Assembly: GCA_000310025.1 (NCBI GenBank)
Contig: FN649149.1
Coordinates: 143,681 to 207,680, forward strand
Length of the DNA: 64,000 nt
DNA from: Ectocarpus siliculosus
Taxonomy: Eukaryota > Sar > Phaeophyceae > Ectocarpales > Ectocarpaceae
Reading direction: 5' to 3'
Shown piece by piece: positions 1 through 64,000 of the stretch. The notes below the pieces were generated by a model, which had not been told where the DNA came from, searched no databases, and saw nothing but the letters and a program-made list of their open reading frames with translations. The first letter of the stretch is position 1, and the number at the start of each line of letters is the position of its first letter. The position numbers and the translations under genes are program-made.

Positions 1-1547
1 TGAACGGTAGGTCTTGGTAAGATAAACAAGGGGCGGGGTTGTGATGAGATTTGAGCCCAAGGATTGGAACGGTAGTTTTTTTGGTAAGACAAATAGATGA
101 CGTGAGAACAAACTGCGTTTCCCTGGGATAGAAACAACAAACCTGAGCTTCAGTGTTTTCTTTGTCTGCGTCTGTCTTGTCCTTCATGGCTTTCCCCCCG
201 CCGTCGACCGATAACGTCTGCGATCGACACGAGTCCCGAGGTTCAGTCTGCAAGGACACAACGGCATTGAGGGGGCGGGAGTTGTGCAGCGTGATGGGAA
301 TTCGAATATATTGATTGGCACGATGATGGTCCCTGGAAAGATCAATAGGTTCGGCGGGAATCTGAATGCAGTCTGGAAGTGGCGCGGCTCCCCCTTTACG
401 CTAAGTCCACCAAAGAGAGCAAGGTAGCAGTGTTGCTGTTAGTATACAATTGAATCTTGACCAGGGTCTTCAGGGATTGCTACGTGTAATCCTCACAACA
501 TTTGGCGTCGTCGGCAGGAAGGGTTGCTGGCGAGGTCTGAATTCGTTAGTTAGGTGAAGCTTTGCAGAAAGTTCATCAACTCTTGCGACCCAACTCCCCC
601 TCCCCACCAGGACATAGTTCTCGCCTATCGGCTTTGGGTGCAACACATAAAGTCTTCGGATCGTGGTACCGTGTTATAATTTAACAAGCCAACCCTTCCC
701 ACACATCAATCAATCAAAATCTGTCGACTTCTACCCGGTCGTCTGAACGTTGTCAAACGTGTCAGAAACTTGGTCAGAATTGACCATTTCGAACCTTGCT
801 TGTCCTCTCCTATGGAAATGGTTGGGCCCTTCATGCAGTTTGTTCACAAACGGGTCAACCGTCGTGGTGCTGCAGAACTGGGGCGTCGTCCTTAGAGACG
901 GGAGACCAAATAATATCCATGTCTCGGTGCATCAGAAGAGAGAGGCATTTGGCGAAACGGCGGCAGTTGGGAGACCGGAGCTAGAGTCGTCTGGCGGACG
1001 GAATGAATCGCACCAAGGGACACCTTGACCTTGACAAGGGGCGCGGAAGCGGTACCCAGGAAACCGATTCAAAACTCCAAACACCCGCTACCATCCAACA
1101 AATAACCACTACTATTCATGAAAGCAGCGCTTTGCAAGTTTTTCCAGTTAGTTGTGTTGTGACGAATTTGGCGTTGATTCGATGTGTCGAGTTCCTCCCG
1201 TAGTTTTTTTGCTCTTATTATCAATTATTGCTGCTCCCAGCAACAAGTGGAGACTACCCTCGAGCTGGGCCCACGGGATACAAATTAGACCAGGCTTTGC
1301 CCTTGGCTCTCCTCACTTTCAAATTTTGCGGCGGAAAAGAAGCAGAAGGAGTGGGGTGAGGGGGATGGAGATCGGGTTGTCCTCGTGCGTTTTTGGTCCG
1401 AACTCCCCGTACCCCCCCGCCCCTCGCGGCCTCCCCCCCCAGTCAAACAATAGTTGGCCTGGGGTCATTTGTCTATTTAGTGGGAGGGGGGGGCAACTTG
1501 CGGTGGGGGGGGGACTTTACATTTTGTACGCACTACAAGTATCTCAC
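1..1547. other. No supported gene
   Basis: I see no convincing coding region here. Short open frames on the plus strand (for example 750-1028 and 1152-1574) lack family resemblance and splice context. Homopolymer G and C tracts occur at about 1410-1510. This may be intron or flank of the minus-strand exon that follows. Confidence 0.4.
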
Positions 1548-1772
1548 CTCGCACTCTTGACGCTCGGCTTTTAGCAGACCCATCCTTTCGTTGCCCAGAG
1601 CCATTGCACCCAGCGCAGCTTGCCGGTGTCTTGCTTGCCGTAACCAAGAGAGAGTCAGCAACACCCCTGCCACGACAAGAGCGGTGCCAACGGCTCCAGA
1701 GCACCCAAGGAGCATTCTGTAACGGCGGTACGCTTCTGCCTCTCTAGCAGCCAGTTTCCTCGCCGCCAATTC
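1548..1772 (-). CDS. Possible internal exon with one membrane segment
   Basis: A 75-codon open stretch on the minus strand runs from an AG acceptor (exon begins 1772) to a GTGAGA donor (exon ends 1548) and is phase 0 at both ends. The peptide starts with a basic, alanine-rich helix (ELAARKLAAREAEAYRR), followed by a hydrophobic segment of about 20 residues (around LLGCSGAVGTALVVAGVLL), then a helical tail rich in R, Q and E. This looks like a single-pass membrane protein with cytosolic coiled arms. No family is recognised, and neither the preceding nor the following exon could be found. The call rests on the splice signals plus the clear amphipathic/TM pattern; a chance open frame is still possible. 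Confidence 0.35.
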
Positions 1773-2800
1773 CTTTGCCGGTTATCTCGAGCCAGGAAGA
1801 AATATCGAAAATATTTCCGACATCTTCGCCATCATACTGCCGTGAATACGGAAAGGGGGACGGGCTTCACCCGCACACGAAAAAATATTCAACCAGCGTC
1901 TGCTATGTATGTATGTTGTATTCAGCGAGAGAAATAAATGTGGTAGAAATACACAAGCAAGCTTAGATGTACTGACATCATCATCGCGCCTAACCACACG
2001 GAACTTTGAAATAATTATGTTTTCCCACCATCCTCTTGTCTGTGTGACCCTGGATGGTTGTAGTTGTACGAAAAAGTACACTGAAAAGTGTAGTACACGT
2101 CTCACCACGAAAACTGAGGGCACTGTCACCATAATAAATAGGACGAAAACACACACACATCATCATCAGTTGAAATGCTGCGAGCAGCACTGAATGACGA
2201 TTATCGATGCCTCCTTGGAGCCCTTACCACAATGCACGAGGGTGCCCGTGCCTTTACATCGCGTCTGCATAATAATCTACCGAACGTCTGGTTGGCGGCG
2301 AAGCCCCGCCGTGTGTAGTCTTATGTACCGCCGTGTACCATGCCGAACGAACACCGCACACGATTTCATTCGCGACGAAGAGGCGAGCGCACGTTTTCTA
2401 TGTCGCTCTCATCATACACCATCGGGTGGACGGGCGAGTCGCTACGATCCGTTCCGACTGGAATGCACATTTCTTCAAGGTTGCATTGTCCTATAAAAAC
2501 GTCTGGGAAATCGTAGACATACAGGTACTTTTCTGACGCTATGAATCCATTGCTAATCTGTCTCAGACTCTTTTCTATGATGGAGATGGTTTCGTGGTGT
2601 CATATTAAGAAAAAAATAAAAAAAACGAGGCTTCGCGAATCAATCGTGAGGCAATGTGTAGCACGTAGCAGGCGCGTGCGAGTGCGCTGGGCAAATACAT
2701 AAATGCATGCGGAGACGAACGCATGATGTGTGTGTCGTGTGTGTTTCCTGTCCACGGGCAAGCACCGGATGTGGGCGTGATTACTATGGAGACGAAGTCT
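1773..2800. other. No supported gene
   Basis: AT-rich, non-coding-looking sequence with many short overlapping open frames on both strands and no recognisable domain. The right-hand part may belong to the LTR of the adjoining copia element, whose far end I could not fix. Confidence 0.4.
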
Positions 2801-3171
2801 ATTATGGATATTGTGTAATACCCTGGCACGGTGGTGTAGAGGCTGTGTCTTCGACGTTAGTCGAGGTGATGACACGTGCGAGAGGGTAGCCTGGAAGACG
2901 AGAGCCATTCCACGGAGTGAAGAAGATGTAGAGAAATTGGAACACTGGCGCTTAGATGGCCAACACAATCTGGAAGGATCACACGAGAGAGTGAGCTACT
3001 CGGCTACCAAGCACCACGCAGAGAATACTGCGAGAGTAATTCCTCCGCATACACATACGTACGTTACATTCGAACCGACATTCGAACCGACACAAATGAG
3101 ATCTACAATATACAAGAGCAGTGCTACTGAACATTGACTAATACTGGCTATGTGCTAACATTTCCATAACA
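2800..3171 (-). repeat. 3' LTR of copia element (outer end not resolved)
   Basis: On the minus strand a polypurine tract (GAGGGGGAG, 3180-3172) lies just downstream of the copia polyprotein and is followed at once by TGTTATGG at 3171. This is the canonical PPT / 5'-TG start of a 3' LTR. The outer CA end is not evident, so the left coordinate is approximate. No matching 5' LTR was seen to the right of the polyprotein, which agrees with a 5' truncation. Confidence 0.6.
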
Positions 3172-3416
3172 CTCCCCCTCAATGAAAGTTGCTCTGAATT
3201 GTACCAAACTACAGTGATGAATATTCAAGCAAGTAGTGTACTCGTTTCCTGGGTAACGTAACTCATTCGTTTCATGCGTTTCAACCACTACTAATGTACC
3301 AAGTGATAATTCATGTTTTACACGTGTTACAATACCTTCATGCGCTTGCAAAGAGTACCTGCTATTACTTCTTGCATAAACCAAAGCATCATAACTTTCA
3401 ATCCTACATGGCTCGT

Positions 3417-6400
3417 TCAACCAGTGATGGTGCGAGGCCGAATGTTGACTACCGAAAGAACACGCTGATGATTCACACAAACAGAACAGATGCAAAAATA
3501 CTTCGTAACAAACACACAAACATATAACACGATTACTTGAACTTGTTGCTGATGAAGTCGTTGACGTTGAAACTCCTGATGATGTCCAGCAGGTGTTTGA
3601 GCCGATCGATGCTTGTTAAGATGCTTTGTCCCGATGTCAGCAGGGTTGCTTTCCGTCGGGATGTAATGGATCGATATCCGTCCTTCCGATACTAGCTCTC
3701 GGATGTAAAAGAAACGAAGGGCGATATGTTTTGTCCTCGAGCTGAAGGAGCGGTTTCCAAGCGCGTGCAGCGTCGCCGTGTTGTCGCAGTACAGCGGCAC
3801 TTGCGCAAACTCCTTACCGAACCCTAGCTCAGTTAGCATGTTTGAACAGAACACTGCTTCCTTCATGGCTAGTGCCGATGCAATCAGCTCTGCCTCCATG
3901 GTAGACATGGCAGTTGGACCTTGTATCCCCGACTTAAAACTCACAGGTGCATTGCCTAGCATCGTCAAGTAGCAAGAGGTGGACTTTCCGTTGTCAGGGT
4001 TGTTCGCCCGGTTGGAGTCCGAAAAGGTCGCAAGCTTGAAGCCTCCAACCTTGTACGTGATTCTAAAATCCATGGTGCCGGCTAGATAGCGAAGAGTGTG
4101 TTTAGCTGCCACCATGTGGATCTTGCTGGGCTTCGCCATTGCACGGGCTAGTTGACCCGTAGCGTACATGATGTCGTAGCGGAGCACTTGAGCGATGTAC
4201 ATCAGGCACCCCACGATGCCCTGATAACGTCGTGTTTCCTCCTCGCCTAGCAGAGTGTCCTCTGGTTGCTTGTTGGAGAGTTCCGAACCGTAGCCAGGCG
4301 TGCTGGTTGGTTTGCATTCAGACATTCCGAATCTCTCCAAGATGGACTTGCTGTACGCTTCTTGGGAAACCGTCAGTGTACCTTGGGTGCGGTCCCTCTT
4401 AATTTCCATACCCAAGACAAGCTTCACGTCGCCCATGTCTGCCATCTTGAACCTTTGTTTTAATTTCTCCTTTATCATCAAGATGACGTTGGCGTTGTTT
4501 CCGGCTAGAAGAAGATCGTCAACGTAGAGCGTCAAGTAGACTTGATCGTCGTCGTGGTCGTACAGGTAGACGCAAGTGTCAGACTTGAGCGGAACGAAAC
4601 CTATCTCAACAAGGAAAGGGTCGATGGTGTGGAACCAGTTACTGGGGCTTTGGGCCAGCCCGTAGAGGCTCTTCTGTAGCTGCATCACTAGATCACCTCC
4701 ATCCTTGTCCTTGACCTCGAAGCCAGGCGGCTGTTCGACGAACACGTTCTCCAGGATGTCCGCGTAGAGGAAGGCTGTGGACACGTCCATTTGATCCAAC
4801 TCCAGGTTGAATTGCACGGCTATGCACGCTAACATCCGAATGCTCTGTAACCTGCACACCGGAGCATAGGTGCTGCCGCAGTCCAGTCCAGGCACTTGGT
4901 TCCAGCCTTGCGCCACTAGACGCCCCTTGAAGGAGCCGTCTGCCTTACGCTTGGACACCCATTTGGACTTAATCTGCTTCCTCCCTGGGGGAACTGCCTT
5001 GCGCGGGACGAGCTTGTACACTTGACGTTCCTTGAGACTCGCGATCTCGCGTTCTGCAGCTGCGTTCCACTGCGCTCCGTCCGGCATGGCCCTTGCCTCT
5101 TGGATTGTTCGTGGAACATCCGGTTGGGATGCCCCCATAGCGTACGCATATTCCGTGAAACCAAAGGAGCCGTCCCTATGGGCAACGTCAGGGAACTCCC
5201 CTTTCGCGGTAAATGCATAGGATATACGACGAAGCTCGCGGATGGTCTTTGAGGTGGGCATGCGCGAACTCGACCTGGTGACAGCAGGTGCCGACGTGGA
5301 TCCTCGTCCACCACGAGAACCACTTCCACTTGCCGAGCCGCGACCTCCACGTGGCGTGATGCCTCCCTGCGCAGATCCTCCTCGCGAAGATCCACCACGA
5401 GCACTTCGGCCACCACGAGACAAACCGCGCCCACGCGCAGATCCACCCCGCGGTACAGCACTAGACGGTGCAGGACCAGAAGGCGATGAACCAAGCAGCA
5501 TAGAATCAAAAAACGAACCAGGAGGAGACGCACCGTCATCCGTTTCAAGGGGGTTTACTCCCCCAGGCGAGGCAGGGCTACCTCCCGTAGGTGTACCACC
5601 AGAAGTCCTAGACGCGTCGTCGTTGGGAGCAGGTCCTGCAGGACTAACCCCAAGGTCACGGTTGGTTGTCGTACGGATTTGTTCTAGAAGCTCAATCACA
5701 GGTATGTCCCCAACGTCATGATCAGGAGAGAGCGAATCAACTGAGTGGTTGAAAGTGTAGTTTCGCAAGTCTCTTACCATGTCGTCGTGGTTGTCGTACG
5801 TGAACTCTCCGCCGTCGAAGCCACCCTCATCCAACGCAGGCGCAACGGGAGGTGTCTCAATGAAGACAACATTTCGACTCACCCGTACACGTCGCGTCTC
5901 AGAGTTGTAGATCCTGTACGACTTGCTGTCCATGCTGTATCCGACAAGGCGTCCTTCCCAAGCACGATGCTCCATCTTCCTGGTGTGGGTCTCTTCGTGC
6001 ACGAACGCCCTTGATCCTATCACCCGAAGGTGACCAAGGTAGGCATCCTTGCCGTAGAGGGCCTTGTACGGCGTCCCGTTTTGCAGGGCTGCATGAGGAA
6101 CCCGGTTGCTCAGGTAGACTGCCGTCTGGATCAGCTCCCCCCAAAGGAAGTTCGGTAGAGTTGAGTCAGCGAGCAGACAGCGCACGATATTCAAAATCGT
6201 CCGACCCGCACGCTCGTTCGCTCCGATCTGCTGAGGGGTGTTTGGAGAGGCGAACTCCAGCTTGATGCCGATATCTTGACAGTACTGACGGAATTCCGCA
6301 CTCGTGAATTCTGTGCCTTGATCCCCGCGGAGGCAATGAATGCGTTCGCCGGTAGGAACCACGGTTCCTTTGTTGAACAACGCGAGGGAGTCTACAGAAC

Positions 6401-6752
6401 AGGTCTTGTCCTTCATGAGTACTATTTCCGCCCACTTGGTCTGCTGGTCGACGAACTTGGTGGCATACTTGAATCCGCCCAACGCTGTAGGTGTGAAGGG
6501 GCCAAGGGTGTCGACGGAAACGTGTTGGAAGGGGCGCAAGACGCCGTAGGTGGCCTGCTTTGGGTGAGGTTGTTGCGCGCTCTTTCCGAGCGGGCAGACA
6601 CTACAGTCCTTCACGTCTCCGGTGTAGTCGACGCTGTTGACCGGTTCTTTCCTTAGAACGTCGATGTATGTATGTAGCACAGTGAGTGACCCTTGACCAG
6701 ACGTGGGCACACAGCCACATAACGGCCAGAGAGGAGCTATCACCGTAGACAA
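3417..6752 (-). CDS. Ty1/copia retrotransposon polyprotein, 5'-truncated (integrase, RT, RNase H)
   Basis: This 1,111-codon open frame encodes most of a copia Pol. In order: the end of a GAG-pre-integrase zinc region (CSVCPLGK); an integrase core with the D-D-E residues visible in VDTLGPF, RGDQGTEF and the later ANERAGRTI; a G/R/S-rich linker of about 130 residues; a reverse transcriptase with the YVDDLLLAG catalytic motif; and a copia RNase H with DSNRAN, MSTMEAELIA and CDNTATLH. Gag, protease and the histidines of the integrase zinc finger are missing, so the copy is truncated at the 5' side near 6.75 kb. The RT-RNase H part is still open, suggesting fairly recent insertion. The last 70 or so residues past PADIGTKHL are atypical and may be read-through. 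The copy is not autonomous as it stands. Confidence 0.93.
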   Translation of the reverse strand: MSTVIAPLWPLCGCVPTSGQGSLTVLHTYIDVLRKEPVNSVDYTGDVKDCSVCPLGKSAQQPHPKQATYGVLRPFQHVSVDTLGPFTPTALGGFKYATKFVDQQTKWAEIVLMKDKTCSVDSLALFNKGTVVPTGERIHCLRGDQGTEFTSAEFRQYCQDIGIKLEFASPNTPQQIGANERAGRTILNIVRCLLADSTLPNFLWGELIQTAVYLSNRVPHAALQNGTPYKALYGKDAYLGHLRVIGSRAFVHEETHTRKMEHRAWEGRLVGYSMDSKSYRIYNSETRRVRVSRNVVFIETPPVAPALDEGGFDGGEFTYDNHDDMVRDLRNYTFNHSVDSLSPDHDVGDIPVIELLEQIRTTTNRDLGVSPAGPAPNDDASRTSGGTPTGGSPASPGGVNPLETDDGASPPGSFFDSMLLGSSPSGPAPSSAVPRGGSARGRGLSRGGRSARGGSSRGGSAQGGITPRGGRGSASGSGSRGGRGSTSAPAVTRSSSRMPTSKTIRELRRISYAFTAKGEFPDVAHRDGSFGFTEYAYAMGASQPDVPRTIQEARAMPDGAQWNAAAEREIASLKERQVYKLVPRKAVPPGRKQIKSKWVSKRKADGSFKGRLVAQGWNQVPGLDCGSTYAPVCRLQSIRMLACIAVQFNLELDQMDVSTAFLYADILENVFVEQPPGFEVKDKDGGDLVMQLQKSLYGLAQSPSNWFHTIDPFLVEIGFVPLKSDTCVYLYDHDDDQVYLTLYVDDLLLAGNNANVILMIKEKLKQRFKMADMGDVKLVLGMEIKRDRTQGTLTVSQEAYSKSILERFGMSECKPTSTPGYGSELSNKQPEDTLLGEEETRRYQGIVGCLMYIAQVLRYDIMYATGQLARAMAKPSKIHMVAAKHTLRYLAGTMDFRITYKVGGFKLATFSDSNRANNPDNGKSTSCYLTMLGNAPVSFKSGIQGPTAMSTMEAELIASALAMKEAVFCSNMLTELGFGKEFAQVPLYCDNTATLHALGNRSFSSRTKHIALRFFYIRELVSEGRISIHYIPTESNPADIGTKHLNKHRSAQTPAGHHQEFQRQRLHQQQVQVIVLYVCVFVTKYFCICSVCVNHQRVLSVVNIRPRTITG

Positions 6753-8087
6753 AAAGGTCTCGAATAGCCTTTACACTCTACATGTACACCCAGCGCGAGT
6801 TTATGCTGGATCGCTCCATGAGAAAAAAAGGGTTGACAGTTACTACATTGATTCTTCCTGGAAGAGAAAAAGATGAAACAAAGTCTTCTCGCGTTAAATT
6901 CGCAGGCAAGCACCGCAGGAGGGGCGGAGGGAGAGAAAGCCTTCTGTGTGACCACAGAGCTTCTACTCTGCAGAAAGTCATGCAAAAAAAAAAGGAATAT
7001 CTTACTCGTTGCAGACGGTAAGTAGTCATTTCTTACCGGAGGCTAAAACCGTTAGCACTCGACGAGGAAGTGCGAGAAGAAGAGTAAAATTATGAGTACT
7101 ACTGTACAGTAGTCAGCGTCCTTGTCTGTCAGACAGTGATCTAGCACGCATGATGGTTGGGGATGGATGTGGTTGTCGAAATGCGTGGATTTTGGTTGGC
7201 GTAGCGTTCGGTACCTTGGTGGTTTGGTCAATCAATTCCGCTAGACGACAGTTGGAGTTTGCGACGCAGTATGTAGTAGTGTAGCTCATCGCTCACTTCC
7301 TTTTCCCAAGCTGGCCTTTCGCGCGGGATTTCTCATCCTTCCCGAACTGCGAACACACACCCCGCCCTCATGACGAGGGCGCTGTGTAACGAAAGCCCAG
7401 AGATCTATGCAGAGCTGATCTCGCGAATCGTCGTGCCGCCATTACGCACACCAACCGATCTCCTGTACGCCCTTTTCAACCGCATGGGTGGGTGAATAGG
7501 GCCATGAATTGTCGAAAGAGGGCACATACGAGTCCCCGAGCCTTCATGAAAGCAAGCGTGTTGGTTCAACAGACCAAGGAACAACACACGGATACAAATC
7601 ACAGCAAACGTGTTCGAAAAATTGCTGCAACAACGCGCTCAAATTCATACAACCGACAAAAACTTCATTGAATAGGCTGCTTCCCATCCTTGCTTGCAAT
7701 CATCGAAGGGTTTGGGGGAATTTTCTACGAGTGCAACAGGTCGATCCCCTGCACTCACACACCCAAAACACTTTGCCCTCGAATAGAGGACCTAGAAACA
7801 AAAGCAAATGCGAGCGCCTGGCCCAGAAGCATCTCTCAGAGATTTTAGCACACCCGCTAAAACAGAAACACTCCACACGCAGATTTGAATTAATCCTCCA
7901 CTTATGCCCCTACTACCAATCGTCAAACGGCAACTCCACCCACGCAATCAGCGAGTTGATCAAAAACCATGCCATAAACCTGGATGGCATAGAGGTCAAC
8001 CCGTACCGTGCCCACAACAGCCAATCAGATCCTATTTAACATGGTGCAGCACCCCCGATCAACAACTCCACGCACCCTTCGTCATAA
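6753..8087. other. No supported gene
   Basis: Spacer between the truncated copia copy and the 3' end of the OST48 gene. A plus-strand open frame at 7509-8039 (176 codons) has low-complexity, threonine- and asparagine-rich content without family resemblance and is probably fortuitous. The 3' UTR of OST48 must lie in the last few hundred bases. Confidence 0.45.
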
Positions 8088-11000
8088 TTATTGGGACGCC
8101 TTTGTGGACGGAGCTTCGTCCTTGGAGTATAGAAACGCCGCACAGAACATGAGGAAACCGACCATCACGCTCAGAGCGGAAGCGTAGTACGGGTATGCTG
8201 CCACGAGGAATCTCTCGTACTCGCTATGGGTGAAGGGCCGGATCGACACCTGGGATTCGGCATAGGCGTGGCGAGAAATACAAAGCGGGGATGGGATGGG
8301 AGACAAAAAAATCATGCGGATAGCTCGCGAGTCGTCAAGGAACGTGTGGCAAATTTTTACTAGGCTTGCTTTGCACGGGCAAGCACAGTGGACAGTGTCG
8401 GTATCGAAAAAAACTTCGCCGGAAGTTCACAAAGAAGGAAGTCGACAAACCCAGCTCACAGGTAGCGCGCTATATTTGTACCCTACACGTTTGGGAGATT
8501 CCACAATGAATCAAGAAACATTGAGGACAAGAAGCCATCGACCATCCTTGAAATCACCGTCAGAGTGAGGCGATCCACCAACCTGGGTCGAGAAGGACAG
8601 GACAGTGTACCCAGGCCGTCTGTAATGCACCCTGAACTTGAAGATACCATACGTGTCCGGCACGGTAAAGGTTTTCTTGAAGAGCCCCCTCGCGCCCGGC
8701 TCAAGCGTAATCCTCTCGTACGCGTCCAGCATCACAAACTCCATCTGCGTCATGCATAATAAGTGCAGCAAACGAACACAAGTCAGACTCAATATTTGTA
8801 TGGCACAACTGGTGACGCGGTGACGTCAACCGCCGGGCGATGAACAGCGCATGTCATGCGTTCGTGCGAATCCAGCGATCGTTCCATCCGCCTGAGATAG
8901 ATAGTGTAGTGGATGTAATGTAATGTAATGTACGCTATTGGCGATCTTCGTTCTTGGTTTCTTGTGGTGTGTTGCTCTTCGAGTAGTCGTGTACATATCG
9001 TCCTCTCCTCTCACCTGAACATCTTCCGCAGTGTACGGTCTCCACCCGCCCTTCTCCGAGTCGAATTCCTCGATCACCACGGAGTATGTCACGTTGTCTT
9101 TCACGCGGTACACCTTCATGTGTTAGGGCGCACCAAGAGCGGAGAAATCGATGCCACAAACACATCGAATCAGGCGCATGCTCAAGCTTGTGGACAGATA
9201 CCACCTGTGCCAAAATGCAAGACAGATGCTACTGTGCCGAACTCAATAAGCATTAACGCGCAGATATCGACTGAGGAGCACACAAGCTTCCGTTGTTCTT
9301 CGCTCGTCATGGGTGCCTCACGACATGACAAACATGAGACATGGGACATGGGACATGGGACATGACCAAAAACGCTGAATAAGCGCAGTTACGTAGGATT
9401 CGTCAGCTGTGCGTAGTGTCCACACTTGGTAGAATACTTTGTACAAAAAACAGCGATGTTGTTGTCGTGGTTTATATAATAGACTTTTAGACTGTTGGAA
9501 TAATGTATAATTGTCATAATTCCGACATAATCAATTTTCATTCTGTCGCGCAGGTACACGCTCATGAAAACCAGCGTTGTGGGCGCGCGCTGGGGGTGGG
9601 TGGGTGTACGTCGTTCTCGACGGTAGGAGGTAAAACAACCATACGAGGGTCGTTTCGTTTCCTTTTCAATCCGTCGATTGGGGTTCCTTGACCATTTTTG
9701 GCTCAAGAGAGGTGGAACACTCGTGAGCAGATTTGCTACATTTTCGTCTCTCCTAGAGGCAGGCGAAAACGGAATGGCGGGTGAGACTGATCACCCGGAA
9801 GCTTGTTTGAAAGGATCGACTTTCGTGTGGCACAATTTCTACCGTACTGCTGGGCTGGTGTTGTCGGTATCTTCCTTCGACGGACCTGAGAGTTCTTGGC
9901 GATTTCCGGCTCGGGAAAGAGCGACATGGGCAGATCGCGTCGCTCTTTCTGCTTCAGGAGGAGCTCCGCATCTGAGCCATCTTGGCGAGTGTGTGTGATG
10001 CTGGACGCCCGAAGAATCCCTCTTTCTGCGAAAACCCACTGTATGTGTTTACAGTTTGCACGCAGGAAACGAACCACAGTGAGTATCTACGGCAAGAGCT
10101 CTCTGAGCGTACCAACTTCCTGTTCAAAACGCGCTGGCAGGAACAAGAACAAGAACATGATCATGATTACGCAAAATCAGGTGGGAGCTGAACAATCATC
10201 AGATTCATCTTGAGCGCATTTACTCTACGTAGAATATGGTCGATGATGAAGAAAAAAATGCACAGTGCATATGTGTGGCAACGTACAAAATGCTGCCGAT
10301 CTGGGAGCAAAAGTTGTCTGCTCGACTCTCGCAGCGTCAAGAAGATTTCAAGAGAACCATCGTGTCAAGAGAAATGTGTCGGAAAGTTCTTGAGTTGTCA
10401 ATCTATGATATTGCACAACCTGCTGTTGCTATTAGTTCGACTTGAACAGAGAATCAAGATATCTATATCTTCCTGTATTATTCTCGAAATGAACCATGAA
10501 ATAAACATCGCAGCAATGCGTGTATTGATCGTTCTCCATGCTTGGATGTGCTACCTTCCGATTGCACAAGGCTGCACCGAACACACGATAATACCATACC
10601 ACACCACACTTACCTTGCTGATTTCAGAGCAGAACACGTTGTTCCCCGCCTCTGGTAGCGTGAAGAACCTGTTGCTAAACATTGCCAGAGACCCGGTGAA
10701 CAGCATGCGCGCGTTTGTTCTTGCCTGCGTAGGCATAAGTTTTCAACAAAGAGGTGGGGGGACGGGGGACATGTTGGCGAATGTGTACTTGCACTCTCAT
10801 TTTGCTAACCCCATGTGCCCAGGGTTTCCGTTTAGGAAGGAAGGAATCGACAAAAAAAAAACAAGGAACACTGCGAGACGCGAAGCATGATCATGACAAC
10901 CACTTGAAGTGAACAGCATCCACGTGGATGAGATCAAAGGTGGAGGTGGGCAGTGGTTGGGCGGGCATTGCTTGAAAACTGTGTTGGTGTTTGTTTTGGA

Positions 11001-14000
11001 ATGACGTTCTACGCCATTCTGTCTTGCACACTGCATGAACAGCAACTGGTGCCAAAGGATATCGAGACAAAAAAAAAAGTGGAAATCATACTTGCGACTT
11101 CTGCCGCCCTTGCCGCTGTACAGCGAGTGCAACGCCTCCTGCACCAAATTCCCAAGACAGTTTGTTCAATTTGTTCGATTGTCCCACCGAAACCACGAGG
11201 TTCTAGGCAGATACATCAAACGCGAATAGCGCTGGTTTCTGGAAGGCTCTTGACCAGTACCCCACAATATTATTCTGCTTCTGCTTCTACCAGCAATACA
11301 ACGCCCAGCAGAAAATTGCCTCGAAAGAGATTGTGTGCACTTCTGCAAAAGGGAGACGGCAGTCGTTTGCTTCTTACTTGCACGGCAGAGACGAGAAGGG
11401 TGTCTCGACCAGCATTTTCAGGAAATTTGCCTATGGAGTTGGTCGGGTCTGCAGAGTACGCCGTTCCTGAGGCGGTTAGGACCTGACAGAAATGACGGGA
11501 GGGGGGGGGGGAGTTCAACATCTCAGTGTCATCCAAGATCGCAAGTGCACCAACCAAGACCCTTAACATTCTCATTAAGTAAGGACGAGACACGTTTGAC
11601 ACGTTGTTGCCAAACAGCCAGGCATTGAACCAAGCATGAAGTGCATTGAGATGTTAGGCAAGTCGCTTGCAGGGAGGGTGATATGATGGGATCTGATATG
11701 TAGTGCATTATATCGTGCGTATGGACGATATTTTCAACCGACTTGCTTCTTGTCCGACGTGGGACCTTAGGCTTTAGTGGGGACGGCATGTATTTACACT
11801 TCTGTACAATAGTATGCCCATATGCCCACGGCGGGCCAAGCCTAGCGAGAGGATAAAAAAAACAGGAGGAACTACTTCAAGAAGTATGTCAAATGCATGG
11901 TCCCGAAATAACCACAGTGACTGGAAGAGTTTTTCTGAACCTAATCCAATCCTCTCGTTTCTCACAGGCCAACTGCATCTACTCTACTCTACTCTATCTT
12001 GCAGTACAACCCGGGGAGACGCTTGTCTCACATAACACCTTCACCTTCACGCACCCACCTTTGTGGCGAGGTAGTTTTCGTCGTCAACCTCATGTCCAAC
12101 TCCGCTAAACACTACCGCCCCATCCCTGCCAGCGCTGTAGCTCCCGAGATATAAAGCATTGTCAGCCGCGACCTCGCCCTTGATAGCCGTATTTGCGTAT
12201 ACGCTGCAACCAGAAGGAAGAGCAGAAAAGGCAAGGGTAAGGGTAAGGGGAGGGGTATACGCGCGCAAGACAGTTTCTTACCTTACCGCCATACCGCACA
12301 TTTCTCACAGGACAGTATCACTCGATGCCAATGTCTCTCGCACAACGCACAACGCGTTGGAGGCCTCTGTTCGTTTCTCCTTAATCAGCCACCTTCATGT
12401 CGGTTGTATGCAACCATCTTAAAACATATACCTGGTATGTACTATACTTGAACACAAGACAACCAGACTCATTGTCTCGGAGACGATAATTTTTCAACAC
12501 ATTGTCCACGCAAAAGAATACTCCTACACGAAAGGCGGTGGAGTCTTGTTACGAATGCCGCTTGGAACGTAAAAAACGAAAAATAGTTTACACCAATTTC
12601 ATGCTCGCCCTCACCCTCGGCCCTCAAGCTCCCCCAGCTGCTCATCCTTCACCGCGGTGAAATGGTCGACCACTCTAGAGCCTTGAGGGTCAAAGTCGAC
12701 TCCACACAAGGCCCCAACCGACCGAGAAAGCGTGCCCATGCTGTCCCCCCCAGCCATCAGCACGTTTCCTGCCGAAGGGAAGGGGGTTATTGTTGCAGCC
12801 GTTGGAGCTCCTGAAGGTTGTTGTCCCGCTATTTGTTAATCGAGGCATCGAGACCCTTTCTTCAACTATCAAGGTGCAACGGGTCTCAATTTACGTAGAG
12901 GTGCGACATGTTTATCCCCTCACTGAGATTTTCCCTTTCGTACTTGAGAATTGTAAATCGTTGCACGAATTGCTTCTCGCCGCTCTTTTGACTTTGATCT
13001 GTATGATACAACCTTCACCATCTTTATCTACACACATTGGCAGCTACACACGTTTCGTAAGGGGGGGCTTCGCAGCAGCCCCGTGAGAAAACATTGTGGT
13101 CCTCTTACGGCAGGCATAATGTGCGTGCCGGCTGGTGACGTGGAAACGTTTCTTTCGCTGTACACAACCACATAACAACGCAGTTGCAGCCAAGCGGGCT
13201 CGTACCAAAATATATTACTTCGAAGTAACACTTTGCTGACTGACGGAAACGTACATGTACAAAATTCAAGGGAACACGTGGCCACCAAAATGGATGCGTC
13301 TACTGATATACTTTCTCCTTTAAGCCTCAGCCATTGTGGGTAGCCAGCGATTCAAGCGACCAGGCTTCAACATGAACAGTGCCCGGAAGCAACCTTTCTG
13401 TATCACTACAATACTCCACTATCGATATGACTGAGGACCTAGCCTATCTAAAGTGCCATGCGGCCTACTGACGAAAAAGCACCTCACACCCTTAAATGGC
13501 GCGTTGTTCTCCGAACTTCGGACTTCGGGCTGTCGGACTGCAACAACGCAATATCGGTAGTCGTGGGTGTTCCTTTGACCTTTCACCACAAAACGAGCAT
13601 CGCCCGAAAGTGTTTTCTTCTGCTGGCGTGCTATCAAGCCAAAACACCTCTGTATCGTTCAGGTTTACGAGTAACGACCACAGCTTTGCCAATTCGCCTG
13701 GACGTGCGAGGCATACACCCACATATCTTGCTGTATTTGATGGTAGCCAGCAAGGGGAGGTCGTTGGCTTGGCTGGCTTATTCTATACTGAACAATACCA
13801 TGGGTATCTACAGTGAAGCGTTGTTTTCGGGCCAGACAGGCGCGAAATACAGGGGAAGCGAAAGACATCAAGTCAAGGATGTGGATGTCAGAATTTGCGG
13901 TTTGTACAGCATTCGACGAGACCTCGCACATCAAAATACTCGAATCTCACTCGTTGAAATTGATGGAACGGCACTACAAACAAATGCGCATGAAAGGTTT

Positions 14001-15857
14001 GACACGAGGAGGAAGCGATTTGGCTCTTGTGCCTCTGGTAGTTTCCACTCCACGGTGCTTCTTCGGACTATCCAAATACTGAGTTCCCACGGCCGCAATA
14101 ATATTTGTAAACCCACACGACCTGGTGCATTGTTCTGTGAGACAGTGAGGCAGCTTTCGTACGAATACAATGCCGCGCCACCAGAACCAGTAGACACGCT
14201 CACCGCCATCCTCGATGAACTCCATGATATCCGCCACCGTGACCGCCTTGCTTCCCTTTTCCACTGCTCCAGAGAGCGACTGCGCCAGCAACACCAGGTT
14301 GTCAAACTCACGCTCCCCGAAGGAGGTAAGGGGCACATCTGCCGACCCCGCGAACCGGAAGGCCAACTCGTGTCCTCGTGCCTTTGGAAACAGAACGAAC
14401 GTCACGTGCATGCACCAAAGAACGACGCCTGTTTGCACTTTTCGCCTTGGATATCCGATCTGCCTCTTTGACTTTCGCGCATTCGCCCTTAGTTCAGGAC
14501 GTTCTGCGGCCAGTGGACAACGATTTGCCAGTTGAAGGAAAAATATAACCAAACTCCTGATCTTCTGCGCTTGCGGAACTTCAACATGGTGCAATCCCAA
14601 AATGCCAAAATACATAATAATACCCACCTTCATTTAAAAATTAGCTCTGATGGCGTCTCTCTCTCTTGCGTAATGGCGACGGTACACCTCTACGCGGTTG
14701 TTTTGGGGCAAGTCTCCTGCCGTTGTCCATTGGAAAATGCCCACTCCGTACACCCGAGTTACCGACTTGACGTGGAGATAGATCACGCATCCCAAGATCC
14801 AAGCGGTGGGGATAGAAGTGCATTTCTATTGCGATGGTTTCGGCGTTCAGGCGGTGTCATGGCAGCCGGCCATGCAGCCGATGGGTCTTGCGTCTGGATA
14901 TTCAGTGTGCATGTTGTATTAGGACCGCTGGCAGCTAAGTTTGCTACGCGGGCTCTGAGGAGGGGTTTTGTGTCCAGGCATATGTAGGTTGATGCCGAGA
15001 CGGCCTTGGAGTGCTCAGCTGTTATGCGAACGCGGGAGTCCACGGAGAGTCGCGAAAGTCTATTGGCCTCCGCCGTTCAAGCGTACAGTCGTACAGGAAG
15101 GTTCTGGAGACGATCGGACGCGTGATGTGCCGCCGTGGCGTCGATGTTTGTGCGGCTGCACATAACTTCTTACATACCCCCACACTTACTTTGGCCAGGC
15201 ACAGCCGTCAGGCAATCCAGCACAACCATTTTCTGGGGTGAGAAGCGGCTACTATTGCTCCTACTACTGCTCTATGTGGCGGCAGCCAAGTGAGTCGTAC
15301 AGGCCGGCTTCTGCTGCTGTATATGCATACAACCTCGGTATCGTACCATGTACACAAGATGGGCTCCGGGAGTAATGTCCTACTGGGCAGCACGAAGAAT
15401 CACCTGGTACCCCCGACACACCCACACAACATTGGGTGTGGTACTGCTGTGGTAGGGTACATACATTGGCGGCAGACAAATTTTCAAATTATGCGCAGCA
15501 TGTGGCTTCAGTCCTTCAAACCTCACAACAGGATACGCAACACGAATTGTAGTCTACAGCAGTTTACAGTTTACAGCAGGTACAGCAGGTACTGCTGTTG
15601 TACCGCAGTCAAAACTTGCGGACACATAATGGAGGGTAGACTAATCCACTTGGCTCAGCACCTACCTCCAGAGCAGAGAAAAACATCGAGTGACTGTCCT
15701 GGATTTGCGGCCCGTCAGCGAGAACAAGCGTTCGCTTTCCTCCGATCGAAGCTTGGAGTACTCCGGTTGTACCCGGCGCGTTCAACTCCGCCGCAGTGAA
15801 CAGCAGTACGCTTGCCAGAGCTAACGCAACGGCGGCGCAGCTTCGCCCCCGCGCCAT
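8088..15857 (-). CDS. DDOST: Oligosaccharyltransferase 48-kDa subunit (OST48 / DDOST / WBP1), 10 exons
   Basis: Non-catalytic, ER-membrane subunit of the oligosaccharyltransferase that N-glycosylates nascent proteins. Ten minus-strand exons join in phase: 15857-15666, 14381-14204, 12768-12615, 12203-12059, 11482-11378, 10724-10614, 10038-9886, 9113-9015, 8744-8583 and 8249-8088, giving 486 codons (family about 430-460). The start at 15857 is chosen because it gives a clear signal peptide (MARGRSCAAVALALASVLLF). Family landmarks follow in order: KRTLVLADG and SHSMFFSAL in exon 1; the GHELAFRFAGSADV and FDNLVLLA region in exon 2; FSGVGHEVDDENYL in exon 4; ARMLFTGSLAMFSNRFF in exon 6; WVFAERGILR in exon 7; YGIFKFRVHYRRPGYT in exon 9. 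The C-terminal exon has the hallmark RPFTHSEYERF and AAYPYYASA before one membrane helix and a short cytosolic tail. All nine introns have GT-AG ends; introns 2 and 3 are phase 1 and 2, the others phase 0. Confidence 0.95.
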
Positions 15858-17840
15858 CTCGCCCAGTGTCCACAAGATCTAAGCTACGAATGCAATGGCT
15901 GTACACAGCCGGCAAAGTCCTGGGTGTATTCCGTCTCTATGCTCTCTCTTCAATACAACCTCATGAACGCGAGATCCAGAAGCTAAAGGGTCGGAAAACA
16001 GCACACCAATAGATACACACGACCGTCGCAGCGCCCAGCCAGCTGCAGCGTGTTGAGGAGCAGCGGAGAGACGGGGGCACCGCGGTCTAGAAGGTGAGGT
16101 ATACGTCGTATTTTATATTTATCTTATCTGCCAACCCCCCACGCAGCATTTGGCAATTTGGCATCGAAGCAGCCTTGTGTGGCATTGCATGGCCTTCCAC
16201 CCTGGCGAAAGACCCACACCCATTTCAACACTGCTCTCTTCGGTTGAGGTTGGTGGCAAAGATTGCGAAGCCAAGACTTGGCCTAGTTCTTCAGCTCCTT
16301 ACCCCTAAGTTTTAAGGTGTTCGTGACAGGTATGCAAACAAGGCGGAGATCCTACATTTTCAGTTTGGCTGGGTGGTGACTACTTGTATGGTTGTGTGGT
16401 GGTCGCTGGTCAAACAAGCGTCGCAATTTATCGTGGAGTACACAACATTCGATTCCGTGGTTGATGAGGAAAAGGGGCGGCTGGATCATTCTCATGTCTC
16501 TGGGCGACCTTTTGCTACTGTGTGAAACCGGCTGATAAAATTTACTTCCGAAAACATGCCGAGATGTCGAGCAACAATGGCTGGATTCGCATTGTACCCA
16601 GTGCGGCAATATGACCACCGAAGACACCGGCTCTAATTAGAGATTCAGAGGAACAACACATGTACTGCTGTATTGTGAATGTAAATGCCAATACCGGCAC
16701 TATTGGAGGGTGTGATCAGTGCTGGTTCTAGAAGTAGACTCGATTTTTATTTGATCGTATATGTATTGTACGACACTGACGCTTTGCTAAACGGTGAACG
16801 GTTGACCTGTTGTACTACTCCTTTCGAGTATGCATAATTGTAGACAGCGGTGTCGTGGGTGGACTCCGAGAAGGAGGGTTTGGTTCCAGGCCTGACGGCA
16901 TACAAATTGTATTTGTACATGTACGTAAGACTAGCGGATGTTTAACTTCATCAATCAGGATGCTGGTACCCCGACAGCGAAACGAAAGCAGTCATCATCA
17001 TGCACCCGACGCACCGCTAAGGTAGCATGTGCTTTGTAGAGAATCTTACACAACTAGAACGAATCGTACTGTTCTTGTTGCCTTCGTTAGACGTATAGAC
17101 GAGAGACAGAAGGAAGACCGCTAAAAGGTACCACATGCAGAAAACCAAACGCAATGACGGGTGTAGCTAGCTCGGACAGAGACGGTACGATAGAACTCCA
17201 AGACAGAAAACCAGCACGGAATCAAACTATTTTGAAGCACCCCTCCCTGTACCCCCCCTCCCTCACTACGTCCCAACGAACTCGGTCGCCACGTTTTCTT
17301 TTGCATAACTCGTTCTGCTGACGTAACGGCCTTCACCAGGCTTAGCTTCCAAACATGGCATGGTGTCCCTTCACGTTCGTACTGCACTCGAACTACCGAC
17401 TATTTAGCACCGGGCCGGCTCTCGGCACGGCTGCCTGAAAGTCAATGATCCATCGAGAACCAAAAGAGGACCGCAATGGGATATCAAGCTCCGGTTAGTA
17501 AGTCTGATAGAGCGGGGGTGGCAAAAGGGATGTTGCTTCCCTCAGGTCCCCTGGCTTCCCGCGGCGCAAACTTGCACACCGAGAATGTTTTTTCAATCCT
17601 CTTTCCCTCGTCAAACAGTATCATTTGTCGACCGTTGTACCCTCCTCAGCGAGAAAAGCACAATCTTTAAGCGGTGGCGTAATTGGGTTGGAACCCAGGA
17701 CCTGACCAACCAAGTGATTTTGGGAATATACATTGCGACCATGGACTCACTCACTCACACCCACCCCCGCGTGGTACACCGCTTAGATATTTCCCTTTTG
17801 ACTAATCCACCTCTACCTTCCTCCGTGACATTGTCGTAGC
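15858..17840. other. Intergenic, no supported gene
   Basis: This stretch separates the 5' end of the minus-strand OST48 gene from the plus-strand SLX9-like gene, so it should hold two divergent promoters. I found no open frame with family resemblance and no RNA gene. Confidence 0.45.
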
Positions 17841-18855
17841 ATGGGGAAAATCGACACAAAGGCCAAGCACAGGCGTCCTGTATCGGAGTCTGCGGTACCG
17901 AGCCGCGGTCAACGCAAGCGAGCTCTGAAGAAAGCATCGCTGATCAAGAAGATTGGTTTGACTTCAAAGCATGTCAGGCAAAGGAGGACCGATGAGGTAC
18001 AGCATTAGTAGTTGGGCTCTTCCCTGAAAGAAACTGATGTCTACCACTTTCCGACCGAACTGTGTTGTTGGGGTACAGTATTATATTCTGTCTCAACGTG
18101 CCCTCCCACGAACCTGCAGGCTGTTGTATTGTGGAGCGCTAGCGGCCGGTACCTGTGTTCGCGAAGCAATTAAGAGCCGATTCGGCCTTGTGCACGTGTC
18201 TTGTGCACGTATCATCCGCTGGATACCTTACCGTGTTTCATGCATCTTACGTAGTCTACTTCGCGATACAGGACGAAAAACAGGTACCGTCTGTAGCCAC
18301 GGATGAAAAAGGGATCCCCTCGCGACCAAGTCTGGCTGCGAAAGGATCGGCGTTTCAACGAGTCAGCAGCAACAAGGGCAAACGATCTCTCATGACGTCA
18401 GAAATGGGTCAAATCAATGCCGTATTGTCAGCCCCGTCGTTCCAGCAAGATCCTTTCGCGGCGATTCAGGTGAGATCCTTTGCTTTCGCTTTGTTTGGCA
18501 ATCGCCGAAAGTGATTGTTGTTGACTGCTGCGAGGGTGCCTTTGTTCAAATATGAAAAGGAAGAGTAGAGACGTTTGAAGCGAACCAAGCTATCCTCACT
18601 CCGTATTCTCATATCGGCGGACTTTCGCGGCTTTCATTTTATTCCCAGAGCGTTGCGCCAATTTTCTTTTACCAGGCCCATCTACGGCAAACGGCGCTCC
18701 CCACCCCTCCAATGGCCGACTGCAAGGCTCGAAAGCCTGGAAAGGGCAAGGTTTCTGCTAAGAGTGTCGGGCAGCATGCCGGAGAAACGCGAGGAGACAG
18801 AAAACCAAAGGCCAAACCTTACAAGGCACGAAATGCGAAAATGAGGTCTAGATGA
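17841..18855 (+). CDS. SLX9-like ribosome biogenesis protein, 3 exons
   Basis: Three plus-strand exons (17841-17996, 18272-18469, 18676-18855), each a whole number of codons with GT-AG introns, give a 177-residue very basic protein. It starts MGKIDTKAKHRR, contains lysine/arginine-rich blocks (GQRKRALKKASLIKKIG), and has a C-terminal motif EMGQINAVLSAPSFQQDPFA that resembles the FNAVL...FQ.NPFA motif near the C terminus of yeast-type Slx9. It ends in another basic run (GDRKPKAKPYKARNAK). Slx9 proteins are nucleolar and act in 40S pre-ribosome processing and export; that role is carried over by family. The identification rests on one short motif plus overall basic character, so another small nucleolar protein is possible. 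The intron 2 acceptor at 18675 follows a good pyrimidine tract; an alternative at 18652 would add a few residues. Confidence 0.55.
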
Positions 18856-20341
18856 GCGGGGGACACATGTGCACGAACGTCGAGACGAAGCGAAAATGTG
18901 TGTTTGGGATTTCTCGACGGTCCTTCCTGGCGAACAATGTTGAGACTGGTAAAATCTACATGTTGGTTGTAACGAGGTTTTAGGAAAATTTTCCCACCTG
19001 GCGATATTGGGCGCTGCGCCATCTTCGCGATCTTCTCGTCCTGGTACATACCAAACCTTCAGAGAAGCGGACGCCGCCAGAATTCTTGGAGATGGCCACC
19101 AAGGAGATTGCATGGCGCGGTATGAGTCTGTATGTGTGCGTCTCATCTCCTCTGACACCAGTTTACACACCGTTCGTGCACAGTAGAACGAAATATATGC
19201 GTCATCGTTTTTGTTCTGTTTTAATGCCCCACATTTCCCTCTGCGATGTGTGCTTAGTTTTTATTACGACGAGGGTCCAGCCGTCCTTTGCCCTGATCGA
19301 CTGTCAAGTTGGTGATGCTCACGAATCGATCATTTTCCGACGGTTAATTCCAATAATACCCCGGGGGTAGCCCCGGCCTCATCTGAAGCCCTTTCGGTTC
19401 CCCAGGGAGGGTATGGTTGTGTGGGGTCGAGGATGATGTAGTTGAGGGCGGTGATGAAGATGATGGATATAAGTCCATCCATGGATGTGAAAAGAAAGAA
19501 GCGAAGAAGGAAGGAAAGAACCACCGTTTCTCCCCGTTCTCGACTTAAAACCCACTCACTCGACGTCCGCATGAGTACCAAATAGAGCGGGCAAAAAGAC
19601 AGGGCGCCGTCGGCCGTGACCATGGTATCCACACTTTTGACGGGTAGATGGGGAAGCACCCCGGTGGACAAATACGGGAGAGAATGACCGAGGGCAGCCC
19701 GATGCCGGTGATAAAGCGAAGGTTGTGGAATTTATTTTTTAATCGTCCCGGCATGTGTCTGCAGCACAACGAGTACGGCATGCAAACGGAAAAGAAAGGC
19801 AGAAAAAACCAACCGACATACAGACGGAAAAGGCAGTCCCTCCAGGCGAGGAACGCAGCACGAAATCCTGATACATACACCTACACGAAGTACCCAAAGA
19901 CGGCGACGAGGGAAGGGGCCGCGGCAAGGCCAGGCGCGCAGATGACTCATAAATAGCCGCAAGTTCAAAGTGGATTCAAGACCGAGGAGGCAATTACACA
20001 GGAAAATGAAGTCGAAGAACGCGGAAAATGCGGTCCGATCAGACAATGAGAAAATCAGGTAAAAAAATAACTGGAGGCCAAGATAGAGCAAGGCGGGTAG
20101 GGTCTGCCCAGGTAAAGAAACCAGGTGGAGTCGAGGGCTACGATACGTCTACTAGGTACTAGTCGAGGTTGACGCAGTCCGTCCGGGCGAGGAAAGCAGG
20201 GCCGACGAAACTTTGAGGGATCTTTCGGGCATCGTTGAATAGGCTGTGTCAAAAGTCGGCGACTTTCGTGCATGATTCTGAACCAATCGTGGACGTGCAT
20301 CCTTTCCGTCGTGGGTGCGGCGGTACTTGCGACCAAGTGAG
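18856..20341. other. No supported gene; left flank of the mobile element
   Basis: Open frames on both strands here are short, overlap one another and show no domain. The sequence up to 20341 (..gaccaagtga) is the genomic flank of the inverted-repeat element that starts at 20342. Confidence 0.4.
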
Positions 20342-20493
20342 AGAGAAAAGGTGCCCGCAATTAATTGATTGGCCAATTTTTTGAAAGGAACGTTCCAAAG
20401 AAAGGCGAAAACTCCGTGATCGACCGATGACGTCAGCCACGGTCTTGAGATTCAAAAATTTTCAAATTTTCAAATTTGCGGTGGATGACTGAC
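20342..20493 (+). repeat. Left terminal inverted repeat
   Basis: Begins agagaaaaggtgcccgc and ends in gtggatgactgac. Shared with the right end are the outer 36 bp (nearly perfect), the block gttccaaagaaagg, an 8-bp palindrome tgacgtca (20428-20435) and the inner cgtggatgactgac-type block. Between the last two lies an AT-rich core with repeated 'ttcaaa' words. Identity to the right end is estimated by eye at 75-80 percent. Confidence 0.85.
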
Positions 20494-20987
20494 CGACGAC
20501 CTCACACGGCAGCCAAGGGATATCAGCCATCACCGTCCCTCAAAAATAAACAGGTTTCCCACCACCACCAGTGATGATGACGACACATGCTCTCTCGTCA
20601 TCTTTTGTGTAGATTGGCCCCAAGCAAGTAGATAGAGTCGGAGTTTCGTGTGCTCTGCAGCCTACACGAGCAGAAGTTGCAGCAGCAGTAACGTCGCAAA
20701 AATAAACGACAGAGGCGGTAGTATCAGCAGCAGCAAGCACCTACACCACATTGGCTGACTGCTGCTAGAAAGGTGTGGAGGTGGTGTGGCAAATCACCGA
20801 TCGATCGCAGGGTCTCCTCAAGGCTGAGACGCGTTGGATGGAATACGCTAGGCCGACCGGTCATCGAGGCATAACGAGGAAGGCTGCGAGACGGACCAAG
20901 CGACAGCAGTAGGAGGAGGCGGAAACTGCTGTAGTTTAGTCTTGGTCATCTCCAGACTTCCAAACAAACGGCACCCACTGACTCTCA

Positions 20988-21789
20988 TTGGAAATAAATA
21001 CCGTGGTTGACGATTCGTCCCAATCTCTAGATAAATTTTGTGTTCTTAAGACTATACCCGCAACACAAAAGACATGTTACATCGCCTCAAGAAAATTAAA
21101 AGATTTATTTGCGTCATCGCCGAGTGAGCCGTCACCACCACAGCAATCAGGATACAGATGGTGCTACGTGGAGCAAGTGGATCAAGCCGAACCCCTGGCC
21201 AACAGGAGTAACGGGTGGCGCTATGTGGGGCCGCGAGGGGCTATGTATCGTCGCCAGGCGGTCTTCGGTGCAGGATACCGGGTGCGTATCTCGGTCTCGT
21301 CCCGTGGACCGGGATACAGATGGTTCAACTCGCACCCGGTTGGAGGTGATCCATCACTGGAAAATTTCCAATCCTGGGCAACAAGGAAGTGGCGCCGCGG
21401 TTTGGTCCACCCGAGAGACGCCGATGCTTGGAAAACCGCCTTTATTGACGTCGAGCGGTTTGGTCCACCCGAGAGACGCCGATGCTTGGAAAACCGCCTT
21501 TATTGACGTCGAGGGCGGTGGCCGCGGGCAGCTCGTAGTCTCAGCGGCGGATGACACCTGGCGAGCGATCCTCTGCTGGGGATCGGCGGGCAGAAGAATC
21601 GAGGTCGATCATGAAGGCATCCCGGCTTCCTTGTCGAACCTCCAGGTCCGCGCCGGTATCGATTCGCCAAGCCCTGGCTTCAGACAACTCAACATCGCGT
21701 CCTTTGGTAACAGGGTTGTGAGATACGAACCTCTGACCACGTTCGGCATGACATGGAAGAAACGACTCCCTGGTGCTTGCCTCGCTGTA
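20988..21789 (+). pseudogene. Truncated first copy of the polymerase/helicase gene
   Basis: This is a second copy of the 5' part of the gene at 22439, offset by 1,451 nt and differing at only a few positions. It carries a 58-bp direct tandem duplication (21398-21455 and 21456-21513). Because 58 is not a multiple of three, the frame shifts and stops at 21506. At about 21789 the copy ends abruptly within the coding sequence and runs straight into a fresh element end at 21793. It can make at most the first 170 or so residues and is a relic. The near identity of the copies points to a recent event or to an assembly artefact. Confidence 0.85.
21398..21513. repeat. 58-bp tandem duplication, two units
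   Basis: Two adjacent, apparently identical 58-bp units (21398-21455, 21456-21513). Only one unit is present in the second gene copy, so the duplication arose after the large 1.45-kb duplication, or was lost from the other copy. It breaks the reading frame. Confidence 0.9.
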
Positions 21790-21792
21790 GAG

Positions 21793-21944
21793 AGAGAAAA
21801 GGTGCCCGCAATTAATTGATTGACCAATTTTTTGAAAGGAACGTTCCAAAGAAAGGCGAAAACTCCGTGATCGACCGATGACGTCAGCCACGGTCTTGAG
21901 ATTCAAAAATTTTCAAATTTTCAAATTTGCGGTGGATGACTGAC
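21793..21944 (+). repeat. Internal direct copy of the left terminal repeat
   Basis: Same sequence as 20342-20493 with at most a few changes (for example gattgacc for gattggcc). It abuts the broken end of the first gene copy without spacer and marks the left end of the intact 12.8-kb unit. Confidence 0.88.
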
Positions 21945-22438
21945 CGACGACCTCACACGGCAGCCAAGGGATATCAGCCATCACCGTCCCTCAAAAATAA
22001 ACAGGTTTCCCACCACCACCAGTGATGATGACGACACATGCTCTCTCGTCATCTTTTGTGTAGATTGGCCCCAAGCAAGTAGATAGAGTCGGAGTTTCGT
22101 GTGCTCTGCAGCCTACACGAGCAGAAGTTGCAGCAGCAGTAACGTCGCAAAAATAAACGACAGAGGCGGTAGTATCAGCAGCAGCAAGCACCTACACCAC
22201 ATTGGCTGACTGCTGCTAGAAAGGTGTGGAGGTGGTGTGGCAAATCACCGATCGATCGCAGGGTCTCCTCAAGGCTGAGACGCGTTGGATGGAATACGCT
22301 AGGCCGACCGGTCATCGAGGCATAACGAGGAAGGCTGCGAGACGGACCAAGCGACAGCAGTAGGAGGAGGCGGAAACTGCTGTAGTTTAGTCTTGGTCAT
22401 CTCCAGACTTCCAAACAAACGGCACCCACTGACTCTCA

Positions 22439-25400
22439 TTGGAAATAAATACCGTGGTTGACGATTCGTCCCAATCTCTAGATAAATTTTGTGTTCTTAA
22501 GACTATACCCGCAACACAAAAGACATGTTACATCGCCTCAAGAAAATTAAAAGATTTATTTGCGTCATCGCCGAGTGAGCCGTCACCACCACAGCAATCA
22601 GGATACAGATGGTGCTACGTGGAGCAAGTGGATCAAGCCGAACCCCTGGCCAACAGGAGTAACGGGTGGCGCTATGTGGGGCCGCGAGGGGTTATGTATC
22701 GTCGCCAGGCGGTCTTCGGTGCAGGATACCGGGTGCGTATCTCGGTCTCGTCCCGTGGACCGGGATACAGATGGTTCAACTCGCACCCGGTTGGAGGTGA
22801 TCCATCACTGGAAAATTTCCAATCCTGGGCAACAAGGAAGTGGCGCCGCGGTTTGGTCCACCCGAGAGACGCCGATGCTTGGAAAACCGCCTTTATTGAC
22901 GTCGAGGGCGGTGGCCGCGGGCAGCTCGTAGTCTCAGCGGCGGATGACACCTGGCGAGCGATCCTCTGCTGGGGATCGGCGGGCAGAAGAATCGAGGTCG
23001 ATCATGAAGGCATCCCGGCTTCCTTGTCGAACCTCCAGGTCCGCGCCGGTATCGATTCGCCAAGCCCTGGCTTCAGACAACTCAACATCGCGTCCTTTGG
23101 TAACAGGGTTGTGAGATACGAACCTCTGACCACGTTCGGCATGACATGGAAAAAACGACTCCCTGGTGCTTGCCTCGCTGTACTCGTTGCGGACACCTGG
23201 CGAGACTGTCAAGTCGAACTTTTGAAACGAGATCGACGGAGATTTGGCTTCAGGGATGTCGACCCTGTAACGGGATCATTCATGATCTCGACCGGTGGTG
23301 GACGGCGAAGGGAGGGTGCCATTGAACCGCTGAGGAATGCGTTGGATGGTGACAACTACTTCCGCAACCTGTATTCAGTGCTTCTGGGTCGAGACGTGGG
23401 GAGCGAAGAGTTCGATACGTGGCTTGCGGGGGTAAGTGAACCGCCACCGCTCACCTTGCGAAACCTCGAGCAGTGGCTAAGTATGACTAAGGCGAACGTC
23501 GTCGTGTGGTCACACAGGGGCTCTGGCGACAAGGTTCTTGGGCCAGTCGACGAAAAAACAAATCTCCGGCCGCCAGCATTACACGTTGGGGTTCGCGAGG
23601 GACACGTGTACCGATTGGAGGTCGACGGGCCATGGAGGGACCGGTTTGGGTCATCCTTGGACGTGGCCATCGAGCACAGTGTTAAAACACAGCGAAGATT
23701 CCGTCGGATTGCCGAGGCCGTCGAAGAGGAAGAGGAACCGGACACCACTGGGTGTGGAAGCAGGACCTTTTTGCGTGTTGCGGACATCGAAAAAGAGATC
23801 ATGTCCATGAGCCAACAAGACAAGGATTACGACCCGCAGTCGGCCCAGAAGCGGAAGCGAGGAACAGACACATCAGCATTCACGACGTGGTATTCGCCTC
23901 CGGAAACTGCTCTCGACGAATTGATGCTCCACCTGCACATTCGTGGCATCTCATGCAAAGGTAAACTTACCAACTACAGCCATTGGGACTCCCTCACCTT
24001 ACCCTCACTTGGCATCACTATCCGAACGTGGTGCGCCGCAAGCATGGGCGGGTTGGACCCGAACGACTTTCGGCCCGGTGAGGCTACCCGGTTGATTGAG
24101 CTGCAAAACGCGTTGGGTCAGCAGTTTTATCGTCGTGTCATGGACTTTAGAGTTTCGAGCCAGTACAGCCAGTCCCTCCTCGCCCTTCTCGAGATATGCT
24201 GGCGCGGACCAATCGTAGGCGCCGAGCAAGCGTCTGGGACTTCGTACGGGCCGGAAGACTGGCAGTGCGACATCAACGGGGCACACACGGCGGCCCTTTT
24301 GAGCATGGATACGGTGTCGGTGTTCGCCCACATGGACGAAGTGCAGGAGTACGATGACCACGAAATCGAGGATTCGACGCTTTACGTCGTTCGGCTAGAT
24401 GACACAGACCCTGACGTGTATCTTAACGCTGATGTGACCCCAATCACGGGTCGGAACTACAAACGGTACATTCAGCTAACTCGCAGATGTGTTCGCCACC
24501 AAGTGACCCACTTTGTGAGGCCGGCAAGGACGGTCGAAAGATGCCACATACCCTACGTGGCCAGGGAGCTGCTCACGCGGGAGCTTGGGGGCCCCCTCCT
24601 GGAGGGCGCCGAAAGCGCTCGCAAATTCAAGAAAGGGATATTCGTGCGGACCAGCGGAATGCTGCAGCAGAGATACGCGGACAGGATCGATGCTGTCATG
24701 GTTACGGGCAGTGACGAGGCCTTAGCTGTGGGTGGAAAGGTCGTACCGGTCCTCGGTGAAGTCCAACATGTAAAGGCCGGCCTACGCACAGGCCACAAAG
24801 AGCTGGGCTTCGAACCACTCGCTACCGGGGACGCTTACCTTTGCTTCGAAGCGAAACGAACTTGGTACAGAGACGGCTTCTGGGCCTTGGGTGAAGAAAT
24901 TCTCGACCAAACTCGACTGCGTGTGTTGGAGGTACGGAATGCTCTTGAATCCTGCGGCGCATCAGACTTTAGCTACCAATGTGACGCGGTATTCTTCAAA
25001 GGATCTCCCGCAGTCAAGGATGAAATGAGGCTCCGCTTTGGCCATCTGTTCAGTGGTGAGCTCAATACTCCCGGCACTCTCAAGTTTTGCCCAGCATTGA
25101 AGAATCCACAGACCTCCGAGAGTCGCGTCTTCCATGGCATCGAAACCAAACTATCCCTGAGTGCGTTACCGCCCGCACTAAGGCAAATTCCATGCCCGCC
25201 TAAACGGGTCCTACGGGTGGTTCCGCTTTGGGATGGCATTGGGACGAGCTTCCCATCCATGGATGACACCCACAGAGCCTGGCTTTCTCTCACCAAAGAC
25301 CAAAAACTACAGGTTTGGCCGGAGGTGTGCGAGACGGAGTCACCAGCAACCCTTGAACGACTACTACGTGCGCTGAAGTTCGAGGAGGAAAGGATCGTTT

Positions 25401-26788
25401 GCGCGGTGACCGGGGAGCATGGGGGAGCGGGGAAGAGTTACTGCGCAACACGTGCTGCAACGGCCATCTTCAAAACTGGGCTTGTCGTAACCCCCACCAA
25501 TAGTTTGAGAACGTCCTTCACAGACATGCCACGTGGGTGGAGTGTAAAGACCGCCGACCACCAGCTCGGTTTCTATCTGGGGGATGATTCTCACGTGAAG
25601 AAAACGGCCGGGTCGATACGAACGCTCAAGGTTGACGTGATCATCATTGAAGAAACTGCGTATATGCCTCTCCGGACACTAAGCATGATAATGGCTGCTG
25701 CCCATTGCAGCGGCACCCACGTGATCGGGACATACGACACGCACCAACTCCAACCGGTTGAGGACAGTAGCGGTATGTCGACAAGTAGGGACAATGTGGA
25801 CAGGAGGATCGCCCTCGAAAGGGCTTTCCCCACCTGCTTCCATCTATTCGCGCGCAAGCGGGATAAAACTATCGAAGAACAAGTGGAGATGGACGATGGC
25901 CTCTTGTATATTCTCGGCGCGGGAAACGACCGTCACATGGCACAGACAAGAGCTATCGAGAGGTTTGGATGCAGGCGCTCGACTTATCACCATAGCCCGT
26001 CAGATTTTCACCTCGCTTACACAAGAGATTGCGCTCGATTCCATGCCTTCCGAGGTTTGTTGGGGTGCAACGAAGTCGGTGGCTGGGATGGGCTGGGGTG
26101 TCAGACGGTTGTCGGTGCACAATACAGGGACCTCGGGAACTCGGGCAAGATACACAAGAACCACGTGTACAATGTCATCCGATCATCGGCAGATGAGGTC
26201 GTTGTCGCAAGTGCATTTGACGATGGTGCTAGTCTTGAGGAAACTTCACTCTGTCGAGCAGAGGCAGAAAAATTGTTCGATCCCCCAGGAGCATGTACCG
26301 TGCACGCCGTCCAAGGCCGTACAGTGGAAGGGAGGTTGATCATACATCAGGCGCGGCACTTTTACGCTGACGTCCACTGGCTGTACACGGCTGTAAGTCG
26401 AGCGACCGGACCCTCGAACGTGATGGTCATCGACGACATTCACCGCAGCGAGAGCAACATGTCTGACCTGGAGAGGATTTCGTGGGTTTCTAGGAAGGTC
26501 TCGAGCTATATCTATGCCGATGTAACGGCAGGCCGTCTTGAACCAGACGAGGGTGTGCAGCATAGGGAAGCTCTTGTCGAAGAACTTCACCGCTCCTATG
26601 GGGGGAAGTGCAACCTGTGCGACCATGAACTTATCTGGGCCGTTTACAGCGAACGCCAACCGACTCTCGACCGTCTTGACTGTGCTTTGCCTCACACGAT
26701 CGGAAATGTGGATGTTAAGTGCTTGAGGTGCAATCGCGCTCGTGGTAGCCTGGGGAGAGGGAAGTCGAAAAAGAGAAAGACGAGTTGA
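22439..26788 (+). CDS. Large fusion protein: possible family-B polymerase-like region, SF1 helicase and HNH-like zinc module
   Basis: A single uninterrupted frame of 1,449 codons. It opens on TTG; the first in-frame ATG is at 22694, so the true start, or a 5' exon, is unsettled. Numbering from 22439: about residues 580-870 hold DWQCDINGAHTAALL (near 610) and, some 235 residues later, SYQCDAVFF (near 846). I read these tentatively as palm motifs A and C of a diverged family-B DNA polymerase. Residues about 985-1330 are a clear SF1 helicase: Walker A TGEHGGAGKSY (near 991), Walker B VDVIIIEETAY (near 1066), motif III GTYDTHQLQ, then VHAVQGRT and LYTAVSRAT (motifs V and VI). The C-terminal 60 residues have CNLC ... 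DRLD ... GNVDVKCLRCN, a treble-clef HNH-like pattern. It probably drives replication of the element. Helicase assignment is firm; HNH-like is likely; the polymerase is an inference. Confidence 0.85.
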   Translation: MEINTVVDDSSQSLDKFCVLKTIPATQKTCYIASRKLKDLFASSPSEPSPPQQSGYRWCYVEQVDQAEPLANRSNGWRYVGPRGVMYRRQAVFGAGYRVRISVSSRGPGYRWFNSHPVGGDPSLENFQSWATRKWRRGLVHPRDADAWKTAFIDVEGGGRGQLVVSAADDTWRAILCWGSAGRRIEVDHEGIPASLSNLQVRAGIDSPSPGFRQLNIASFGNRVVRYEPLTTFGMTWKKRLPGACLAVLVADTWRDCQVELLKRDRRRFGFRDVDPVTGSFMISTGGGRRREGAIEPLRNALDGDNYFRNLYSVLLGRDVGSEEFDTWLAGVSEPPPLTLRNLEQWLSMTKANVVVWSHRGSGDKVLGPVDEKTNLRPPALHVGVREGHVYRLEVDGPWRDRFGSSLDVAIEHSVKTQRRFRRIAEAVEEEEEPDTTGCGSRTFLRVADIEKEIMSMSQQDKDYDPQSAQKRKRGTDTSAFTTWYSPPETALDELMLHLHIRGISCKGKLTNYSHWDSLTLPSLGITIRTWCAASMGGLDPNDFRPGEATRLIELQNALGQQFYRRVMDFRVSSQYSQSLLALLEICWRGPIVGAEQASGTSYGPEDWQCDINGAHTAALLSMDTVSVFAHMDEVQEYDDHEIEDSTLYVVRLDDTDPDVYLNADVTPITGRNYKRYIQLTRRCVRHQVTHFVRPARTVERCHIPYVARELLTRELGGPLLEGAESARKFKKGIFVRTSGMLQQRYADRIDAVMVTGSDEALAVGGKVVPVLGEVQHVKAGLRTGHKELGFEPLATGDAYLCFEAKRTWYRDGFWALGEEILDQTRLRVLEVRNALESCGASDFSYQCDAVFFKGSPAVKDEMRLRFGHLFSGELNTPGTLKFCPALKNPQTSESRVFHGIETKLSLSALPPALRQIPCPPKRVLRVVPLWDGIGTSFPSMDDTHRAWLSLTKDQKLQVWPEVCETESPATLERLLRALKFEEERIVCAVTGEHGGAGKSYCATRAATAIFKTGLVVTPTNSLRTSFTDMPRGWSVKTADHQLGFYLGDDSHVKKTAGSIRTLKVDVIIIEETAYMPLRTLSMIMAAAHCSGTHVIGTYDTHQLQPVEDSSGMSTSRDNVDRRIALERAFPTCFHLFARKRDKTIEEQVEMDDGLLYILGAGNDRHMAQTRAIERFGCRRSTYHHSPSDFHLAYTRDCARFHAFRGLLGCNEVGGWDGLGCQTVVGAQYRDLGNSGKIHKNHVYNVIRSSADEVVVASAFDDGASLEETSLCRAEAEKLFDPPGACTVHAVQGRTVEGRLIIHQARHFYADVHWLYTAVSRATGPSNVMVIDDIHRSESNMSDLERISWVSRKVSSYIYADVTAGRLEPDEGVQHREALVEELHRSYGGKCNLCDHELIWAVYSERQPTLDRLDCALPHTIGNVDVKCLRCNRARGSLGRGKSKKRKTS

Positions 26789-26839
26789 TTGTACCGTGGT
26801 CGACCGGTAGCTTTTATTCCAAGAAACTCAGGAAATAAT

Positions 26840-27943
26840 ATGTATTGTGTGTATTCAGATAATTCAATCATGAACGATCTCATTCCGCAGTGTGCTCGTT
26901 GGTTGGAGGATAATAAAGACCCGGTCCATGTTCTTGAGGTCTTGAGGACTCTGCATCCAGGCTCTCTCAACAAAAATGTCCGGCGAGTCAGGCGAGAATG
27001 GATGCAAGTATACGGTCCCGGCCAAAACGATGGCGCCATCAGGAAGGACCTTAAGCGCATACTCAAAGTCATACAGAGGAAGGCATCGTCGCTGGCCAAG
27101 AAAACATCGAGTGATTCAAGGAAGAAATACAGCTTGAAACAGCTCAAAATAGCCGAGAGCCGTATCATTTCGTTTTTCAAGTTGGATTTATTCGGCAAAT
27201 GGGCAGCGCGTAATACCATTCATTCCCACAAGGAGTCCTTCACTGGGCTTGTTGATATCGACGCTCTCGTACGGAAGGTAAATATACTTCCGCCGTACGT
27301 CTCTCAGCTGGAACTCACACCGGAAGAAAAAAGTATTCCAAGGAAACGACGTCGAGAAGCCTTGGCAGCGAAGTGCGAAAAGAGCATCACAGTGAACGCG
27401 AGCGACCTTGTCGATCTCATGGGAGCAATTATCACATACCCCCGAGCAAATTACTTTGAGTTGGCGTGCGCGTTATCATTTGTTTCTGGGAGGGGGCTGC
27501 CAGAACTTATTGGTGCTACTGCTGTCCAATTTTCGCCCAGTAATCACGGCACTCACGAGGTAGATGTCCAGGTTGGTGGAAGAACCTGCCGGATACCATT
27601 ATTATGCGAATACGAACACTTTATGGGGGGTGTCAATCGGTTGCGTGGAATGAAAGATACATCCCGTCTAACGCCCGCCGAGGTAAACCATCGATTTAGT
27701 AAATCAGTTAATTTGTACGCCAGAAAATTGCTTCCTGAAGAAGTCGGATTCCGTGTATTCAGCGATTTGAAGACGCTCCACGTCGTGATTAGTCATAACG
27801 TATTCACAGGGCACGAGCTGGAATTGAGTGATTGGGTCCAAGTTGCACGTGGTGGTCGGAGTTCTCCTGCCCTAAGCCGGAAGTGCTCGGTTGTGAGAGT
27901 GAAAGGGATCAAGGAAGACGATCACAGGCATTGGACATTTTGA
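26840..27943 (+). CDS. Telomere-resolvase (protelomerase)/tyrosine-recombinase-like protein
   Basis: The frame is open directly after the stop of the helicase gene; the first ATG is at 26840 (367 residues) and a second at 26870 may be the real start. The N-terminal 170 residues are basic and helical, as expected for a DNA-clamping domain. The C-terminal half carries a pattern I recognise from telomere resolvases: ACALSFVSGRGLPELIG (first catalytic Arg region), a beta pair ending in CRIPLL, LRGMKDTSRLTPAEVNHRF, and GFRVFSDLKTLHVVISHNVF (second Arg/His region). Three key positions look altered: the beta-hairpin Lys seems to be Arg, the second Arg seems to be Lys (DLK), and no tyrosine is seen near SPALSRKC where the nucleophile should be. 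It may be a diverged or inactive enzyme. Close coupling to the helicase gene suggests joint function in end processing or integration. Confidence 0.55.
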   Translation: MYCVYSDNSIMNDLIPQCARWLEDNKDPVHVLEVLRTLHPGSLNKNVRRVRREWMQVYGPGQNDGAIRKDLKRILKVIQRKASSLAKKTSSDSRKKYSLKQLKIAESRIISFFKLDLFGKWAARNTIHSHKESFTGLVDIDALVRKVNILPPYVSQLELTPEEKSIPRKRRREALAAKCEKSITVNASDLVDLMGAIITYPRANYFELACALSFVSGRGLPELIGATAVQFSPSNHGTHEVDVQVGGRTCRIPLLCEYEHFMGGVNRLRGMKDTSRLTPAEVNHRFSKSVNLYARKLLPEEVGFRVFSDLKTLHVVISHNVFTGHELELSDWVQVARGGRSSPALSRKCSVVRVKGIKEDDHRHWTF

Positions 27944-29205
27944 ACCCTTGCTCCAGACGTCTTATCGTCATCCGGCCCTTGGCCAACCGCCCAAACACAA
28001 TATTCATTTTTGCCCTTGATAGCGTAAACACCCACGTTTCGTTTTCCCAGTTGGGGGAAGCACTCCGTTGTCTACTCCATGCTGGAGCCTGCGTAGGCAA
28101 CACGGTCAACACAGTGAACTCTAAACCCGAAGGCTCCTAATTGATCACCTTTGGTGACCCAGATAGAGGAAGAAAATGCGCACGATCGCACAATATCCAC
28201 ACACAGTACAATGATACAATCAAGTCACAAGAGAACTGTGTTCCCGACTAAAACCCCAGGCACTCGTGCATCTTGACCATCATGTATGAACGAACACACA
28301 ACGCTTCTTGTACTCCAAAACATTTCGCATACAATGAATGGTCGAAATCCCACAGTAAAGTCACGAAAAACCGCCGACAAATCACCTTCAAAACCACCTC
28401 CGAGTGAGGATATACACGCTGAATCTGCCGACCAAAAATATACTCCGGAGTATATATGTATCGGACTCAGACATGATAAAGGGAGACGAAAAAACTTCAG
28501 TTGGCACGACTCAAGCTAGTCTATGCAGGAAGCCTGCGGGTGGTCTCTTTCCATTCCCCATCACTTCAACGCCACCGAAGAGCCATTCTTCGTACAAGTC
28601 AGAGCTCGTTTTGACTTCCATGTATGAACCCACAACACCACTTGCGGTAGACACCAACTGTTCTTCTATCTAATAATATGAACAACGCCACATACAAATC
28701 ATCTCCAATAAAGTTGCCGAAATCAAAGTTTCGAACAAAACAATCACAATCGCTCCGTCGACCAGGCTCATTTGAACATACATTTGATGACTGGGTCGAA
28801 ATGTAACACACCAGAGCACCCTAACACAGGGCCCATCGACACAACAACATCGATTCGCATGCACGAACCCTAAACAGCCCACGGGTAGCCATTTACCCTC
28901 TAATGTACGGTGAGTGGTCGTAAAAAATGTCCCTCATGAAGTAAATTGAATCCATTGACCAAAAACAGACCACGAGAAACGCAAAAACCTCCGTCTCTCT
29001 CTCTCTACCCCATGACCGGAACAAATGATTGAGTGGGCGATACTATCGTAACACATACATGTCGTCGATGTTTTTGCTAAATTGGCTGTGACAACAACCA
29101 ACAGTCGAAACGCGGAAGAAGAGCGCACACGACTACCGCGAGGACGAGGGCAGAAGGTGGTTTCCGGGACCACGCGATGCGCGAAACTAGGGAAACGGCC
29201 ACCGT
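27944..29205. other. Intergenic space inside the element, no supported gene
   Basis: AT-rich sequence between the convergent resolvase-like gene (plus) and the 3' end of the minus-strand gene. It contains only short open frames without recognisable domains and probably holds two 3' UTRs. Confidence 0.45.
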
Positions 29206-31332
29206 TTACTCCTCGTTCAGCTTCGCGCGCGTCCTCTCCCTCTTGTTGTGGGTCTTGTTAGACACGATCTTGCCCGCGAGCAGAGGAGCGATGGCGAAGT
29301 GAGGCACCCTGTAGGGCGGCGCTGCGGTGGTCACAGGGATGGTTCCCCCTCCAACGCACCGGTTGAGACTCTGGCCGTTGTGCACGCCCATGATGAGCGC
29401 ACCCTCCCGGTCGAGGCCAAATGTCGATCGGCCCTTGGTGAGGCCAGGGTGATCGGGGTTGACCTCTGTGTCACAGAGGGGGGCGTCCTTCAGGCTCCCA
29501 TCCGGCTGCACCAGGAGTCGAAGTTTCGCGGCGAGATCTCTCGTTGGGATGTCGAGGTGGAGCCCGTACCACTTGTCGTTCGCCCCCTCGGCACTGAAGT
29601 CTCTCGCGGTGGCCCCGTTGCCGCTGTTGAAGGGCTTTCCGACGGCACCGTAACCGGGACCACTGTTCAAGGCTGATGAACAGGATGGGTAACCGAAGTG
29701 AGGTCTGGAGTGACATATTATAGATAGGCTCAATCCAACCACGCTTAAGGCATCGCGTTCTGTTCGATCGACTGTCACATAAGCAAGAAAAAAGTTAAAT
29801 TGCACGCTTCAACAACAGCAACTACAACAACAACAACAGAAAGAGAACCACAACTTACCCCCGCGGGAGGAGTCTTCAGAGCATGGAGCGGGGATGAGTT
29901 GGTTTGCGTCGGGTGAACTATTGTATCATGAAAGGCGGGGGCGGGTCGGAATGGAACGGGCGTAGAGAATGAAAGAACAACAATAACACACAGACAGAAA
30001 CGCCTGCAACGAACACGACGGGCGGGGGCAATAGGCTCAATCCAACCATGCACCAGCTGCTCGTTCTTAAGGCATCGCATTCTGTTCGATCGACTACTGT
30101 CACATAAGCAGAAATACGAAATAAGGTCAAACAGCACGCTTGGCTGCATTATAATCTACTTCGCGAGAAACTTCATTCACAGGGTCCATTGCACGCAACC
30201 GTATCAACATGTCAAACGCACAAGGGAGCGGGGGTGCCTTGGTTGCGTTGGGTGCGGGGCACACGAGGGAACAAACGAAAACTACCTGGCATAACAACGA
30301 TGGGCGGCACGAGCCATCTCCTTCACCTTTCTGGCTGGCGGCCTTGACCCAGTTCCCCGCACTGCCGTCCCACGCCATGGCGTTGTTTGCCTCCGTTGCC
30401 TTGCGTGACCCCGTCGTGCGCGGGGCTGTGTCGGACAAGACAAGGCTGTCGGCGAAGGGGTTGTGGGGAGCTCCAATCGGGGGCATCCTGGATTCGGCGC
30501 GGTCTACCACCGACTGGCGGGCGCTGTCGCGGTCCACGCGCGTGGTAGCCTGTCCATCGATCCGCGTGGTACGGTAATCCGCCACCAGAGTGAGCGACTC
30601 CACGTCCCCTCCCTTGACTCCATGAACAACGCGTACCTGCTCCCCCCTAGCCATGGGCCCCTTCACGATCATCCGCCCGTTCTCCTTGGGGATGTGCCAC
30701 TCGTCCGGCCCGTATGGCCCAGTCGCAGGCGCGGCTTTTGGCCCAGACATGAGCTTCACGTGAAACTCCGGCGGCTCGTCAGAGGGTCCAGACAGGAGGG
30801 TAAACACAACCCGGTCGAGCCCCAGGTCGATGCTGTCCCTGTGGGTAGGCATGCCCGTTCCTACCGGCCGGGCGAAGGCGCGGACCTGGCTCACCTTGTT
30901 TGTGAGTCCCTCTGGTGCCGATTGTTCGATGTCCCCAACGAACCCCCCCAGTTCCGGCTTCCCCTTCATCATGGCCACCGACAATCGCTGCTCGGTGGTC
31001 TGGGCACCGTCCTGGCCAATGAGTGCGAAAAGAGACTGCTCTTCGACGGGACGATCGGCTTTCGACTGCGCGTACTCCGCAACCAGCTCGTTCAGTTCGT
31101 CGCTCATTTGTCGCCCGTCGTACCCTGCTGCGACGCCATGGTTGAGGTCCGTGACGAGCTCCGCGAGGGTAAGCTTCTCTTCCGTGTCGTGGATGATAGG
31201 TTTCTTGAGCTTGACCGCCCACGGGTTCCGTCCGCCACACTTGGGTTTCTTGGACGATCTCCCGTTCGCCGCTGGAACCTGTTGTTGTGTGCCAAAAGAT
31301 ATCGATTCTTCATCAGATTTAATTACGTCCAA
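29206..31332 (-). CDS. Unknown spliced gene carried near the right end of the element (partial model)
   Basis: Two minus-strand exons splice in phase. The longer is open from 31332, with a likely acceptor at 31292, and ends at 30327 on a GTGAAG donor in phase 1. The terminal exon runs 29672-29206 (stop). Together they give about 490 codons without an in-frame start, so at least one 5' exon is missing; 32953-32705 is a candidate. The N-terminal part is helical and charged. The middle includes PTHRDSIDLGLDRVVFTLL, and about 90 residues on VVHGVKGGDVESLTLVADYR, which faintly recalls the HxD...H...R layout of 2-oxoglutarate/iron oxygenases; the spacing is imperfect, so I do not call it one. The last exon is rich in G, N and P. 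It could be element cargo, a structural protein, or a host gene caught between the repeats. Confidence 0.5.
29723..30139. repeat. Local direct duplication in the intron of the unknown gene
   Basis: The stretch at about 29723-29806 (aggctcaatccaacca ... tcgatcgactgtcacataag ... gcacgct) recurs at about 30031-30139 with a 20-odd-base insertion and a few changes. Both copies lie inside or at the edge of the predicted intron, where they could supply alternative acceptors. Confidence 0.75.
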
Positions 31333-32704
31333 TCAAAGGAATCGCCCGTTCAGCACACTCCCGTCGATCTCCCAACACTAGAAACCACCTCAAAGTTTCA
31401 GTACGAGTAAGTTTCATGACCCCCACCTTTCCTGTCACGCAATCGTGCGGATATGCTCGAGCCACACAAAACCTTGCGTTCACCATTTTGGAGAGTGAAT
31501 GTTCGGAGAGTGTGAGGGGGGGGGGGGGGGTGTAGTAATTCAAATGGAAATCCCTTTCAGGCGTGTTGGAGGATGTGAGCGGGAACATGCGTGCAAATTG
31601 GTTTACTCAAAAATATATTCGGCACCCCCCCCCCCAACCCTGAGTTTCGGCCCCCCAGGTAAATGCGGAGTGAGGTGGATACAGAGGGGGGGGGGGGAGG
31701 TGAGGCATAAGGTACCCTATTTTTCATTACTTGCCTCCTTGTCCTCCTCCACCTGGTCTGACTGTTCGGAGTCGAAGCTCAGACGGTGCTTCTTCCCCGC
31801 TCTCCTGGATGACTGGCGCGGTGTGTGACGTGGGTGAAGGGTTGTCGTAATGGTGGTAGTTCCAAGAAAGGGGGGGATGAGTGTCGACATTAAAAAAAGG
31901 GCAAGTCAATCCTGCAGCCGCATTATTGTCACTCTTGTTCGACTGAAATCAGCCTGAACACTGGTGGTGGATTTGGGAAGCCTGTATTTGTTGAATTACA
32001 GCAACACCACCACCCGTCAACTCCACTCGTTCGGTGTCTGTAGCCACCCGTGTGACGGCGAAACGAGGTCGGCTCTATACAGCAATTAATGGTATGGTCG
32101 AGACCCCTAACGTACTTCCAGCCAAGAGACGAAAAACTGACCTCGCGTTTTCTCCTCCGCCTCGTGTGCGCGGCTGGCGTCGCCGAGGTCGTGATCTCTT
32201 CGCTGTCGCAAGGCTGGAGGTGTAGCATACCGGACAGAGTCGAGGAACGATCGCAGGCGGTGGAGAGTGTAGCGAGGGATAAATGAAATGTGCACTTGAG
32301 CCACGAACCCGGGCGCTGTGGTTTTGGCGGGGAAAAGAGACGAACTAGCAAACATCCACCCAAGTTCGGCCGAAATCACGTGAAAATGAGGTGGGGCATC
32401 GAATACTTCGGACTTGACATTACGAGCGGAGATGAGGAGGCTTTGGACATGGCTGACAAGACGACGAACCACGTCATGCCAGTGCTGTCGGTCGGAAGCA
32501 AAGACAACTACCTTTCGGGCGCGTACCCAGAGATAAGCTCGAGGTGCGCCGCGAAGGTCCGGCGTACGCAACAAACGAATGCATCTTGTATGTACGTCGT
32601 CACAAACGAAAAGACATGAGGAGGTTAGGAAACGTACTTCAAACGCTCGTACAAACAGACCTTTTTCCATATACCGCATACCAACATGATAACAAAACAC
32701 CCAC

Positions 32705-32953
32705 CTCATCAGCCGCGTCGAATCCAAGGGCACAGGCGAACTGAATCACTTTGTCTTCCTGGTGGCGCAACTCGTCAGCATCGGCGCGGGACGGGCCCTC
32801 GTGCCCTGCTCTGCTGGAATCTCCCTCTATAGCACCGGCGAGCGTTAATACAGCCTCAACCCCGTATCGGAGCAGCGACACGCGCGAATCCACATCGGCG
32901 CCCTCCTCGAGCTCGTCCGCGAACCGAAGCAAACGAGCGGCATATTCGATCAT
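32705..32953 (-). CDS. Candidate 5' exon of the unknown element gene
   Basis: An 83-codon stretch starting at an ATG (32953) and ending at a GTGGGT donor (32705) in phase 0. The peptide is strongly helical and acidic (MIEYAARLLRFADELEEG, then a leucine/valine-rich helix, then KVIQFACALGFDAADE). It would splice in phase to the possible acceptor at 31292 of the long exon downstream. No family is recognised. The link to the downstream exons is an inference from phase and strand. Confidence 0.35.
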
Positions 32954-33029
32954 GGTTTCTGCAGACACGAGACCGTGGTACCGACCCGAACCCTTCGGCA
33001 CCTGGCAAGAGCAGCGGGAGTTACTCAAA

Positions 33030-33421
33030 CTAGACCGTGTTCATGTTGTCTACACGTATCATACAAATGCTGAGTAGCAGGAATAGGGTGAAACAGCAGA
33101 GCGTCCACACCCAAATGGACGCGGGGACGCGTGGGGAAAAAACTGTCGCTCATGGTTTACGCACAGCGCACAGCCTTGCACACTTCATACGTCACATCGG
33201 CCCTCTGGTGCTAATCGGCCCTCTGGATGTGTTGGACGATGGCTGGCGTTCGCAGCGCATGTTATCCTCTGCTACAGCAGTGGATCTGGACAGAGTAGAC
33301 TAGACTATGTGCGGAGTATGATACAATCAAACCAAAATCTGAACCTAAATTGTGCTTCTGCTGAGCTTGTTCCTTGCAGATCTATCTTCAGAGACAGACA
33401 CATTGATTTGGTGTGTGTGCG

Positions 33422-33453
<32 letters not shown>

Positions 33454-34438
33454 GAGAGACAGAGAGAGAGAGTGAGAGAGAGAGAGAGAGAACCGATTTA
33501 GGCAGCAGTGGCAAAGACTGCTGTATACACGCACGGCTTTCGACTTCGATTTTTCAAGTACATCGAGGAGACGGGTGATCGAAGCATACGCCCTAAATCA
33601 TCATACATCACTGTGGACCCATCTACAAGTAAGTGCTGTGGCACTAAGAGATCACGACGGCCACGCGTAGCGTCATTGAAGACACCAGCATGCTTTTTTG
33701 AACATTTGAAAATTGAAATTGAAAATTCAACACCTGCCGCCGCAGCGAGCAGATGCCCGCCCGCAAGGGAAACGTGTGGTGAAACAACCCCACATACGCG
33801 GACTGCGAGGAGTCATCAAGCCAAGGTCTTGCAATCGTCTGCTCACCTGCCGCACTCGTGTCGTGCGTGTGGTGTGGCTATGTTCCAATGAATGTGTTTT
33901 CGGCAGCAGTATTCGTTTTCGCGGGGGAGGGGTTCCGCGATGTGTTCTCGGAGATCTCTGCTCTCGGAGATCGACACATACCTGCACCGCCGCGGATCCC
34001 GACTACAAGGAAGGAAGATGAAAATCCCTCTGGATTCTTGTCGGTGACTGCCATCTAGTCTCAACCCAATGGACAAAAGAACAGAGCACGGTTCCAGGAT
34101 ACGGCTGTGTGCGGACACAGCCGAAGTTGGAAGCGATACCCAGTGAAGCGTCCTTGATGTGTCGTGTGTTGTGTTTTGCAGTATCATTCGTTAGAGCCAG
34201 CGTTTCTTTTTTTAGCATTTCTGACATCTCTGTCGGAAAGTCTGACCGGGGGAACAGTCTACACTACAGCAACCCCGTCACGCTTGGTTGGTTGGTGTGG
34301 GTTGACACCAACGGCACATAACGTAGGCAGTGTACTCGGTGATTCCACGGAGTGAGTACGCCTGAGGTCATCCTCCATCAACAGTCATCCAGATTTTGTT
34401 TCACCGACCTCAACAATGCTGTTGTGCTGGCATCATCA
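33030..34438. other. Non-coding right-hand part of the element
   Basis: No gene is supported here. The clearest structure is a (GA)n microsatellite at 33421-33490. Other open frames are short and arise partly from the low-complexity tract. Confidence 0.5.
33421..33490. repeat. (GA)n microsatellite
   Basis: About 70 bp of nearly pure GA repeat with a few interruptions (gacaga, gtga). It gives the spurious RE/ER-rich and LS-rich open frames seen on the two strands. Confidence 0.95.
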
Positions 34439-34597
34439 GTCAGTCATCCACGGCCAAAATTCAAAATTTTGAATTTCGCCAAAAGGCCACTTCTCGACCG
34501 TGGGTGACGTCATCGGACGACCAGGGATTTTTTCCCTTTCTTTGGAACGGTCCTCAAAAATTTTGGCCAATCAATTAATTGCGGGCACCTTTTCTCT
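34439..34597 (-). repeat. Right terminal inverted repeat
   Basis: Reverse complement of the left end. It shares the outer agagaaaaggtgcccgcaa block followed by the ttaattgattggcca block, the gttccaaagaaagg block, the tgacgtca palindrome (34505-34512) and the inner gtggatgactgac block. It differs from the left end in the AT-rich core, which here contains a perfect 20-bp palindrome (34457-34476). Confidence 0.85.
34457..34476. promoter_or_regulatory. Perfect 20-bp palindrome in the right terminal repeat
   Basis: The arm aaattcaaaa is followed directly by its exact complement ttttgaattt, with the centre between 34466 and 34467. A perfect palindrome inside a conserved terminal repeat is the kind of site a hairpin-forming resolvase acts on. 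The left end has only an imperfect counterpart. The role is inferred; the palindrome itself is certain. Confidence 0.5.
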
Positions 34598-35007
34598 AAC
34601 TTTAAAACTGGGGGTATGATGAGGGAGGGGTAGTTCGGTTGTTCGCGCACGGGGGAGTTCTACGAATCAGACATAATACAGATACGGACGCATTCTCACA
34701 AGCTGACACAAGCGTTAGGACGAAGCTCGCAGGAGGGGCGGAACGGCCAGGAGGGACACCTCTTCCAACCCACACGAATAAATGTGGATTGAAGCTCGAG
34801 AAACATCGACCGAAGAAAAACAAATTGCTTTTAGAGAAGAGACCGGGGATCGTCTATTCTAAAACCAAGTGAATAAACAGAAGTGGGGTCGGAAAAAGTG
34901 GGGGTCGTTTTCGAATTTAGGTTCTGAGAATATCGGCGACAGAAACTGAATCCCTATCGGGCTTCAGATTTTTTTTTGTCCCTCCAGAGAGAGCGTCGAA
35001 CTCACAA

Positions 35008-35481
35008 CTATGCAAGTAGACCGAGTGCAAACAGAAATTCCGCCTGGTGAGCCGTGCTCCTTTTCTTTTCTTCCGTCTGATGATGTACGGGCGGAGGAAC
35101 AAATGACTCTGATACAGACTCAAGCCTCGCCGTTGCCACAAACACGTCCCGATCCGGGTCCACAGAGATAATTTCAACCCCCTTCGACGAGGAGACGCCG
35201 ATTCGACCCATGGTAGCTTGGATACCTCCCACACCAAGCTCGATTTTCAATCCATCATGCATGGATACTTGCTTTACCGAAGAACTGAAGTTATCGATGA
35301 TGTGGCTACCAGCACACACCCGTGCATGCCCCCCATTTTCAAGCAGCTGCCACCTCGGATACGGACACTCCCCATGGTCATGACACTCTATAAGGAATAG
35401 GCAGCAGATGGCTGCAATATACATGCGGGGAAAACGCAGAAAAATCCATATGACGACCCCGGCTTGCCGACTTGCACCCAA
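35008..35481 (-). CDS. Possible exon of an unknown minus-strand gene
   Basis: A 157-codon open frame just outside the right end of the element. It starts with a hydrophobic stretch (MYIAAICCLFLI) and includes a beta-rich portion (MHDGLKIELGVGGIQATMG, then GVEIISVDPDRDVFVATARLE). The composition looks protein-like, but the ends and neighbouring exons are not defined and no family is recognised. It may be part of a secreted or membrane protein. Confidence 0.25.
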   Translation of the reverse strand: MGASRQAGVVIWIFLRFPRMYIAAICCLFLIECHDHGECPYPRWQLLENGGHARVCAGSHIIDNFSSSVKQVSMHDGLKIELGVGGIQATMGRIGVSSSKGVEIISVDPDRDVFVATARLESVSESFVPPPVHHQTEEKKRSTAHQAEFLFALGLLA

Positions 35482-35654
35482 CTACGGTTTTTGCCCTTGA
35501 AGGGAGAAACAGGTGAAATACTTCCTGCCATATTATCTTTTTTTTTTTCATTTTCCTCCCTTCATTGGACTCTGTCGTCTGCCCCTTTGGCCCCCATCCT
35601 CCACTTCTACTAGCTAGACGACCCAACCGAGGTCACATAGGTCACATAGGAGGG

Positions 35655-35890
35655 GGGGGTTGGACCCCCTCCTGCGGTTCCTGCCTGAGATATTTTTATC
35701 GCGGGAAAGAGTACAGCAATCCACTCCCTCGCGACTTATGAAGTCGATGTAGTTGACTCACAACGAGCTTTGCTGCACGTCGCTTCCAACTAAGACCAGG
35801 ATTTATTAAGTGAGAAGTCACTTTGCCGGGACTCGAACCCATGACCTGGCCCTTAGTAGGCTGCGAGGGTACCCACTAGACCACCGGGGC
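35655..35890 (-). repeat. tRNA-derived SINE, copy 1
   Basis: On the minus strand the head (35890-35825) reads GCCCCGGTGGTCTAGTGGGT... with box A TGGTCTAGTGG and box B GGTTCGAGTCC, at the spacing of a tRNA gene. The 3' acceptor half does not pair with the 5' half and no clean anticodon arm is formed, so it is not a working tRNA. A tail of about 170 nt follows with the shared block 'actctt.cgc.-taaaaat...ccgcaggagggg', also present in the copy at 51.3 kb. Confidence 0.7.
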
Positions 35891-36111
35891 GACCATAGTA
35901 TGCCATGTATACCCCCAACACCGTACTTTCGGCGGGTCTTCGTCGTTCTCGCCACGGTGCAATAAAACAAACATGTCCCCCTCCTTGGAGACACAAACAA
36001 ATGCAAACTGATTTGTGAGGACGCCACTGGATGCATAACGGGCGCGAGCTACGCTAATCGAACCTTGAAAACAGCAATTTCATGCACAGGCAAAAACACT
36101 TGGGGGGGGTT

Positions 36112-39100
36112 TCACGCCAAGGAAACGGTGCGCGGGCGACCTGCGCCTTTGGTGGGCACGCCCTTGTCCCTCATATCCCAGGCGCCCATGATGCACACGC
36201 AGTCTCCCTCAACGACAGTGGAGCACACAGATGTGCGGATGTATTGGGCCTTCCGGAGCGGCAGTTCAATCTGTGAAAGAAAGCATGGTCCGAAAGCTGG
36301 GTTACATGACCAATCCGAAGGGAGCGATGTAGTTCGAAGTAATATGCTCAAATCTGACAAACAACGCTCCGTTCGTCCATATTCCGCGGAAAATAGGATT
36401 CCAAGCGCCTCCAAAACCAGTGTGCGCATTTCCAACACTGATTTACATCCAGTTCTTCCGGCTGTCTTAAATAGGCCTACCTTTTCCACATCAAACGGAT
36501 TCTCCGTGATGGTGTTTAGCCCGGCTTTGTCTGCGACCATGGTGAGCACCCATCGCTTCGGCCGGAACACGTTCAGGACGTTGTTGATGATTGATCTGTA
36601 CGAATGTTGCCGCGCGAAATTGACCTAAAAAATTCGGCAAGATGTTATCCTCTTGATCACGAACCCATGAAATCCGATAACGGCGTTTCGTCATTACGGA
36701 GGCGTTTGAGTTTCACTCCCGACCGGTGGCAGGCAACGCAACCGTGAGATCCTCGTTACTATTAACCTGCTGGCAGAAGTGTCAGCCGAACCACCAAAGC
36801 TATCGATGATGCAAAAATGAAAGTAAGGGGTCCAGTCATCCAGTCACCGGAATCACAGCCACGGTGGTTGAAATGAGAATCGATAATGGTCAGTACACGT
36901 GATATATTTCAAAAGCTGCAACGCTTCTCTACTGTGACTATACAACATGACTGGTAGCAGCACTGGAGGAAAGAAAGACGCACCTGTACGACTTGAAGGG
37001 GTTGTTCGTCTCAAAGCTCGCGTAGCTGCAGGATTCCTCCGGAGTGACGTGGATCGTGTAGTACGAGTCGTACAAGATGGCGTTCATTGAATACCTGTGC
37101 CGAGAACATCATTGCGGCTGGATGATGAACATACCAATACGCGCAGCAGTACATGTTACAACCTGGCTCCTGTAGAATTCGCTTTCTCAGGAAACCATAC
37201 ATGCGCGGATTACCGAAAATTCTGCACATTATGTCAAATATCCCAGGTATGTCGCGTGTGCAACATAAACAGTCAGGTTGCATGACAACTTGTCAGTCAT
37301 TCTATAGTCGAGAATATCACACCCGCATGGGTCGAACGCGAAGTCGTCCACAACAGCTCCAGGTACGAGCTCGGCGATCCCAGTTTTCTTTGTCATCTCT
37401 CGGCCAGTTGGGCACGCCTCCTTGTAGAAGTGCTTCGCTGTGTCCGGATGCATGTCGAACATCATCATATTTATCTGATGGGGCACAAAAGGGCAGTAAG
37501 ACAGGGGTCAGCTGACTCTGAGCAAGTAAGCGTGTTGGCTTTCGGCCAGAGCAAGGTCAAATGCAATCACCCTCCTTCTTTGCTACTCAGTTAAGCGTGC
37601 TTGACCTTTCTTCCCCAAAACCAAAAAAGACAAATCTAACCACCATATCCGAAAAAAGGACACAAATTGTCTTCCTTTGTGCTATTGTCTCACCGTGCGG
37701 TCCGTTGCGGTGTAGTCTGGGCGGTCGCACTTATCTGCGATGTAGACGAACCAGTGGTCCCCAGTCACCGGACCCAAAACATAGCCTGCCGTGACAGATT
37801 GGGGCGGGGTGATCCGCAGGGGAAACATCTACGTGAGCGCCTCGGCCTCCAAAATTACATTGTGGTACAGCCACAGGCGTCAGCAATGAAATGTACGGCG
37901 TGAACCTCGGCACAGCTGTATGAAGCGCAGACCACAGTATTCCAAAGGGTCTCACGCAACAACGAACGAGGCTTCCACTCTGAACAATAGCAACGGGGGG
38001 GGACCAAAACCATGCGCAAGTACAAGCCTTACCCATGAGAAAAAAAACTGAGTTCCGATCCTCTAAATTGATTAAAAAACGAGTGTGCGTACCAAGTTAC
38101 TACCGCATTTTACGGCGCCAAGGGGAAGGAAGGTCTCAGAAGCAGCCACAAACCACGACAAAGCTGTTTTGATCCACGACTCCCTTCCAAGCATATTGCA
38201 CCTGCGCCGTTAAGCCGCTTTTCAAGATGTGTGTGCGCCCGTAGATACTGTAGCTCCTGCTCGAAACTGGAGTGGGGAAATAGCTGATCGCTAGGGAAGG
38301 TAAAGTTCTTGCGTGAATAACCCATCCACTCCAGCACCAAGCCCTGCTGCTCGAGTGCTGCTTGCAGGAGTGTAGCCACACAACGCAGGAGTGTCGTTGT
38401 TCCACACGTCTTCATGACAACCTAGGGCAAAACAGGATGAGAAAAAAAACGGTGTCAATCAGTCGATACACGCCAGCAATACGCGTCCACGACACATACA
38501 GCGTCATGGGGGGGGTCAGCGCTAGCTGAACAACGATTGCTGATGAGGTCACGAACTATACGGGGGGACACACATACGGCCGAGTTGCTTTGTGACGCAT
38601 GCATATGAAGTTGTGCATCACTTGCCTTGTGTGGGTAGACGAAGAGACTGCTCTCCGACAGCACATACGCATCAAGATAGTCGTTGGAGATCTGGTGAAG
38701 AATGGTGCACTTTGCGCGTGAGCACATGCGGTCCAAGCTTTGCCTGGTCAATGCTCGGCAGCCTTGCGGGTTTCCGATGCCTGGCTTGAAGCACACCTGC
38801 ACCAACAAGGAAAGCGGTGTAGCCGTGGCTCTTGAGGTTAATCTGAGGCAACGCGCGAAATAACCACGGTGAGATCAACAATATAGCAAACACGTGAGGA
38901 TATTCTGTAACGAGGCGCACATCGAAGGGCCCTGCCGTCTAGTCGTCATTGCTTGCCCCGGTGCACTTGGCCTCCCCTCGCCTGTGGAAATAACCGTTGT
39001 ATTGACGGCATCACACGAACGAGGATCTCAAATGCCGATACGAGAGATGAGTACTTAGTGTATATTTTAGTCGGAAACACCCACGCATCCCGCACCCAAC

Positions 39101-39282
39101 TAACTACTGCTTCCGACGATGAAGCCGGCCAAGGAAAGTACTCCTCAGCCTACACGGATATACTTAGGGGGCGCCAGCAACTCTGCACGCATCGACCGGT
39201 ATCTCACTTCCAGAGTCTTTTCCGGTCCCTCAAAGCACCCGGTGTATTCTCTCTCTTCTCCATCTCCAGCTTGCGAGTCCAC
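36112..39282 (-). CDS. AMD1: S-adenosylmethionine decarboxylase proenzyme, 8 exons seen
   Basis: Makes decarboxylated AdoMet, the aminopropyl donor for spermidine and spermine. Minus-strand exons 39282-39208, 38796-38626, 38421-38202, 37785-37694, 37474-37323, 37094-36984, 36595-36481 and 36270-36112 close in phase and give 364 residues (human enzyme 334). Family landmarks: [10 protein letters not shown] at the N terminus; [13 protein letters not shown] with the Glu-Ser self-cleavage site that yields the pyruvoyl group; [10 protein letters not shown] with the catalytic Cys; [71 protein letters not shown]. The intron after exon 2 starts with GC (AAG|GCAAGT), not GT, and only this junction keeps the frame. 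The start codon lies on an upstream exon I could not place; the 39282 exon begins after a CAG acceptor and has no in-frame ATG. Confidence 0.95.
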
Positions 39283-40763
39283 CTGCACCGAAGAAAGACG
39301 GAAACGATCGACGCGAAGGCCACGAGGCACGTTGGGGAACACCCTCCCTAGATCCGTTGAGGTGCGGTCTTAATGCCCTCCAGGAAGTAAACAGGGTAAC
39401 TGCATCTTGCGGAAGGTGTTACTGCAATCGACTGGGGGGGGTTGTATGAAGCTCCTACCTTGGCAACTCACGCACGCGTTATCGCTCGACTATCACAGCA
39501 TTCAGTCCTCCTGCGCGCTGCTGATACACGCGTAGTTTGGACGCGCTTACTCCAGAACCTTGTTGTAAAAATTCCGTACTAGGCAACAAAAAAGCCCGAA
39601 TCGAGGTATATAGACAAATCAGCTCTCGAGCGCTGAGAGCGCAGCGGCGGGATTCGCAGTCCACAACCACACTCTCCCCTCAACACTACCCGTTCTTGAG
39701 AAAACATGCGCGCACGCTCGAGGTATTCTCCTGCCAAACGTTAATCGTCCGCAGGTGCAGCCCCGGCTCCGAGGCCTAAGTCTATCGAGCAGGAGCAACC
39801 CAGCGTAGCATTGCCCAGCCAAGGTTTGTGAAGGACAATTACAACAAAACGCTGATTGCCAACAGCGCGGCTCTTTTCGAGAAAATATAGATATATTTGT
39901 GCAACAACCATATCATAGACTATGCAATGGATTGGGCAGGTGTACTTGATTGCCGAACACGCTTTCTTTCGCCGACACCACCGCATCGTCTCGCCATTAT
40001 CCCTTGGCATGCGGCATACGACCGAAAATACTTGGGTCTTGGGCACAATGGGCCCCAACACGACCGTCTGAGGCCGCGTGGGGTCGATGGCCCCCCGCGG
40101 CCGGACTACTTGTAGAAGTATAGTATAGACAACTGCTACGGCTCCCTCGAGCGCTGAGAGCGCAGCGGCGGAATTAGGCCTTTCACTCAGGGCGAGACGT
40201 TAGCGACGATTCTTCGGCTTGCCGGGACAGAGGTCCGACGGACGCCTCCTCTTCGGGGTGTCCCCAGGAAAGTCTTTCCACCACCGCCTGCCTGTCGCGG
40301 GGCTGAGCCGTCGCGCGCCGCCACGCTACACCGCCGCGAAGTCAGCCCAAATCGGGCGATTCCCCCCTGCCTCCCAGACGGTCTAAGCCGGGCAACCACA
40401 GTCCATTGTATGAGCAGGTATGTTCGACACCCGTTTGTATAACGAAAAGTTCGGTCAGGGTAACCGGGTTGTCGGTTGTTGCAAGCAGTGCTATCAGGGT
40501 GCAAGAGCACGCTTATACAACAAATAGGTTTGCCAAAACGGCATTACTTTTGTACCATATATTTTTCCAAACATAATTGATGGTTTGAGCAGGTGTAATC
40601 GACACCCGTTTGTATTTTCGAAAACTTGAGTCAGGGTAGCCGGGTTGTCGGTTGTCGCAAGCCAGGTTGGAAGAGCACGCTTATACGACAAACAGGTTTG
40701 CCAAAAACAGTGCCGTCTGAGGCCGCGGCATAAACCCTTGGCATACGGCACAAGCCAAAAAAT
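39283..40763. repeat. Repeat-rich region left of the hAT-like MITE
   Basis: No gene is supported. The 5' exon and promoter of the SAMDC gene should be in the first few hundred bases. Beyond 39.6 kb there are direct repeats of 'ctcgagcgctgagagcgcagcggcgg' type at about 39624 and 40147, and a diverged tandem pair of about 125 bp (40411-40539 and 40585-40708; shared blocks gacacccgtttgtat, ccgggttgtcggttgt and gcacgcttata). Modules beginning ccttggcat.cggca with a GC-rich tail ending in ccgcggcc also recur. Confidence 0.6.
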
Positions 40764-41675
40764 TAGGGCTGTGTATCGGTAACGATATGTTCAAAAGTAT
40801 CGGACCAATATATATCACATCGTAGATCTATCGTGGGGGATGTCGATACTACGATATTCTGGGGGGTTTTTGTGAATGCATAAGGGGCTCCGTGAATCAT
40901 TTATATAGCACACGGAGCCCCCGTACAGCACCGCACAGCACAGGTGCTGTGTGCGCAGACACTGGCAGACAGGGTACAGCAACAGCAGAGTTAGCACGCC
41001 ATGAGTGACCAGCCAGCAGCAGGCGACGACGGAGGGTCCGTTACTGTTAGATCTTACCTGCACACCTGGTTGCTGGTTTCAAGTTTTGTCGTCAGCGTCT
41101 AGAAGAGTCGGAAACCTAACGAACTTACATTTCTACATTTCTTTTTGGCTGTGGCATGCATTTTACTTGCGAAGATCGGTTAGTACCGGAAGGTCTGCTC
41201 GGCGTGAGGCTGGGTTGCATGAGATTGTGAGATTGTGCTGGGTTTGGGTTCTGGGTTTGTTCTGCCTTTTTATTTGCGTACGATGTTTCAATGAAAGTGA
41301 GGACGGAGGCTAGAGGAAGGAGGATGGGTTGTGAAACCTGAAACCTACTTTCTCCTTCGTTTTAGCAAGATGTTTCAGAGCAGCTTGTTCATGAATATAT
41401 TCAGTGTGTACATCAAGGAAATTTCCCCAACAATATTTCTGATTTTCCAGTACAAACTTCATTTTTTTGTGTTTCGCACTCGAGTCCGGCATCATCTGAG
41501 AGGCCCAAAATCGCCCAAAAAAATAGCTCTAGTGAAGCCAAATCGCGTAAAAATACGCCTCCGGCGAGGCCCCCTCAGCCGGGGGGGGGCTGAGGGAGGC
41601 TCGCTTCGCTCGCCGCTCGCTTCGCCGAAACACGATATATATTATATCGTTTTATGCTACCGATACACAGCCCCA
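40764..41675. mobile_element. hAT-like MITE, 912 bp, no coding capacity
   Basis: The ends are inverted: TAGGGCTGTGTATCGGTA at 40764 and its complement ending at 41675 (TGGGGCTGTGTATCGGTA read inward). They are flanked by an 8-bp near-duplication, caaaaaat (40756-40763) and ccaaaaat (41676-41683). The T(A/G)GGG end and 8-bp target duplication are the hAT signature. The element interrupts a copy of the local 'ccttggcat' repeat, whose continuation (acttccgtctgagg...) picks up right after it. No transposase frame is present inside, so it would depend on a helper in trans. Confidence 0.75.
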
Positions 41676-42100
41676 CCAAAAATACTTCCGTCTGAGGCAA
41701 TGGGCCCCCAAAACTCCGTCTCACCGCGGGGACCCTGCCCCCGCGGCAGTATGTTGGAGCCTTTCCCCCGGCACTGCGTGTCAACCTTTCAGGGATCAAA
41801 TCCCGGAGAATTTCCTGTTTCGTAGCACTTCTGAGTAACTCAAGCTTTTGGTTGTTGGCTTTTGCGGCTTATGTCGATCCTTTCGTATCGTTGATAACTT
41901 TCCACCATCTGACCAACCAATGGTAAACGATAGCGCCAAAGCTTGGGTCTCGGCATCATCCCTTGGCATGCGGCACATGCGCTAGAACACTTCCGTTTGA
42001 GGCAATGGGCCCCAACACTTCTCCGTCTGAGGTCGCGGGGGGCCGATAGGCCCCCGCGGCCCCGGCGTAATTGTATTGTAACTACAATCTTTCGAAGTCC
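41676..42100. repeat. GC-rich repeat modules right of the MITE
   Basis: Two further copies of the local repeat (about 41683-41790 and 41958-42072) share 'gaggcaatgggcccc' and 'ccgtctgagg.cgcggggg', including a hairpin-forming ggggggccgataggcccccgcggcc-type block. No gene is supported. Confidence 0.6.
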
Positions 42101-42742
42101 ACTGCTGTTTTACGCCTCGAGGAAACCATCCAGTGAAGAACCATCGTCATCGGAACATAGGTCAACACATGGGGATACCAACAAAACATATACCAGTTTG
42201 TAGCCACACCGCAGACAAGTGGCGCCACAATAACTAAAGTGTAAACATTCGGCAACAAAACGACACCCGTGATGCACCAGATCTCGCACAAAACGTGCAA
42301 GCATATGTGTATGTATCATTTCGCCTGTTTTTGTGCTTCGGGACATCTTTCGCTGGCGCAAGTCAATCGTTTCTCACGCTTCCTTCTAAGGGGCACGCGG
42401 GGGGGTCGTCCGCACAATAACGCGCACGCCCGAGGACCACTGTCCAGCCGTGGCGCGTGTGCTTGACGCCCAAAGTTGAAAAAACTGGCTCTATACCCTG
42501 GGGATGTGTTTCGCGCGAAAAAGCCTTCGCAAGAAATACAAATTAATCTGCTTTGCGTCCCCAGAAAAAAATGATGCCTGTGCAACGCACACATGTTCCA
42601 CAGATCATGGAAACATGAATACGTAAGAGTGAGTAATCAAACGCAGCGGATTACAGCAAACAGTAGGGCCTGCAGCAAAGACGCCACTAGCCAACACGCA
42701 CACACATGCGAAAAATTACTTTGAGAAAAAAATTCCCCTCAC

Positions 42743-42850
42743 AGGTTGGTTGCACATGACGCAAATTTCAGGCAATTTCTTCAGCAGGTTGTACGCGAAA
42801 CCAGTAATACCGAACGTCATGACTTTGAGATGTAACGAGCAACGATGCGA
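42743..42850 (-). CDS. Possible exon with a CxxC motif
   Basis: On the minus strand VMTFGITGFAYNLLKKLP leads into EICVMCNQP and a GTGAGG donor (exon ends 42743, phase 0). The helical stretch plus CxxC looks coding, but the acceptor is uncertain and no neighbouring exon was fixed. It might belong to the same minus-strand gene as the exons at 44.0-44.6 kb. Confidence 0.25.
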
Positions 42851-43989
42851 CCGCGATGACATTGACCATGGCCTCTTGCGTCGCTCCCGGGAGGCAAGCC
42901 ACCTGTCTCCCGAAAGGCGGGCCTGGTACAATAGATGGCCCCAATTCAATGCCCGATGCATGGGATGGGAGAACGAAAGTCCTTTTGAGAACTGGGGTAT
43001 GCGTACATGATATGTGTATTCCACGCCAGTGGTATCTCTCTAAACAGGTTACCTACGTCATTTAGGAAGCGGAGGCCATAGTGATGGTTTGGAGATTGGA
43101 CCAGTTGGCTGATCACATAAATTAGTCAAAAACTCCCTGTCGCTACAACGCATCTGCGCCGTTCGAAAACTCAACAGCAGTTCCAAGTTTGGCAGGGGAC
43201 GACAGATGCCCTTTTGTTTCTGTTGGCACAGAAACCAACAGTCGCAGAATATTCGAAGTGTGTGTAGCGGACGATATCGGGAACAAAGCAACCCGCCTAA
43301 TCTGCCGAGATAGCGACCAAAAACACCATCCGGAATAGGTGTTTTGATAATGTTTTGACCTTACGGGGTAAATCGTCAGAAATGAGCCAAGGACCACGAG
43401 GCGGTACGCGAGACCAGGTGCTTTACTTTACTGTATCGGGTGCTGTTTTCGCCGTACTGCTGGCTGCGGAACCGGGAGTAACACTTCGGGGAAATTGTTC
43501 AAATTTTTCCTCAAACATTTGCACGTGTGCAGCGATGGACAGCGGTGACTTACAGGAAGAAACTTTTATCAGGAAACATGACTACAAACACACAAAGACT
43601 CCCATTCGAGATATGGCCACAGTCGAACCGGATGTGTTGAAGTCTTTACAGTAGTGAATGAAGGGAAACTGGCTGTGGGTAATACAAACTCTACATGCAT
43701 GCCAACAGGGGTTGGGAGGTGCGGTTTACATAGGGGGGACCAAGGGGGACGCAATTTCATTGTTGTTGTTGTTGTCTTCACATTAAACTCGTGTCAGTTG
43801 CCGATCCCACAATCTAGCAAAGACGCGGTCCGTGGTCACAAAAATGCTAGAGCCATCAGAAGATCCAAAGAACACGCAAACTATATAGCAAGAAAAGCTA
43901 CACAAGCCCGAAGAGGTACACCTACATCTTCATGGAGTACCACGTACGCTATGAGAATTCCAGGTTGCTTTGTCAGTAGTAAATAAAAA

Positions 43990-44631
43990 AATAAACATTT
44001 GCAAAGGCGACATCACCTTGGTTAGCACGTCATCTTCTCCTCCGGAATCACTCAAGTCTGACACTGTTGCAGAGCTAGTCTCGGGCGCATCAGAGCTGCT
44101 ACCTCCAGACCCGCCAGGCTGAGCTTCCCTGTCGGACCCTTGTGCCACCGGTGGTGAAGATGTTGTGACATCGAAAGACATTGCAGAGCTTAAAACGTCC
44201 ACCACCATCTTCTTCTCAACCCCGCCCTTCCTCTGCTCCTTACTTGCTGCCGGCGATGATGGCTGCTCCCGAGCCCTGTCAGCTTGGTTCAAGGGGCTGG
44301 CAACCAAATGGACAAAACTAAGTCCGTATGTGTACGCATTTCAAAGTTATTTACAGCAGCAGTAGTTCAACGGTCGATGGCCAGCAGTAACGTGTTGGAA
44401 ACAGCAGTGCAAGTGCTACACAACAGTACACATACAGAGTGTGCTCTATAATCATCTGGACGAGGTTGGGTGTTCGCCTGTCGTGTACCTACCTTCATAG
44501 TAGTGAGCTACCACGTCAAGCTTTCCTCAACCGCTCACCGCAAACACGCTCAATCCAAAGGCACCAAGGGACATTCCAGCGGCGATGATATCGTCCACCT
44601 CTAGCTCGTGTAGGACAGTCAGCGTTAGCAT
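43990..44631 (-). CDS. Possible minus-strand gene divergent from VMA22 (fragments)
   Basis: An ATG at 44631 opens 31 codons (MLTLTVLHELEVDDIIAAG..., then a hydrophobic LGAFGLSVFA) ending on a GTGAGC donor at 44539. Further down, an acidic, serine-rich frame (44307 to about 44020; SDLSDSGGEDDVLTK) ends on a GTGATG donor. The two phases do not fit directly, so an exon is missing or one fragment is spurious. The start lies 275 bp from the VMA22 start on the opposite strand, a layout like HYPK/CEP164. Family unknown. Confidence 0.3.
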
Positions 44632-44905
44632 GAACTCTTGAACCGAAACCAGCCGAGGGGTGTGGCCTCCGCGTTAAGCGAGGCAGAGGGAAAGAGGTGT
44701 GGCGAAGGTGGGCTAAGTCGGGCGTGGTGTGTCACGCACGCGCGGTTCATGCTCGCTCACCACCCCCCCTCCCATATCTTAGGCGCGGAGCCTCTGCTCG
44801 CGTGTTTCGAAGTTGCGGATCAATTTTACGGCAATGTTACCACAGCCGGAGTGCTTCTTCTCCCTAGCTACTTTCGCGTACCCGTCGCAGCTCCCACGGC
44901 TCGAG

Positions 44906-47900
44906 ATGGACGAAGATGCCGCATTGTCAGCCCTCCTGACAGCGCTCGATGATCTTCACAATATCAGAAATGAGATGCACACCTGTTTGAAGCAGGCAAG
45001 TGCTTGGTGTGCTCTGCGTGCGTCGTTGGGAGAATTTAGTCTGTAACTACCTTCGTCACTTCCTTGCGTATTTCTTGGCCACCGCCGTCGAGCACAGACA
45101 ATGTAGTACTCTTATAGTACGATGTAATGCAATGTGTAACCCTTATACCTTTTTTGGGTAAGTTAGCCTGTGACCACGGGAATCGACCCCGTCAAGTGTT
45201 GACTAACATAGTACAGAGGAATGTACAGGGCAGAGAGAGCGGAACGGTTTAAATAGGCTGATGTGAAGACAACAGCAACAACAACAACAACATGCGGGAT
45301 CCACACTAGAGCCGTATTTCTTAATCCAAGAGTTTGTGGCCCTATGGAATAGCAAGAGATAATGTGAAATACACGAAAACCCTAGGTTGCATAAGATACC
45401 ACACCCCTTGGAACCATATCAAAGCTTGATTGTCTCCACGGCGACGAGGATGCACAAATCAAATGATCAAATGATATGACCCCGTTCTCGAAAGCTCTTG
45501 ACGAGACAATTCCAACGCCGCCATTTTCTATTCATCAGTCGCTGCTTTTGCTGCAGCGCATTCGAGCTTTGAAAAACGGTCTAGGTGGTGTGATAGTGTG
45601 GTATCTCATGCGTTGTCATTTTTGCGTTTCTCGCCACCTTTGTGGTGTGGTTTGTGGCGATCGCTTTCAGGGCTTCTTGAATATGGCCAGGGCAAGGAGA
45701 AGCATGGGAAGAAATTCCGTGAGTGTGCTGGATACACGGGAGGAATATGCTGCGGAGGTAACGATTGCAATGTGAGCTCGTATGTGATACGTATTCTTAC
45801 AAGTACATTCGCCCCCTCCTATTAAGTACTGAACGCCCAAATGGGGACACTTTGGGGACACAGCTTTCAAATGTCAATTTACCGCACCGTAGTCGCCCCA
45901 GGCTCCGCTGTGTGAAACGCACGTGAGAACCATTTGTCTATCGTTCTTGGGTGAGTGGTACGCTGTGTGAGGCCTCTCCTCGGCCTCTGACTTGCTGTAC
46001 ACAATCTCCTCAAGCCGGGTGTCCCGTAGGTGGTAAAACTGCTGTACATAGCCTGGTACTGTACTGGAAAAAATTGCTGTCTCTGCTTCAGTATGAAAAG
46101 TGTCCCTACGTGCTTTGGGGACAGTTTTCATACCGAAACCAATTCACCCTTTGTCTCGGCACTCTCTGATTTCTGTGAAGGAACTGCTGTAGCCCCTTCG
46201 ACCAATGGCTGACAATCCTTTTGGCGATATTATTTGTTTAGGGAGGGGCTGCGTACTACTCTGTAGGAGGGTGAACATTCAAAACGGTATTCCGGAAATC
46301 CATGCAATGCAACTGCTTGGTAAGCATGTGTCGTCCTCGGTGTCTAACAGTCGCTCGCAGGTTACCCTCTCTCGTACTTTTTACGGTACGGTCTAGCTCT
46401 CAAGGGTATTGCCTCGTCTACAGGTGGTAGCCTCAATAATCTGTACTGGTAGTTTTGTTTTGCGCTCTTCTCTTCGCTGCAGTTAGGGACCGTAAGAGTG
46501 GTAGGTAGAAAGTATGAGCGACGGTTTCTGAATGGGATAAAAATATGAACGTGGACGCCTCTCTTTACTGAAGAGCTCCTATCCGGGTTACGCAGAAGCC
46601 TCCACAATGCTACCTTCAATATAAGACTCAGCAAATTTGTGAATCCTTCTCCAGAATCTCAAGATTTTTTTTTGGACTGTGAGACTACATACGCACGTCA
46701 ACGTCAAACACCATGTCAAGAAGCAAGTACACACGTCAGCATTGTGTGTGAACAGCTGCAGCATCAGCTGCAACCAGTTAAGCAGAAACATGTAGTTTCC
46801 AGCAGTCGAGCCATGTCGTGGCGGTGTCAGCAGAGGTGCAGATTAATCAATGCAGACAGTACAGACCGCCAAGCCTCAGGTTGGGACCGACGTTGGCATT
46901 GCGGCCTACACATACATCCGCATGCGTGCGGCATGCGAGGATTCAACAAAAAATCCAGAAATAAGTAAACAACCGAGACTACGATTATTGTAATCAACCT
47001 AAGCATGAGGCAACAGCGGTATGACACCACGGCTGGCCGATTTTACATAAGATCATCAGGACACTGGTGTGATAGTTAGCTCTCTGGGTGTAGCGATCTT
47101 TGGTGTAGAGGCGCAGATATGGGCGAGCTCCAGGTGGAGGGTCGGATGCCCTCAAGAGATCTGCATGTGAGCGAAACAAACAAATTGTTCGCGGGTTGTT
47201 CTTGCTGCCAGCTTCCTACAGAAGCATCTTTATCGAAAACAAAAGCTCGCGCCAAGCTCCCAAAAATGGCGCAAACGTAGTCTACCAGTATGCAGACATC
47301 TGTTTTCCCTCTGTTTGCTTTTTGCATGTTATTGCATCACCCCTTTGCCGCGGTGCTGTTCTTTTGCCCCAGTCCCGAGGGAGGCCTTGTATCGGTAGAT
47401 ACAAGGGTGTTCCGCGGTTCCATATGCGTCAACTTTATTCACGACCAAGCTCGACTACTGGTACTAACAGCAGAGGAGACATCTCCATCTCGTCGAGACT
47501 ACGCAACGAACGGATTGTGTACAAGGTTTCGAGGGCGTAAACTAAAGACCATCGGGGGAACCGGGTCCTCCGTTTAACTGGGAAGTCCTACTTGTACACT
47601 ACTATTTTAGACTGGCTTGTGTAGCGATGGCCTTACGATCAAAATTATGTACAGGATTTAGTCTGGGCTCGTTTTTTGTAGCGCGTTATGAGAAGATATC
47701 TGGATCTTGATTTGTATTTTCAGAAATAGCATCCCGTTCGACTGTGGGTATATCTCGAATGGGTAGTCTTTCTGTGTGTGTTTTTATTATTCCTCAATAC
47801 CCTCTTTTTGGTTTGCGGGTAACCCATGGAAGTTTTTTGTATGCACCAATGGTGCTGGTTAGCAACCAAATGGTTGCCGTGACAGGACAACACCAGGATA

Positions 47901-48664
47901 ACGTGGTTCTCTCTGCCTTTGCCAATACCAAACCAGAGAGGAAGATACTTCAGAAGGACGACTGCAGGAGTCGAGGAGCATGTTCTCGAGAAATAGAGTT
48001 GAGCCCGCTGGATCCGCTGTGGTTATCCGTGACGGAAGTCTGAGACAGCGCGGAGGAGGGGGCGCGCATGTGGAAATCGAGGAATCTTTGCTGCAGCCAG
48101 ATCAAGATGCCCCTGTGCGTGGCGACTCGATGAGCTTGTTCGCTACGTTGGTTCCACCGCCGCTGCGCAAATCCAAGAAGAATTTCACGTCTGGTAAGCG
48201 TTTTTTTTTAATTTCCTGATCTTGTCGTGCGCTCGTAGGCGTTTCGGTGCAGTTGGCGTGTTCTTATGGTGTGGTTCTACGGTCATGAACCAAGAACCTG
48301 CACTAAACATCGTTCTCGCCACTGCACACTGTGTGTCACCGCGAAAACATATGCATAAGTGGAATTCAATGTAATACCAAATGTGCGCGACGCGCGCTTT
48401 CCTCGATCATGGCTGGACATGTTTGCTTACCTCCACCTGAATGCACGATTTTCCCGCCGCAAGTTGCGTAGCGCAATATTTTCAAACATTTGCTTCTTTT
48501 GAACTGCCAGTTTGGCCTTATTTGTGTCCTCTGCTTCAACCCGATATATCTGCCTCAATGCAGTCGTGGACTACGCTGTGGAGGCGTCAAATCTTGCACA
48601 TCGCATCATCCATCTACAGAAGATGTTGGAAGCGAAAGGACAGATGCCAAAGGACCCAAAATGA
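44906..48664 (+). CDS. CCDC115: V-ATPase assembly factor VMA22 / CCDC115, 4 exons
   Basis: Works at the ER/Golgi in assembling the V0 sector of the proton pump. Exons 44906-44995, 45671-45757, 47968-48193 and 48564-48664 close in phase and give 167 residues (human CCDC115: 180). The joined protein follows the family: an N-terminal helix (LLTALDDLHNIRNEMH), then KQGFLNMARARRSMG across the first junction, a variable acidic middle, and the diagnostic DSMSLFATLVPPPLRKSKKNF leading into the last helix (AVEASNLAHRIIHLQKML). The first intron starts with GC (CAG|GCAAGT). The start at 44906 is preferred to an in-frame ATG at about 44831 because the protein then begins like its relatives. Intron 2 is long (2.2 kb), and an extra small exon there cannot be excluded. 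Recognition rests on two conserved blocks and the length. Confidence 0.85.
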
Positions 48665-49619
48665 CACTGGAAAAAGTATAAAGTTGAAAGTCAGACCTTA
48701 TCGGTATGGTCACTTTTTGTGCCAATTGATGAGAGACAGTCTAGGACAGCGGTGGCAAAGGCCGTTGACCAAGTGAGAGCCGCTGCGAGCAACACGTTCA
48801 GAGGAGTTGGCTCGTGGGCACATCAACTCTGACCAGCTTCGGTTGTGAGACTTAATTGTTGAGGGGCAAAAGTGATTTGTGTTGTTTTTGTGCCGAACCC
48901 AGCTGAGAACGACGAATAAGGTGTTTCGACACGTGATGCATACCATGTATAGTCTGCGCGTGTTCAGAAGGAGTCATGTGTAACATGCTCCACCTACCAC
49001 GACCCCAAAGCTGGCCACCCTCGTTGAGTGCGAGGATCATGGCTGCGTGAATATTAGCAAATTGACATTCCTTTTGCGAGTAAACTTTACATAGACATGT
49101 GCGCGGTTCTCCTCAGGCAACTGGTGTACTCGTTGGGAATCTTCGCACTCTCGAAAACGGTGTGTGGCCGCGGTGGGGTCGTTGGCGCGCCGTGGATGTT
49201 ATGGGGCAAAGGAGTAGTCGTCAGTTGGGGTGATCATCGTGGAGCGAGGAAAACGAGAACGACAAAAAAGAGAGCTCGATGCCTTCATCGCGTGTCGTCC
49301 ACACAATCTCTCTCATCGTTCGTACTTGCACTGCAACTGCATACACCGAGAGGCATGCTGCGACCGCAACTTGGAAATCCTGCAACGACAACCGAACCAA
49401 AGACGCTTGAACACAAGTGCCTGCACTGACAAGCTCGAGCCTGTTAGCAGAGAAGAGGCAGAACCCAGTTCTCCCCACAGATCGAGGAAAGAACGACAAA
49501 GCGCACACACCGTCACTACGAAGATGTACGGGCAAGGAGCGCAGCCTCGGTCAAACTATGCACTGCATACTCTCACCACCGCTGTGCTGTTTTTTTTTAA
49601 CAAAGGCAGATGCACAACG
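48665..49619. other. Convergent intergenic region, no supported gene
   Basis: Lies between the 3' ends of VMA22 (plus) and HYPK (minus) and should hold both 3' UTRs. A plus-strand frame at 49230-49673 runs antisense into the last HYPK exon and shows no family resemblance. Confidence 0.5.
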
Positions 49620-51899
49620 TTACTGCAGGAGCAGTCGCAGAGCTTGCACGACATCACCGTCCCTCTTCAATAACGCGGCCTTCGCTTCCTCGGTAGACAC
49701 TTCCAATTCCTCTTTCAACACTTCAATGTCTGCAGCAGAGATCTTCAGAGTTGATTCCGTGCTTGGCTCGGCGCTGTACACGAAAAGAAAGAAAAAACGA
49801 ATACGCAGCAGCAAGTAAATGATCGTGGCGAGGTGGATGTTACGTAGTTGCCGAATTTCAGCACACTATACCGCTGCAAAGAGATGTTCACCAGGGCTTT
49901 GAGCACTTGATTCATTTTTGCTGAACGGACACTTCAGGTTGGACAAAGCCGCCGCAGGGCTCTCACTGGGGGGACAGACCTTTGACGCGCACCACTGAGA
50001 ATTCAACATTTTGGAAATATGCATCACCCGAGAAATTTCCCGGACGTTCGAGCGTTATACGAGGCCCTGATTCTAGCCAAGACTTCCTTTCCAAACAGAG
50101 AGCACAGCGGATGTATCTGGATGTGTAGATATAGAAACACGTTTGAGCAACACGTGTGCGCGCGTACTTGCCGTCTCTTGTCCCCTTGTCCAACCCCAGT
50201 TTCCTCTTTTTCGGCACGAGGATCGCCGTGTTTGGGGCTTCTCAGCAGTCCATTCCATTCCCCAGACTTTCAATTTCATTTCGTACGGCTTTTTCAACGA
50301 AAAACGACATGAGTCCCGACTTCCACTAACGTGCCTAGCCTGCGCTACCGTAGCGCTTGAAACGTGCCAGTCGCGCCCATGAGCACCGATTGACGCCATT
50401 TCGAAGGGTGAAGGGAACCTCAGTTTTATCGTACCTCGTTCCGTCCCAATCATGAGAGTCGAATGTTCATACGGTCCAGCGTACCTACATAATCAATGTG
50501 ACCACGGTTTGATAGCGCTTGTTCGTGCGGATACAGATTGCGACTTGGTTATTTAGGTCACAGGAAAAGCGGATTGCCGAACGCTTCTTTCTCTATGACA
50601 AAAAAAAGCAAAGACATGCACGTGCACACAGCGTTATCTTTGTGTACCCCGCTCAGCTCCTCAGAAGGGGAAGCCCTCCCGGCAGGGAAGGATACTGTGT
50701 TGACCTTTAAACTCATACGTAGACCATTCGACGGCACAACGGTATGATGGGAGGCATAGTGCTCCAGTATTTTTAGAAAGTAAACAATCTCACAGAAAGA
50801 CTCGTCTACCCGTTCGAGATATAAACCCAGTCGAAAGAGATGTGGTGCAGTCTTTCAGTGAGTGGAGGGAAACCAGTATTCTTTCGAGTCATCATATCTG
50901 CTTCGGAGCGCTGGCCGGCGTGTGTGACAGCAGTGCCGCAACCCCCACAGTCGTATGCCTCGATATTTTCTCCACGACAAGCGTCGGATGTGCCCCGCCA
51001 ACAACAACATGCCCCCCGACAGCAGTTGAGTAAGTTCACGCAGCAGTGACCGCACCACATCACAACGAACAAGTTGCTTGGCATTTTTTTTTTTTTTGTC
51101 TTGACTTCAAATCAGCGCTCACAGCACTAGTAGTGCCGTTTACTCCGACACGTCGTCACACAGAGGGTCCCCTCTCTACCCTCCCCTCCTGCGGTACTTT
51201 GCCTTCGATTTTTAATGCGAGAAGAGTTTAGCACTCTCTTCCCTCTGTGTACACACGAACTAGCGCTATCCACTAGGCCAGGAGCGGAAGCGAGAGAAAA
51301 ACTCTCTTTGAAAGAAAAGCTCGCTTACGCGCCGGGATTCGAACCCTAACCTGACCTCTAGAAGGTTTCGAGGACACCAACTAGACCACCGGGGCAAACC
51401 GGCAGGTTAGCATGCATTGGGTCGAATGCTTGATGAAATTCAGTTGCATATTTTGAATTTTGGTGTCGGGAAGACCTTTAAAACTGTGGTACTTTAAGTA
51501 CATGACAATTTATCACACCCTTTCTACAATGTATGTAGTCTAGCTGTTCCAAACCCTACTTCAGAAGTACTCACTGCTGCTTCATGGTGTACAGCAGTAC
51601 CTCTACTTCATGTATGTAACTGCTGTAGGTCGAATCTATGTAGCACACGATATGTTGGTACAATATTTGATTTTCGTATTCGAAAGCGCCAACTAATAAA
51701 AGCTACCAGGTATGATATGGTACTCTACAGCAGTAGTAGGATTTTTTTTTTAGGATTACCTCGCGGGTATCAATGTCGGTGAGGAGTTGTTGGCCAGGCT
51801 GGACAGAGCATTGGCTGTGTCGTTCTCGTTGAGCTCCTTCTCTGCGTGGTAATCTGTCACTTTCTCCAAACCTGCATTGGCCTCTTCTGCTTCTGCCAT
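49620..51899 (-). CDS. HYPK: HYPK, NatA-associated UBA-like protein, 2 exons
   Basis: A small partner and inhibitor of the ribosome-bound N-terminal acetyltransferase NatA (NAA10/NAA15). Exons 51899-51760 and 49773-49620 join in phase 2 and give 97 residues. The N-terminal part has the family signature AGLEKVTDYHAEKEL (human: ADLERVTDY..EKE), the region that reaches into the acetyltransferase. The C-terminal 50 residues form the NAC/HYPK-type UBA (KISAADIEVLKEELEV, KRDGDVVQALRLLL), which binds the NAA15 scaffold. The lysine/glutamate-rich linker of animal HYPK is replaced by a short neutral one (NNSSPTLIPASAEPSTES). The single intron is about 2 kb and contains a SINE. The gene diverges from the CEP164-like gene with 353 bp between start codons. 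Confidence 0.9.
51165..51395 (-). repeat. tRNA-derived SINE, copy 2
   Basis: Within the HYPK intron and in the same orientation as HYPK. The head at 51395-51331 reads GCCCCGGTGGTCTAGTTGGT... with box A TGGTCTAGTTGG and box B GGTTCGAATCC. Downstream comes a second box-A-like word (TGGCCTAGTGGATAGC), then the tail block shared with copy 1 (actctt.cgc.-taaaaat...ccgcaggagggg). The two copies differ at many positions, so the family is old. Confidence 0.7.
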
Positions 51900-52252
51900 G
51901 GCTACACGCGCACACCCGGAACGGATCGTCAGTCCAACACAGCAGTATATAGTCTTCACTGCGCCATGATAAGATGCACACCAGATGCACCACCACACAC
52001 TCCTGACCCATTTTAAAGTGCAGGTATGCATGTGTGCCGGGAGAGAAGCATTTTGCGGAGCCCCAGAGCGGAACTTGAAAAGATCGGCGTTTTGCTGTGT
52101 GCAGCACAGCAGTACAGCGGCGATGCGACACCACACAACCTTTGGGTGCTGGTGGTCAGCGGCTTGGGAACCTGGGCACGCGTGACTTAACTGACAGTTA
52201 CTCAGAGAACGTTGCTCAAACTGGAGAAGAAAAATATCGCTGATCGGCGGTT
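51900..52252. promoter_or_regulatory. Divergent promoter region of HYPK and the CEP164-like gene
   Basis: Only 353 bp separate the two divergent start codons, so both 5' UTRs and core promoters must lie here, unless either gene has a non-coding first exon. No clear TATA box is evident on either strand. Short 'gtgcagcacagcagtacagc' words lie at about 52080-52105. Confidence 0.5.
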
Positions 52253-55200
52253 ATGGATCCTTCCACCCAACCTGCCGGCGGTGCAGGGGGACATGGAGTT
52301 GCGGGAGATAGCATCGTGCTCGAGGAGGAGATCGATCAAAACTACGTACCTAGTGAGGTAAAGTGAAAGCGTGAGGTACAGAAGTTGCCCTGGTTCTGAT
52401 CGGTTGTAGCGTAGAACAACAGTACCTCGAGGTAGATTATGTCATGCACAATCATCATGGCCGTTGTACAAAATGCATATCCTGGTTCATGAGTCCCGTT
52501 CTACTATTTGTACTAGAACTAGTAGATGTTATCATACAGTCTACAGGAGTACGCCGTTAGCCCTTTATGGTCCCGAAACGTTGGTTCAATTCATATGTGT
52601 ACCTTTTAGATATTATGGCACCACAAACTTACAGCACCACGCGCAGATACTCATGCCAAAATATGTTACTGCAATTAGTTCCCAGATTCGCACTGCCTTG
52701 TGCATAGACTACTCTGGAGTATTAAATATATGTGCGATTCGTATTTTGGACAATGATGTCGGTACGCACACTCCCCGTCACGGTCACGGAGTGCTGTAGT
52801 TGTTGTACCAGGTATGCATCACTGGATAGGCGTGGGGGACTTGGGTAAAACGGCCTTTGACCATGATCACGTGGTTGATTTGATCCACGACGAATTGGAA
52901 TGTTGATGTTTGTCGAGCCATCCAAGCACAGAGCACGAAAAGCTCGGAAAAAGAATGTGCTCGTTGTGTGTCGAAAGGTACAGTAGTGACACACACACCA
53001 TGCGTTTCCCGTAGTAACCCTGTTGTTGTGAGTGTTGATGAAGAAGTGGCACCACCATCGCCATCACGGGTGTCGAGAATCGCACGCAGAGGTGCTTCTT
53101 GCTACCGGAGCTCGTGTTGTTTGTGTTCGTGGCCAGGCGTTTTGTCCAAGTGTCTTTTCGCGCTCTAAACACTGTAAGCAATGTCATTCGTTGGGGTGTC
53201 AGGGTTGAATGCGTATAGTGAAATACCTCGTATAGTCTAGAATGAGAGAATCAGAGGTTTTTTTCCCGCACTTTTTTCCCAGATGCCCTGCGTGCAAGTG
53301 TCGGCGATGTGCGCATAGCGGGACAAGGACAGTTGTCTTCTGCACTTTGAGGTCCCACGATCTGGGGAGCGCCTGAAGCACCAAAATGGTTGTCAAGACT
53401 AGACTATGTGCATGACCAGTTTTACATACGTAAGGGAGACACATGACATATGGTACCTGTTGGTACGCGAGGTGGGAACTCGTAGAAATCGATTTCAGAT
53501 TGCGGCATCACCACGGGGTAATAGTAAGAGGTCTCTCTACAATCACCCTTTACCTTTATGTCTCTTTGTCATCCCTTTTCTACAATATCGGTTGCTCGAA
53601 GCTGATCTGCGTTATGGTCTACCCTCCCTGTTGGGTGTACTCAGCACTAGATACGGATCTATGGAGACCTAGGGGGTCTTGTGTATCACGTTGTTGGCAT
53701 GTGTTTCTGGAAGGGCGGAGCCCCTTCCAGTACGCATGGGCAGGCTTGCCCTGTTCACTCTTTAAACTCGTTAATGCAGAGGTCTTGAGTCAAACTTATC
53801 TCCACAACCTCTGACGATAAGCACCCGCTACCCAACACTCTCTAACTGAAGAGCTCCGATTTTTTTGATCACACAACAAAACTCATCTGCAGTGCAGCAG
53901 AAAACGGAAAGATCGTTGCGTGGGAGTAATTGACTGTACAGCTATTGGTCAAAGTTGACCCACGCGCTGTTGAGGTAGGGTGTGCGAACGAGCGTCAACA
54001 AGCCCGAGCCCAGAGATAGCTGTTGGCCTCAAATCTACTGGTTGCACGTACGCACACCACAACGCCCACAGCAAACGGACAGAATCAGGTGAGCATGCTC
54101 GTTCTCTCTCTCAGTCGCTGCTGGTGATGTGGGCTGGCGGGCGTTGCGTGCTTGAGTTGCCACAAAGAATACCCCGCCACAATAAGGTTATGCTGTCCGG
54201 ACACGAAAAAACTCTCGTACCCAGCATCGAAACGGGGCCTTCCCTCTTTTTATGACGCCAAAGGTCAGAGGACTGGTTTCTTCCGTTGTCATGGGCAACG
54301 AAACCTTTTGCTCCTTTCCTTTAGGGTCTGCGTGGTTTTGCGATGTCTTCCGTTGGGGTATCGATCGAAAAATAACGCGAATGCAACTTCTCCCCCAAAT
54401 TACGAGGAGGTTGTTAATTGTAGCAGAATGTATATCAATGGGTGAGCTTGCCGCTCATGAGCTCGCTGTCGCGTTGCTGCTGGTCCGACTCAGGGATGAG
54501 CCGCTACGTCAGTTAATTCAAGCCACAGCAGTAAAGCGTGGAGCGCCTTGCGACAGCTGTGCGGGAAGTTCAATGCAATTGCCGCGTTGGTTTGAGCTAC
54601 CCCCATGCGGCGGTCGTACAGTTAACCATGCCAGGGAGTATACGTAGACAACCCTCGAGTCCAGCATACGACTTTTCCAGGGGCCGCCTGTGACCCCGCT
54701 CATCTGCAGTCTGTGTGAGGAGGGCAACGATGATAAAAGTGGTGCATCTGGGGCTTGTCGAAAGCAGAACTTGGCACAGGGTGTAGGAAACCAATCCCCT
54801 CGCGCAGGAAAAGTTTTGGTAAGAAAACCGTCTTCTTGCTTGCTAAGGGCGCTGACACACATTTCGCGACCCTCGATTTACGGTCATGCCAGGACGAGGT
54901 ACGCGAGTATGCGAAATGGCTTGGGATGGAGCTGCAGGATGATCTCGACCTGTTCTGGATTGCTAAAGAGGGTCTCAAAGCACCCCTGCCAGAGAATTGG
55001 AAGCCATGCAAGACCGTGGACACTGACGAGATTTACTACTTCAATTTCGCCACGGGTGGGGCACTGTCGTCTTCCAACCACTCAATGTGTAGATTGTGGT
55101 AGCTTACACCGTAACTTTGGCGCGATACTCATCAACAACAAGAACGTGACTTGTTAAAACGTGTTTCTTTAGGACATTATCGTATCAGGCACGTTGATTC

Positions 55201-58200
55201 ATGACCGCGATTGCTATCGACCTAATGTAGCAAACCTTTGTTCTCTTGGATTTTGTTCGGATCCGATCTATGTGCGTGTTGCGTGGGTCGATACTGTTTC
55301 AGGGGTAAATGTGCAAGAGACAGCTGAAAGAAAGTGAAGGCGGGCTTGCTATTTGAAGTGGTTGAGATCGAAAGGCTAGCTGGTGCACTTCACCCGCTTC
55401 CTGCATTACATACCCGGCCGTAGTAGGTGCCATGTCCAACGCCTTCAATTGCGAAGTTTTTTCACGATCTGGGAAGAACGGTTCGACGCGCCTGTCAGCA
55501 TCAGCTCGAACCTACCGCCTTGCGTTCCATGGTATTGCGCAGGGGAGAGCACATGGGACCATCCATGCGACGAGTACTACCGCAAATTGTACGAAGAAGA
55601 GAAGAAGAAGAAAATAACGAAGGACAAGGCCAAACATGACAAGTCCAAACAACAGGTGAATCGAAAAAGGAGTGAGGAATCCATTCAAGGCGGGCGGGTT
55701 CCATGCAGCACACACGACACCATATTGTAGAGATCATAGTCAGGTGTTGAAGAGGTTCAATAGAGCTACTCGTAGCTTGCGATTGGACATCTGGTAGAGT
55801 GTGCAGGAAAATGTCGCTGTGCCTCCCACAGCGGCAAGCACTCTGTAGAAACGACATCTCCATCTCTTGAGTGACATGTCCTCGCTTTTGTCTCGTTGTG
55901 CAGGCTAAGAAGGACGTGAATCAGCTTCTCGGGAGAGAGAAGAAGAAAAAGAATAGACCCACAGGGAAGCGCCCGGCTCATCGTTCTTCTCCTGAACGCG
56001 CCCAGGCGAAACCGCTATCAGCATCGTCAGTACTCGACCGTAAACCACTGCCAGGCATCGGCCGGCAGTCGGTGCAAGGTCGCCACACGGTTGATTCCCA
56101 GGCATCGGTATCTTCCCCGACACCGTCGGACAAAGCGTTGACCCTGTCTGATAGGTCACCTTCACGAACGCAAACAAGTAGCTTGGTCGGGCACAGACTT
56201 TCTCAACACTTGTCGGTATCGGTAGAGAGTGAAGAGGGAATAAGAAAAACCGAAGATGGCGGCAGGAAACCCTCGTCTCTCAGGACTCCAGTTCGATCGG
56301 AAGAGGAGAACGCAACTACCCCAGTTCCCACGGCACTAGCTGCCGGTCAGCAATCGGAGCATGAGGCTGCACTCAAGGCAAGCACAGTGTATTTGGCGCT
56401 GGTAGTGTTTCCTCGGCGAACCAAATTTTAACGTGCTCATGTGTACGTTCTACCCGTACGATATTGCTCTGCGGCACGTGCCGCAAGTGTTTGCAGTATC
56501 GAGACCTTGCCCTCCCCCGCCCAGCCGGTATCACACCGCTATCGAAGTCACCACGATGTCAAGCATTATACACACCGCACAACCATGCCAAGTTCACCAA
56601 AGTGTTACTTGTAGGTGATTTCCAACGCCCTCGAGGGGTTTTGCTGCGTGTAAGTTGGCACCACAGAGACATCTGACGCCTACTTCCGTTTTTCCATGCA
56701 CTCATATTTTTGTTTCATGTTTCGCGTTCTAGGAGCTACGCAGAGAGCATGCTCGGGACCTGGATGCCCTGGAGCAAGCCCACAGCGACACTAAGCGTGA
56801 GCATGTGACAGGAGTTCCGATTGAATATGGATGTGTTCCTCATTAAGCAGCCCATCGTTGTCCAGATATAGAGGGCGGCGTCGACGTTCGTTTAATGACT
56901 TTTCGTGCCTGCAGGTTTCGAAGAACTGGACGACGACGTGCTCATTTGCCAAACAACAGTGTGTATCAGACCCCCCAGCTATAACTGTTACTCCCAAATA
57001 ATCTGCACGGGGTTGTATTGAGGGGGTGCAGGATGACATACACCGACCGTACCCGGGTGTTAACCGGCTAGGTCGTTTGGGGGGGTTGTACCGTAGTTGG
57101 TATGCGGAACCACGCCCTGGACCGATTTTTAAAACCAGACGATGCAGCGAAAACAGTGACTGTCGAAAATGGCGGAGTTGGAACCGTCTCGTCGAGAGCT
57201 TTCCGACAACGCATCACTTGGTATTGGCACCCTCTTCGTCTTGTAGTAGTCGAGCTTTGAAGTTTGATCCATGCCACCTACGGTAAACCCACTTGCCGTG
57301 ATAGACGGGGAGTGGGGAGGAATATATGATTTGCGGTTGCGATAAGTTTTGTTTGCAGCAGAAGTACTTTGGTCCAATGTTGTGGAGAGCCTTCTCTGTG
57401 CCTCCTCCGCCTCCTTCTGCTGGTCTGTTTGCGTGTGGCGAATGTGTGTGATCAGGTCATGGTAGTACCCGGGTGATAACCGGGGGGGGCATGTGCTTGG
57501 TACGTGCGTGCCCTCAGGTGGTCTGCGCACCGTACCCCGTATGATGGACCTAGTGGTCGTTTTGGAATTGTAAGAGCTTTTACCCAAAGTTTTCACAAGA
57601 GCAAGCCTGGTTTCAGCGGCAGGTATGATATGCATCGCCGTCTATACAAACTATGCACGCCTACAGCAAATACCGCGCGAAACATGTCTGACCCCGCCTC
57701 TCTTCTGGTGTCAATCGCTGTCCAGACGAACTTGAGGCCGACCATCGCCGAAACATGGCAACGAAAAGGCGGCAGTGGGCAGCGTCCGCAGAGGCCCAGT
57801 CCAAGAAAGCTCGGGATGCGATGACGCACGAGTTACGGGCGATGCGGTCGAATCACTCCCGTGAGATCGACAAGCTGGAGTGCAGTCTGTTGGATGCTAA
57901 AGCACGAATGGAGAAAGCTATGAAAGAAACAGAAGAAGCCCGGGAGGCTGCACATGCCAAGAAGGGTGCGCTGGAGTCTACATTCGCTGAGTTGGAGCGA
58001 CAAGTCGTCAAGGAAAAAGAAAAACTCCAAGAAGCTCGCGAAGCAGCTAAGAAAAATCAGGCTTTGGAAGTTACTCAGCCTGGTGAAGACCTCAGGCGAG
58101 AGCTAGCACGGGTTCTTTTAGAGCTGGAAGACGAGCGAAAGCACGTTGCTGAGCTCCAAGGACAAGTAAAGGAGGCAAACAGCGCTATCAGGGACGACTT

Positions 58201-61200
58201 CAACTGCGCCCAACAGAATTGCGAGGGTGTCGGCACGAAATTGGTTCTCTTAGAACAAAAACTGGCGCTTACTATTCGTGAGAATGAAGGTCTCAGGAAG
58301 GAAGCAGCACGAGCGACATCATTGGAAGTTGGCGGTCGATATGGGGAAGTTTCTGCTAACGAGAGTGGGGCAACGAAGCCGGAGCAATTAGAGATTGCTA
58401 CTCTAAAGCGAGCTCTACACGAGGCCGAAATGAGTTTGTCGGAGCTTCAACGGGATCAAGACCAGTCGATAAAGGTCAGTTTAACGCGTTAATAGTGGTT
58501 GCAGAGACTCGATGCTTCTCTGTGTATACCTCCCACCCTCAGGTAAACCACTTTGATTCAATTCATACGTTGCATGCCTTACAACCACAAATACTTTTCC
58601 TGGACCCATGCCACCTCCCCCCCCTCAGCCGGCCGAAAGTAGAATGATTTTTTTCTCAAACAAGACAGGCAACACAGGTGAATCGAAGCCTTTTTTGACG
58701 TCAGCAGATCAGCAAGATGGTGTCCAAACGATACACAACAAACGTAATCCATCGTGCGGTCGTTGTTGTTCATCGAAAGGCAATATTACTTGATAGACCA
58801 AGAACCGGTGCCAATAACATACCTTTACGTACAGCGCGTACCTGTCTGTCTGTCCTGTATGATATAGACTACTGATCCAGACAACTAGTCAACAATATTC
58901 TGAACGATACAATTTCTTCCGGAGTACATACAGTATAGGTCTGCGTAAGCAGTTGCTGCCGCCCCGCTCTCTGGCCACGTATCTAGTCTAAGTAAACGGG
59001 GGGGGCGTGTGGCCAGCTCGTCTTCTCGCACGTCGAGCCTACACAGTATAATAGATGGGAGACCGTCGTTGTTGATGCAGATCACCTCTCTTTCGTTGTA
59101 CACATGTGCACCCAACATACTCAAGATGACGCCACGTAATATTGACACTACACCAGGCGTAATGAATCCTGTTTACTCTGGAGTATCATCCATCCATCCC
59201 CTGCGGGTCATCTTTTTGCTGATGGGGTTATTCTGCGTGACCGGTCGTTGCGGTGTAGTGCTGGTGTGGCCGAACTACACGTGTGTGCTAATTTGTATTG
59301 GTTCAAACACCGGTCTAATCCCTATACAATTCAGAGATATGTACGACTTCGTATATTCTACTACATCGTATATTATTAAAGAATAATTCGTTGGACTATT
59401 ACCATTCTAAATCATACGAAGTACTATTTAGTTGTATATGTTAGATCCCCTTTCCCCCCTCCCCCTCGGCGAGCCTAAAATGAAAAATATGGAGTGTGGG
59501 TCCAGGATATGTTTTTATTTGTGTCCCCTTGTTACAACAACAAATGACGGAGCCACGCCCTTGCTACCCGCAACACATTTCACTACAAACGAAAGGATGC
59601 CAAGGATGCTGCGGCTGCTCTGGCGAATGTCCACGAAAAAGCAGCTGCCGTTGAGCGAGACAACCAACGGTTGGTGGCGGAGGTAAGCTCCAAAAGGAAA
59701 AGCCGTGCTTGTAGGGAGTGTGCGCCATTGAAAGCCCTGGTCGGGGAGGTAGTTTTGATCTCCATCAACATATATTACGATACGTCCTGTAATGCGATGT
59801 AGTGTGACAAGATGAGTACCTGCGCTATCTATCTTGAACTCCTCAGTCAAAGATGAAGGTATCATCTGTATTGTACTGAAAGGGATAGACCTAGGTGTCC
59901 AGCTGAAACACATACTGGCAAGACAAAATCTACTAGGTGACGCTCCTCCTGCATGGCCCCGGCTGATTCGCCAGAAATGTAAACGGGGTGTGAAAACTAG
60001 CGAGCGCCAGAGGCAGGACGAACACACACGAACACGTTGGGACCACACACACAGACTTCCACTTGTCGAGGACATGGCGACCCCGTTGCCTTTTTTTTAC
60101 ACAAATTCTGAACCATGTGCTCGGATCATTTGTCACGTATGTTGAAAAGCAAATCATCCCCATGTGTACTTTGGCGAGCGCCTCCCAAACCCATATATTC
60201 CACGTCCATGAAGGTACAGTACGCCAGGATGATAGATGCTACCACGACCCATTACTACCGTGGGGTTAACATGTTTAGACGCGGGCTTTGCTCGCTCCAG
60301 CATACAACGACGGTTGCGACCGCCCGGAATGTTCTGTCCCTTTCAAACATGTGGTTAGCATCTATAATACCCGGCGTCGTTTTCGCAGGTTGCGAAGTGT
60401 CGTGTGCAAGTGCAAGGTGCAACTAGTGGCGAGGCTCAGAACCTTGGGGATGAGAACACAATGCGGACGCGGAAGCATGTGGAAGCTCGACAGGGACAGG
60501 ACACAGGGACGCAAACCTCACTTCCACTTGAACATGATGGGAATACACCCACCAAACAACTGGACACCGAGGGTTTGCGAGCGGATCTCGAGGCCGCAAG
60601 ACATGAGGCGGCGTGCTTCGCCAGCGACGTGCACAAATCTAAGGAGCTGGAAACTTTAGTTCGTAACGAACTTCACGCGGCGCAGTTGGCTTTCCGAGAG
60701 AGCCAACTGAAAGTTGCGGAATTGAACGGCAATCTTGCGACCGCCGATCACGAGAAGAAGCTCAGCGCTGTCACAGCCGAAGAGCTGGGACTGGAAAACG
60801 CTCGTCTCAAACGCAACATGGAAGTTGTGCGTTCTGCCTCCGAAGGAGGCGCTTCGCGTCAGGTTGCGGATACTCTTGTGGACGAACTGAAGGAAGTGAG
60901 GGTCCAGCTGGCGACTATGACATCAGAGCGGTGCGTCGGAAAACATGATCGAATTTTGTACCATCCTTGATAAGTTAGGTTCTGATTTGGTATCTTCGGC
61001 ATGATTATGTCAGAATACTCATCGTGGGTTAAATAAATGCCTTTGCCTATACGTACGGTGCAGGGATGGTCTCAACGATGAGGTCGGGGAAATCAAGCAG
61101 CAGCTAGTACGTTGTGAAGATGTGCGAAAGGCGGAGCGGGAAATGTTCGACTCGAGCCTCGCCAATCACCAGGTAAAAGAAGCGGTGCAGGTGCGGGTGC

Positions 61201-64000
61201 ATGGCGTGTGTACGTGCGCGTGCTAGCACTTCTTCTGTTGTTTGTATCGACCGCGCTCATGGGCTGGGCGATTGAACCCTTCAGGCACAAACGACTGTGT
61301 TGCCTACTTGCCGTCCCCTGCCTCCGGGAGTATCGGATTTACAACATCGAAGTGGTGCCCATTGCCATTTCGACTGATGCAGTTTCAGATACTACTCCAC
61401 CTGCCCTGGTGTCAAAATGTTTCTTATAATGTTTGAACCCAGTTCGTCATGTCATACAAATAGCGATAGCGCTTGCTGGAAGTGTGCGACGTCCACTAAG
61501 TTGACAAGGCTGTAGTTACCACGAGTCCGCCTTCATTGTTGTCTCTGCAACACATGCTATGCGCCGGTCGTGACTGCTTTTCTCGTGCTTCTACAAGTCC
61601 GAGCAAGCTGTGATACTCCGTATGAACTCTCCGCACTTTGGTCGGTCCGCACCACTGAATCCGTTCCTGCGATGCATGGCATTTCTGAGGTTCCGCATCC
61701 ACGTTTGTATCACGAGTGTACAACACAAACAACCCGACCCGAACGAGGGCACCCAGCTTCATCGACAAAACGCCATAAAAGATAGAGATGCGATCATTAG
61801 AATCATCCCATAAGTTTGCCGTTCTGTACCACACACTGTTCCCAGCGCTTTTCATGCCCACCGCGGAATTTATGCAGCGTCAGTCCGAGTCTCAGCAAGC
61901 GACGGTGAAGAGGCTAGAAGTGGATATGCTGGCAGGACAGCAGAGGGAAGAAGCTTTGCATACCGCCGCAAAGCTATTGCGGGAGAATGTCGCTGCCTCG
62001 AAGTTGGAGGTGTGGAGACTTCAGGTGAAGAAAGCTCGGGTGTCTTGTTTAATAATTGCTCACGATATTTGCAACCTGACGTTTGAAGCCTTTCTCACTC
62101 TCGCAGGGTGCGTTTCACGCCCGAAGTAACACGTACCATCCGCACTAACCCTGCCACTATATAGTGTAGTCACCCTGTGATATCGCTTCTGTCTCAACTT
62201 CTGCAACTTGTGCTAACATTTGTACTACCACTGTAGTGCTTATGCCGCTGTTGCCTGCAATTATCGACGCTTTTACCCACCTTGACTACAATTAGCGGTC
62301 TGACAATTTTGGTTTGCTGGTGAGACACGCCCGCTCTTGGAAGAAGACCAACGGAAGGCCACCAATTAAGCTCTTGCTGAACTCGTTTCATGAAACAGGA
62401 GAACCTTAGAGAGACCACAGGAGAGGCAGAGCGTGTGGCCTCTGATCTCCTTTGCACGGAACCGGAAACTGCTCAGACGTCCTGCCAGAAAGGCGAGAGC
62501 GAAGCGGAGTTGGCGTCTGCCGCCGACTTGGCGACAGCCACAGCAGAAGCACGAGAGATGGCGTCACGTCTGCAACTTGCTGAGGACCAGGTGTGTGTTT
62601 GACCTCACTCTAAGTAAGACCATGCGGTGGTTGACTTGGTCCATGTGTTTGCTTGTCAATCCTCCTTGTAACCTCTGGTCGTTGCTTCTACCTGCATGCA
62701 GGTGGATCGTCTTCAGGCGAGTGTACAGGAAACGATGACAAAATTGGTGGACTCTCAAGGCATCGCCGCCTCGTTGCAGGTCAGATTCGAATGGGCTACT
62801 GTTGTCCAACATGGCCTCTAAGGTAGCCATTATAACGTAACATGGTTTGAGAACGACCCCCAATCCCTACCACGCCACTGGCAGGAAGAACTCGACGAGG
62901 CACGTGGATCCGAGAAGGACACCGCGCAACATCTGGATGAGGCACTTTCCAGATTTGCCAAAGCAGAAGAGAACCTAGCAAAAGCTTGTGACGATCGGGT
63001 GTCTCTTGAACACGCTTTGAGAGATGCTAAGCGTACAACAGTGACGGACAAGCAGTGTTCTGACCTGGAGCAATCCCTTCGGCGGTCGCAAGGGGACTTG
63101 GAAAAGGCAAAGGAAGATCTCGTTTCAAGCAAACAGCAGGCTGCTGATCTGCAACAGAGGTTAACGGATTTGACTGCTGAAGCCAGTAGGGCGATGAAGG
63201 AGGCTCGACACAACCGTGAGATGGCGTCCGCACGCCAAAAAGAATTCGTTAGTGTTTCCGAGCGGGAACAGGTGAGAGCCAATATGAGGAGCTGCTGAGC
63301 GGTTTTACTAGCCCATTCTTCGGAAACCGAAATTGCAGATATACCATCCTAAGCCAAGACAGAGGGCGGGACCATTTCAATAGCCACGTGGAACCTACGA
63401 CGCATCGTTCGTAGTAGGAAGTATTGACACAGGTCATGTCCGATGGCCTCAATCTAGGCCTATGTTGGCCATGATTTCCAAATCTTCGGAAAGATTGCGT
63501 ACTCGGTCAAATTTTTTTCTGGCACGTTTTTTGTTGGGGCGCTCGCTGGTGATTTTCGGTAGAGCTATACTACGGTCTACTATCCATCTTTTCGCGTGTG
63601 TAACAGAAGCAAGGCAGGCAGCACGTTGCGAGTCTCTACCAAATTTATGCTGAGCGTTTCTTTCTCCTCAATGTAAATAGAGGGAATCGTTCTCGACAGA
63701 TGTTGCGGAGATTGTACCCTTTATGAAGAGGACCTCCCTCGTTGAGTCTTCTCGGTCGCAAGGCGAAAAGTCTTCTAGTGGTAACCGGAACCCGACCGGC
63801 TGGCGGCGATTCACTTCTTCACAATATTCTGTGCGTGAATACATGGGTAAATCGAAAGCCTGTCTCGTGGTCTATTATTTTCCAAATGCACCTAGCATAC
63901 TGCTGTTGAGCTGTCCATACCTTTTAGTGCACGCTGACACACGGGGCTCTTCGCTTCCGCTCTGTTGCGCCCAGGGACTTCAAAGAGAGTTGCTTGAAGC
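52253..64000 (+). CDS. CEP164: CEP164-like distal appendage protein (N-terminal 14 exons plus start of a 15th)
   Basis: CEP164 sits on the distal appendages of the mother centriole/basal body and is needed for cilium or flagellum formation. Exons 52253-52357, 54893-55055, 55543-55655, 55904-56377, 56733-56796, 57726-58474, 59596-59682, 60389-60930, 61064-61172, 61884-62024, 62399-62590, 62702-62779, 62885-63271, 63681-63830 and 63975 onward join in phase for 1,118 codons. Residues 20-110 match the family: IVLEEEIDQNYVPSE, EYAKWLGMEL, DLFWIAKEGLKAPLP, then a WW domain with NWKPC, YYFNFATG and STWDHPCDEYY, split over exons 2 and 3. After a lysine-rich stretch and a serine-rich low-complexity exon, the rest is almost entirely coiled coil. 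The fourth intron starts with GC (AAG|GCAAGC). The last exon junctions are less sure; the gene leaves the window. Another coiled-coil WW protein is unlikely given the N terminus. Confidence 0.92.

Follow-up and report, generated by a model that had tools for sequence, protein, structure and literature searches.

Organization and boundaries of the element

Two long intronless genes are arranged in tandem on the plus strand of the window (the whole 64,000-nucleotide stretch analysed), lying between terminal inverted repeats (TIRs) as originally predicted. ORF1 (22439..26788) comprises 1449 aa counted from a TTG codon, the true start codon possibly being a different one, and ORF2 (26789..27943) is an open frame of 384 aa, also counted from TTG, with its likely start at an ATG at 26840 or 26870. 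A third ORF of 401 aa is found on the minus strand (30127..31332), and an ORF in the copy C9:4220286-4233482 is 60% identical to it over the main part. An HRD...H...R pattern was noticed by eye in this third frame, which no Pfam family matched. Minus-strand third ORFs differ between copies and look cargo-like, and Pfam matched none of the four that were scanned with an E cutoff of 1.

Alignment of 20342-20500 with the reverse complement of 34433-34597 yielded 136 identities in 173 alignment columns and a score of 96.5, while the maximum score among 500 random segment pairs from the window was 6.0, confirming the inverted repeats. The left limit previously placed at 20342 was, on the contrary, not retained. 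Stretches of 300 nt at the left end recur 1451 bp inward with 100% identity, indicating that 20339..21789 (plus strand) is a tandem duplicate and that the genes adjoin the inner tip, at 21793. This duplicate has its own outer tip, with the TIR at 20342-20500, and includes the N-terminal part of ORF1, as detected by tblastn; the left end also holds an extra 58-bp duplication. The core element thus spans ~21793-34597, without the duplicated outer 1.45 kb on the left. The core left TIR (21793..21950, plus strand) has the tip GAG-AGAGAAAAGGTGCCCGC and is defined by the inverted pairs I2, I4 and I6 and by homologous tips elsewhere, and the right TIR (34433..34597, minus strand) carries the tip CCTTTTCTCT and is defined by the inverted pairs I1, I3 and I5 together with the above alignment.

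Sequence features of ORF1

The predicted polymerase-like/helicase/HNH architecture of ORF1 was sustained for its two C-terminal parts, namely a Dda-like helicase (residues ~983-1336) and an endonuclease VII/HNH-like C-terminus (~1382-1438), which were detected, respectively, in 10/10 and 7/10 ORF1 sequences (E up to 0.1). Family-B DNA polymerases (PolB) are characterized by an Asp in motif A, a Lys in motif B and Asp-x-Asp in motif C, and ORF1 contains the PolB-like motifs DWQCDING (A), KKGIFVRTSG (B) and YQCDAVFF (C). Along the 10 rows of alignment A5, K732 and D849 are invariant and D611 nearly so, with the first Asp of motif C missing. Comparison by hhalign with the phi29, Cp-1 and PRD1 polymerases alone was non-significant (probability 0.9, E 0.06), even though motif A aligned with motif A; the Pfam scan of ORF1 gave no PolB match, and none of the four matches of its profile in the PDB (E up to 10) is a polymerase, one of them being a putative deoxyribonuclease that aligns weakly to the helicase part (E 1.1). 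The motifs are only suggestive of a polymerase identity.

Regarding relatives outside the genome, no ORF1 relative was confirmed among prokaryote genome contigs, and a tblastn search of phages with the ORF1 relative P0033 produced a single weak match (E 0.03). The gene models P0014 and P0023 show ORF1 and ORF2 fused, which is taken for an annotation effect. AlphaFold modelling, suggested earlier as a check, was of little help for either protein, the models for ORF1 residues 1-965 and for ORF2 being poor (pLDDT of 36.6 and 45.7, respectively).

Relationship of ORF2 to telomere resolvases

Profile searches bore out the telomere-resolvase models for ORF2, unlike the PolB ones for ORF1. When the ORF2 family was compared by hhalign with eight phage protelomerases, a probability of 97.7% and an E of 2.2e-12 were obtained. 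The profile phrog_5272, against which TelN itself scores 975 bits, matched 12 of the 14 ORF2 members under an E cutoff of 1 (best 3e-9, window copy 2e-6), and PF16684 matched 10 of the 14 at the same threshold (best 5.3e-5); the window's own ORF2 is not matched by Pfam at this cutoff. ResT was the sole match of ORF2 in the PDB search (E 7e-4), and phage tblastn with ORF2 returned a single weak match (E 0.7). At the sequence level, ORF2 is a homologue of the TelN/ResT telomere resolvases, with the catalytic domain in common.

The catalytic R-K-R-H-Y residues, numbered as in TelK/TelN, are all five invariant in the eight phage protelomerases. In a residue table comprising 17 element proteins, seven phage proteins and L057, a separate gene of the same genome, all five were present in the phage proteins and L057. 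On the contrary, in the element proteins R275 is replaced by Gly or Ala (17/17), K300 is missing (17/17), R383 is changed to Lys (13/17), the catalytic His is retained in only 4/17, and Y425 is replaced by Cys or Ser (17/17). R274, the neighbour of R275, remains in 12/14 alignment rows, P0003 and C6 having Leu. ORF2 has thus lost its active site, including residues needed for hairpin formation.

L057 adjoins intronless ORFs, one of them VWA-like, and is probably viral in origin. It aligns with ORF2 at 25.7% identity across 338 residues, nearly its full length, and with TelN at 23.5% across 324, being therefore about as similar to one as to the other. Both the window ORF2 and L057 show a C-terminal WTF. 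Pattern-limited IMG/VR scans yielded no confirmed relative for any of ORF1, ORF2 and L057.

Genomic copies and their conservation

A search for other copies through the terminal repeats, which had been proposed as a check, found at least 59 matches of the left TIR in its own genome, six pairs of which are the ends of other two-ended copies, making seven such copies with the window included. The ends of the sister copies C6 and C3 are 99.6 and 99.9% identical, and those of C54 and C18 are 94.1 and 97.2% identical; in both pairs similarity ends at most 13 bp from the (GA)n tip, and blastn (plus strand, E 1e-10) failed to match the ~1 kb flanks. Such likeness up to the tips, together with unrelated flanks, confirms the element boundaries within 13 bp. 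A reading of the repeats as satellite DNA is ruled out by the survey of TIR matches and by these sister-copy boundaries.

The ORF1-ORF2 pair was present in 10 of the 15 TIR loci examined, both frames being unbroken in three of them (window, C18 and C17), and the ORF1 and ORF2 pieces of other copies show roughly 50-94% identity to those of the window. Values of dN/dS were 0.14-0.38 for ORF1 in all 10 pairs and 0.21-0.38 for ORF2 in 11 of 21 pairs, with one further pair saturated and nine undefined. The pair evolves under purifying selection. Elements are multicopy and range from 12 to 16 kb, their (GA)n tips are variable, and arrays of truncated ends occur, as do short two-ended pieces with tips 0.22 kb (C23) and 1.97 kb (C26) apart. 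As read from copy borders, the six other complete copies have TA directly flanking the (GA)n tip at 9 of their 12 ends, three of these copies having it on both sides; neither of the two window ends has it. The predominance of TA among complete-copy borders points to a possible joining at TA or T. Altogether, the window element is a member of a mobile brown-algal family with long, exchangeable TIRs and a two-gene core.

Discussion

The explanation that best accounts for the whole, to which we assign about an even chance of being correct, is that the two-gene core drives mobility, with a degenerate resolvase acting at the ends and ORF1 performing the copying. ORF1, as a helicase-nuclease with a polymerase-like part, and ORF2 form the conserved core, which would run the mobility cycle. 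ORF2 shares descent with telomere resolvases like those of phage N15 and phaeoviruses, its hairpin-forming residues being gone. We infer that ORF2 would recognise the element ends as well as hold or protect them, that ORF1 would nick, unwind and copy the element starting from these ends, and that the intermediate of the cycle would be a linear molecule. Binding or capping of the ends by ORF2 appears more likely than the resolution of hairpins. In PMC12624138, the catalytically dead TelN(Y425F) shields hairpin telomeres about as well as the wild type, and the end-binding role of TelN is separable from catalysis. The same study describes TelN as inhibiting Escherichia coli Mre11-Rad50 and not yeast MRX, so that TelN-type capping need not extend to a eukaryote.

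Among other explanations, it is rather unlikely that the element is a non-autonomous large DDE transposon (e.g., of the EnSpm, KDZ, Sola or mariner type) with captured genes, mobilized in trans by a host transposase. Transposase-less giant families, thought to be non-autonomous, are described for Ectocarpus (PMC12477816), the TA borders look like a 2-bp target duplication, and the short pieces on C23 and C26 also favour it; nonetheless, the ORF pair is retained under purifying selection in copies of such divergent identity while third genes vary, and variable (GA)n tips and truncated-end arrays are unlike a clean cut-and-paste end. A phaeovirus satellite or linear-plasmid parasite, comparable to mimivirus transpovirons, in which ORF2 marks the ends and a viral resolvase processes them in trans, appears quite improbable. 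Ectocarpus carries latent phaeoviruses (PMC13236599), and the intact resolvase gene beside intronless ORFs and its alignment with ORF2 are in favour. Against this, L057 resembles TelN to about the same extent, its viral origin is itself deduced, and the pattern-limited IMG/VR scans confirmed no relatives.

The original prediction of an active hairpin-ended linear element, in which ORF2 would process junctions of inverted TIRs into telomeres closed by hairpins, would benefit from the resolvase homology, from a modelled tip-to-tip junction (TC)nTA(GA)n that would form a palindrome, and from brown-algal phaeoviruses having a telomere resolvase and a telRL-like palindrome at which reads reverse (PMC13236599). 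As leading model, an active hairpin resolvase is nevertheless set aside by the loss of R275, K300 and Y425 in 17/17 element proteins, with all five residues being kept by a separate gene of the same genome, and we regard it as very improbable. A decaying Polinton, virophage or giant-virus remnant left with replication genes alone is hardly credible: TIRs and the polymerase-like region would fit, but near-identical copies are recent, selection is purifying, and capsid, packaging ATPase and protease families are all absent from the Pfam scan of 41 window ORFs.

Returning to the two-gene core, it is possible, and here proposed tentatively, that it defines a new eukaryotic superfamily of end-replicating elements, in which a virus-type telomere resolvase would have given up catalysis and become a protein that binds or caps ends or, in a bolder version, a Cys/Ser nucleophile would replace Tyr. 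If true, variable (GA)n tips and tandem truncated-end arrays would be footprints of end synthesis. With this recently active multicopy system, one can study the movement of an element that lacks a recognisable transposase, as well as the question of whether an enzyme of hairpin telomeres may persist as an end-binding protein once catalysis is lost.

Comparison with known elements

None of the eukaryotic mobile-element classes tested accounts for the element, which does not show the defining features of any of them. In agreement with the original prediction, no transposase, integrase, capsid or HUH Rep was found when ORF1, ORF2 and another 41 ORFs of the window (≥75 aa) were scanned with Pfam, a scan that split or multi-exon genes could escape. 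The lack of fit to Polintons and Helitrons is likewise upheld by their absent defining genes. Polintons/Mavericks are large TIR elements with PolB, and the element is also large, with TIRs and a possible PolB-like domain, but these scans revealed neither an integrase nor a capsid, ATPase or protease in it, and its PolB comparison is non-significant. Helitrons combine a HUH Rep with a Pif1 helicase and have no TIR, whereas TIRs are present here and a Rep domain is not. Crypton, DIRS and Starship elements need a catalytic tyrosine, where ORF2 has Cys or Ser (17/17), and Pfam scans revealed no other recombinase family beyond the ORF2 homology.

Transpovirons are linear mimivirus plasmids with TIRs. 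By description, their SF1 helicase (PMC3671162) is like the SF1-like helicase of ORF1; the present element differs in sitting in an algal chromosome and in having an HNH-like end and ORF2. Giant brown-algal DDE transposons (KDZ, EnSpm, Sola-1) similarly exceed 10 kb and have TIRs and cargo genes (PMC12477816), whereas here Pfam scans found no DDE transposase, a non-transposase gene pair is conserved and the (GA)n tips vary. Finally, the telomere resolvases TelN, TelK and ResT and their phaeovirus and coccolithovirus versions have, by profile comparison, a catalytic domain in common with ORF2; ORF2 differs in having lost the R-K-R-H-Y set and in residing in a multicopy element of 12-16 kb with TIRs rather than in a virus or plasmid.

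Copies and mobility

The terminal inverted repeats described in the original prediction are real, far beyond chance. The left end is doubled, with 20339-21789 being a repeat of the following 1451 bp, so that the element proper starts at about 21793 and extends to about 34597, the extra end piece lying outside. Within the right repeat, at 34433-34476, lies a 20-bp perfect palindrome (AAATTCAAAATTTTGAATTT), of which the left repeat holds an imperfect version.

In the 189-Mb genome, of which the window spans C455:143681-207680, the left repeat has at least 59 matches, and the search for further copies by terminal repeats, proposed with the original prediction, located six two-ended ones besides that of the window, on contigs C6 (745337-761525), C3 (818204-833784), C54 (240618-252895), C18 (3793737-3805672) and C9 (4220286-4233482 and 174893-188798, the 4.22 Mb and 174 kb copies). 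The C6 and C3 copies have 7.4 kb in common at 99.8% identity, their end stretches being 99.6 and 99.9% identical with similarity ending no more than 10 bp from the tips; for C54 and C18 the corresponding values are 94.1 and 97.2%, and no more than 13 bp. Comparison of the flanks of both sister pairs gave no match, and these copies are therefore separate insertions, some of them recent. The window element is a member of a real mobile family.

A resolvase homologue with a replaced active site

ORF2 (26789-27943, plus strand) had been described as telomere-resolvase-like, and its homology stands. Profile phrog_5272, which TelN matches with 975 bits, detects 12 of 14 members of the ORF2 family with E values no higher than 1, the lowest being 3e-9 (window copy 2e-6). 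Pfam PF16684 detects 10/14 at the same limit, the best being member P0009 (5.3e-5; 23.3 bits, under the curated cut-off of 27 bits), and gives no match to the window ORF2. ResT was the sole hit of a PDB search (E 7e-4), and hhalign is also supportive; as judged from these comparisons, ORF2 is shown to be homologous to telomere resolvases.

The catalytic part of the likeness does not hold. The five positions that we take to be catalytic in phage resolvases (R275, K300, R383, H416 and Y425) are invariant in eight phage proteins. We inspected them in 17 proteins of the element, of which nine are database entries and eight own-genome copies (some near-identical; partial or broken proteins excluded). 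R275 is replaced by Gly or Ala, K300 by a gap, Val or Cys, and Y425 by Cys (9/17) or Ser (8/17) in all of them; the R383 position holds Lys in 13 and Arg in four, and His is kept at H416 in four. Gross misalignment of this stretch in the window ORF2 is unlikely, since a Trp precedes it and the C-terminal WTF in common with L057 follows it, although the local hhalign alignment ends before this stretch.

L057 (C16:4529268-4530313) is an intact, separate gene of the ResT/TelK type in the same genome, matching PF16684 above its cut-off (60.4 bits, at C16:4529765) and having all five catalytic residues. Its identity is 25.7% to ORF2 (338 residues) and 23.5% to TelN (324 residues). Its neighbours, L073 and L074, are intronless ORFs, and one of the scanned set, by sequence L074, matches VWA; the locus is probably an endogenous phaeovirus. 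A quick unrooted tree puts the ORF2 proteins of the elements in one group, separate from L057 and the phages, so that direct descent of ORF2 from the viral gene is not established.

ORF1 and the gene content of the copies

ORF1 (22439-26788, plus strand, 1449 aa) had been predicted to be a polymerase-like/helicase/HNH protein. The Dda-like helicase is recovered in 10/10 ORF1 proteins (best 2.6e-12) and endonuclease VII in 7/10 (best 7e-6), both at E up to 0.1; AAA_30 and UvrD_C_2 match under their cut-offs, and the HNH match is absent from the C9 174 kb copy. The polymerase portion extends to motifs only: PolB-like A, B and C follow one another from residue 611 through 732 to 849, with D611 nearly invariant and K732 and D849 invariant in a ten-row alignment, and with motif C devoid of its first Asp. 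They are present in 11 own-genome copies, save C3 (no match to B) and C483 (C altered). Profile comparison with the phi29, Cp-1 and PRD1 polymerases (probability 0.9, E 0.06) does not establish PolB identity.

Upon tblastn of 15 stretches picked by terminal-repeat hits, both ORFs were found in ten (window, C18, C54, C9 4.22 Mb, C17, C6, C3, C271, C12 and the broken C483), ORF1 only in C9 174 kb, a fragment of ORF1 in C26, and neither within the 10 kb examined in C27, C23 and C139. Both frames are unbroken in the window, C18 and C17. Searched for throughout the genome, ORF2 has 32 matches, several with stops; further loci among them are C16:6714 kb, C9:1599 kb and C15:2206 kb. Five unbroken copies of ORF1 give NG86 dN/dS values of 0.14-0.38 in all ten pairs. 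Seven copies of ORF2 (broken ones excluded) make 21 pairs, of which 11 have values of 0.21-0.38, one is saturated (dN/dS 0.06, dS 5.1) and nine are undefined. The window ORF1 is closest to that of C12 by dN, in conflict with its ORF2, closest to C18, and the C6 and C3 copies match on either side of ORF2 and not across it; modules therefore recombine. By name, protein searches placed ORF1 relatives in Ectocarpus, Hapterophycus (98% identity over 69% of a 990-residue query), Pylaiella and Tribonema, and ORF2 relatives in Laminaria, Ectocarpus and Scytosiphon, which points to a brown-algal host.

At 26786-26789 a single TGA separates ORF1 from ORF2 in the same frame, likewise in C18, C54 and C9 4.22 Mb, and this arrangement is not that of C17, C6 and C3; readthrough or a dicistronic message is conceivable. 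Third genes were also observed, at 30127-31332 (minus strand) in the window and as minus-strand ORFs in C9 (L045 and L048), C6/C3 (L038) and C54/C18 (L041). Blastp between their three groups gave no match at E 1e-3, and they look like cargo. The window/C9 gene has no Pfam match; by eye it keeps an HRD...H...R pattern, reminiscent of 2-oxoglutarate/Fe(II) oxygenases.

Tips and end arrays

A majority of the preserved tips have the sequence (GA)n-AGAGAAAAGG, n being variable and the orientation inverted between the two ends, which makes the (GA)n run part of the element. TA lies directly outside the (GA)n tip at 9/12 ends in the six other complete copies, three of which have it on both sides, and at 0/2 ends of the window copy. 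Over all tabulated ends the figure is 11/32, against approximately 2/32 expected with equal base frequencies; it is rough, since automatic trimming measured no GA run in 9 of the 11 additional short stretches, some of which visibly have one. Two-ended pieces with the same tips, possibly non-autonomous derivatives, occur at C23:3864786-3865008 (L035, 0.22 kb) and C26:2580218-2582184 (L029, 2.0 kb).

At four places truncated element ends are repeated in tandem with their tips facing outward, and a (GA)n tip begins each repeat: the left end of the window element (20339-22089), C9:174893-177624 (L027), C9:4232799-4233482 (L026) and C27:3610336-3610623 (L031). On the left side of the C9 174893-188798 copy, a pattern search found 13 tips of right-end type (174893-177056) and then a further tip at 177469. 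At 95-96% identity over 181 bp its outer left pieces match the right end of the window element, and at 93% over 243 bp its right end matches the left end of that element; these crossed matches indicate that element ends have been exchanged.

Proposed role of the two proteins

Active hairpin resolution by ORF2, as originally envisaged, is disfavored, the required catalysis being seemingly beyond this protein. PMC12624138 describes that TelN(Y425F), although catalytically unable, still shields hairpin telomeres from Mre11-Rad50, and that the yeast complex is not inhibited by TelN. A resolvase fold can therefore act as an end-binding protein and, given the seeming loss of catalysis in ORF2, this precedent favors a cap or end-recognition model. 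Beyond homology, conservation and mobility, which are all that the data demonstrate, we infer that ORF2 would recognize or cap the element ends, with ORF1 acting as nickase, helicase and perhaps polymerase.

Comparison with known elements

Measured against their defining features, the family fits none of the element classes tested, and "categorically new" refers here to its gene set and these negative comparisons, not to mechanism. No paper placing a telomere resolvase in a eukaryotic transposon was found in searches of open-access literature, and the family is undescribed as far as those searches show. For Ectocarpus, PMC12477816 reports giant families of DDE elements as well as DNA families that it leaves unclassified, and the window family could stand unnamed in its supplements. 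Telomere resolvases occur in phaeoviruses according to PMC13236599, which also describes a transposon inside integrated phaeoviruses, set apart from the window family by its 8-bp target duplications.
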